A DNA stretch of 38,669 bases from Bacteroidota bacterium (GTDB lineage Bacteria; Bacteroidota; JABWAT01). The position numbers were made by a program, and so were the translations under genes. Positions 1 to 38,669 of the stretch are shown here, piece after piece (the first letter of the stretch is position 1; each line of letters starts with the position of its first letter). The DNA lies in the NCBI GenBank assembly GCA_017303995.1, contig JAFLBE010000043.1, positions 1 to 38,669 on the forward strand, given 5' to 3'. The notes below the pieces were generated by a model. The model saw only the letters and a program-made list of their open reading frames with translations. It was not told where the DNA came from and did not search any database.

Positions 1-1214
1 AATGTCCAGGAAAGGGAAAGTTTTGCGCCTGATGCCGGATACTGGTACCAATAACTGTTGGAATTATTTTTCTGATAATAACCGGTGAGATTAAAATCGA
101 GGGATTGTCCGGGTGCAAAATCAAAATAGAAAGTTTTTGCTGCAGAAAGAGAAATTCCCGGACGGTCATCTGTTCTGAAATCGGACGATACCAGTACAGA
201 ATCTGACCAGGCAACCTGAGATGTATATTGTTTCAACAGATAAGATCCGGTGAGGGTTGTTTTCCATTCTAAAGGAAGTAAAAAGGTTACCCCTGCCTGC
301 ACACTTTGGGAATTGTACCCGGAATTATCATCAAGCCATTCTGAAGCAATTGCACTCACTGAGGAAGATTTTTTCTCATTCTGGGCTGATAAAACCCAGT
401 GCATATCACCAGATAAATTAACTGAGGACCAGGAATTGATATTTTGCGAAACTTTAAACCAGGAATCTGAAATTCCGGCAAGTTGCTTTGCAATCCGGGA
501 TGATCCTGCATTTTTACCGGTTCCCATCATGCTGGAACCTTCAATACCATTTCCCTGCCCTTTTCCACGGCCGTTTCCTTCAATTGAAAGTCCGGTAAAC
601 TCTTCAGACATCATACTTGTTGTTGCCGGAATAATGCCAGCCCCGGTTGCGGGTTCTGTTAAAAAATATTTTCCAGAAAGTTCGGTACCCAGAGTCAGGG
701 AAGTACGGGTTTCAAAACTGGAATTCCATTCTGTATAACCGGAAAGAACAAGCTGATCCAGTTCTTCAGCATCCTGATACCAGGTTCCTGAAACGGAAGC
801 ACCAGATTCAAACCAACCGGTTTCAGATTCATCTCTAAAATAGAAGCCGGCAAATGGCCGTATGAAAGTAAGTCCGGCAACTTCGTTAATGGAAAGTTGG
901 TGGCTTAATCCAAATTCAGAAGTCCAGTTTCCTGATAAAAAACTCAGGGTCAGATCTTCACCCAAATAATTGTAATCTGGATCACCTGAATAAGATTGAA
1001 ACCGTGGATCCCAATAGATAGATAGAAAATCATTTGACCACCCGATTTCGCCGGAAAATGAAGAAATCAGTGATGGATTGGTGTATCGGTAGGAAAATGG
1101 AGTTTCAGTGTATTCCTGCCCGGTTTGGGCAGAAAAATACCAGTCTTGTGCAAAACTGCTATCCGTCAACAATAAAAAAGCCATCATCAGAATTGAAGCA
1201 AGACTGGTTTTCAT
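1..1214 (-). CDS. Outer-membrane beta-barrel-like protein, C-terminus beyond window
   Basis: An open frame of 404 codons runs on the minus strand from an ATG at 1214 to the window edge without a stop, so the C-terminus is missing. Residues 1-22 form a signal peptide ending in SSFAQ. The rest alternates polar and aromatic residues (SFSGEIGW, TLGTELSGKYF, TGSYLLKQYTS), as expected for beta-strands of an outer-membrane barrel. Near residues 209-225 is a Gly-rich insert (GNGRGKGQGNGIEG, then GTGKN) that resembles the tail of the protein encoded just upstream. That gene ends 21 bp before this start, so the two are probably co-transcribed and may work together. No family was recognised and the function is unknown. 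The barrel assignment is inference from composition. Confidence 0.72.
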   Translation of the reverse strand, partial: MKTSLASILMMAFLLLTDSSFAQDWYFSAQTGQEYTETPFSYRYTNPSLISSFSGEIGWSNDFLSIYWDPRFQSYSGDPDYNYLGEDLTLSFLSGNWTSEFGLSHQLSINEVAGLTFIRPFAGFYFRDESETGWFESGASVSGTWYQDAEELDQLVLSGYTEWNSSFETRTSLTLGTELSGKYFLTEPATGAGIIPATTSMMSEEFTGLSIEGNGRGKGQGNGIEGSSMMGTGKNAGSSRIAKQLAGISDSWFKVSQNINSWSSVNLSGDMHWVLSAQNEKKSSSVSAIASEWLDDNSGYNSQSVQAGVTFLLPLEWKTTLTGSYLLKQYTSQVAWSDSVLVSSDFRTDDRPGISLSAAKTFYFDFAPGQSLDFNLTGYYQKNNSNSYWYQYPASGAKLSLSWT

Positions 1215-1235
1215 GGTTTACTCTGTTTTTTCAGA

Positions 1236-1640
1236 TTACTTGGTTGGAGTTGTTGCAGGTGTAACCGGATTTTGAGCACAAGGGCCTCTGCCCTGTCCAC
1301 GTCCGGCTCCCTGACCACGGCCACCTTTACCGCCACGACCCATTCCCTGTCCGCGACCGGCGTTATCATTGATTCCGTCTCCATTTTTATCTACAAAGCC
1401 TGAACCCATTCCGGTTCCCTTTTTGTAATCCGGATCGACGCCGTTTGGGATTCCGTCACCGTCATGATCAGGTGCGTTGTCGTTAAAGCCATCGCCATTT
1501 TTATCAACGAAACGGGGACCGTGAACAGTGGGTGCTTTGATTTTCGATTTATCATCTGAAGGTTTTACAGTTTGAGCTGAAACCGAGAAAAATAATCCGG
1601 TTGCCAGCATCAGGGTAAGAGTGAGAAAAGTACGTTTCAT
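1236..1640 (-). CDS. Small secreted calcium-loop protein with Gly/Arg-rich tail
   Basis: 134 residues, beginning with a signal peptide that ends in SVSAQ at about residue 23. Three Asp-rich loops follow: DKNGDGFND (46-54), DHDGDGIPNGVD (58-69) and DKNGDGIND (84-92). These match the DxNxDGxxD calcium loops of EF-hand, dockerin or thrombospondin type 3 repeats. Residues 95-120 are almost pure G/R/Q/K/M, and a single Cys (121) lies near the end. The protein probably acts in the periplasm or at the cell surface and binds Ca2+; its partner is unknown. The downstream barrel gene has a similar Gly-rich insert. The start ATG has a GAAAGGAAA ribosome-site-like stretch 6-14 bp upstream. Calcium binding is inferred from the loops alone. 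Confidence 0.75.
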   Translation of the reverse strand: MKRTFLTLTLMLATGLFFSVSAQTVKPSDDKSKIKAPTVHGPRFVDKNGDGFNDNAPDHDGDGIPNGVDPDYKKGTGMGSGFVDKNGDGINDNAGRGQGMGRGGKGGRGQGAGRGQGRGPCAQNPVTPATTPTK

Positions 1641-1767
1641 TTCAATTTCCTTTCAAAGTGTTCTTTCCCACTTGTTGCAAGTACAGTGCCAAGACCAAAT
1701 AATTACCTAACTCATTATTATTATTGATGATGGAGCGTTTTCCTTTGTACTTAAATCAACACCGACA

Positions 1768-1781
1768 CGACCGTCCGGTCG
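1768..1781. promoter_or_regulatory. Candidate operator palindrome between divergent genes
   Basis: The arms CGACCG and CGGTCG are separated by TC, in the gap between the minus-strand calcium-loop gene and rubrerythrin. Sites of the form GACCGnCCGGTC are common TetR-family operators. A partial further copy (CGACACACAGGTCG) follows within 20 bp. No regulator gene is nearby, so the assignment is tentative. Confidence 0.3.
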
Positions 1782-1857
1782 AACAAAACGACACACAGGT
1801 CGTAACCAATTCGATTTACTATTTATTTTATCTATCGGAGAGATACTATTAATTGAT

Positions 1858-1888
1858 TTTGTTTATAAGTTATTTTGCCGGATCTTTG
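1858..1888 (+). promoter_or_regulatory. Bacteroidetes-type promoter of the rubrerythrin gene
   Basis: TTTG at 1858-1861, a 19-bp spacer, then GATCTTTG at 1881-1888. This matches the -33/-7 pattern TTTG...TAnnTTTG except for the first base of the -7 box. Transcription would start at about 1893, and an AAGGA ribosome site at 1916-1920 precedes the ATG at 1929. Confidence 0.5.
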
Positions 1889-1928
1889 TATCATCAAAAC
1901 GAAACACTAATTCTTAAGGAAAAAAATC

Positions 1929-2399
1929 ATGACTGCATTTTCATCCACCCAAACTTTTAAAAATCTCGAAGCTGCTTTCGGCGGTGAATCAATGGCTAAC
2001 CGCAAATATTTATTTTTCGCCAAAAAGGCCCGTGAACTCGGCAACGAAGAAATCGCTAAATTATTTGAAGAAACCGCTGCACAGGAAACCCAGCATGCCT
2101 TCGCCCACCTCGATCTGATTTTTGCAAAAGAAACCCTCACCATTGAGCGGATTCTTGAACTTGCTGAAAATGGCGAGCGCTACGAAAACATGAAAATGTA
2201 TCCGGAGTTTGAGCAACAAGCAATTGCGGAAGGTGATGCAGAAGCCGCCCATGAATTCCGTGAGCAAGCTGAAGAATCAAAAGAACATGCTGAAATCTTT
2301 GCAAAAGCTGCAAAAAGATTTGGTGCTCTGAAACGTGTTGAAGGTATTCACGCTGATCGGTACCTGGCAGCATTGAAGAACGTGAAAGCCGGGAAATAA
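1929..2399 (+). CDS. rbr: Rubrerythrin-family diiron peroxidase, without rubredoxin domain
   Basis: 156 residues of the ferritin-like four-helix type. The diiron ligand pattern is visible: E20 (GGES), E53-x-x-H56 in AAQETQH, Glu residues around the MYPEFEQQ helix (86-101), and E116-xxx-H120 in EESKEH. These enzymes reduce hydrogen peroxide to water in the cytoplasm, usually drawing electrons from rubredoxin. Classical rubrerythrin has a C-terminal CxxC...CxxC rubredoxin domain; here the protein ends at residue 156 with no Cys pairs. A separate rubredoxin is encoded 151 bp downstream, followed by a reductase, so electrons are likely delivered in trans. The start is preceded by AAGGA at 9-13 bp. 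The diiron family is certain; the exact substrate is inferred. Confidence 0.9.
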   Translation: MTAFSSTQTFKNLEAAFGGESMANRKYLFFAKKARELGNEEIAKLFEETAAQETQHAFAHLDLIFAKETLTIERILELAENGERYENMKMYPEFEQQAIAEGDAEAAHEFREQAEESKEHAEIFAKAAKRFGALKRVEGIHADRYLAALKNVKAGK

Positions 2400-2415
2400 C
2401 TGATTTTAAAAACGT

Positions 2416-2514
2416 CATCCTTCGATACAATCCGGCAAAAGCCGGATCACTCAGGACGACAATGCAACCACCCCATCCGGCTTTGCCGGATTTCCCCTCC
2501 TTAAAAATGAGGGG
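2416..2514. repeat. Two ATCCGGC hairpins and a CCCCTC hairpin between rubrerythrin and rubredoxin
   Basis: ATCCGGC-AAAA-GCCGGAT (2430-2447) sits inside a longer imperfect pairing of GTCATCC with GGACGAC. It is followed by ATCCGGC-TTT-GCCGGAT (2475-2491) and CCCCTC...GAGGGG (2494-2514). They look like dispersed REP-type elements. In the transcript they would form hairpins that could weaken read-through or protect the upstream mRNA end. Confidence 0.6.
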
Positions 2515-2550
2515 AGTTAAAACAAAAATTAAAGAAAAGGAAAAATTCTC

Positions 2551-2715
2551 ATGCAAAAGTATATCTGTATTGTTTGTAACCACATTTACGATCCTGCACT
2601 TGGTGATCCTGATTCAGGAATTGCACCCGGAACTCCGTTTGACCAGCTTCCTGATGACTGGAGCTGTCCGGATTGTGGAGTAACCAAAGAAGATTTTGAA
2701 TTGTACGCAGGTTGA
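2551..2715 (+). CDS. Rubredoxin, 54 residues
   Basis: A complete 54-residue rubredoxin, the usual length for the family. It has the two iron-binding pairs C6-x-x-C9 (ICIVCN) and C39-x-x-C42 (SCPDCG), and the conserved YDP (13-15) and DDWSCP. It is a one-electron carrier with an Fe(Cys)4 centre in the cytoplasm. It lies between rubrerythrin and an FAD reductase-like gene whose ATG is 2 bp after this stop, so the natural reading is NAD(P)H to reductase to rubredoxin to rubrerythrin. An AAAGGAAAA stretch precedes the ATG. The identification is certain; the electron path is inference from context. Confidence 0.95.
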
Positions 2716-2717
2716 TC

Positions 2718-3701
2718 ATGCAACCTCAATCAAAAATTGTCATAATCGGATCCGGCATGGCCGGATCTGGTCTGGCTCTGGAACTGGCTGCAAGACAAAT
2801 ACCTGTTACTCTGATCACCGGCGAAACAGCAGGCTACTATTCGCGGCCTCTACTTTCACATGCTTTCAGTGATCAGACAACCAAAGACCGGATGATGTTG
2901 AAAAGCTGGAAAGACATGGAAACTGCCGGGGTAACCGTAATGACAGGCACCCGGGTACTTTCAATTAACCGGGAGGAAAAATCAGTTTTATGGGAATCAA
3001 ACTCATCATCCGGTGAATTACCTTACGACCAGCTGGTTCTTGCTACCGGTTCTGATGCACTCATTCCGGGTCCGTGGAAAGCTCAGAAAACACATTTTTC
3101 ATTACTGAACAGTTATAACGATCTTGAAAATCTTCTTCCCAAAGTTGGAGAAGTCCAAAATTCAATTGCAATTGTAGGTGGCGGATTAATTGGCTGTGAA
3201 GTTGCCTCAGACTTAAACAAAGCCGGGAAAAAAGTGACGTTGTTTCATGGCGTCGACCGGCTGATGGAGCGGCAGTTATCTGAATCGCAATCTGCAGAAC
3301 TACTCGCCCATTTTCAATTCTTGGGGATTGATATCAGATTAAACACGATGGTTAAGGGATTCGAACCTGGAAAAGTTTTGCTTCCAGAAGGGGATTCTTT
3401 TTCTGCTGATTTAATTTTGGTGGCGGTTGGGTTTCTTCCCAGAACTGAACTGGCAAAACAAGCAGGTTTAGAAACGGGAAGAGGAATCAAAGCAAGCGAT
3501 TTTCTAAAAACCAGTGATGATTCCATCTTTGCGATCGGAGATACAGCAGAAATCAACGGACAGATTTATGCATTTGTCCTTCCGATCAGAAGTCAGGTTA
3601 AGTGGCTGACTGACTACCTTTCTGGTAAAACTACCGAACCCTGGACTCCGGGAGTATATCCGGCCAAAGCTAAGATTCATGGTTTGCAGTTGAAATGGTG
3701 A
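2718..3701 (+). CDS. FAD-dependent rubredoxin reductase-like pyridine nucleotide oxidoreductase
   Basis: 327 residues from the ATG at 2718; a TTG 6 bp upstream is less likely. The N-terminal FAD-binding GSGMAG lies at 11-16. A second Rossmann motif IVGGGLIGCE binds NAD(P)H near the middle, and the FAD motif FAIGDTAE comes near the end. SRPLLSHAF (46-54) resembles the conserved SRPxLS stretch of rubredoxin and nitrite reductases. The protein is shorter at its C-terminus than typical rubredoxin reductases of about 380 residues. It follows rubredoxin by 2 bp and rubrerythrin in the same operon, which supports NAD(P)H:rubredoxin reductase. Other FAD oxidoreductases of the same fold cannot be ruled out. 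Confidence 0.82.
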   Translation: MQPQSKIVIIGSGMAGSGLALELAARQIPVTLITGETAGYYSRPLLSHAFSDQTTKDRMMLKSWKDMETAGVTVMTGTRVLSINREEKSVLWESNSSSGELPYDQLVLATGSDALIPGPWKAQKTHFSLLNSYNDLENLLPKVGEVQNSIAIVGGGLIGCEVASDLNKAGKKVTLFHGVDRLMERQLSESQSAELLAHFQFLGIDIRLNTMVKGFEPGKVLLPEGDSFSADLILVAVGFLPRTELAKQAGLETGRGIKASDFLKTSDDSIFAIGDTAEINGQIYAFVLPIRSQVKWLTDYLSGKTTEPWTPGVYPAKAKIHGLQLKW

Positions 3702-3815
3702 GGCTGGAATTGGGAATGGGTCCTGTCTGACCTGTTTTCAATTCGCTTCTTTCCTTTTTTTGCCGTATTCTTACAGTCTTGAAAATTTAAACTTCACTAC
3801 TTGTTATTTGAAATT

Positions 3816-4280
3816 ATGGCCGACCCAGACAAAATATCCCGCCGGGAACTTCGTGCAAAAGTTATGCAGGCTCTCTATGCCCATGACATGACCGGTGATC
3901 CGATTTCCCATCTCAGAACCACAGTACTTGCCGATATTAAAGAATCGACCACTGATTATGACTATGCAGCCAGAATGCTTAATGTAGTCATCAACAAACC
4001 TGACGAAATCAATGAATGGCTACTGAAGCACACCAATAACTGGGACATGGCCAGAATTGCAGTCATCGATCTGATTTTGCTCAAAATGGGAACTGCTGAA
4101 TTTCTTTTTTTCCCTGATATTCCGCCTAAAGTAACCATGAACGAACTTCTTGAAATTGCTAAAAGTTACTCAACTGATCAAAGCAATAAGTTCATTAACG
4201 GTGTTCTTGATGCTGTTTTGGAAGATTTAAAAAAGCAGGGTAAAATCGAAAAAACCGGCCGGGGCCTCATCAATTCGTAA
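3816..4280 (+). CDS. nusB: Transcription antitermination factor NusB
   Basis: 154 residues starting MADPDKISRRELR at the ATG at 3816; a TTG 15 bp upstream is possible but not needed. The N-terminal RRELRAKVMQALYAHD and the C-terminal KSYSTDQSNKFINGVLD are the two most conserved NusB stretches. NusB is an all-helical RNA-binding protein that, with NusE (S10), binds boxA RNA and supports antitermination of rRNA transcription. The stop is 6 bp before the phosphatase start, so the two are likely co-transcribed. The N-terminal half is rather divergent, as is common in this phylum. Confidence 0.9.
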   Translation: MADPDKISRRELRAKVMQALYAHDMTGDPISHLRTTVLADIKESTTDYDYAARMLNVVINKPDEINEWLLKHTNNWDMARIAVIDLILLKMGTAEFLFFPDIPPKVTMNELLEIAKSYSTDQSNKFINGVLDAVLEDLKKQGKIEKTGRGLINS

Positions 4281-4286
4281 AATCCA

Positions 4287-4979
4287 ATGAAACTTGCATC
4301 CATTCCAACAAATAATACCTACGCAATTGGTGATATCCACGGGTGCCTGAAGTCATTAAAATCCCTGCTTTCCACCCTTCCGCTTAATCAGGATTCAGTT
4401 CTGATTTTCCTGGGCGATTACATTGACCGGGGTCCTGACTCAAAAGGCGTCATTGATTTTCTGATTCAGCTTTCCACCCGTTATCAGTGTTATTTTTTGG
4501 TTGGGAATCATGAAGTCATGATGGCTGATGCTCTCAAATCAGGGAAAACAGAAAGCTGGGAACTGAATGGAGCACGTCAAACTCTTGCCAGTTATGTTCA
4601 GGACGATGCTTTTGTCTTTGAATTGCCAGAATCCCACGCACTTTTTCTAGACAGGACCGAGTGGTTTATTGACACGCCTGATTTCTTTTTCGTCCATGCC
4701 GGTGCAAATCCATTTCGCAAACTTGGAGAATCTGTTGCACAGGAACGCTGGGATGATTTTGTCTGGGAGCGTTCACATCTCCCGGTTGAAAAACCCGTTT
4801 GGGAAAAAACAGTGGTTTGCGGTCACACGCCTCACAAACATCCGCTCATCAAAGAAAAACTGATCGTCATTGATACCGGATGTGTCTATGTCAATTCAAA
4901 AAAATATGCCGGTTACGGTCACCTCACCGCCATTCAGCTTCCATCCAAAAAAATATTCATGGTGAGGAACTGTGAATAA
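4287..4979 (+). CDS. PPP-family metallophosphatase (serine/threonine phosphatase or ApaH-like)
   Basis: 230 residues with the full PPP signature: GDIHG (15-19), GDYIDRGPD (43-51), GNHE (73-76), HAG near 138 and CGHTPHKHP near the C-terminus. These bind two metal ions and hydrolyse phosphomonoesters. Family members include bacterial PrpA/PrpB protein phosphatases, PrpE and ApaH-type diadenosine tetraphosphatases, and the sequence does not decide between them. It is probably cytoplasmic, as no signal peptide is present. It overlaps the GTG start of the next gene by 8 bp, so translation is probably coupled. Confidence 0.88.
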   Translation: MKLASIPTNNTYAIGDIHGCLKSLKSLLSTLPLNQDSVLIFLGDYIDRGPDSKGVIDFLIQLSTRYQCYFLVGNHEVMMADALKSGKTESWELNGARQTLASYVQDDAFVFELPESHALFLDRTEWFIDTPDFFFVHAGANPFRKLGESVAQERWDDFVWERSHLPVEKPVWEKTVVCGHTPHKHPLIKEKLIVIDTGCVYVNSKKYAGYGHLTAIQLPSKKIFMVRNCE

Positions 4980-6237
4980 ACGCTCAGTTTTAAGCTGGGC
5001 CTTTTACGATTGGGCCAACAGTGCGTTCGCCACAACCGTCATTGCAGGATTTTTCCCGATTTTTTTCAAAGATTACTGGAGCAAAAATTCCCCGGTTGAG
5101 CAGTCAACTTTTTGGCTTGGGGTTGCAATCTCATCAGCAGGATTAATTGTTGCTGTCCTTTCTCCTCTTCTTGGTGCGTTTTCTGACCTTGGGTCAAAGA
5201 AAAAAGTCTTTCTGGCCAGTTTTGCCGGACTTGGAATTGTAATGACTGGCGGACTCTACTTTCTTCAGGCCGGTGACTGGCAACTAGCGGCCATCATGTA
5301 CACTCTGGCATCGGTTGGTTTTCTTTGCTCGAATGTTTTCTATGATTCCCTGATCACGACAGTAAGTTCCTCAAAAACCGTTGACTTGGTGTCAAGTCAG
5401 GGTTATGGGATGGGCTATATTGGTGGCGGAATTCTGTTTCTTATTAATGTGATTATGGTGCAGCAACCTGAATGGTTTGGTTTTTCTTCACCTGCAGAGG
5501 CCGTTAAATGGTCATTTTTGAGTGTTGCACTCTGGTGGCTTCTTTTTTCAATTCCACTTTTTCTTTTTGTGAAAGAACCCGCACCCCTGGCTCATTTGAA
5601 TAGCAGTGAAGTTCTTAAGTTTGGTCTGGCAGAATTCCGGCAGTCCCTAAAAACCATTTTCAGCAATAAAACTGTTTCCCTTTTTCTGGTTGCTTATTGG
5701 CTCTACATTGACGGTGTTGATACCATTATTGCCATGTCGGTCGATTTCGGGAAATCAATCGGAATCCCGAACAGTGATTTGATTACAGCACTTTTATTGG
5801 TTCAGTTTATTGGATTTCCGTTTGCGATTCTGTTCGGCTGGCTGGGTCAGAAGTTTGGTGCTAAACGGACGATACTCGTTTGCATTGTCGGCTATCTGGC
5901 AATTACAATTCTTGGAAGTCAGCTAGATAATGTGCCGGTTGTTATTGGTGGCGTAAACGTGAGTAAATTTTATCTCCTTGCTATCGGGGTTGCCATGGTT
6001 CAGGGCGGAATTCAATCACTTAGCCGAAGTCTTTTTGCAAGAATTGTTCCGCCTGAAAAATCAGGTGAATATTTCGGATTTTACAACATGATGGGAAAAT
6101 TTGCAACCATCATTGGTCCGGTACTGATGGGAACCGTAACTGTTCTTTCAGGAAGCCCAAGAATGGGTATTTTATCAATTTCTGTTTTGTTTCTGGCGGG
6201 TGGATATTTGCTGTGGAAAGTACAAATTGAAGAATGA
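4972..6237 (+). CDS. UMF1/Atg22-like MFS transporter
   Basis: 421 residues, strongly hydrophobic, with about 12 predicted membrane segments. The opening SWAFYDWANSAFATTVIAGFF is diagnostic of the UMF1 family, related to yeast vacuolar effluxer Atg22. Typical MFS loop features are present (FSDLGSKKK after the third segment, FGWLGQKFGAKRT in the second half). The start is GTG at 4972, preceded by GGTGAGGA, inside the end of the phosphatase gene. The substrate of bacterial members is unknown; amino-acid or peptide efflux is only suggested by the yeast relative. Confidence 0.88.
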   Translation: MNKRSVLSWAFYDWANSAFATTVIAGFFPIFFKDYWSKNSPVEQSTFWLGVAISSAGLIVAVLSPLLGAFSDLGSKKKVFLASFAGLGIVMTGGLYFLQAGDWQLAAIMYTLASVGFLCSNVFYDSLITTVSSSKTVDLVSSQGYGMGYIGGGILFLINVIMVQQPEWFGFSSPAEAVKWSFLSVALWWLLFSIPLFLFVKEPAPLAHLNSSEVLKFGLAEFRQSLKTIFSNKTVSLFLVAYWLYIDGVDTIIAMSVDFGKSIGIPNSDLITALLLVQFIGFPFAILFGWLGQKFGAKRTILVCIVGYLAITILGSQLDNVPVVIGGVNVSKFYLLAIGVAMVQGGIQSLSRSLFARIVPPEKSGEYFGFYNMMGKFATIIGPVLMGTVTVLSGSPRMGILSISVLFLAGGYLLWKVQIEE

Positions 6238-6248
6238 TTCAGGGACTT

Positions 6249-6290
6249 TACCACAGAGGTTCACAGAGTTGATACGGAGAAACACAGAGT
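6249..6290. repeat. CACAGAG dispersed repeat
   Basis: CACAGAG occurs at 6252, 6262 and 6283, with a variant TACGGAG at 6273. The units are spaced 10-11 bp apart, close to one helical turn. The array begins 12 bp after the transporter stop codon and ends 3 bp before the likely TTG start of the next gene. Confidence 0.7.
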
Positions 6291-6292
6291 TT

Positions 6293-6889
6293 TTGAGACT
6301 TCTTTTTTTCTTTTTCATTTCATTTTTGTTTTTTAAAACAGAGCAGTCTTTCGCCCAAACGTCAGAAAGAACTGGATACGTTTTCAGCATTTCAGGCGGA
6401 ATTTCTTCTCTTCAGCTCACAACTAGTTCATTGTCAGACAATTCAGAAATCTACTATTCCATTCCGAATGTCAAGTTTGGATGGATGCTGAATCCAAAAA
6501 CTGAGATTTCACTTTACATTCCCGGGAATGTGTATTCCTATATAGGATCAGGCCGTCACCGGGACCGTATTTTTGAAGGACTTTTACCCTCAGTTCAATA
6601 CTGGTATGCCGACAAATGGTGGGTTTTGGGAGGTGCCGGGTTGACAATTGATGGCATGACTTTTTATGATACCCGGAATAAAAGTGAAGTCAAGTTTTAC
6701 TTCGGTCCGTCGGTAGTTGCAGGAACGGGATATGAAGTCTGGTCAAGGAAAAATATGGTTATAGACCTTCAGGGGCGGATTCATGCCGGATCATCAAACA
6801 TTCCGGAAGGTAAAAGAACGCTTCTCGCTTTTGATTTTCTGGTAGGGGTCAACTGGTACTTATTTCAGATAATTCATTTTTCCAGTTAA
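6293..6889 (+). CDS. Exported protein of unknown function, probable barrel
   Basis: The frame is open from 6200, but its first part overlaps the transporter gene and the CACAGAG repeat. The only sensible signal peptide (RLLFFFFISFLFF...EQSFAQ) begins at the codon after a TTG at 6293, giving about 198 residues. No ATG or GTG exists near that point. The mature part has GYVFSISGGISSLQL, then alternating beta-strands ending in VGVNWYLFQIIHFSS, like a small outer-membrane or periplasmic barrel. No family was recognised. The rare start and the repeat directly upstream suggest the original start region was replaced by a repeat insertion. Confidence 0.6.
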   Translation: MRLLFFFFISFLFFKTEQSFAQTSERTGYVFSISGGISSLQLTTSSLSDNSEIYYSIPNVKFGWMLNPKTEISLYIPGNVYSYIGSGRHRDRIFEGLLPSVQYWYADKWWVLGGAGLTIDGMTFYDTRNKSEVKFYFGPSVVAGTGYEVWSRKNMVIDLQGRIHAGSSNIPEGKRTLLAFDFLVGVNWYLFQIIHFSS

Positions 6890-7283
6890 ATTGGTTATTT
6901 TTGGTAAAGAAACACATGGATTTGCTTCGCACATGTTATGACCCGTCTTCACGGGAATGACTATTCTCCTCAGTTCGTAAATAATTACTATGTGTCATCC
7001 CGGACTTGATCCGGTTAACGAAGTTCTGCAAAGCTCATCCATGCCTTTAATTTCTACGTACTTTGCAAAATTGTGTGAACAGTTATTTTTTCTGACTGAT
7101 TGAATAAAAAACTGGGTTCAGCACGGGATATCCGAAAAGGCTGGGTAATGTGCCCCCAAAGAACAAATACTAGATCCCGGATCAAGTCTGGGATGACACC
7201 CTTTTTCCTTAAAAAAGACACTCAGCATGACAAATGCGGACTTTCTCTAATCCTATTTGTCTGCCAAACAAATTTTCATATTT
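6890..7283. repeat. Intergenic region with paired ATCCCGGACTTGATCC repeats
   Basis: This 394-bp gap holds no credible gene. Arms at 6992-7014 and 7177-7199 are inverted repeats of each other with 22 of 23 bases matching (core CATCCCGGACTTGATCCGG). They enclose about 160 bp that looks non-coding. A small CCCGT-CTTC-ACGGG hairpin lies near 6952-6965. The arms belong to a class of dispersed intergenic repeats common in this phylum. A short frame of 65 codons across the region is built from the repeat and is not believed to be a gene. Confidence 0.65.
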
Positions 7284-7685
7284 ATGGCAAAACTTAAATG
7301 GGCGTTGAGCTCAAAAATCCAAAAAGCAGTTGTAACTGAAGCCAATCTGGCTTATGTTGGCAGCATTACAATAGATGAAGATCTGATTGAAAGAACCGGA
7401 CTCTGGCCTGGCGAAAAGGTTCTGGTTGTGAGCAATACATCAGGTTCACGTCTTGAAACTTACGTCATCAAAGGCGAACGGGGTGCCGGGGCCATCCACA
7501 TGAATGGTGCAGCGGCTCATTTAATCAAACGAGGAGAAGAACTCATCATTATGGGATTCACTTTAACTGATGAACCCATCACACCAAAAAATATTCTGGT
7601 TGACAACCACAATAAATTTGTGCGGTATGTTGAAGAAGCCGAAAAGATGATAATATCTGATCCGTTTAACGAACGGGAAGGGTGA
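7284..7685 (+). CDS. panD: Aspartate 1-decarboxylase PanD
   Basis: 133 residues from the ATG at 7284. The protein makes beta-alanine from aspartate for pantothenate and coenzyme A synthesis. PanD is made as a proenzyme that cleaves itself between Gly and Ser to create its pyruvoyl cofactor. The site is G26-S27 in YVGSITID. The conserved NGAAAHL stretch (about 75-81) and ERGAGAI are also present. No other pantothenate gene is nearby. Its 3' end overlaps the 3' end of hisI on the other strand by 20 bp, so the two genes converge. Confidence 0.95.
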
Positions 7686-7998
7686 CCGGGGAAAAAAAGC
7701 AGGAAACTGATCCGGTATGGCAGGCCGACTTTCCAACCTGATCAACTTTTGCAAGCAACGTATCAGAATCGCAGTCAATCCACAACTCCTTTACTTTTTG
7801 AATATGTCCGGAAGTGGCGCCTTTGTGCCACAATTCCTGTCTGGAACGTGAAAAGTACCACATTTCACGGGTTTCGAGCGTCTTCAGGAAGGATTCTTCA
7901 TTCATATATCCCACCATCAGCACCACACCCGTTTCAAAATCCTGAACGACAACCGGAAGGTGTCCGTCTGAGTTAAGTTTCAGTTCAGACCAATTCAT
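7666..7998 (-). CDS. hisI: Phosphoribosyl-AMP cyclohydrolase HisI
   Basis: 110 residues from the ATG at 7998. HisI opens the adenine ring of phosphoribosyl-AMP, the third step of histidine synthesis. The zinc and magnesium motif DCDSDTL and the Cys-His pair in KSACHTGS are intact, as are the conserved GYMNEE and WYFSRSR...LWHKGATSG. It is the cyclohydrolase only: there is no fused HisE pyrophosphatase domain, so HisE or an equivalent must be elsewhere. It is the last gene of hisHAFI and overlaps hisF by 14 bp. Confidence 0.96.
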
Positions 7999-8767
7999 TT
8001 TCAACCTTTACTTTCCGCACCGGAATTCCACTTTTTGCAAGAAATATTTTGGCTTCAGCAATTGTAAATTGTTTATAGTGGAAGATCGAAGCTGCCAGAA
8101 CTGCATCTGCTTTCCCGATCAGAAAGGCATCAAGCAAATGTTCCAACGAACCAGCCCCGCCACTGGCGATTACCGGCACTTTTACGAGATCTGCAATTCT
8201 GCTCAGAAGTTCATTGTCGAAACCGGCTTTGGTTCCGTCACGATCCATTGACGTGACAAGCAGCTCACCCGCACCTTTTTCAACACCTTTTACGGCCCAC
8301 TCAAGCGCATCCAACCCTGCAGGTTTTCTTCCGCCGTGAGTAAAAACTTCCCATTTATTTTCACCCGTTTGCTTGGCATCAATAGCCAGAACAATACATT
8401 GGGACCCGAATTTTTCAGCCCCTTCAGAAATCAGATCCGGATTAAAAATCGCACTTGAATTCACCGAAATTTTATCTGCACCACGATCAAGCATGGCTTT
8501 CATGTCTGCAACCGAACGGATTCCACCACCCACCGTAAACGGAATAAATACGGATTCAGCCGTTCTTTCAACCACATCATACATTGACTTGCGATTGTCT
8601 GAAGTTGCCGTTATATCCAGAAAAACCAATTCATCTGCACCGGAATCGTTGTAGAATCTGGCTTGTTCAACGGGATCACCGGCATCCTGCAGATTTACAA
8701 AGTTTATTCCTTTGACAACCCGGCCGTCATGAACATCAAGACAGGGAATAATTCGTTTGGTCAGCAT
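7985..8767 (-). CDS. hisF: Imidazole glycerol phosphate synthase cyclase subunit HisF
   Basis: 260 residues, a complete (beta/alpha)8 barrel. The catalytic Asp residues lie in CLDVHDG (D11) and in VLAIDAKQ (about 130). The phosphate-binding loops VGGGIRS and SGGAGSLEH are present. With HisH it converts PRFAR and glutamine-derived ammonia to imidazole glycerol phosphate and AICAR. It overlaps hisA by 7 bp upstream and hisI by 14 bp downstream, so translation is probably coupled. There is nothing unusual in the sequence. Confidence 0.97.
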
Positions 8768-9561
8768 GTGGCGCCGGGTTTCTTTTTAAAATCATGCTCA
8801 GTGAAAATTTTGATTTCCTGTTCAACTTCCAGAGATTTTTCACATTCCCGCCATAAAACCTGGCAGGGAAATTTGTTCTCGTACAAAGCTTTTCCGACGA
8901 TGACGGAATCAACACCAAACGGAACCAATTCCTTCAGAGCTACCAGATCTTTAAAACCAGATACGCCACCTGAAGCGGTAATTTTAATTCCGGATCTCAC
9001 CGCCATGTCTTTGGTTGCTTCGAGATTCGGACCCTGAAGCATACCATCTTTGGAAATATCAGTGAAAATGATGCGTTGTAAGCCATATTCTTTCATCTGA
9101 AGGGCAAGATCAACAGCATCAAGTGCTGAAGTTTCTGTCCAGCCCTTGATGGCAACTTTTCCATTCGAGGCATCAATTCCAACAATAATGGCTCTTGGAC
9201 CAAACTCTTCTATGGCCTGACGGACGAGATCGGGATTTTTAACTGCAGCGGTTCCGATAATGACCCGGCAAACACCGCTGTTCAGATAGGATCGGATGTC
9301 TTCAAGTGTTCGGATACCGCCACCAACCTGAACCGGGATATCGATGTTTTTTACAATTTTCTCGATGACCGGCAAATTGTCACGGGTTCCCGAAAGAGCA
9401 CCATCCAAATCAACCAGATGGAGAATCTTGGCATTTTCAATCCGCCAGAGCTGAGCTGTTTTGACCGGATCAGAAAAGTAAACGGTTTCATTTTCAAACT
9501 TGCCTTGTTGCAAGCGAACACACTGTCCGCCTTTGATATCAATTGCCGGAATTACGAGCAT
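8761..9561 (-). CDS. hisA: ProFAR isomerase HisA
   Basis: 266 residues. HisA isomerises ProFAR to PRFAR by an Amadori rearrangement. Catalytic Asp residues lie at D8 (IPAIDIKGG) and near 130 (VGIDASNG), and the phosphate loops VGGGIRT and SGGVSG are intact. The protein is about 20 residues longer than typical HisA; the extra length is a charged C-terminal tail ([17 protein letters not shown]). Its start is 3 bp after the hisH stop and its end overlaps hisF. Confidence 0.96.
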
Positions 9562-9564
9562 GAT

Positions 9565-10164
9565 TTAAATATCTCCAAAATTTTTCAGCAGAGTGAGTCC
9601 GGTTTTCTGACTTTTTTCCGGATGAAACTGCATTCCAACCACATTATCTTTTCTCATGATGGAAGAAAAAGGCCCGTGATAATCAGTTTCTGCAATCGTT
9701 TCCGAAGAAAGCGGTGCATAAAAACTGTGTACGAAATAAACATAATCGCCCGAATTAACATTCCGGAACAGCGGATCGGATGTGATCAGGGACAACTCAT
9801 TCCATCCCATGTGAGGGATTTTCGGGAGGTCACGAAAGGCTGTAATATCTGAATTGAGTAGGCCAAGACCAGGGTGAAAACCGAATTCATCACTACTTTT
9901 TGCAAGAAGCTGCATGCCCAGACAAATTCCCAGAAGTGGTTTTCCCTTTGAGGCATGTTCACGCAAAAGATCACTCAGATTCAACGAATCCAGTTTTTTC
10001 ATGGCAGGTTGAAAGGCCCCGACACCCGGAAGTAAAATGCGGTCAGACTGGCGGATCACGGATGTATCAGCGGAAAAGGTGACGGCATATCCGACAGTTT
10101 CAAGGGCTTTAACGGCACTTTTAATGTTGCCGATGCCGTAGTCAATAACGGTGATTGATTTCAT
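9565..10164 (-). CDS. hisH: Imidazole glycerol phosphate synthase glutaminase subunit HisH
   Basis: 199 residues, a class I glutamine amidotransferase. The catalytic triad is visible: C81 in GICLGMQ, and H181 and E183 in MQFHPEKS. The opening VIDYGIGNIKS is typical of HisH. It hydrolyses glutamine and channels ammonia to HisF. It is the first gene of the hisHAFI cluster; hisG, hisD, hisC and hisB are not in the window. A strong Bacteroidetes-type promoter lies just upstream. Confidence 0.96.
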   Translation of the reverse strand: MKSITVIDYGIGNIKSAVKALETVGYAVTFSADTSVIRQSDRILLPGVGAFQPAMKKLDSLNLSDLLREHASKGKPLLGICLGMQLLAKSSDEFGFHPGLGLLNSDITAFRDLPKIPHMGWNELSLITSDPLFRNVNSGDYVYFVHSFYAPLSSETIAETDYHGPFSSIMRKDNVVGMQFHPEKSQKTGLTLLKNFGDI

Positions 10165-10185
10165 GGATTCCTGTAAAAGCGGTTA

Positions 10186-10217
10186 CAAAAGTAGGATTCA
10201 GGCAGGAGAATCACAAA
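10186..10217 (-). promoter_or_regulatory. Bacteroidetes-type -33/-7 promoter of the his operon
   Basis: Reading the minus strand, TTTG (10217-10214) is followed by a 20-bp spacer and TACTTTTG (10193-10186). This is a perfect match to TTTG-N17-23-TAnnTTTG. The predicted transcript would begin around 10180, giving a leader of about 15 nt before the hisH ATG at 10164. Confidence 0.75.
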
Positions 10218-10400
10218 CCAAAGGGGATTTGAATGGTTTTTCCGCTGCGATTTCCTTAATTTTCAAATCATGAGTTTATCACCTTTTTCAATTCAATTTC
10301 CTGAAAAATGATCGTGCCCGAATCTCTTTTAAAACGGGTGTCTGGAATAACCAATCCATTTTTTATTACAAAAGCTAACCAAAATAAATCACAAAAAACC

Positions 10401-11204
10401 ATGAAATTCATTTTCCCTCTGCTTCTGATTTTCACAACAACCCTTTCGGCCCAGAACCTGACAAACATTTCCTACTATCCGGAATCTGTATCAAAACTGA
10501 ATACTAATATTCAGGAAAAGTGTAAACTTGATATTTACCTTCCTGAAAATAAAACCGGATTTTCAACCATTATCTGGTTTCACGGCGGCGGACTCAGTGG
10601 TGGCGAAAAGGAAATTCCAGCAGAATTAAGGGGAAAAGGAATCGCTATAATCGGGGTGGGTTACCGGCTTACCCCTCAGGCAAAATCTCCAGATTACCTA
10701 GAAGATGCAGCGGCGGCAGTTTCCTGGGTTTTTAATAATATCACAAAATATGGCGGGGATTCTACCTTAATTTTTGTTTCCGGACATTCTGCAGGTGGTT
10801 ATCTGGCTGCAATGGTCGGACTTGATAAAAGCTGGTTGGCAGCTCATCAGATCGATGCAAACCGTCTCGCCGGAATTATTCCTTTCAGCGGACAAATGAT
10901 CACCCACTTTTCCATCAGAAAAGAAAGAGGAATTCCAGAAACTCAGCCTGCCATAGACAAATTTGCTCCTCTTTTTCACGTCAGGCCAGACGCCCCGCCT
11001 CTTCTGCTTATCACGGGTGACCGTGAGTTGGAACTTCTTGGCCGCTATGAAGAAAATGCCTACATGATGCGGATGATGAAAGTGGCCGGTCACAAGCAAA
11101 CCAAACTACTTGAACTTCAAGGTTATGATCATGGCATGACAAAACCGGGATTTCCGTTGCTTCTCGACTTTGTTAAAAAAGTTGCCAACGGAAAGAAAAA
11201 ATGA
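10401..11204 (+). CDS. Exported alpha/beta-hydrolase (carboxylesterase type)
   Basis: 267 residues from the ATG at 10401, chosen because it begins a clear signal peptide (MKFIFPLLLIFTTTLSAQ); the frame is open further upstream. The oxyanion-hole motif HGGG is at 61-64. The nucleophile is S130 in GHSAGG, with D207 (TGDRE) and H244 (GYDHG) completing a Ser-Asp-His triad. This is the BD-FAE/esterase group that cleaves carboxylic esters, here probably in the periplasm. The stop overlaps the start of the TonB-dependent receptor gene by 4 bp (ATGA), so the two are coupled. It could trim an ester-containing ligand imported by that receptor, but this is inference. Confidence 0.88.
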   Translation: MKFIFPLLLIFTTTLSAQNLTNISYYPESVSKLNTNIQEKCKLDIYLPENKTGFSTIIWFHGGGLSGGEKEIPAELRGKGIAIIGVGYRLTPQAKSPDYLEDAAAAVSWVFNNITKYGGDSTLIFVSGHSAGGYLAAMVGLDKSWLAAHQIDANRLAGIIPFSGQMITHFSIRKERGIPETQPAIDKFAPLFHVRPDAPPLLLITGDRELELLGRYEENAYMMRMMKVAGHKQTKLLELQGYDHGMTKPGFPLLLDFVKKVANGKKK

Positions 11205-13615
11205 GTCGACCCAACTTTGGTGTTTTATTACTTTTCCTCGGGCTTTCAAGTCCGGGTTATACGCAAACCCTTGTCGTAACTGACGCATCGACATCCAAAC
11301 CCATTTCACAAGTTACCGTTTCATCGTTTGAACCCGTTATCAATGTCACAACCAATGACTCAGGCCTAGCAGATTTGTCAGGATTTGAAAAAGCTAAAAA
11401 GATTACCATCCGTCACCTTGGCTATTTTACGCTAACAAAAAGTTACCGTGAGCTGGAATCTGCTTCCTTCCTTGTCAGAATGGAAATTAATCCGTTTCAG
11501 ATTGATGAAGTTGTGGTATCTGCAAATCGTATCGGATCTATTCAATCAGAAACACCCCGGCAAACGCTGATTCTGGGGGAAATGGAGATCGAATTCCGGA
11601 ATGCCCAAACTTCGGCTGATGTTCTGCAGAATTCGGGTGATGTTTTTGTCCAAAAAAGTCAGGCCGGCGGCGGAAGTCCGGTTTTACGTGGATTTGAAGC
11701 CAATAAAATTCTGATGGTTGTTGATGGCATCCGGATGAACAATGCTGTTTACCGATCCGGACATCTTCAAAATATTATCACGGTTGATCCTGCAAGCCTC
11801 GAAAAACTTGAAGTGCTTCAGGGTCCGGGTTCTGTAACTTTCGGAAGTGATGCTTTGGGTGGCGTTATCCAGTTTTTTACCAGGCGACCGGTTTTATCTG
11901 AAAATGGTGAGTTCAAAGTGAACACCGATGCCTTTACCCGGTATTCTTCAGTCAATCAGGAAAAAACGATTCACGGAAGTGTCAATATTGGAATTGAAAA
12001 CGTTGCTTTTCTGACCAGTGTGACCCGGTCAGATTTTGGTGATCTCAAACAGGGAGCAAACCGGAATCCATTTTACGGCAGCTGGGGGAAACGGACTTTT
12101 TACTCAGAACGAATCGGCGGGAAAGACTCGGCGGTTGTGAATTCAGATCCAAACCTTCAGAAACCCACCGGTTATACCCAGTGGGATTTTATGGAGAAAA
12201 TTCTTTTCCGTCAGGATGAAAATCTGAATCACCACCTCAATATCCAGTATTCAACTTCCACGGATATTCCCCGATACGACCGCCTGACAGAAACCGGCTC
12301 AAACGGAAAACCAAAAAGTGCAGAGTGGTATTACGGTCCGCAAAAACGGTTTCTGGCTGCTTACACTGCTGATTTGACTGCGAAAACATCTTTATTTGAG
12401 TCATCCAAACTCATTCTGGGTTATCAATCCATTGAAGAAAGCCGCCACACCCGGAATTTCGGAAGTTCAAAACTGAATCACCGCATAGAAAATATAACGG
12501 TTCTGTCTGCCAATCTGGATTTTGGAAAATCCATCAACCAACATTTATTGAGTTATGGATTTGAAGGCAGTCTCAACAAAGTCAGCTCAAAAGCAAACCA
12601 GGAAAATATTTCAACCGGTGTAAAAATCCCTCTTGATACCCGTTACCCAGACGGCGGTTCGGATATGACAACCGTTGCGGGATATTTGACAGACACCTGG
12701 AAACTAGCTCCGGATTTGATTTTTTCAGGTGGACTCCGGGCAAGTTACGTTTCATTGAATGCAGACTTTAATGACACCTCCTTTTTTCCTTTTCCGTTCA
12801 GCAGCGTCAGCCAGAGTTCAGGTGCTGTTAATGGCAATGCCGGCATTGTCTGGCTTCCCGTTTCGGACTGGAAATTTTCACTTTCAGCCTCCAGCGGATT
12901 CCGTGCGCCAAATGTGGATGATGTTGGTAAACTTTTTGAATCCGTCCCGGGTTCAGTCATCGTTCCAAATCCTGATTTAAAACCGGAATATACTTATACA
13001 GGGGAAGCCGGAATCTCAGGTTTTGTTGGGGAAGGAATCAAAGTGGAAACAACAGGATTTTACACCCTTTACCGGGAAGCAATTACCACCGAACCGGCAC
13101 TTTTCAATGGAAAAGATTCAATCCTTTACGATGGAATGCTAAGCAGAGTCAGTTCGCAAACCAATGCAAACAAAGGGTTTATTTACGGCTTTTCAGCTTA
13201 TTTTAGTGCAGGACTTTCAGACGGATTTTTATTTTCTTCCAGCCTGACTTATACTTACGGTCGACTTGAGACCCGTTCAAAAACCTTCCCCCTTGATCAC
13301 GTTCCACCGGTTTATGGCAGAACCGGAGTGTCTTATTCGACCGGGTCCCTCCGGTCAGAATTCTTTGCACTTTATAACGGCTGGAAACATTTGAAGGATT
13401 ACAATCCGAACGGAGAGGACAATCTGCAATATGCAACGGAAAAAGGAAATCCTGCCTGGTTTACCCTTAATCTGAGAGTGTCATGGCAGACAACCGATCA
13501 CTTCAGAATCCAAACGTCTCTGGAAAACATACTGGACCAGAATTACCGTGTTTTCGCCTCAGGAATCAGTGCGCCCGGAAGAAATTTTTCACTGACACTT
13601 CGGGGAGAGTTCTAA
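11201..13615 (+). CDS. TonB-dependent outer-membrane receptor, heme/siderophore-type
   Basis: 804 residues. Signal peptide 1-22, then a carboxypeptidase-regulatory-like beta-sandwich (about 23-95) typical of this phylum. The plug follows at about 105-230, with LQNSGDVFVQKSQ, SPVLRGFEANK, MVVDGIRMNNAVYRSGHLQN and FGSDALGGVI. A 22-strand barrel follows and ends in SLTLRGEF with a C-terminal Phe. FRAP (567-570) and NPDL (590-593) are the boxes seen in heme and hemoglobin receptors, but the His usually found between them is absent, so heme is not assured. It imports a ligand through the outer membrane using TonB energy. It overlaps the exported esterase gene by 4 bp. Confidence 0.92.
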   Translation: MSRPNFGVLLLFLGLSSPGYTQTLVVTDASTSKPISQVTVSSFEPVINVTTNDSGLADLSGFEKAKKITIRHLGYFTLTKSYRELESASFLVRMEINPFQIDEVVVSANRIGSIQSETPRQTLILGEMEIEFRNAQTSADVLQNSGDVFVQKSQAGGGSPVLRGFEANKILMVVDGIRMNNAVYRSGHLQNIITVDPASLEKLEVLQGPGSVTFGSDALGGVIQFFTRRPVLSENGEFKVNTDAFTRYSSVNQEKTIHGSVNIGIENVAFLTSVTRSDFGDLKQGANRNPFYGSWGKRTFYSERIGGKDSAVVNSDPNLQKPTGYTQWDFMEKILFRQDENLNHHLNIQYSTSTDIPRYDRLTETGSNGKPKSAEWYYGPQKRFLAAYTADLTAKTSLFESSKLILGYQSIEESRHTRNFGSSKLNHRIENITVLSANLDFGKSINQHLLSYGFEGSLNKVSSKANQENISTGVKIPLDTRYPDGGSDMTTVAGYLTDTWKLAPDLIFSGGLRASYVSLNADFNDTSFFPFPFSSVSQSSGAVNGNAGIVWLPVSDWKFSLSASSGFRAPNVDDVGKLFESVPGSVIVPNPDLKPEYTYTGEAGISGFVGEGIKVETTGFYTLYREAITTEPALFNGKDSILYDGMLSRVSSQTNANKGFIYGFSAYFSAGLSDGFLFSSSLTYTYGRLETRSKTFPLDHVPPVYGRTGVSYSTGSLRSEFFALYNGWKHLKDYNPNGEDNLQYATEKGNPAWFTLNLRVSWQTTDHFRIQTSLENILDQNYRVFASGISAPGRNFSLTLRGEF

Positions 13616-13616
13616 T

Positions 13617-13736
13617 GCATTTTAACAGGGATAAACAGGATGGTCAGGATAAATTCAAAACAAAAAATTGCCCATTCCAAAAACTGTATTCTTTATTTTT
13701 CCTGTTCATCCTGACTATCCCTGTTCATTTGAATTA
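13617..13736. repeat. Inverted-repeat element, copy 1
   Basis: The left arm (13621-13650) carries AACAGGG/AACAGGA/GTCAGGA units spaced 9 bp apart. The right arm (13700-13735, CCTGTTCATCCTGACTATCC...) is its near reverse complement. The interior holds CCATTCCAAAAACTG. It starts 1 bp after the receptor stop codon and could fold as a long hairpin at the transcript end. Confidence 0.8.
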
Positions 13737-13832
13737 TTAATCTCCAAAATGAGCACTTTTTTGAATTTATTACTCATTTGAATTATTTTTGACCGTCCTG
13801 AGTAACTTTCAAATAAAATCCCGAATAAAAAA

Positions 13833-14264
13833 ATGAAACATGCTGACATTACAGAAGCCATAATTGGTGCTTCATTTGAAGTTATAAATGAACTTGGTTC
13901 CGGTTTTCTGGAACAAGTTTATCACAAAGCTTTAGCGTTTGCACTAACTGACAAAAACATATTTGTTCAACCACAATATCCAATTGAAGTAAGTTTCAGA
14001 AACAGGCCGGTGGGTCAATTCTATGCTGATTTATTGGTTGAAAATAAAGTCATTGTTGAAGTTAAGGCAGTCAAAACTATTTTACCGGAACACCAGGCTC
14101 AAGTCATAAACTACCTCAAAGCCACGCAAATTGAAGTCGGATTATTGATTAACTTTGGTAGTTCAAAACTTGAATACAGAAGACTTGATCTGCGGAATAA
14201 ACAAACTTTCAGATCAGAATTGATTCAAACAGAACCAGAATTTCCCGATGCATATTCTTTTTAA
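13833..14264 (+). CDS. GxxExxY protein, PD-(D/E)xK nuclease-like
   Basis: 143 residues. The family motif GxxExxY is seen as GFLEQVY (24-30). The nuclease core is seen as D66 in YADLL followed by E76-V-K78 in VEVKAV, matching PD-(D/E)xK superfamily spacing. The N-terminal ITEAIIGASFEVINELGSG and the C-terminal QVINYLKATQIEVGLLINFG are also typical. The family's cellular role is unknown. The gene lies between two copies of an inverted-repeat element, and its TAA stop (14262-14264) falls inside the left arm of the second copy. Members often occur in many copies per genome, which suggests mobility. The nuclease fold is supported by motifs; activity is inferred. Confidence 0.88.
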   Translation: MKHADITEAIIGASFEVINELGSGFLEQVYHKALAFALTDKNIFVQPQYPIEVSFRNRPVGQFYADLLVENKVIVEVKAVKTILPEHQAQVINYLKATQIEVGLLINFGSSKLEYRRLDLRNKQTFRSELIQTEPEFPDAYSF

Positions 14265-14415
14265 CAAGGATTAACAGGATAGTCAGGATAATTTCAATTT
14301 AAAAAATATCTGTGATTCAGGATCTTTGATTTTCCCGAGTTTTAATTTTCCTTTTCTAAAAACTGAATTTGGATTCATCCTGTTTATCCTGACTATCCCT
14401 GTTCATTTGAATTTT
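14259..14415. repeat. Inverted-repeat element, copy 2
   Basis: Left arm: TTTTTAACAAGGATTAACAG and onward (14259-14290). Right arm: CATCCTGTTTATCCTGACTA and onward (14375-14410). The interior shares AAAAACTGAATTTGG with copy 3. The left arm supplies the stop codon of the GxxExxY gene. Confidence 0.8.
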
Positions 14416-14426
14416 AAAACCAAATC

Positions 14427-14590
14427 CATTTAACAGGGACTTACAGGATGGTCATGATAAATTCATTTTTTTTGTTGATCTACCGACTAATCCTAATCTT
14501 TGATTACTTTAGATTCAGAATTTCCCATTCCAAAAACTGAATTTGGTTTTCATCCTGTTCATCCTGACTATCCCTGTTCATATGAATTTG
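14427..14590. repeat. Inverted-repeat element, copy 3
   Basis: Left arm at 14429-14465 (TTTAACAGGGACTTACAGGA and onward) and right arm at 14551-14585 (CATCCTGTTCATCCTGACTA and onward). The interior CCCATTCCAAAAACTG matches copy 1, and AATCTTTGATT resembles copy 2. It lies 12 bp after copy 2. Together copies 2 and 3 fill most of the 424-bp gap before manA. Confidence 0.8.
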
Positions 14591-14688
14591 AATTCCTCCG
14601 TTTTCCCCTTTCCCAGCTTTTCTTTGAAAAAGACAATTTTGTTCACTAATTTCACCGGTCGCAATCCAATTTCAGGCAGATATTTTTC

Positions 14689-15906
14689 ATGGCTTCTTTC
14701 CAACCGAAACCTTACCGGCTGGTCAACACCGTTCAGCATTATGAATGGGGCACCCGGAACCAAAATGCTTTTATTCCCCATTTTCTTGGACAGAAACCAG
14801 AACCTGACACTCCTTATGCAGAATTATGGATCGGTGCACATCCGAAATGTCCGTCTGAAATTTGGGTTGATGGAAAATCAACGCTGCTTAATCAGGTCAT
14901 CAGCACGTTTCCTGAAGACATTCTTGGAAAACAGGTTTCTCAGAAATCAGGCAATCAACTTCCCTTCCTTCTTAAAGTTCTTTCTGCCGGACAGGCTCTT
15001 TCAATCCAGCTTCATCCCAATAAATCGCAGGCAGAAGTTCTACACAAAAAGGATCCAAAAAACTATCCTGACGATAATCACAAACCCGAAATTGCCATTG
15101 CCCTCGATCATTTAACAGCCCTGGCAGGATTTCAGCCGGTTGCTTCCATTCAAAAAAATCTGATTGCAAATCCAGAAATCGGTGAATTTGCCGGAACCAC
15201 TTTTACGGAAGCGGTGATTTCTGCTAAAAACGAAGATGTAGCAGAAGACGCCGTCAAGAAATTATATGCTGCCATCATGAAAAAGGCAGAAGCAAAACCT
15301 GAATTGGACCGGGTGATACCAAAACTTGTTGAACGTCTTTCTTCCTCAAATAAAAAGTCCCCTTCAGAATCCCAGTTTCTCACCCAGCATCTTCGTTATG
15401 GAAATGATGTTGGTCTATTTTCCTTTTTCTTTTTCAATCTGATTGAGCTCAAAGCCGGACAGGCCATTTTTACCGGAGCAGGAATTCCGCACGCCTATCT
15501 TGACGGTAATATTGTGGAATGTATGGCCAACTCTGACAATGTCGTCCGGGCCGGACTCACCCCAAAATTTAAGGATGTTGACACCCTTCTGGATATCATT
15601 GTTTACCAATTTGGCGAATTTGACCTGATCAACAAGGAACAGAAAACAGACCAGGTGATTTTCAAAACCGAAGCTGCAGAATTTGAAATTACAGGATTTA
15701 CGAAACCAGCTGGCTTTACCTCTCCCTTTTCCTCAAATGAAAAACCGTCAGTTTTTTTATTGACGGAAGGAAAACTATCCGTTTCCTGGCCGGGCGGTGT
15801 TGAAGTTTTCAGCAAAGGGGACTCATTTTTGATTCCGGCCTGTCTGGGCACTGCAACGCTAAAAGCTGAGTCACAGGCAGCCTGGTATGTGGTCCAAATT
15901 CCCTGA
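14689..15906 (+). CDS. manA: Mannose-6-phosphate isomerase, type I
   Basis: 405 residues. Interconverts mannose 6-phosphate and fructose 6-phosphate, linking mannose use with GDP-mannose synthesis. The zinc ligands of the type I enzyme are visible: Q107 and H109 in IQLHPN, E134 in HKPEIA, and H268 in GIPHAYLDG. The substrate-loop NSDNVVRAGLTPK is intact. The start at 14689 opens MASFQPKPYRLVNTVQHYEWG, which aligns with the usual N-terminus. It is followed after 44 bp by a GH30 glycosidase lipoprotein; both may serve sugar use, but no transporter links them here. Confidence 0.95.
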   Translation: MASFQPKPYRLVNTVQHYEWGTRNQNAFIPHFLGQKPEPDTPYAELWIGAHPKCPSEIWVDGKSTLLNQVISTFPEDILGKQVSQKSGNQLPFLLKVLSAGQALSIQLHPNKSQAEVLHKKDPKNYPDDNHKPEIAIALDHLTALAGFQPVASIQKNLIANPEIGEFAGTTFTEAVISAKNEDVAEDAVKKLYAAIMKKAEAKPELDRVIPKLVERLSSSNKKSPSESQFLTQHLRYGNDVGLFSFFFFNLIELKAGQAIFTGAGIPHAYLDGNIVECMANSDNVVRAGLTPKFKDVDTLLDIIVYQFGEFDLINKEQKTDQVIFKTEAAEFEITGFTKPAGFTSPFSSNEKPSVFLLTEGKLSVSWPGGVEVFSKGDSFLIPACLGTATLKAESQAAWYVVQIP

Positions 15907-15950
15907 TCCAATTTTCCAAAAACCAATCACCAATCCGAAAGGAACTTTCC

Positions 15951-17411
15951 ATGAAAAACCAAACCCGGCTGATACTTTCAGTTTTCAGTCTGTTTTTGCT
16001 GGCATCGGCCTGTAAAAACCCAGAAAAGGCTGCTGAAATAACACCCGTTTCACTTGAACTGAATAAAGCAGAAGTTTTCGTAACGGCGAAAGATACCGAC
16101 CTGAAACTGACTTCAACCGGAAGTCTTGAGTTCATTGATCTGGCTCAGCCCGTTGAAAATGAAGCTGCCATTTTAGTTGATCCGACCCATCAATTTCAGA
16201 CTTTGGTCGGAATTGGCGGTGCTTTGACTGATGCATCTGCTGAAACCTTTTATAAACTTCCGAAAGAAAAACAAAAAGAATTTATCGAAGCCTATTTTTC
16301 TCTGGATAAGGGAATCGGATATTCAATCGGCAGAACCCACATTAACAGCTGTGATTTTTCAAGCAGCAGTTATGCCTACACAGAAACTGAAAATGATACA
16401 CTGCTGGCCAATTTTTCCATCGAACCGGATAAAAAATACCGGATTCCTTTCATCAAGGAAGCCATTGCCGCTGCCGGTGGAACTCTTACTTTATTTGCAT
16501 CACCCTGGAGTCCGCCAGCCTGGATGAAATCAAATAAAAATATGCTTCAGGGTGGCGTATTACTTCCGGAATATCATCAAACCTGGGCAAATTATTACGT
16601 GAAGTTTTTTGAAGAGTATCAGAAGGAAGGCATTCCCTTTTGGGGATTAACAGTTCAGAACGAACCGATGGCAACTCAAACGTGGGAATCCTGCATTTAC
16701 ACCGCTGAAGATGAACGGGATTTTGTGAAAAACTACCTCGGACCGACCTTGGCTAAATCTGCGTTCAAGGATGCCAAACTGATTATCTGGGATCATAACC
16801 GTGGACTCATGGTTCAGCGTGCTGCTGCAGTTTACAACGACCCGGAAGCTTCGAAATATGTTTGGGGAACGGGTTTTCACTGGTATGTTGGCGATCACTT
16901 TGATAACGTTCAGCTCCACGCCGAAGCTTTCCCTGATAAAAACCTGATTTTTACGGAAGGATGCAACTACCCGTTCAACTATGATAGTTTAGCCAACTGG
17001 CATTGGGGTGAAAACTACGGAAAATCACTCGTGAACGATCTGAATGCTGGAACTGCTGCCTGGACCGACTGGAATATACTTCTTGATGAAACCGGCGGAC
17101 CGAATCACGTCAATAATTTCTGTTATGCACCTGTCATCGGGAATACCAAAACCGGCGAACTGGTTTACATGTCGTCTTATTATTATCTCGGACATTTCTC
17201 CAAATTCATCCGTCCAGGTGCAAAACGGGTTCTCTGTTCTTCAAATGATGACGAACTTCAGGCAACGTCCTTCCTAAATCCGGATGGATCACTGGCAACG
17301 GTGGTTTTAAATCTGACCGGAAAAACGAAAGACTTCAACGTCTGGATCAACGGGAAAACCGTAAAATCTACCACCAGAGCCCATTCGATCATGACATTTG
17401 TCTCAAGATAG
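15951..17411 (+). CDS. Glycoside hydrolase family 30 lipoprotein (glucosylceramidase-like)
   Basis: 486 residues. The signal peptide ends in a lipobox (LLASAC, Cys at about 21), so the enzyme is probably anchored to a membrane facing the periplasm or cell surface. The GH30 barrel is clear: GIGGALTDASAETF, SPWSPPAWMKSN, the acid/base E238 in VQNEPMA and the nucleophile E336 in FTEGCNY. A C-terminal beta-domain (about 420-486) completes the family fold. Members cleave beta-1,6-glucans, glucosylceramide or beta-glucosides, and the specificity here is not determined. AAAGGAACT precedes the ATG. The stop is followed at once by a heptad repeat array. Confidence 0.92.
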   Translation: MKNQTRLILSVFSLFLLASACKNPEKAAEITPVSLELNKAEVFVTAKDTDLKLTSTGSLEFIDLAQPVENEAAILVDPTHQFQTLVGIGGALTDASAETFYKLPKEKQKEFIEAYFSLDKGIGYSIGRTHINSCDFSSSSYAYTETENDTLLANFSIEPDKKYRIPFIKEAIAAAGGTLTLFASPWSPPAWMKSNKNMLQGGVLLPEYHQTWANYYVKFFEEYQKEGIPFWGLTVQNEPMATQTWESCIYTAEDERDFVKNYLGPTLAKSAFKDAKLIIWDHNRGLMVQRAAAVYNDPEASKYVWGTGFHWYVGDHFDNVQLHAEAFPDKNLIFTEGCNYPFNYDSLANWHWGENYGKSLVNDLNAGTAAWTDWNILLDETGGPNHVNNFCYAPVIGNTKTGELVYMSSYYYLGHFSKFIRPGAKRVLCSSNDDELQATSFLNPDGSLATVVLNLTGKTKDFNVWINGKTVKSTTRAHSIMTFVSR

Positions 17412-17935
17412 GTCACGGGTAACGGGTCACATATTACGGGTTAAACAATTCAAAGATGGCTGTCATCCCCGTCCCGCTTGCGGGAGGGATCCAGACTTTT
17501 TGCCTTTTAAGAAATCCTTTTAACGGGGTGGTTTGAATTGGTCATTCCAATTTGGACTCCAAATTCAATTTATTTAGTAAGGGCGTAGCCCTGACCTGTT
17601 TGTAGAAAACTATAAAAAACAAAAAAAGCTGCAGAGCAGCGACCCGTTTTCAGGACAAAATGCAGAACAGGTCGCTCCGACGGAGCTTTTACTCTTTTCC
17701 TGTTTTGTTGTTCTACAAACGGGTCACACCTCTGGTGTTTCAAAAATGAAAATGCAAATTGATTTCCTTCCCGGCCGGTTTCCCCTCATTTTCCCGTCTA
17801 ACTTCTCACTTCTGTCCCCGAAAGTGTTCGGGATCTTCGTTACACTACGACTTCTGTATCCTGATCCCGAAAGCATTCGGGATCTTCATTGTACTTCGAC
17901 TTCTGTCTGTCCCCCTTTTTCCGTATCTTTGTACC
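17412..17935. repeat. Repeat-rich 524-bp gap upstream of obgE
   Basis: No gene is supported here. In order: a heptad array with AC at 17415, 17422, 17429 and 17436; a REP-like element near 17460-17495 (CCCGTCCCGC-TTGC-GGGAGGG); and a nested inverted repeat at 17584-17728. In the last, outer arms GACCTGTTTGTAGAA and TTCTACAAACGGGTC enclose an inner pair AGCGACCCGTTTT and AACAGGTCGCT. Then come two direct 41-bp units (17817-17857 and 17866-17906, 35 of 41 matching, 49-bp period), each with a CCCGAA...TTCGGG hairpin. The obgE -7 box follows. Confidence 0.75.
17924..17931 (+). promoter_or_regulatory. -7 box of obgE, probable leaderless transcript
   Basis: TATCTTTG matches the Bacteroidetes -7 consensus TAnnTTTG exactly and ends 4 bp before the obgE ATG at 17936. 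Transcription would begin at or next to the start codon. A good TTTG -33 box is not seen at the usual distance; only TTCT lies near 17901. Confidence 0.5.
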
Positions 17936-18982
17936 ATGAAATTTATTGATGAAACCCAGATTTATTTAAAAGCCGGTGACGGCGGTAATGGTTGTGTCGC
18001 TTTCCGGCGTGAGAAATTCGTTCCCAAAGGCGGTCCCGGCGGTGGTGATGGTGGTAATGGCGGATCCATTTACATGATTGGCGACCGGAATATCAACACC
18101 CTGCTTGACCTTAGATACCAGAAAAAATATCAGATTGCCCGTGCCCAGCATGGAATGGGTTCTCTCTGTCATGGAAAAGATTCCGAAGATATTACAGTTC
18201 CCGTTCCGCTTGGAACCGTTGTTACTGATTTGGTGACCAACGAAATCATTGCAGAAATCACCGAACATGAACAGAAAATCTGCATCGCCCGTGGTGGTCG
18301 TGGCGGACTCGGAAATGCCAATTTTGCAACATCAACCAACCGCGCACCTTATTATGCTACTGAAGGTAAACAAGGCACTGAACGTGAAGTCAAAGTTGAA
18401 CTGAAATTACTTGCTGATGTCGGACTTGTGGGTTTCCCGAATGCAGGAAAATCTACACTTATTTCTTCGGTTTCATCGGCAAAGCCCAAAATTGCAGATT
18501 ATCCTTTTACAACACTTGTTCCGAATCTGGGAATCGTGTTTCACGATCATCATCAGTCGTTCGTGATGGCTGATATGCCCGGTATCATTGAAGGTGCTGC
18601 CGAAGGAAAAGGTCTTGGCATCCAGTTTTTAAAACATATCGAACGGAATCATGTGCTGGCTTTCCTAATTCCGTCTGATGCACCCGATTTTGCAGCTGAA
18701 CTGAAAATTTTGCGGGATGAATGTAAAAAATTCTCCAAATCGCTTGCTTCGAAACCTTACGTAGTCATCATTTCCAAAATGGATCTGGCACAGGATGAGG
18801 CAGAATTTTCGGCCAAGCGAAAGAAACTTAAAGCTAAAGCTCCTGTGCATGAGATTTCTGCAGTCACCGAAACAGGTACAAAAGAACTTGTTCACACGTT
18901 ATGGAACCTGATCACCGAGTCAAAAAAACTGGCGTATGAAGCCTCTCTTGCCCCAAAGGCAGAGGAAGTCTGGCGCCCCTAA
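17936..18982 (+). CDS. obgE: GTPase ObgE/CgtA
   Basis: 348 residues from the ATG at 17936. The frame is open 59 codons further upstream, but that stretch is repeat DNA. The N-terminal Obg fold (about 1-158) has the glycine-rich KAGDGGNGCVAFRREKFVP and GGRGGLGN. The G domain has the P-loop GFPNAGKST (about 165-173), switch region YPFTTLVPNLG, DMPGIIEGA and the SKMD specificity motif. The C-terminal OCT domain of some Obg proteins is absent, as in most Bacteroidota. ObgE assists 50S ribosome assembly and stress control. dprA follows after 12 bp. Confidence 0.97.
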   Translation: MKFIDETQIYLKAGDGGNGCVAFRREKFVPKGGPGGGDGGNGGSIYMIGDRNINTLLDLRYQKKYQIARAQHGMGSLCHGKDSEDITVPVPLGTVVTDLVTNEIIAEITEHEQKICIARGGRGGLGNANFATSTNRAPYYATEGKQGTEREVKVELKLLADVGLVGFPNAGKSTLISSVSSAKPKIADYPFTTLVPNLGIVFHDHHQSFVMADMPGIIEGAAEGKGLGIQFLKHIERNHVLAFLIPSDAPDFAAELKILRDECKKFSKSLASKPYVVIISKMDLAQDEAEFSAKRKKLKAKAPVHEISAVTETGTKELVHTLWNLITESKKLAYEASLAPKAEEVWRP

Positions 18983-18994
18983 TTTTTCCTTGTT

Positions 18995-20092
18995 ATGCAA
19001 ACATCGCTGAACAAAACCGAACTGGCGCTCCTGCTCAATCAGGTGCCCGGTCTTGGGGATTTTCTTATCCGGCGGATTCTGACTTATTACGAGTCATTCG
19101 ACCAGTTTAAGAAAGTCTCTGCCCGGCATCTTGAAGCTATCGACGGAATCGGGAAAGTCCGTGCCGCCGATCTCACTTCATTTGAATATGACCGTGAAGC
19201 CATCGCCGAAGAATTCCGTTTTCTCGACAGGATTAAAGGCGAAATTATTCCGTTCTGGTCGGACGACTACCCGTCACGATTGAAAAATCTGGATGGAATG
19301 CCCTTATTGCTTTATTGGGTCGGAAATAAATCTGCTCTGGAATCGGATTCAATCGCTGTTGTCGGCACCCGGAAACCTACCCAATATGGCATAACCGCCG
19401 CTGACTTCTTCACCCGTGATCTCGTCAAGGCAGGACTCACCATCGTCTCAGGTTTTGCCCGTGGCATCGATACCATTGCCCATCAAACGACTATTAAAGA
19501 AGGCGGCACTACGATTGCAGTTATGGGATCGGGATTCAAGCATATTTATCCTTCCGAAAATAAAACACTCATCCCAAAGCTCATTGAAAACGGCGGCATT
19601 TTATCAGAATATAGTCCGTTTACCCTGCCAGACCCGGGACATTTCCCTGACCGGAACCGGATTATTTCGGGATTAAGTTACGGAACGCTGGTTGTTGAAG
19701 CTGCAGAATCGGGTGGTGCTTTAATTACCGCTGCCTATGCACTTGAACAGAACAAAGAAGTTTTTGCGGTACCGGGAGAAGTTTTTCAGGACAGAAGCAA
19801 AGGAACCAACCGGCTGATTCTAAACGGACAGGCAAAACTGGTTCTGTCTGCACAGGATATTCTTGCTGAACTTCCGGGGTTTTCCGTGAATCAGAAAGAG
19901 AAAATTTCGTTGCCTGAATTGAGTTTGTTTGAAGAGAAAATTTACAATGCCTTAGGCGGCGAACCCATCCACATTGATGTTCTTGCAGAAAAGTGTGAAA
20001 TGAAAACGTCGGAATTGCTCATTCATTTATTGACCCTGGAATTTAAAGCGCTGGTCAGACAAATTCCGGGAAAGTATTTTATGAAGTATTGA
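18995..20092 (+). CDS. dprA: DNA processing protein DprA/Smf
   Basis: 365 residues. N-terminal helix-hairpin-helix-like region (about 1-60, HLEAIDGIGKVRAADL). Central Rossmann fold with VVGTRKPTQYG, SGFARGIDTIAHQ, MGSGFKHIYPSEN and SEYSPFTLPDPGHFPDRNRIISGLS. The C-terminal winged helix covers about 300-365. DprA loads RecA onto incoming single-stranded DNA during natural transformation. The gene is widespread even where competence is unproven. It probably forms a unit with obgE. Its stop codon is followed after 1 bp by a heptad repeat array. Confidence 0.96.
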   Translation: MQTSLNKTELALLLNQVPGLGDFLIRRILTYYESFDQFKKVSARHLEAIDGIGKVRAADLTSFEYDREAIAEEFRFLDRIKGEIIPFWSDDYPSRLKNLDGMPLLLYWVGNKSALESDSIAVVGTRKPTQYGITAADFFTRDLVKAGLTIVSGFARGIDTIAHQTTIKEGGTTIAVMGSGFKHIYPSENKTLIPKLIENGGILSEYSPFTLPDPGHFPDRNRIISGLSYGTLVVEAAESGGALITAAYALEQNKEVFAVPGEVFQDRSKGTNRLILNGQAKLVLSAQDILAELPGFSVNQKEKISLPELSLFEEKIYNALGGEPIHIDVLAEKCEMKTSELLIHLLTLEFKALVRQIPGKYFMKY

Positions 20093-20093
20093 G

Positions 20094-20348
20094 GAAGAAG
20101 TTAGAAGTTGGAAGGTAGAAGACAGAAGTCAGGAGTCAGCAGGAAGTTGGTTGTTAAGAATTTAATTGCAAAATGAATGGATTTTAGGGGCGACTGGCTG
20201 TCAATGACCCGCGGCAAAGCCTTGGGGTCGCCCGGTAGGTAGTAGATAGTAGGCAGTAGGAAATTCTAGAAAAACGAAATATATTATTATCTGCTTTGGT
20301 GTAACCCGTAACCCGTAACCCGTAACCCGTAACCCGTAACCCGTAACC
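20094..20348. repeat. Three heptad repeat arrays and a hairpin downstream of dprA
   Basis: 20094-20142 holds seven units of form nnRGAAG, degenerate at the last. 20190-20232 is a hairpin with outer arms GGGCGAC and GTCGCCC and an inner GACCC...GGGTC. 20233-20260 holds four units of nnGTAGR. 20301-20348 is a perfect tandem array of GTAACCC, six full copies plus six bases. The last array ends 4 bp from the 3' end of the minus-strand gene at 20353. Confidence 0.85.
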
Positions 20349-20352
20349 GATT

Positions 20353-20574
20353 TTAATTCCGAAAATTGGTGTAGTAAATATCGTAAAGCATGAGTTTTGA
20401 GAAGAAAGTCGAAGTATCGAGGTCGTTGGTGATGCGGAGGATTATTTCAATTCCGTCTGAGGAAGTTTTGCTGACTTGCAGCGGAGCGAGTTGATGCTGA
20501 TTAATCAGCTCAAGAAGAAGGTCGAGTTCCAGTTGTGATTCACATTTCAACCGGATCATACTATCGGGTGCCAT
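20353..20574 (-). CDS. Small protein of unknown function
   Basis: 73 residues starting MAPDSMIRLKCESQLELD; M6 is a possible alternative start. It is predicted soluble, with an alpha/beta pattern: IRLKCES strand, LDLLLELINQHQ helix, IEIILRITND strand, STFFSKLMLYDIYYT helix. This looks like a small ACT- or ferredoxin-like fold, but no family was recognised. A perfect 18-bp palindrome lies 80 bp upstream and a (GTAACCC) array directly downstream. It is kept because its composition is protein-like and no gene overlaps it. Confidence 0.55.
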   Translation of the reverse strand: MAPDSMIRLKCESQLELDLLLELINQHQLAPLQVSKTSSDGIEIILRITNDLDTSTFFSKLMLYDIYYTNFRN

Positions 20575-20686
20575 AACTAACCATTTTCCATTTAAGTGTG
20601 GGTTAAGTTATAGTGCAAAAATCATGCCCCATTAAAAACCCATACAGAACCTCAATGTAAACGTTTACATTTTTAAATGGTTAGTT
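20575..20686. promoter_or_regulatory. LacI-type operator palindrome within a 12-bp inverted repeat
   Basis: AATGTAAACGTTTACATT at 20654-20671 is a perfect 18-bp palindrome with a central CG, the form typical of LacI-family operators. It lies upstream of the minus-strand gene starting at 20574. AACTAACCATTT (20575-20586) and AAATGGTTAGTT (20675-20686) form a perfect inverted repeat around it. No LacI-family gene is in the window. Confidence 0.5.
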
Positions 20687-20747
20687 TTTTGGACAGGTGA
20701 GTGATTTAAAAAAGGGGCAGTTTTTTTGGTTTTGGGAAGTTGTGAAA

Positions 20748-20849
20748 ATAAAACCCCTCTGCCTTCGGCATCTCCCCTTTGGCAAAGGGGAGAACCTGAT
20801 CAATTTTTCCCGAACTTACACCGTACTACGTTCAACGTATCACGTATCC
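20748..20849. repeat. REP-like hairpins and CGT heptads downstream of mqnD
   Basis: TGCC-TTC-GGCA (about 20760-20769) and CTCCCCTTT-GG-CAAAGGGGAG (about 20772-20793) are hairpins of a dispersed repeat type. They could act as a terminator for mqnD on the minus strand. Four heptads of form CGTnnnn (CGTACTA, CGTTCAA, CGTATCA, CGTATCC) run from 20822 to 20849, next to the mqnD stop at 20855. Confidence 0.65.
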
Positions 20850-20854
20850 CCCAT

Positions 20855-21706
20855 TTAAGCCCACTCCAGCTTCACCGGTTTTGCAAGAATGTGATGCTCA
20901 ACGCCAAGTTTCATCAGCAGATCAGCCGCCAATTTTACATCAGTGGAAGTTGTCTCAGTATCTGCATTTGCATAAAGTGCCAAATATTCATCAATCTTAT
21001 TGTAATTCCCCAATTCCTTAATTCCTCTCGGATCATTTTCCATCCAGAGGTCAATCATTTTATCCCGGTGTTTCAATGAAAACCGAATTGATTCCTGTAA
21101 AATATCAGAAACCCGGCGGATATGTTCACTGCCAAGTTTTCGGCTGATGACATTTACTCCCAATGGCAACGGAAGCTGAAACTGGCGAAACCACCATTTC
21201 CCGATATCCTCAACGAGATGAAGTCCACGGTCTTTATAAATCAGCCGGCCTTCATGAATAATCAAGCCAGCATCTACTTCACCTTTTTCAATGGAATCAA
21301 AAATCCGGTAAAAAGGTTCAATTGGCGTTACTACCGGAGAATGACTTGGGATCATGAGTTTCAAAACCAGATACGCCGTTGTTTTTAGTCCCGGAATGGC
21401 AATTTTTGAGGACGAAAGATCAGATAGTGAGTCCTGATTCTTCGAAACCAGAACAGGTCCGTAATTCCGGCCAACGCTGGCGCCATGTGATAAAATGAGA
21501 TAATGATCAGCCAGATCAGCATAGGCATGAAGAGAAATTGCAGAAACATCAAACCGGTTGCTTTCATTGGCCATTTGATTTAACTTTTGGGTGTCAAAAG
21601 TCTGAGCCAGAAATTGATATTCACCGGTTGGAATCCAGCCCATCATGGCCGGATAAAACATAAAAAAATCGTCCGAATCAGGACTGTAAGCTAATCGAAT
21701 ATTCAT
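20855..21706 (-). CDS. mqnD: 1,4-dihydroxy-6-naphthoate synthase MqnD
   Basis: 283 residues from the ATG at 21706 (MNIRLAYSPDSDDFFMFY), which aligns with the usual MqnD start; the frame is open upstream but that is mqnB antisense. MqnD converts cyclic dehypoxanthine futalosine to 1,4-dihydroxy-6-naphthoate in the futalosine pathway of menaquinone synthesis. The fold is that of a periplasmic-binding-protein-like enzyme. The proposed catalytic His is visible in GLIIHEGR, and the pocket motif LSHGASVGRNYGPVLVS is intact. Its start is 2 bp from that of mqnB on the other strand. Confidence 0.94.
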   Translation of the reverse strand: MNIRLAYSPDSDDFFMFYPAMMGWIPTGEYQFLAQTFDTQKLNQMANESNRFDVSAISLHAYADLADHYLILSHGASVGRNYGPVLVSKNQDSLSDLSSSKIAIPGLKTTAYLVLKLMIPSHSPVVTPIEPFYRIFDSIEKGEVDAGLIIHEGRLIYKDRGLHLVEDIGKWWFRQFQLPLPLGVNVISRKLGSEHIRRVSDILQESIRFSLKHRDKMIDLWMENDPRGIKELGNYNKIDEYLALYANADTETTSTDVKLAADLLMKLGVEHHILAKPVKLEWA

Positions 21707-21708
21707 AT

Positions 21709-22317
21709 ATGGAAACCATCCTTGTTCTGAGCGCCGTTCAAAGAGAACAACAGTATTTGAATGTCGGAAAATCCGGCTCAAATTTAAAATTGGGTGTATG
21801 CGGAGTTGGACCTGTTGATGCAGGAATACAGACTGCAAAACTTCTTTCAGTTCTGAAACCCACCCAGGTTTGGTTTATTGGGACGGCCGGAGCCTATCCT
21901 GGCCGTTATTTATCACCCGGTGACGTGGTTATCGGTTCTGAATTTTTATTTGGTGATGCAGGTCTTGCCGGCGGAACCAGTTATGTTCCTGATATTCAGG
22001 TAATGAAATCAGAACCCATCACACTTTGCCTGGAACCAACTTTTCCCTTCAAGGTGAAAAACGGGAAAATCCTGACCGTTCCGTCAATTACCAAATCTGA
22101 AAAAAGTGCTGTTGAACTCCGTGATCATTTTGGTGCGGATGCAGAACATCTCGAGGTTTTTTCAGTTTGGCGGGCATGCAATCTTTTCCACATTCCTTTC
22201 TCTGCCGTTCTGGGAATAAGCAACATCGTGGGTCCGGAAGCACATGAACAATGGAAGTTATGGCAGGATCCTGCAGTCAAACATGCGTCCTCCGTTTTTG
22301 AATTTTTGTCTTCCTGA
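21709..22317 (+). CDS. mqnB: Futalosine hydrolase MqnB
   Basis: 202 residues. MqnB removes the base from futalosine (or an aminodeoxy form) early in the futalosine menaquinone pathway. It belongs to the MTA/SAH nucleosidase family: GVGPVDAGIQTAKLL, WFIGTAGAYPG and the late NIVGPEAHEQWKLW are recognisable. The start cannot be much later because ETILVLSA is the first strand of the fold. It diverges from mqnD with start codons 2 bp apart, so each gene's upstream control must lie inside the other or the mRNAs are leaderless. A lipoprotein gene follows 34 bp downstream. Confidence 0.92.
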   Translation: METILVLSAVQREQQYLNVGKSGSNLKLGVCGVGPVDAGIQTAKLLSVLKPTQVWFIGTAGAYPGRYLSPGDVVIGSEFLFGDAGLAGGTSYVPDIQVMKSEPITLCLEPTFPFKVKNGKILTVPSITKSEKSAVELRDHFGADAEHLEVFSVWRACNLFHIPFSAVLGISNIVGPEAHEQWKLWQDPAVKHASSVFEFLSS

Positions 22318-22351
22318 ATCTTTTACACGGGTGCGACCGTACAAGTTAGCC

Positions 22352-23767
22352 ATGATGTCAATCCGAACCTATCCAAAACTGATTCTTCTGGCAACTGTTG
22401 TTCTTCTCAGCGGATGCGGACAAGCATCTTTTGTCACCCAGAGAACTTCAATTCAGGATGATGTCATTTCACGTTCGACTACCTCTGCATCCATTCAAAA
22501 GCTTGATAAAATCCCCGACAGCAAATCCATTCAATTCCGCCTGTTCAGACAACTCAACCGTGGCGGACTTTTCTTTTTCAGCCAGAAATTTGATTCCAGC
22601 CTCATCGCATTTGATCTGGCTGAAGATATTATTGAAGATCAATATACCCGCCGGGTTTCACAGGAAGTTTCAAGTGTACTAACCAACCAATATTCTGTAA
22701 ATTATGCAGGTTACCCGGTTGAGCATCTTTTTGTGCATTTTTTTAAATCTCTGATCTTTCTTCAGCAGGATAATATTCAGGGTGCTGCCATTGAAGTCAG
22801 AAAGTTGCAGCTTAAACTGGATTATCTTGAAAGTCATCAGGATCCATACAAAATCAAACGAGCAGATTTTAAACTTTTCAATGAATATTCTGCCTGGATT
22901 GCCTGGCTAAACGGTGATGAAAATGATGCCCGTGTAAATTTCAGATTAACCGGGGTTGATTTTGATTCTCTGAAATATACGTTGCCCGCTAAAGACAATG
23001 CTCATCTGAAAATCAGCCTGAACGGACTTATTTCTGAGTTGAACGAAGCCTACTACCGTTTGATTGTCACCACTGATGAAGACGTGCACACCCTAAAAGT
23101 GGCCTATCCTGTAAATTTCAATCCATTTCTATCAACACCATCAAACGTGGGTCCATTAACCGGCACAACACGGTCTTCCGGAATGGACGTCAATGCAGAA
23201 TTTGAAAAGCAGTTCGAAATTTCAGAAAAGGCACTTTTGCCAAAAACATTTACCCGGGTAGCAACAAAATTTATACTGGCAGAAGCAGCCACTCAGATTT
23301 CAGATAAAATGCTTGAAGAGCGGGAAGAAGAACGTCAGAAAAAGAAGGAAAAAGGAGAGAAGGTTGAAGAATCTGATGGGGTAGATGCAGTTCTGATTGG
23401 AATTAATATTTTCGGAAATATCATGAAGGTGACCAATGACGTAACCGAGAAAGCTGATCTCAGGCAGTGGTTTACACTTCCTTCATCGGTAACTATTTCA
23501 TTACTGAGCCAAAAGCCAGTAAAAACAGATAACCCGGCCTTTCCACTTATTTCAACCAATCTGATTACAGTTGAATTTAACGCACCACAAAGATTAAACA
23601 AGTTCAACCCAAATGAATTTGAAAGAACCGATTATCTTGATTTCAGCGGAAAAAACAGACCCGATTATCAAGAAGAAAACCGGCATTTCAAAAGAAATTC
23701 AACCGATCATTCTGCTTCGGAATCCAGGCTCAAAATGCTAAACCAAACCATTTTTAAACCCAACTGA
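22352..23767 (+). CDS. Lipoprotein, COG3014-like
   Basis: 471 residues from the ATG at 22352, chosen because it gives a signal peptide ending in LLSGCGQ with Cys22 as the lipidated residue; the frame is open earlier. A helical region (about 45-200) has LNRGGLFFFSQKFDSSLIAF and GYPVEHLFVHFFKSLIFLQQ, then IQGAAIEVRKL. This resembles COG3014, a TPR-like lipoprotein family of unknown role. A short acidic and basic stretch (EEREEERQKKKEKGEKVEES) lies near residue 345, and the C-terminal part is beta-rich. It follows mqnB by 34 bp and converges on the next gene. The family match is by pattern and moderately sure. Confidence 0.75.
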   Translation: MMSIRTYPKLILLATVVLLSGCGQASFVTQRTSIQDDVISRSTTSASIQKLDKIPDSKSIQFRLFRQLNRGGLFFFSQKFDSSLIAFDLAEDIIEDQYTRRVSQEVSSVLTNQYSVNYAGYPVEHLFVHFFKSLIFLQQDNIQGAAIEVRKLQLKLDYLESHQDPYKIKRADFKLFNEYSAWIAWLNGDENDARVNFRLTGVDFDSLKYTLPAKDNAHLKISLNGLISELNEAYYRLIVTTDEDVHTLKVAYPVNFNPFLSTPSNVGPLTGTTRSSGMDVNAEFEKQFEISEKALLPKTFTRVATKFILAEAATQISDKMLEEREEERQKKKEKGEKVEESDGVDAVLIGINIFGNIMKVTNDVTEKADLRQWFTLPSSVTISLLSQKPVKTDNPAFPLISTNLITVEFNAPQRLNKFNPNEFERTDYLDFSGKNRPDYQEENRHFKRNSTDHSASESRLKMLNQTIFKPN

Positions 23768-23818
23768 CTTTTTAGAACGATTCGATAAACTCCCGCAAAA
23801 AACCTTCACCCCGTTATA

Positions 23819-24385
23819 CTACCGAACAAACCGCCATTTCAATTTGCTCCAGCAGTAAGTATCAGAAAGGGAATAATCCCGCCAACGGTAAATGTACCAA
23901 AATCCCTGTTTATCTTTTCTGAGATTTAAAACCATTTTGCCATCAATAAAACTTGGATAGTCAGTGCTTGATCGGGAAATGAACAAACTATAACCGGCCT
24001 GCCATTCAGCAGAATCAATCTGATTCACGAGTTTGGGTTCAATAAACTGGAGGGTTATTTTTTTTTCTTCGGGAAGCAAATCAAGCACCAAATTGGAAAA
24101 AGAAGAAACTTCCTGTTGCTGATCAAGAAATGGAATTTGGGATTGAAGTTCTGGACTGGGTATAAATAGATACGAATCTGGATCATCAGGATCACCTAAA
24201 CATTTCCTGAAATTTTCCTTGTTGGCTTCAGAGAAAGAGAGTCTGAGATTTTCCGGGACATTTTCAGGGACAACCGGCTGAACAAAAGACGATCGGAAGG
24301 AAGAGGGTTCTTCATGTTTACGAAGTTCAAATAAATCACATCCGCTCAGCAGAATTAAAATCCACAATAAGATTGAGTTTTTCAT
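23819..24385 (-). CDS. Lipoprotein of unknown function
   Basis: 188 residues. The short signal peptide MKNSILLWILILLSGC gives a lipidated Cys16. The mature part begins with a charged linker, then a beta-rich domain ending in FWYIYRWRDYSLSDTYCWSKLKW. This resembles NTF2-like or SnoaL-like folds in pattern only. It overlaps the methyltransferase gene by 4 bp (ATGA), so it is translationally coupled to it as the last gene of menG-methyltransferase-lipoprotein. No function is proposed. Confidence 0.8.
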   Translation of the reverse strand: MKNSILLWILILLSGCDLFELRKHEEPSSFRSSFVQPVVPENVPENLRLSFSEANKENFRKCLGDPDDPDSYLFIPSPELQSQIPFLDQQQEVSSFSNLVLDLLPEEKKITLQFIEPKLVNQIDSAEWQAGYSLFISRSSTDYPSFIDGKMVLNLRKDKQGFWYIYRWRDYSLSDTYCWSKLKWRFVR

Positions 24386-25131
24386 CCCTCTTTCCTTGCA
24401 ACCAGAATCATGCGTGGACTTTCTTCTGACAACTGACTCCCATCAAAATCACCGGCCTTATAGACTACCTTCAGGTTAAATGTTAACAAAACCCGTTCAA
24501 TCAGGGACGGGTCATATAACTTTACTGATTCTTCGAATTCAAGCTTTCCCAGATCTTTATGTTCGAGCAAAACCCTTTTTTTGACTGTGTTTCCTTCAAT
24601 CCGGCGTTGCTGAAAAATACGGGTACCATTAACCATTTTTTCATCCTGAGGAACCAGATTCCGGCGGATAAAAGGTCCGTTCAGGTAATCAAAAACAAAA
24701 ACGCCACCCGGTTCAAGGTGATCAGCAACCGTTTTAAAAACACTGAAATTTTCACGGTCATCATCAAAATAGCCAAAACTGGTAAATAGATTGAATATTC
24801 CTTGAAAAGGTTTTGGGAAATGAAAATACCGCATATCCCCGCGGGAAAAATCAATTTTCAAAGATTTGTTTTCGGCGTCCTTACGGGCAACTGCAAGTAA
24901 ATTTTCAGCAAGATCAAGACCGGTAACGTGAAATCCCTGTTCCGCCAAAAGGATAGCATGACGACCGGCTCCGCATGCCAGATCAAGAACATTTGAGCTG
25001 GGTGATAATCCGGTTTGGGGAAGAACCAGATTTAAAAGTTTTTTTGCATCCGCATCATCACGATGAGAATAAACCTGAAGGTAGAGCGGGTGATTGAACC
25101 AGGTCTCAAACCAGTTGTTATTTGATGGCAT
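24382..25131 (-). CDS. Class I SAM-dependent methyltransferase
   Basis: 249 residues from the ATG at 25131 (MPSNNNWFETWFNHPLY). SAM motif I is VLDLACGAGRHA (48-59); motif II-like VTGLDLAEN and DMRYFHF follow, then NLFTSFGYFDD. The substrate is unknown. The opening WFxxWFNxxYYxxxY-like pattern is common in an uncharacterised Bacteroidota group often found near menG. It overlaps the end of menG by 14 bp and the lipoprotein start by 4 bp. It could modify a quinone or small molecule, but nothing in the sequence decides this. Confidence 0.88.
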   Translation of the reverse strand: MPSNNNWFETWFNHPLYLQVYSHRDDADAKKLLNLVLPQTGLSPSSNVLDLACGAGRHAILLAEQGFHVTGLDLAENLLAVARKDAENKSLKIDFSRGDMRYFHFPKPFQGIFNLFTSFGYFDDDRENFSVFKTVADHLEPGGVFVFDYLNGPFIRRNLVPQDEKMVNGTRIFQQRRIEGNTVKKRVLLEHKDLGKLEFEESVKLYDPSLIERVLLTFNLKVVYKAGDFDGSQLSEESPRMILVARKEG

Positions 25132-25831
25132 GATGGATGTGGACAATTCCGAATGTGAGAGGTTTATATTCCACCGAACTGAATCCGGCATTTTTCAGGA
25201 TTTCAGCAAGTGATTCAGGTTCAGGAAACTTAGCGACTGAATCAGGCAGATAGGTATATGCTTCAGGATCTTTCGAAATTAATTTTCCGACCAGAGGAAG
25301 AATGGTTCTGAAATAGAAAAAATATAGCTGTTTAAATGGAAAAATGCGCGGGCGTGAAAACTCGAGAATTACGAGATGACCACCAGGGCGCAGAACCCGA
25401 CAAAACTCCCGAAGTCCTTTTGTCAGATTTTCAAAATTGCGAACACCAAAACCAACGGTTGCCGCATCAAAAAGGTTATCGCCAACAGGGATATTTTCAG
25501 CATCGGCACAGGCAAAATGAATGGTCTCAGTCAGGTGTTTTTTAAAGAGTTTCCGGTGCCCAACTGCCAGCATTTGCTCAGAAAGGTCAAGGCCAACAAT
25601 TCTGGCTTTAAGTTGTTTTGAAGCAGCAATTGCAAAGTCACCGGTACCTGTTGCCATATCAAGCAACAACGCAGGATTTACAGGTTTTAATCGCCTGATT
25701 GCCCGCCACCGCCAATAAAAATCAATACCGAAAGATAGTACGTGGTTGAGCAAATCATAAGTTTCGGCAATGCTGTTAAACATTGACCTGACGTACTTCT
25801 TTTTTTCTTTTATTTCGAGAGTTTCAGACAT
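25118..25831 (-). CDS. menG: Demethylmenaquinone methyltransferase MenG/UbiE
   Basis: 237 residues from the ATG at 25831; a TTG 9 bp upstream is less likely. It adds the ring methyl group in the last step of menaquinone synthesis. Family hallmarks are present: MFNSIAETYDLLNHVLSFG (17-35), motif I LLLDMATGTGDFA (55-67), ATVGFGVRNF and LREFCRVLRPGGHLVILEFS. With mqnB and mqnD this shows that menaquinone is the quinone made by the organism. The start is preceded by a heptad repeat array rather than an obvious ribosome site. Confidence 0.94.
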   Translation of the reverse strand: MSETLEIKEKKKYVRSMFNSIAETYDLLNHVLSFGIDFYWRWRAIRRLKPVNPALLLDMATGTGDFAIAASKQLKARIVGLDLSEQMLAVGHRKLFKKHLTETIHFACADAENIPVGDNLFDAATVGFGVRNFENLTKGLREFCRVLRPGGHLVILEFSRPRIFPFKQLYFFYFRTILPLVGKLISKDPEAYTYLPDSVAKFPEPESLAEILKNAGFSSVEYKPLTFGIVHIHHAIK

Positions 25832-25840
25832 AAGGAGCAA

Positions 25841-25926
25841 GTTATAAGTTACAAGTTAAAAGTTACAAGTGGTACGTGGTACGTGGTACGTGGTACGTGG
25901 TACGTGGTACGTGGTACGTGGTACGT
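25841..25926. repeat. Heptad tandem array (GGTACGT)8 with degenerate GTTACAA units
   Basis: Four units of GTTAYAA type (GTTATAA, GTTACAA, GTTAAAA, GTTACAA; 25841-25868) lead into eight perfect copies of GGTACGT at 25871-25926. The array lies directly upstream of the menG start on the minus strand, between menG and the GT-C-like gene, and likely varies in copy number between strains. Confidence 0.95.
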
Positions 25927-25978
25927 CAATTTGAAAAATACCGATTAATCCGGACTGAAGCGAAAGACAACAATAAAA

Positions 25979-27397
25979 TCAGCCAAGTGACTGCGTTTCT
26001 GTGGAAACATCACCGTTTCCTTCATGGTTCATTTCATCGGCACATTTTTCGGTTTTATGCTGAAAAACAAACGGCCCAAGAAACCGATATCCGTCTGCAA
26101 TCAGCAAAGGAATCACGATGGAATATTCCCAAATTCTGAATTGCCAGTAAGAATTCGGAGCATAAGGCTGATTGTTGATCAGGATGGTAAACATCGAGAA
26201 CGTAAACCAGGCACCCAGGCTGAAAGGAACAATCTGAAGAATAAAGGCAAGTGTAAAAGGAAGAATCATCATCCAGGGTTGAACTTCGGGTGAGAACAGT
26301 AGAAAAATCAGCAATCCGAAAAGACCAAAGCGCAACCTGACTTTCCATTCGGATTGCCGAACAGAAAAGTAAATGAGAAAAACCCATCCAAAAAGAAAAA
26401 GAATAAAAAATATCGTTCTGATAAGGAGATCAGAAAACTGAACATTCAAAAAACCTGAAACTGTTACCCAAAGTGACGGAAAAAAGGAATTGAACTCATT
26501 AAGACGAATTTCATGTATAACTGATTGAAAACCCGGTAAATCCTGTGCAAATAGAACCGGTATCCAGATAAAAAAGGAAGCCAGAACGAATCCTGATAAA
26601 ATCAGCCCGGCAGTTTTTATTTCCATCCGTAGGAAAAATAAAAACGGAATCAGAATAATGACCATCAGATCTGAACCAACCGCTGCTGCAAGAACCACAC
26701 CGGCAAGAAAATGCAGATTTTTATTCAACATCAAAGCCGTCAGAATTATCCAGGGAACTGCAATAAAACCAGAGTGAACCTCTAATATTCCCTGAAACAA
26801 AAAAACAGGACAAAGCAAGAAGGCGACCGTCCAGCGGGAAGAACCTGATTTATTCCGGTTGAGAACTAACAACAGCCAGGAAGAGACAACAAAAATTGTC
26901 GTAAACAGGATTTCGAGCCGGTAGATAAACAACTCTGATGAAATGGTCATCACCGGATAGTAGAGTGCTAAAGAAAAAAGCCATTGTGAAATCGGGGGAT
27001 GCAATGAAATACCTGTCGTTATTCCGGTTTGCTCAGAAATGCCTGTCAATACCGGGATTTTACTTATAACGGCTTCTGGGGTATTCAAAAACGGATTTAA
27101 ACCATGTGCTGAAACAATTGCATCCCAGAAATACCGATAATATTCGGATGACGCAAACGGAAGACTTGTAAACCGGTTCAGTGAAAAAACACCAATAACC
27201 AGAAATGCAATCCAAGGCAGCCAAAACCCATCAGACGAATCAGAATCTGAATGATCAAGCTCAAACCAGGTCCAGCCGAAAAGTAGTGCAGAGATTAAAA
27301 TCAGGGTAATCTGGAATGCTGATCCTGAGGAAAAAAAGAGAATGGCAAAGGCCAAGAAAAAAAATTGAACAAGTCCGATTCCGGAGGAACGGCTCAT
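25979..27397 (-). CDS. Polytopic membrane protein, GT-C glycosyltransferase-like
   Basis: 472 residues with about 11 membrane segments. The first large loop has FASSEYYRYFWDAIVSAHGL followed by NPFLNTP. This matches the DxYRYxWDGRVxxxGxNPY loop of mannosyltransferase-like GT-C enzymes that use polyprenyl-phosphate sugars. The usual Asp before YRY is Glu-Tyr here and WDG is WDA, so the active site is changed. It ends near the repeat array upstream of menG. Its start overlaps the RsbW-like gene by 4 bp. The assignment rests on this loop and the topology. Confidence 0.72.
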   Translation of the reverse strand: MSRSSGIGLVQFFFLAFAILFFSSGSAFQITLILISALLFGWTWFELDHSDSDSSDGFWLPWIAFLVIGVFSLNRFTSLPFASSEYYRYFWDAIVSAHGLNPFLNTPEAVISKIPVLTGISEQTGITTGISLHPPISQWLFSLALYYPVMTISSELFIYRLEILFTTIFVVSSWLLLVLNRNKSGSSRWTVAFLLCPVFLFQGILEVHSGFIAVPWIILTALMLNKNLHFLAGVVLAAAVGSDLMVIILIPFLFFLRMEIKTAGLILSGFVLASFFIWIPVLFAQDLPGFQSVIHEIRLNEFNSFFPSLWVTVSGFLNVQFSDLLIRTIFFILFLFGWVFLIYFSVRQSEWKVRLRFGLFGLLIFLLFSPEVQPWMMILPFTLAFILQIVPFSLGAWFTFSMFTILINNQPYAPNSYWQFRIWEYSIVIPLLIADGYRFLGPFVFQHKTEKCADEMNHEGNGDVSTETQSLG

Positions 27398-27801
27398 GAA
27401 ACCGGACTTACATGAAACAACATGGTAACGGTGGTACCTTCGGGGGAAAAATCATATTTCACACTTTTCATTATATTTTTCATCAGAAAAACACCACGGC
27501 CGGACGTTTTCAGAATGTTTTCTTCGGCAAGCGGATCTGGAAGCGAATGCGGATCAAATCCTTTTCCCTGATCTGAAACAGAAACAGTGAGAGAATTACC
27601 GTCAAGAATCATTGAAACTTTAACAGTTTTTGACGGATCACCATGATTTCCATGATGAATGGCATTGTTTGAGGCTTCTGTGACTGCAATCATCAATGCA
27701 TTGATGTCATCATCACTTAATCGAAACGTTTCACAGGTTTCAAAGATAAAATCTTCGACCTTTCTGACGTTTGAAGGATCTGAAAGAATGGTAAGTTCCA
27801 T
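27394..27801 (-). CDS. RsbW-like ATP-binding protein (anti-sigma factor/serine kinase type)
   Basis: 135 residues, a stand-alone GHKL ATPase domain. The N box is E42-A-S-N45-N46-A-I-H-H, the G1 box D77-Q-G-K-G-F-D83 and the G2 box SGRGVFLMKN (100-109). Such proteins bind sigma factors or phosphorylate anti-anti-sigma proteins on serine. No STAS-domain partner or PP2C phosphatase is in the window, so its partner is unknown. Overlap with the membrane enzyme downstream (ATGA, 4 bp) suggests co-expression. Confidence 0.88.
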   Translation of the reverse strand: MELTILSDPSNVRKVEDFIFETCETFRLSDDDINALMIAVTEASNNAIHHGNHGDPSKTVKVSMILDGNSLTVSVSDQGKGFDPHSLPDPLAEENILKTSGRGVFLMKNIMKSVKYDFSPEGTTVTMLFHVSPVS

Positions 27802-27867
27802 GCGCCTCTTGTATTTCTTAAGCTGAAAATAAAATATCCGTTTATCATTCGCAATTCCTGACCAATT

Positions 27868-29703
27868 TTAGAACTCATACCGGCAACTTATTGTCACTGA
27901 AGGAAGAAATTCTGCCTTCTGACCTGTTAATTTCCGGCTCATCAGCCAGATGTCACCTGATATTTCCATCCAAGGGACAAAAAAGGAACCCATGATGACT
28001 GGACCTGATTGTTCAATTTTTTGCTGCAGAACTTTTTTTCCGCCCTGATATCCAAACTGATCCTGATTCATAAACCGCCAGGACAGTGCAATACGTTGTT
28101 GCCAGATCCAAACACCAGGCTCAGCCAGATAGTATGACAAATGCCTGACCGGGTATTCCTTAACTGGATCCGGATAGTAAATTCCCTGAGAAGTTTCGGT
28201 GGTTTTTCCTCTAAAAAACCACACCTGCTCTCCTAAGCGATAAGCAAGTGAGTCTTCGATCGTTAAAACCCGGAATGAAAAGCTTTTTTTTGATATAAAC
28301 TTGGCGTCATAATCGTAAGTACGAAGCTGACTTGAAATCTGTACACGCACCAGATTGGTTAATTTCGGAAAAATCAGTTCACTCCAGGTTCCCGCTACTC
28401 TTGAAAAAGTATTTCTGAAATTATCTCCCGAGCGATCCTGATGAATAAATACCTGATGGGCAAGCTGAAGATCACCTTCCAAAACAAATTCAGACTGAAA
28501 TGTTCGTCTCCAGATAAGTTCCTGCCTGACACCCACAGCAATGATATCATAGTCATCATATCTGCTGTTTTCCGGATTAAATAACTGGTCTTTTGTAACC
28601 ATCACCTCTGTTTCAGACCCGAATTTTTCATCATTATAGGTTAGTGACGGGTTTACCCGGAATTTTGCAGTTTCAAGATTTCGCCTTTTCAGCTTTTGAT
28701 CCTGAATTTCTTCGTTATAACCAGTCAAACCGGTTGTGGAAAGAACAGAATACTTTTCGTCGCCAGAACTTACTGCAACCGGGAAACGAAGACTCCAATC
28801 AAAAAGCCGGACAGACACACCAATTTCATTTTCGAAAGTCCCCGACCGAACCTGATAATTCGGATTCAGAGCAGTTGCAAGGTCTGATTTTCTGATGACG
28901 GTTCGATTTGACCATGACGAATGAACATCAAATCTCAACCAATCAAACCATTCAGGTGAATCAAACTGGAATCCAAGCCGATCTGACGATTCCTTTCTAT
29001 AGTCAAGGTTGACAAGACCTTGAACCTGTGGGCCAGAAAGATAATCCCTGTCGATCTGATATCGCTGATAAGTCAAAGCAAATCGTCTGGAATCTGGATC
29101 TTTGACAGAAAAAGATAAATTCTTCCGGTCGAGTTCCCTTTTACCTGCCGATCCGTTAAACCAGTTTAAATCCATATTCCCTGAAATCCAGTCGGCTACG
29201 GGAAGTGTTGACTGATGTCTGACGTCAAAAGCAGGACCGTCTTCCTGTCTGTGGTTTTGTTCAATCAGCCAACGGCCATAGCCTGCCTGCGTATTCTGCC
29301 AATCGGTCTGGTAAAAAACACCGGCAGTTCCAGCCCATTCCAATGACCGGCTGAATTGCTTTTCCTGATCCAAAAAAACACTTACCGTTTTTAAGTCAGT
29401 TACAACACCAAATGAATCTACTACCGGAATCCGTTGTGAAAAATCCCAGACAAATTCATCACGGATCTGGTTCTGATTATTTTTATTAATCTGTGTCTGG
29501 TAACGAAAAAGTGTCTTACCCTGAACTGAAGAAAATGAAAACGGAAGGTTAACATTGAGATCAGCTTTTGCAGTATTTAAAAACTGCTGATACTGATACG
29601 TTACGGGTGCAGGAGTTTGATTTTGGGCAAAAACAGAACCGGAAAGGAAAAATAAGGTGAGAATAAAATAAACCGGCAAATTCGGTTTTTTCGCCTCAGC
29701 CAT
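27868..29703 (-). CDS. Large outer-membrane beta-barrel-like protein
   Basis: 611 residues. The signal peptide ends in GSVFAQ at about residue 26. The rest is a run of amphipathic strands with aromatic girdle residues (WDWLRFDVHSSW, LSWRFMNQDQFGYQ) ending in ITISCRYEF with C-terminal Phe, the usual barrel-assembly signal. No plug or peptidoglycan-binding domain is seen. It overlaps the DUF2520 gene by 8 bp, so it is part of that operon. No family was recognised; the barrel call is from strand pattern and the last residues. Confidence 0.75.
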   Translation of the reverse strand: MAEAKKPNLPVYFILTLFFLSGSVFAQNQTPAPVTYQYQQFLNTAKADLNVNLPFSFSSVQGKTLFRYQTQINKNNQNQIRDEFVWDFSQRIPVVDSFGVVTDLKTVSVFLDQEKQFSRSLEWAGTAGVFYQTDWQNTQAGYGRWLIEQNHRQEDGPAFDVRHQSTLPVADWISGNMDLNWFNGSAGKRELDRKNLSFSVKDPDSRRFALTYQRYQIDRDYLSGPQVQGLVNLDYRKESSDRLGFQFDSPEWFDWLRFDVHSSWSNRTVIRKSDLATALNPNYQVRSGTFENEIGVSVRLFDWSLRFPVAVSSGDEKYSVLSTTGLTGYNEEIQDQKLKRRNLETAKFRVNPSLTYNDEKFGSETEVMVTKDQLFNPENSRYDDYDIIAVGVRQELIWRRTFQSEFVLEGDLQLAHQVFIHQDRSGDNFRNTFSRVAGTWSELIFPKLTNLVRVQISSQLRTYDYDAKFISKKSFSFRVLTIEDSLAYRLGEQVWFFRGKTTETSQGIYYPDPVKEYPVRHLSYYLAEPGVWIWQQRIALSWRFMNQDQFGYQGGKKVLQQKIEQSGPVIMGSFFVPWMEISGDIWLMSRKLTGQKAEFLPSVTISCRYEF

Positions 29704-30628
29704 TCCGGTTTTCCTGAGGATCCTGACTTGCGGCGGTGAGCAATTTCATGAGAAGTGCAGAATCCTGTGCAGAAACTGATCCTTTTCTGACTGCAACTCT
29801 CAAGGTTTCTGAAGCAAGGGATTTATAAACCGGAACCAAATGCGGCAGTTGCTCTTCAAGTTCATTCAAATGAGTTTGAATGGTGGCAACATCACCCCGT
29901 GAAACCGGACCTGTGAGCGCCAGTTCAGGAGATTGCCAGCTCAGACTTTCAAGCGTTCCTTTTATCAACGGCGCCATCATTTTGAAAGCATCGTCTTTTG
30001 GAAGTCCGCAACCGGCAAGAATTTCGGAAGATAAACTAACCAAAGTCACAAGATAATTGCTCGAGACCACACAGGCGAGATGATATAAAGCTTTTGCCTG
30101 TGTGGGGATCTGAACCGGAAGTCCGCCCAGATCATGAACCAGTTCTTTCACATTTTTCAGCAAAGACGGACTGGCCTCAACTCCCCAGTAAATTCCGGAA
30201 AAGCGTTCAGACCCTTCATTCAAAGTGGGAAAAGTCTGAATAGGATGAATCGCTGCAGTTGCCGCACCCAACCTGGCAAGTGGTGCTAAAACCTGTGTGG
30301 TATTTGCTCCTGAACAGTGAAGGATAACCGTGTTCTGCCAGTCAAAAAAAAGAATCTGGGCCAATTGCTGAACCAGTGAAGTCAACGCCTGATCAGGAAC
30401 ACAAAGAAAAATCAGAGTTGATTCCCGGTGAAGATCATCAACAGATTTACTGATGTTGACCGGGTGACTTTCTGAAGACAATTTTTCGAGCCAGTCTAGC
30501 TTATTCGAAATCAGCGAAAAAGGCGAATTACCCGTCTTATGCAGATGTCGTGCAAGGGCAGATCCCAATCTGCCGGCTCCGATAATCGATATTTTATGTT
30601 GCCTGAGAGAAAGTTTTTTGTGCACCAC
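29696..30628 (-). CDS. Rossmann-like protein with DUF2520 domain
   Basis: About 310 residues if the GTG at 30628 is used. GTG at 30625 and TTG at 30640 are also possible, and no ATG is available. The NADP-binding motif is IIGAGRLGSALARHLHK. The strand FLCVPDQAL ends the Rossmann half, and the LHCSGAN and AIHPIQTFP stretches are typical of the DUF2520 family. The C-terminal helical half (about 170-300) is the DUF2520 dimerisation domain, like ketopantoate or pyrroline-carboxylate reductases. Substrate unknown. It follows the MEMO1-like gene by about 19 bp. Confidence 0.88.
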   Translation of the reverse strand: MVHKKLSLRQHKISIIGAGRLGSALARHLHKTGNSPFSLISNKLDWLEKLSSESHPVNISKSVDDLHRESTLIFLCVPDQALTSLVQQLAQILFFDWQNTVILHCSGANTTQVLAPLARLGAATAAIHPIQTFPTLNEGSERFSGIYWGVEASPSLLKNVKELVHDLGGLPVQIPTQAKALYHLACVVSSNYLVTLVSLSSEILAGCGLPKDDAFKMMAPLIKGTLESLSWQSPELALTGPVSRGDVATIQTHLNELEEQLPHLVPVYKSLASETLRVAVRKGSVSAQDSALLMKLLTAASQDPQENRNG

Positions 30629-30647
30629 GGCCCTGATCAATTAATAG

Positions 30648-31505
30648 TTAAGATTGTCTTGTTTTCCCGGAACGTGTATATGCCATCGAAAAATAGGTCA
30701 CCAGGTGATCGCCATTATCCCACTTTTCAAGTTCTGTCTGGGTCTTTAAAATGTGAAGTGTTTTATAATTGATCATTTGAGAAACTTTGGCAGCAATATG
30801 CAAGGGGCCATAAGCACCTGACTGGAATTTATGCTTCCAGTCTCTGGAGAAAAAATGCTCTGTTTTATGATTTAGTAAATCACCTTCAAGCTCATCAATA
30901 AGTGCCTTTAATTCCGGCTTGGGAGTTGCCGGGTCACTGATCATATCCGCACAGATAACAATCAAAACGTTCCTGCTCGACAGAATTTCACCCATGGCGT
31001 GTGAAACTTCATCACAAAACTCCCGCGATTGATTCCCAATAACAATCGGCAGAATTTTAAAGCCAGGTTCAAGGGCAACCTGAAGAAAGGGCAACTGAAG
31101 TTCAATAAAGGAATCTTTGTTAAAATGGCCTTTGTCACTCACAAAAATGTCATCATCTTCGTCGGCAAATTCATCCCGCATGAGATAATCAATTTTAAGT
31201 CCGCCAAGAGGCGTCTGATATTCATCCCCCGAAAAAATTGAGATAAAATTAAAGAATTCGGTTTCAGAGTAGGCGATGATAACAACCGTATCAACCTGTT
31301 TTCCGATTACTGTTGAGTAGGCTTCTGCATATAAATCCGCACAATCCTTAAAACTTCCCTGAGGTACAACAATCAATTTTGGGGATTCAGCAGACGGTGT
31401 TTTTACTCTAGCCAAAATTTCAGTGACGTGGTTTTTAAGAGTGTCGGGATCTGATGGATATAAAGTTCCTGCAGCGATGGGTTTGCGGGTCGAGACGGCT
31501 TTCAT
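30648..31505 (-). CDS. MEMO1-family protein lacking the metal-binding residues
   Basis: 285 residues. RKPIAAGTLYPSDPDTL (7-23), FIELQLPFLQ (133-142) and PIVIGNQS (153-160) give the MEMO1/AmmeMemoRadiSam protein B fold. The motifs that carry ligands are changed. PHAG is PQGS (48-51), GPSH is AYSE (78-81), EHS before the QLPFL stretch is DSF, SSDLSH is CADMISD, and the Cys of the late CGxGP is Gly (GAYGP). Canonical metal ligands His49, His81 and Cys244 therefore appear lost. MEMO1 in animals binds copper or iron; bacterial members are uncharacterised. No radical SAM or AMMECR1 partner is nearby. It heads an operon with DUF2520. Confidence 0.82.
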   Translation of the reverse strand: MKAVSTRKPIAAGTLYPSDPDTLKNHVTEILARVKTPSAESPKLIVVPQGSFKDCADLYAEAYSTVIGKQVDTVVIIAYSETEFFNFISIFSGDEYQTPLGGLKIDYLMRDEFADEDDDIFVSDKGHFNKDSFIELQLPFLQVALEPGFKILPIVIGNQSREFCDEVSHAMGEILSSRNVLIVICADMISDPATPKPELKALIDELEGDLLNHKTEHFFSRDWKHKFQSGAYGPLHIAAKVSQMINYKTLHILKTQTELEKWDNGDHLVTYFSMAYTRSGKTRQS

Positions 31506-31858
31506 ACTATGGTTTCCTTTTCTGTCTGATGGTCATCCGGGTGGTCTGCCCGGGTTTTGTATAAATTAAGCAAAAATGGTCTGAAATTGAAATGTAAATC
31601 AGAAGGAAGAAGATAGAAGTTGGAAGTTAGAAGGAATTACGGGTCACTTATTACAGGTAACGGGTTTTAATGCGGGGACTAGGGACCTGGGACGGGGGAC
31701 GAAAGGGCACTTCGACTCCGCTCAGTGACCTTTCGATCACGAATGCAAAAACATTTAAAAACCCAAATGAAATTTTTAGGACAAGTTTGCAGTTATCAGG
31801 TAAAATTGAAATTCGTTCAGAATTTTCTGAACTTCATAAAAATTAAATGTGGTGAAAA
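31506..31858. repeat. Repeat-filled 353-bp gap upstream of the nfu gene
   Basis: No gene is supported. 31601-31635 holds AGAAGNN heptads, 31636-31663 heptads with AC at 31639, 31646, 31653 and 31660, and 31675-31702 four GGGACNN heptads. A dispersed repeat (ACTTCGACTCCGCTCAGTGA) follows at about 31711-31730. The last 60 bp carry the nfu control region. Confidence 0.85.
31815..31832. promoter_or_regulatory. Palindromic candidate operator upstream of nfu
   Basis: GTTCAGAA-TT-TTCTGAAC, 8-bp perfect arms with a 2-bp spacer, lies 26 bp before the nfu ATG. Its position suits a repressor site or a TSS-overlapping operator. The regulator is unknown. Confidence 0.4.
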
Positions 31859-32410
31859 ATGTCTGTTATCGTTACCAATATCGAAGTTACTCCAAATCCT
31901 GATGCTTTAAAGTTTGTTGTTGATCAGAAATTGCTCGAAAAAGGAACCCGTTCGTTCTCAGGAAAATCTGCTGCCCAGAATGATGTTTTGGCCTCGGCTT
32001 TATTTGGTCACCGGCATATTGAAACTGTTTTTTACATGGATAAATTCGTCACCGTTTCCAAAAATCCTGATATTTCGTGGTCAATGATCATGGAAGAAAT
32101 CAAAAAAACCATTGAATCCGTCGATCTTGCTGCACTACATGCCGGTCATGATCAGCCAGCTGACCCCACATTGACCACCGAAGATGCGATGCTTGATAAG
32201 GTTCAGGAAATCCTGAAAGTCAGAGTTCTTCCCTATCTCGCAAATGATGGTGGTTCCCTTCAGGTTTTGGGAATGGAAGGTTATCAGCTCAAAATCAGGT
32301 ATCAGGGTGCCTGCGGAAGCTGCCCAAGTTCATCCACCGGAACTCTGAATGCGATACAAGCCATGCTTCGCCATACGGTTGATCCCAAGATTGAAGTGAT
32401 TACTGCCTGA
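31859..32410 (+). CDS. Nfu-type iron-sulfur cluster scaffold/carrier
   Basis: 183 residues with two domains. The N-terminal Nfu_N domain (about 3-90) has TPNPDALKF and GHRHIETVFYMDKFVTVSK. The C-terminal NifU-like domain (about 105-183) has LPYLANDGGSLQV and the cluster-binding C152-x-x-C155 in GACGSCPSS. Such proteins bind a 4Fe-4S cluster across a dimer and pass it to target enzymes. The ATG at 31859 is preceded by GGTGAAAA. It stands alone, with repeats on both sides. Confidence 0.95.
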   Translation: MSVIVTNIEVTPNPDALKFVVDQKLLEKGTRSFSGKSAAQNDVLASALFGHRHIETVFYMDKFVTVSKNPDISWSMIMEEIKKTIESVDLAALHAGHDQPADPTLTTEDAMLDKVQEILKVRVLPYLANDGGSLQVLGMEGYQLKIRYQGACGSCPSSSTGTLNAIQAMLRHTVDPKIEVITA

Positions 32411-32600
32411 GAATTCCAGTGACGAGGGACGAGTGACTTGGGACGGGGAACAAGGTACAAATACTAGTTACAAATTACGGGTCACGGGTCACAAAATACT
32501 GGTTACAAGTCGAGTGAAGATGTGATCCCGAACTCATTTCCGGGTTATAAGTTACAAAATACTTGGTGCTAAGCCTGTCGAAGTTTGTTCTAATTTTTCA
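32411..32600. repeat. AC heptad array and dispersed repeats
   Basis: Thirteen AC dinucleotides start at 32422, 32429, 32436, 32443, 32450, 32457, 32463, 32470, 32477, 32484, 32491, 32498 and 32505: spacing of 7 with a single 6. The other bases vary. Downstream are GATCCCGAAC...CGGGTTA (about 32523) and a CCTGTCGAAG repeat (about 32574). The array begins 8 bp after the nfu stop. Confidence 0.9.
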
Positions 32601-32621
32601 TTTTTTTAATTTACAATTTTC

Positions 32622-34613
32622 ATGAATTCTGCAAATCCTTTCCTTCGTGGACTCAATACTCAACTTAATTTCAATACAGTAACGGCGTTAACCGTTTCTG
32701 AAGCAACATCTGCTGTTTTAAATGAAGCAGATTCGCTTTTAGAGAATTTACTCAAACCGGAAACGAAAACTTTTGAGAATACCTTAAAAGCAATTGATCA
32801 GCTTTACAGCACCATTTTCAGGGTTTTTAATCCAATTTATCTGCTTGCCGAAACCCATCCTGAGTCAGACGTCCGGGACAAAAGCAGAGAAAGCATTGAA
32901 ACATTTTCGGAATATTTGAATCAGCTTGCTATTAATGAAGATGTTTATAAAGCAGTTAAATCTTTCAGTAAAACCACTGAGTCTCTGAATTTAACCGGCT
33001 ATAAAAAACGATATCTGGATGAAACTCTTCTCGGATTTAAACGATCGGGTTTTGACCTCACAAAAGAAGACCGGGAAAAACTGAAATCCATTCGGGTTGA
33101 GTTGGATAAACTCAGCCTGGACTTTCAGAAGAATATTGCAGAAAGCACTGATTTTATTGAACTTGGATCCGATGAAACCGACGGACTTCCTGCTGATTTT
33201 ATTTCGGTACGAAAAACCGATTCGGGAAAAATTAAAGTTGATCTGAGTTATCCATCCTACCAACCCTTCATGAAATACAGTCAAAATGAGGCCAGGCGAA
33301 AAGAATTATGGCTGAAGTACAATAACCGGGCATTCCCAGGAAATCTTGAGATTCTTGACCAGATTTTGCTGAAGCGAAAAGAACTTGCAGATCTTCTGGG
33401 CTACCAGAGTTTTGCTCATTATGCACTGGAAGACCGGATGGCCAAAACACCGGCAACTGTATGGCAATTTGAAAAAGAACTTTCCGAAACCATCCGGCCA
33501 AAAGCAGAACTGGATTATCATGCACTTTTAGAAATGAAATCTGAACTGACAGGAAAGCCGGAAAATAAAATCCTGGAATGGGAAACTGCTTTCATTTCAA
33601 ACCAGATGAAAGAACGAAAATATGCAGTTGATGATCAGTTGGTTAAACAATATTTTGAATTGAATTCAGTTATCAACGGACTTTTTTCAATCAATAGCAG
33701 GATTTTGGATCTGGATTTTAAGGAAGTGGAAAACAAATCGGTTTGGCATGAAGATGTCAGACAATTTGATGTGATTGATCAGGAAACCTCACAACCAATC
33801 GGCACTTTTTATCTTGATTTATTTCCCCGGGAAAATAAATATTCACATGCAGCCATGTTTCCGCTTGTTGGTGGTTGTGAAACTGCATCCGGTTACGAAA
33901 AACCAGTTGCAGCACTGGTTTGCAACTTTCCAAAACCGACCGCAGAACAACCTTCACTTCTCCTTTTTTCTGATGTAAATACCTTTTTCCATGAATTTGG
34001 CCACTTGCTTCATGGCATGGTTACGACTTCTCCACTTCAGGGATTTGCGGGTACCAATGTTTTGATGGATTTCGTTGAAACCCCTTCTCAGTTTTTTGAA
34101 AATTTTATTTTTGACTATGATACTGTAACCTCTTTTGCAAAGCATCATCAAACCGGAGAACCCTTTCCAAAAGACCTTTTCAATAAAATCCTCGATGCAC
34201 GGAACATGGGTTCAGGAATTGCCACCCAGGCGCAGATTCTCTACGGAAGTTTTGATTTCACCCTGCATGACGGATTTATTCCCGGTGGTGAGTTAACCAC
34301 AACGGATATTCTTAAAAAATTAAAGACAGAGCTGACTCTTTTTCCTTATTCTGAAGGAAATCATTTTCACGCTTCCTTCGGGCATCTTTCGGGATATGCA
34401 GCCGGGTACTATTCGTACCTGTGGGCGAAGGTTTATGCTCAGGATATCTGGTCAGTTTTTGAAGAAACCGGCGCACTCAATCCTGAAACTGGAAAACGAT
34501 TCAAAAAATGGATTCTGGAACCTGGTGGCACTGTTGATCCGCTTCAACTGGTGAGGGAATTTCTGGGAAGAGAACCGAATCCGAAAGCTTTTCTGAAGGA
34601 TTTGGGAGTTTAG
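32622..34613 (+). CDS. M3-family oligoendopeptidase (thimet/neurolysin-like)
   Basis: 663 residues, all-helical M3 zinc peptidase of the cytoplasm with no signal peptide. The zinc site is H457-E-F-G-H461 in FFHEFGHLLHGM, with E486 in FVETPSQFFENF as third ligand. The substrate-gripping loop FHASFGHLSGYAAGYYSYLW lies near the C-terminus. These enzymes cut peptides of about 6-17 residues. The length and LTQLNFNTV-like N-terminus match bacterial thimet oligopeptidase relatives. The start at 32622 follows an AT-rich stretch without a strong ribosome site. Confidence 0.94.
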   Translation: MNSANPFLRGLNTQLNFNTVTALTVSEATSAVLNEADSLLENLLKPETKTFENTLKAIDQLYSTIFRVFNPIYLLAETHPESDVRDKSRESIETFSEYLNQLAINEDVYKAVKSFSKTTESLNLTGYKKRYLDETLLGFKRSGFDLTKEDREKLKSIRVELDKLSLDFQKNIAESTDFIELGSDETDGLPADFISVRKTDSGKIKVDLSYPSYQPFMKYSQNEARRKELWLKYNNRAFPGNLEILDQILLKRKELADLLGYQSFAHYALEDRMAKTPATVWQFEKELSETIRPKAELDYHALLEMKSELTGKPENKILEWETAFISNQMKERKYAVDDQLVKQYFELNSVINGLFSINSRILDLDFKEVENKSVWHEDVRQFDVIDQETSQPIGTFYLDLFPRENKYSHAAMFPLVGGCETASGYEKPVAALVCNFPKPTAEQPSLLLFSDVNTFFHEFGHLLHGMVTTSPLQGFAGTNVLMDFVETPSQFFENFIFDYDTVTSFAKHHQTGEPFPKDLFNKILDARNMGSGIATQAQILYGSFDFTLHDGFIPGGELTTTDILKKLKTELTLFPYSEGNHFHASFGHLSGYAAGYYSYLWAKVYAQDIWSVFEETGALNPETGKRFKKWILEPGGTVDPLQLVREFLGREPNPKAFLKDLGV

Positions 34614-34619
34614 AATCAG

Positions 34620-34665
34620 TTACTAAGGACGTGGTACGCTTTACGTAGTACGTCCTACGCTAATT
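34620..34665. repeat. AC heptad array downstream of the M3 peptidase
   Basis: AC dinucleotides begin at 34622, 34629, 34636, 34643, 34650 and 34657, exactly 7 bp apart, mostly as ACGnnnn units. It lies 7 bp after the stop codon of the peptidase gene. Confidence 0.9.
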
Positions 34666-34776
34666 GGGTACGAATGGACTAACCTGTTCAATTGCTTGCA
34701 ATTTTTTAAAAAATCCCGGTTATTTATACTAAATTCAAACAATCTCGCTGTTTAAACCCAAAACAAGGATAACCCT

Positions 34777-35763
34777 ATGTCTTTCCGGAAAAGATTGATG
34801 ACCAGTTGTGCATTTTTGATATTATTTTCAGTACAGGTAATTGCCCAGCAAGCGGAAGTTTTATTGCTTGGTGATGGATCAACTGAAGATAGTCTCGCCG
34901 TTGTTTTAGCTGAAAAAGGAATCACGGCAGATAAGGCCGGTTTGTATTACACTTACACCGGGGAAAATCTGAACCGGTATAAAACAGTTGTTTTGCTCAA
35001 TGGCGCGTTTTATTCCAACGGTATTGCCGATTCAGTTCAAACCAAACTGGTCAATTTTGTAAAATCCGGCGGTTCGCTTCTCGTTACCGAGTGGATTTTG
35101 TGGGGATCAACAAAATTTCCGATTCTATTGAATGCAATCCCGGCTGCCTATAGCGGATCGTGGTCTTCCGGAACTGAAAAATACAGATTGCAACCTGATG
35201 GTGCAGGTCTGGGTTTTGCAGATTCCCTCAACATGCCAAGTTCCGGATGGTCTTTCAGTGTCACCAAAGCAGATACGACCGCTGCAGAACAGGCAAAAGT
35301 CATTTATAAGGGCAGTAGAAGTGGTGATGCCGTTGTTTTCGGAAAAGCAGGACAAGGCAGAACTGCTTATTGGAATATGGGTGGGCATTATGGAGGAAGA
35401 ACAATCTGGACGCCTGAAATCAGAAATTTAAGTGTGAAAATTGTGTCGTGGCTGATCAGCGGATCGGTTACCTCAATTCAAGATCAAACACAGCATACCC
35501 ACACTTTTCAACTTTTTCAAAACTACCCAAATCCGTTTAACCCAGAAACCCGGATTTCTTTTTTCCTGCCAAAAGCCTCGCCACTCACACTTGAGATATT
35601 TGATATTCAGGGAAAACTGGTTGAAGTGTTGAAGAATGGAGTTGTTTCTGCAGGTGAACATTCCATCAATTGGAATGCCAATTCAAATCCGGCAGGAATT
35701 TATTTTGCAAGACTAAAAACGGGGAACCAAAGTCAAACTGTAAAACTTGTGTTGTTGAAATAA
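34777..35763 (+). CDS. Type IX secretion cargo protein with Por sorting domain
   Basis: 328 residues. Signal peptide 1-24 ends in VIAQ. Residues about 25-228 form an alpha/beta domain (EVLLLGDGS, KTVVLLNGAFY, FVKSGGSLLVTEW, GRTAYWNMGGHYGG) with the pattern of a glutamine-amidotransferase-like or ThuA-like fold, but no catalytic motif was identified. Residues about 244-328 are the T9SS C-terminal sorting domain (FQNYPNPFNPETRISFFLP, LEIFDIQGKLV, GIYFARLKTG, VKLVLLK). The protein is exported to the cell surface by type IX secretion. AAGGAT precedes the ATG, and a strong terminator overlaps the stop. Confidence 0.88.
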   Translation: MSFRKRLMTSCAFLILFSVQVIAQQAEVLLLGDGSTEDSLAVVLAEKGITADKAGLYYTYTGENLNRYKTVVLLNGAFYSNGIADSVQTKLVNFVKSGGSLLVTEWILWGSTKFPILLNAIPAAYSGSWSSGTEKYRLQPDGAGLGFADSLNMPSSGWSFSVTKADTTAAEQAKVIYKGSRSGDAVVFGKAGQGRTAYWNMGGHYGGRTIWTPEIRNLSVKIVSWLISGSVTSIQDQTQHTHTFQLFQNYPNPFNPETRISFFLPKASPLTLEIFDIQGKLVEVLKNGVVSAGEHSINWNANSNPAGIYFARLKTGNQSQTVKLVLLK

Positions 35764-35792
35764 TAAAGGGCGGAAAAATTCCGCCCTTTATT
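35762..35792. terminator. Bidirectional intrinsic terminator
   Basis: A perfect 14-bp stem (AATAAAGGGCGGAA with TTCCGCCCTTTATT) and AAA loop, T-rich on both outer sides. It overlaps the stop codon of the T9SS cargo gene and lies 37 bp from the 3' end of the converging lipoprotein gene. Confidence 0.9.
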
Positions 35793-35828
35793 ATTTAATT
35801 TTATCAAAATGGATTTTGGCAGAAATTA

Positions 35829-36731
35829 TTAATCAGAACCGATTTTTTTTGTCAGTTTCATGATTTTTTCGTTTCGTACTTTGTTCAATTTCTCTTCAGA
35901 TTTATTAAAATCATACTGGTTCTGAGCACCTGGAAATCCAGCTCCAACAGTTAATCGTAAACCCAAATATCCATTATATCCTGAATAATAAAGATACCCA
36001 GATCCCACACCATTTAAATTTCCCTTGCTGCCAACCTTACCATCAGGACCATTTATCGGAGTTACAGTTATATTGGAAATGTAACCATCATAGGGGAAAA
36101 AGTTTTTAGGTAGAGTTACAGTTTGCTCTGAAACGACGGTATCAACTACATTTGGAAACAGAAAATCACCGGGATTTACGACGTTGGGATAAAAAATCAT
36201 GACATAATAAAAGTCTGCTTTTGACTTTGTCCATGTAATTGTTAATTCTTCACCCAACTTTAAAGATTCTGTTTCAGAAACCTGAATAACTGGTATCCCC
36301 TCTGGCCTGTCAACCTCTCCTCTTACCTCACCAAAGGTTGTTTTTGCAACTACGGTGTGTTTAGGACCTGTATAGCGAATTAATGGATCGTCTTCTTCAC
36401 TTGATGGAGAATATCCAGAAAAAATAATTTGGCCGGGGAAATACTTATACTCATTAAAAACGGAAGTATCATTAACCTGAACATCCAAAACTTTGGGAAG
36501 TGGGTTTGCAATAAGGTATCCCCTTACGCTCGTAAAAGGGCCTTTAACAGATCCAGTTGGGTAAACCCAATATGAATCCTGGTAGTCAAGAAAAATATAG
36601 AATCGTTGGCTATCCTTCGATTCTGTTTTACTTTCAGCATCCTCAGAATCACATGCTGAAATAAATAAGCTTGAAAGGATTGCGACCATAACTGTCGATT
36701 TCTTTAAAAACATACAAATTGAATTTTTCAT
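35829..36731 (-). CDS. Lipoprotein, second of a tandem paralogous pair
   Basis: 300 residues from the ATG at 36731; M7 (36713) is an alternative and gives a tighter signal peptide. The lipobox SLFISAC is followed by an acidic linker DSEDAESKTES. The mature part appears beta-rich, with Ig-like strands: GPFTSVRGYLIANPLPKVLDV, FGEVRGEVDRPE, LTITWTKSKADFYYVMIFY, and a late glycine-rich GNLNGVGSGYLYYSGYNG. It ends in a basic helix. It is clearly homologous to the gene 82 bp upstream. No family was recognised; surface or periplasmic lipoprotein. Confidence 0.82.
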   Translation of the reverse strand: MKNSICMFLKKSTVMVAILSSLFISACDSEDAESKTESKDSQRFYIFLDYQDSYWVYPTGSVKGPFTSVRGYLIANPLPKVLDVQVNDTSVFNEYKYFPGQIIFSGYSPSSEEDDPLIRYTGPKHTVVAKTTFGEVRGEVDRPEGIPVIQVSETESLKLGEELTITWTKSKADFYYVMIFYPNVVNPGDFLFPNVVDTVVSEQTVTLPKNFFPYDGYISNITVTPINGPDGKVGSKGNLNGVGSGYLYYSGYNGYLGLRLTVGAGFPGAQNQYDFNKSEEKLNKVRNEKIMKLTKKIGSD

Positions 36732-36813
36732 ACTTTCTTTTCCAATCTAAAATTTTGGGGAGAAATAATAAATTAACTATTTAAGAGTTAATAAACCTTT
36801 TAATTATAATGGT

Positions 36814-37632
36814 TTACTTACCAAGCAATTTATTTTTCAAGCTTTGTCTGAATTCCCTGATTTTATTTTCATTCCTTTTTTCTGAACTTGCGCTTTCAAT
36901 TCCGGAACCAATTACGATTTGACCTTCCCATTCAAACGGATTTCCACCATAGTAAAGGTTTCCTTGACCAGCTCCAGACAAATTCCCGGAGGTGTTTTCG
37001 CCGGGAAATGGCCCGTTAACCGGATAAATGGAAGCTTCTTCAATTCTCCCCGGGTACTTGAAATACTTTCCGGGAAAGGTAACTGTATTTCCTTTCACAA
37101 TAGTATCTACAACACCGTTATAGTAAATTCCTACTGAATAAAAGTCTGCATTCGACCCTTGCCATGAAACGGTTACCGGCTGATTGATTGTCATTGCAGC
37201 TGAAGGAGAAAAACTGACACTGGTAATTTGAGTTGGTACTATTACTTTTCCTGTAATTTCTCCCAGGGAGGTTTTTACTGTAACCACTTGCAATCCGCCG
37301 GAAAAAGGAATTGGCTTCCCCCTTCCAAAAAAGGATGTTTCATCATAAAAACTGACAATCCCGTATGAGTAAAAAAACTCATCAAAAACCAGTTGCCCAT
37401 TAACCTTCACATCAATCATTTTTGGAACCGGATCTGCAGACAAAAAGCCACTCACCATTGTAAAAGGACCAGTAATCATTAAATCGGTCTCTTCATCATA
37501 ATAACTATCATAATACTCGAGAACAACATTCAGAATCTGATCAGGTTGTTCTGAACTTTCATCTTCCTTGTCACAGGAATACAAGAAGGTTAACATGGTT
37601 AGAGAAAAGCTGATCAAAAGTGATTTTAACAT
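36814..37632 (-). CDS. Lipoprotein, first of a tandem paralogous pair
   Basis: 272 residues from the ATG at 37632; the frame is open 30 codons further but those look non-coding. Lipobox TFLYSC with an acidic linker DKEDESSEQ. It shares with its downstream paralogue GPFTMVSGFLSADPVPKMIDV, SLGEITGKVIVP, VSWQGSNADFYSVGIYY, GNLSGAGQGNLYYGG and a C-terminal basic helix. The shared late segment may form the core of a beta-domain. The pair likely arose by tandem duplication. Function unknown. Confidence 0.82.
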   Translation of the reverse strand: MLKSLLISFSLTMLTFLYSCDKEDESSEQPDQILNVVLEYYDSYYDEETDLMITGPFTMVSGFLSADPVPKMIDVKVNGQLVFDEFFYSYGIVSFYDETSFFGRGKPIPFSGGLQVVTVKTSLGEITGKVIVPTQITSVSFSPSAAMTINQPVTVSWQGSNADFYSVGIYYNGVVDTIVKGNTVTFPGKYFKYPGRIEEASIYPVNGPFPGENTSGNLSGAGQGNLYYGGNPFEWEGQIVIGSGIESASSEKRNENKIREFRQSLKNKLLGK

Positions 37633-37737
37633 ATTGTTACCTGATGTTTTGTTGTTAGTTAGTAGTGTTAATATTAATACCAGCCAGTCATATACATGAT
37701 GGATATATTTAATACAACTCAATTTTGTATAAACTCA

Positions 37738-37854
37738 ATGATCATTGATGCGCAGCTTCTGTGGTTTGCACGTGAATTCACCGAAGCCAAAAACCATTCA
37801 AAATTGCTGGGCCTTCCACAAGGATCCAGCCGCAAAAAATCAGTCAGAAAGTGA
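37738..37854 (+). CDS. Possible 38-residue protein or gene fragment
   Basis: An open frame MIIDAQLLWFAREF...KSVRK with a protein-like composition and a very basic tail (SSRKKSVRK). No ribosome site is seen and no family is recognised. It lies 9 bp from the 3' end of the broken Fib_succ gene, near an insertion sequence, so it could be the remnant of a mobile gene. It is listed with low confidence. Confidence 0.25.
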   Translation: MIIDAQLLWFAREFTEAKNHSKLLGLPQGSSRKKSVRK

Positions 37855-37863
37855 TAGTTAGAC

Positions 37864-38411
37864 CTATTTTCGGTCTCTTACTAACCTAATTGACAGGCCG
37901 GCATGTTTGGGCCTGCTTTGTTTCAGGCACATTTCGTTTGTATGACTCATTTCCTGGCACCATGCTGAAGTGTTATCCTTGCCGGTTTGGGACCAAAAGC
38001 TAACCATATACCCGATACCAGTAAATTTACCATCCTGGTTAATACCGGAAGGAACAGCAAAAAAACCGTATTGATCATCACCAAATCCAGAATGCCAGCC
38101 TGTATTTGCTTTCAGTTTGTAGCCAGCTTTCTCAGAACCGCCAACAAAGGTTATCAATTTATTCCAATCATCTTCATTTGGGACTCTCCAACCACCAGTT
38201 GCGGGTGCAATTATTGCTGAAGTTGCAATATGCCAATTGTATAAATACCCATAAGTGGAAACATAAACTTCTGAACTGTCATATGCACAATATGCCCCCT
38301 TTGTTGATTTTTTCCATTTAATAGGATTGGAAATTTTTTCAATTGAAGTACCATCATTGAATTTTGTTGTTCGCAAATTCTCAATAGTCCACTCTTGGGT
38401 ACCAATAATTT
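37864..38411 (-). pseudogene. Fibrobacter-type paralogous-domain gene, 5' end cut by an insertion sequence
   Basis: The frame reads IIGTQEWTIENLRTTKFNDG, then YGYLYNWHIATS, GGWRVPNEDDWNKL, GYKLKA, FFAVPSGI and LSIRLVRD at the end. These are the conserved blocks of the Fib_succ_major domain (FISUMP), found on many secreted proteins of this phylum. The domain normally starts with a DGNxYxTVxIGxQxW segment. Here the homology begins only at about 38411, and a TAG stop is in frame at about 38422, at the junction with an IS element. No start codon or signal peptide remains, so the gene is truncated. The missing 5' part may lie on the far side of the element, outside the window. Confidence 0.8.
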
Positions 38412-38669
38412 TAGGGCATCTCTAGAAACCTCCTTTAAAGTAGCATAAAAGAGATAAAATGGCGAAATTTGTAAAAAAACAAAGCGAAGCCGATGCAGAA
38501 GAAAAAATCCCTTTCATTGTTTGACCAACAACAACGTTTCGAGAAAATTGAGAAGCAAAAAGATCCATTGATTAAACTCAATTCGATGATTAATTGGGAA
38601 GACTTTCGTCCATTACTTGAATCTGCATTTCCTGTTGTAGACCCAAAAGTTGGAGGCAGACCACCTTTT
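38412..38669 (+). mobile_element. IS5-family insertion sequence, left end
   Basis: The left end is placed at about 38412-38430 (TTAGGGCATCTCTAGAAACC), where Fib_succ homology stops and transposase leader begins. The right end is outside the window. The exact terminus, inverted repeat and target duplication cannot be confirmed without the other end. Confidence 0.7.
38493..38669 (+). CDS. IS5-family transposase, N-terminal part
   Basis: 59 codons from the ATG at 38493 to the window edge with no stop. The sequence KKSLSLFDQQQRFEKIEKQK, then INWEDFRPLLESAF and VGGRPPF, matches the N-terminal domain of IS5-type transposases (SLFD...DPLxxLNxxIDWExFRPxLExAL...GGRPPFD). The DDE catalytic residues lie beyond the window. 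A second ATG at 38459 opens a 21-codon frame (MAKFVKKQSEADAEEK...) that overlaps in another frame and ends at 38524; it could be a leader or an accident. Confidence 0.85.
   Translation, partial: MQKKKSLSLFDQQQRFEKIEKQKDPLIKLNSMINWEDFRPLLESAFPVVDPKVGGRPPF

Follow-up and report, generated by a model that had tools for sequence, protein, structure and literature searches.

GxxExxY genes are often flanked, in at least 12 named phyla, by inverted arms made of short units repeated about every 9 bp, and the nuclease and its arms probably constitute one system resembling REP sequences and their RAYT enzymes. The locus from which this association was traced lies in a stretch of 38,669 nucleotides (hereafter the window) from a Bacteroidota bacterium (GenBank assembly GCA_017303995.1, contig JAFLBE010000043.1). 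GxxExxY genes occur in 152 of 296 genomes drawn from the phylum of the window, that is, in about half of them. To our knowledge the encoded proteins have no assigned role, and a search of the full text of 5.39 million open-access papers returned only two incidental mentions of them.

Three inverted-repeat elements surround the window gene (Table 1), as the first-pass annotation of this DNA had described, and the left arm of the second element (TTTTTAACAAGGATTAACAGGAT) indeed supplies the stop codon of the gene (TAA, 14262–14264). Identity among the three elements is 67–83% in the left arms and 77–87% in the right arms, and their right halves have AAAAACTGAATTTGG or a close variant in common. 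The arms pair through perfect stretches of 14–15 bp within longer 76% inverted repeats. Fold z-scores were obtained by treating the elements as single-stranded DNA and comparing them with dinucleotide shuffles; no Rfam match above the gathering score was found here. The annotation had described the arms as CAGGAT units at 9-bp spacing: the spacing of about 9 bp holds, but the first unit is CAGGGA.

Table 1. Features of the window and arm cores at the five GxxExxY loci of the source genome
Feature	Position	Strand	Description	Basis
Inverted-repeat element 1, gene-less	13617-13738	.	left arm ~13622-13660, right arm ~13698-13738; DNA fold z=-3.4	
Spacer, element 1 to gene start	13739-13832	+	no structure, z=+0.6	
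GxxExxY gene	13833-14264	+	143 aa, predicted PD-(D/E)xK nuclease fold	TIGR04256, PF13366, conservation, structure model
Inverted-repeat element 2, gene-less	14258-14415	.	left arm contains stop codon of the gene; DNA fold z=-3.2	
Inverted-repeat element 3, gene-less	14423-14590	.	DNA fold z=-3.6	
Window locus			arm core AACAGGGATAAACAGGATGGTCAGGAT	
L005/L180 locus			arm core GTCTGAATCAGGATTTACAGGATTTGAGGAT	
L001/L177 locus			arm core AACCACAGAGGACGCAGAGTTAGTCACAGAG	
L002/L178 locus			arm core CACAGAG...ACAGAGATACACAGAG; arms on both sides of gene	
L004/L179 locus			arm core CACCGCAGAGGCGCTGAGAGCGCAGAG; arms on both sides of gene	

Profile searches assigned the window protein to TIGR04256 (E=1.9e-41, 141.1 bits, cut-off 35) and to PF13366, PDDEXK_3 (E=1.5e-41, 141.8 bits, cut-off 22). 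Residues G24, E27, Y30, D66, E76, K78, Q90 and Y94 are invariant among the five paralogs of the source genome. In an alignment of 70 proteins G24, Y30, D66, E76 and K78 remain invariant, and E27, as well as Q90 and Y94 (the QxxxY following ExK), are at least 90% conserved. The PD-(D/E)xK residues that had been attributed to GxxExxY proteins are thus present as D66, E76 and K78. Moreover, D66, E76-x-K78 and Q90-x-x-x-Y94 follow the order D...ExK...QxxxY, which is the motif order of the RecB-like nuclease family. No sequence relative was found in the PDB. The AlphaFold model of the window protein (pLDDT 91.6) gave as top Foldseek matches Cas4 (4ic1, E=7e-5), lambda exonuclease (3slp, E=5e-4) and MGME1 (E=8e-4), and the fold class of GxxExxY proteins is accordingly predicted from the model to be RecB/Cas4/lambda-exonuclease-like, with the QxxxY motif. 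Pfam and NCBIfam gave only PDDEXK_3 and GxxExxY for the window gene, and no match to HUH/Y1 tyrosine transposases. In three species of one genus the GxxExxY domain lies within an open frame of 883 aa (G025:C9:91044, G053:C1:72354 and G037:C22:338277), possibly a fusion protein. In G054, G034 and G046 GxxExxY genes are broken up by internal stops or split frames, and are likely to be decaying copies.

The source genome (4.31 Mb) contains five GxxExxY genes in all, including that of the window. We read all five loci, and inverted arms of period 9 are present at each. The unit cores differ from locus to locus, the spellings being CAGGAT, CAGAG and CGCAGAG (Table 1).

For a comparison beyond this genome we used the best 80 loci from the GTDB genome collection, representing at least 17 named phyla and retrieved with a query built from the source genome's own proteins, together with loci of relatives; the GxxExxY gene was located in all 161 of the 161 loci used. 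Other genes (predicted ORFs) at the same loci served as controls, and flanks were defined as the 350 bp before and the 350 bp after each gene. With a score of at least 20, the two flanks were mutually inverted at 57.9% of 159 GxxExxY genes and at 7.4% of 488 control genes; around 40% of the GxxExxY loci score below this threshold. The corresponding values were 16.3% for those 80 control genes whose intergenic flanks are each 120 bp or longer, and 1.0% for the flanks of the GxxExxY genes themselves after first-order Markov resampling. The expectation that such repeats would accompany GxxExxY genes at other loci, and more often than they accompany random genes, was thus borne out, both in the source genome and in at least 12 named phyla.

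The period itself is seen in 5-mers repeated in both orientations, which were found at lags of 8–10 in 46.6% of GxxExxY genes versus 7.7% of controls, and at lags of 17–19 in 22.4% versus 3.2%. There was no enrichment at lags of 5–7 or 14–16, and little at 11–13 (3.1% versus 1.9%). A spacing of 9 also dominates the histogram of units in the chosen arms, but because those arms were picked partly for lag 9, the 5-mer comparison is the fair test of the period. When period and inversion were scored together, the best pair of 36-nt arms reached at least 34 in 40.4% of GxxExxY genes, compared with 3.7% of 350 controls. At such strong pairs the gene lies between the arms in 51 of 65 loci, where the outer span has a median of 516 bp; 35 of these loci come from the GTDB collection, 18 of them from Bacteroidota, and they represent 12 named phyla in total. 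The arrangement described first, a gene lying among several elements, applies to the window, where these are complete and gene-less, whereas the gene at related loci with strong arms is mostly enclosed by a single arm pair.

The arm signal emerged only when the two sides of a gene were compared or a period of 9 was required. With a generic ungapped inverted-repeat score computed on one flank at a time, GxxExxY genes could not be told apart from controls, and in a search of 296 genomes with the broad pattern RGAT-N5-RGAT... the signal was swamped by coding repeats. The stricter pattern GTCWGAATCNNGGATT overlooks the CAGGAT spelling of the source genome, because CAGGAT has one base fewer. Its matches of the form GTCTGAATC[A/G]CGGATT, a subset chosen post hoc that counts as support only, were found in eight genomes, each of which is GxxExxY-positive; in G002, G003 and G054, the three for which gene coordinates were available, all 12 of 12 such matches lie no more than 5 kb from a GxxExxY gene.

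Arm sequences follow the protein lineage. Arms were assigned by eye from arm listings, before any tree was built, to two classes, whose units end in GAT/AAT and in AG/AA, respectively. On a quick tree of 101 proteins (121 columns) these classes require six changes, compared with 23.9 when labels are shuffled, and none of 500 shuffles was as low. Closest to the window protein in this tree are L037, L039, L040 and L038, from a Spirochaetota, a Verrucomicrobiota, an Acidobacteriota and a Bacteroidetes assembly, and each of them has arms of the AACAGGGAT/ACAGGAT type. In one other clade, several members (L107, L193, L183, L159, L174 and L180) have the terminal tag GTCTGAA in common. CAGGAT is not a general signature, since every nuclease clade has a core of its own. 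Between named phyla, arm similarity is correlated with protein identity (Spearman 0.37; permutation sd 0.10, none of 1000 permutations as high), and for pairs from different phyla its mean increases from 6.6 below 40% identity to 6.9 at 40–50%, 8.5 at 50–60% and 12.2 above 60%. The correlation is also found in a wider set that includes the G-coded genomes (rho 0.20; permutation maximum 0.14), in which synonymous third-position identity is 29–32% in every identity bin and is thus saturated. As the matching persists where neutral linked DNA would be randomised, we infer from these sequence comparisons that the arms are kept by selection to match the protein.

Arm pairs also exist without the gene. 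At the L177 locus one gene-bearing copy lies among three gene-less copies, all of which retain both UTR sides of the gene-bearing copy. One of them, E2, matches the gene-bearing copy on the 5' side up to a point about 10 bp from the ATG and picks up again about 36 bp after the stop codon, the pattern expected of a clean internal deletion; E2 equals the gene-bearing copy minus its gene. BLAST searches with element sequences gave 89 matches in the source genome, 81 in the sister species G002, and 10 and 4 in two other relatives, numbers that speak to dispersal and not to enrichment because the queries were taken from GxxExxY loci. Among 20 matched stretches that were read, at least nine are two-armed gene-less copies of the L180 family, about 141–149 bp long, and several are single arms of the window type. 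No compensatory base-pair changes were found among the gene-less copies, so the sequence of the units, rather than their pairing, may be what is selected or recognised. At L253–L262 of the source genome (G000), single arms of the window type adjoin other interspersed repeats of the CCCCGTAGGGGTGA and TTAATGGTTAATGG types. A further 17–19 single-arm repeats (TTCAGAATCACAGATTTTATGGATTACGCAGATTGCACGGATT) are scattered through G108, which has no TIGR04256 match; they resemble the arms in make-up and occur together with GATTCTTCGCTTCGCTCTGAATGACG repeats.

The sister species G002, about 93% identical to the source genome at the compared flanks, differs from it in the presence of genes and elements. 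At the L180 site both gene and elements are absent from G002, in which TCAGGATTTTCGG of the left arm is kept, and in G001, which is more distantly related, no arm is present. At the window site G002 has elements 2 and 3 and lacks the GxxExxY gene, and its ortholog of element 3 (L206:2100-2240) has in its interior one single arm that belongs to an unrelated family, CACGAAA (TTTCGTGTATTTAGTGCTTTTCGTGGT). At the L177 site GCTTAACCAC is kept and divergence follows. Among gene-less sites, one is vacant in G002 (L246, 1614-1760), one is without the element (L247) and five are filled. Empty sites, which the first-pass annotation had proposed to look for, thus exist in the sister species as gene-free or element-free sites, but the few vacant sites of G002 show no clean target-site duplication: either 8–15 bp of the left arm persist (L197 and L210) or the site is rearranged. 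Two sites in Flavobacterium carry syntenic GxxExxY genes across many species (L053, L057, L061, L062, L068, L069, L071 and L104 at one; L070, L073, L075, L092, L096 and L112 at the other). The gene is therefore not highly mobile and its turnover is slow there, which suggests long-term retention.

As we envisage this system, a typical copy of about 0.5 kb would consist of a left arm with three or four of the roughly 9-bp units, followed by the nuclease gene and an inverted right arm. The two-armed copies of 120–170 bp that lack a gene would have arisen by deletion and dispersed in the genome in the manner of REPINs or MITEs. DNA ends and flaps are what known RecB-like enzymes process. The predicted RecB/Cas4-like PD-(D/E)xK nuclease would recognise the core of the units in its own arms, probably in single-stranded or forked DNA or in an extruded hairpin, and would cut or trim the DNA at its cognate arms. 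Host repair or recombination might then copy or move the element, at times losing the gene, and the spread of the arms would in this way be driven by the nuclease.

Other readings of the same loci have to be weighed. We consider it unlikely that the arms only regulate the GxxExxY gene in cis, as operators, attenuators or terminators to which the protein or a host factor binds, and that they do not move. The position of arms directly upstream and downstream of the gene would suit such a function, as would unit cores that are more conserved than the pairing; autoregulation would also yield co-variation of protein and arm, and the observed matching is as compatible with the arm being the operator of the protein as with recognition of the arm by it. 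However, the genome contains tens of further arm copies without a gene at other places, the gene-less copies of L177 have kept the UTR sides without the gene, and an operator does not need symmetric inverted arms after a stop codon. That GxxExxY is instead a passive cargo of MITE-like elements, which another transposase or recombination would move, seems to us quite improbable: a cargo would not remain matched to lineage-specific arms across phyla at synonymous saturation, and no other gene recurs between arms in the loci read by eye, even though gene-less copies outnumber gene-bearing ones, G108 has arm-like repeats without a TIGR04256 match, and we know of no RecB-like nuclease that joins strands.

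A domesticated or defensive role, in which a Cas4- or Rpn-like nuclease would act against invading or damaged DNA and the arms would be self tags or diversification sites, appears very improbable. The fold class is common to Cas4 and AddAB, synteny is stable in Flavobacterium, and Rpn nucleases have been reported as anti-phage toxins (PMC10327210). However, PADLOC matches are weak (best E=0.0055), and the immediate neighbours of the window gene, namely manA and a GH30 glycosidase downstream and a TonB receptor upstream, do not form a defence island; these genes, and an esterase-like gene that also lies upstream, are ordinary. Finally, it is hardly credible that the repeats reflect chance or the low complexity of AT-rich DNA between genes; some control genes with long intergenic flanks have inverted repeats too, which would agree with such an origin, but the period, resampling and permutation controls contradict it.

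The likeness to REP/REPIN sequences and RAYTs (PMC3116915 and PMC2817692), which the first-pass annotation had drawn, lies in a small enzyme gene with short flanking palindromes and in gene-less copies dispersed between genes; it has become stronger because such dispersed copies exist and because the arms co-vary with the nuclease, although it does not extend to the enzyme. RAYTs are HUH/Y1 tyrosine enzymes, whereas GxxExxY proteins are predicted to have a RecB/Cas4-like PD-(D/E)xK fold. In addition, REPs are single palindromes of 20–40 bp and GxxExxY arms are arrays of 9-bp units, and the GxxExxY gene, unlike that of RAYTs, usually lies between the arms and often exists in several copies per genome. 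Insertion sequences and MITEs similarly have a gene between inverted ends and gene-less derivatives formed by internal deletion. In contrast to insertion sequences, the GxxExxY elements that we read contain no transposase of a known class and only a nuclease between the arms; these arms are imperfect and composed of repeated units instead of being precise terminal repeats, and no target-site duplication was found.

Cas4, lambda exonuclease and the RecB/AddB domains (PMC3466216 and PMC4176176) are DNA-end processing enzymes that resemble GxxExxY proteins in predicted fold and in the D...ExK...QxxxY order. They differ in that GxxExxY is a stand-alone domain of about 125 aa (143 aa in the window protein) paired with repeats, and the window gene is not located beside CRISPR or recombination genes. 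Rpn/Transposase_31 proteins (PMC5350276 and PMC10327210) are likewise multi-copy members of a nuclease superfamily linked to recombination or defence. They constitute a separate family (PF04754, compared with PF13366 for GxxExxY). We know of no comparable palindromic arms at Rpn/Transposase_31 genes.

As a tentative proposal, short mobile elements of a new class, distributed over at least 12 phyla, could have GxxExxY proteins as their enzymes; in them a minimal RecB/Cas4-like nuclease, unaided by any transposase or strand-joining enzyme, would drive the spread of the arms. Elements of this kind might depend on a lineage-specific 9-bp unit that each nuclease reads in its own arms, and on cutting followed by host repair, and the gene-less copies would perhaps be their non-autonomous members. 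The present finding provides a substrate hypothesis for GxxExxY genes that can be tested at the bench, and it offers an explanation for a common class of interspersed repeats, the strings CAGGAT, CACGGAT, CACAGAG and CACGAAA, by making them the partners of a family of nucleases. The DNA preference of this family is apparently written beside each gene.
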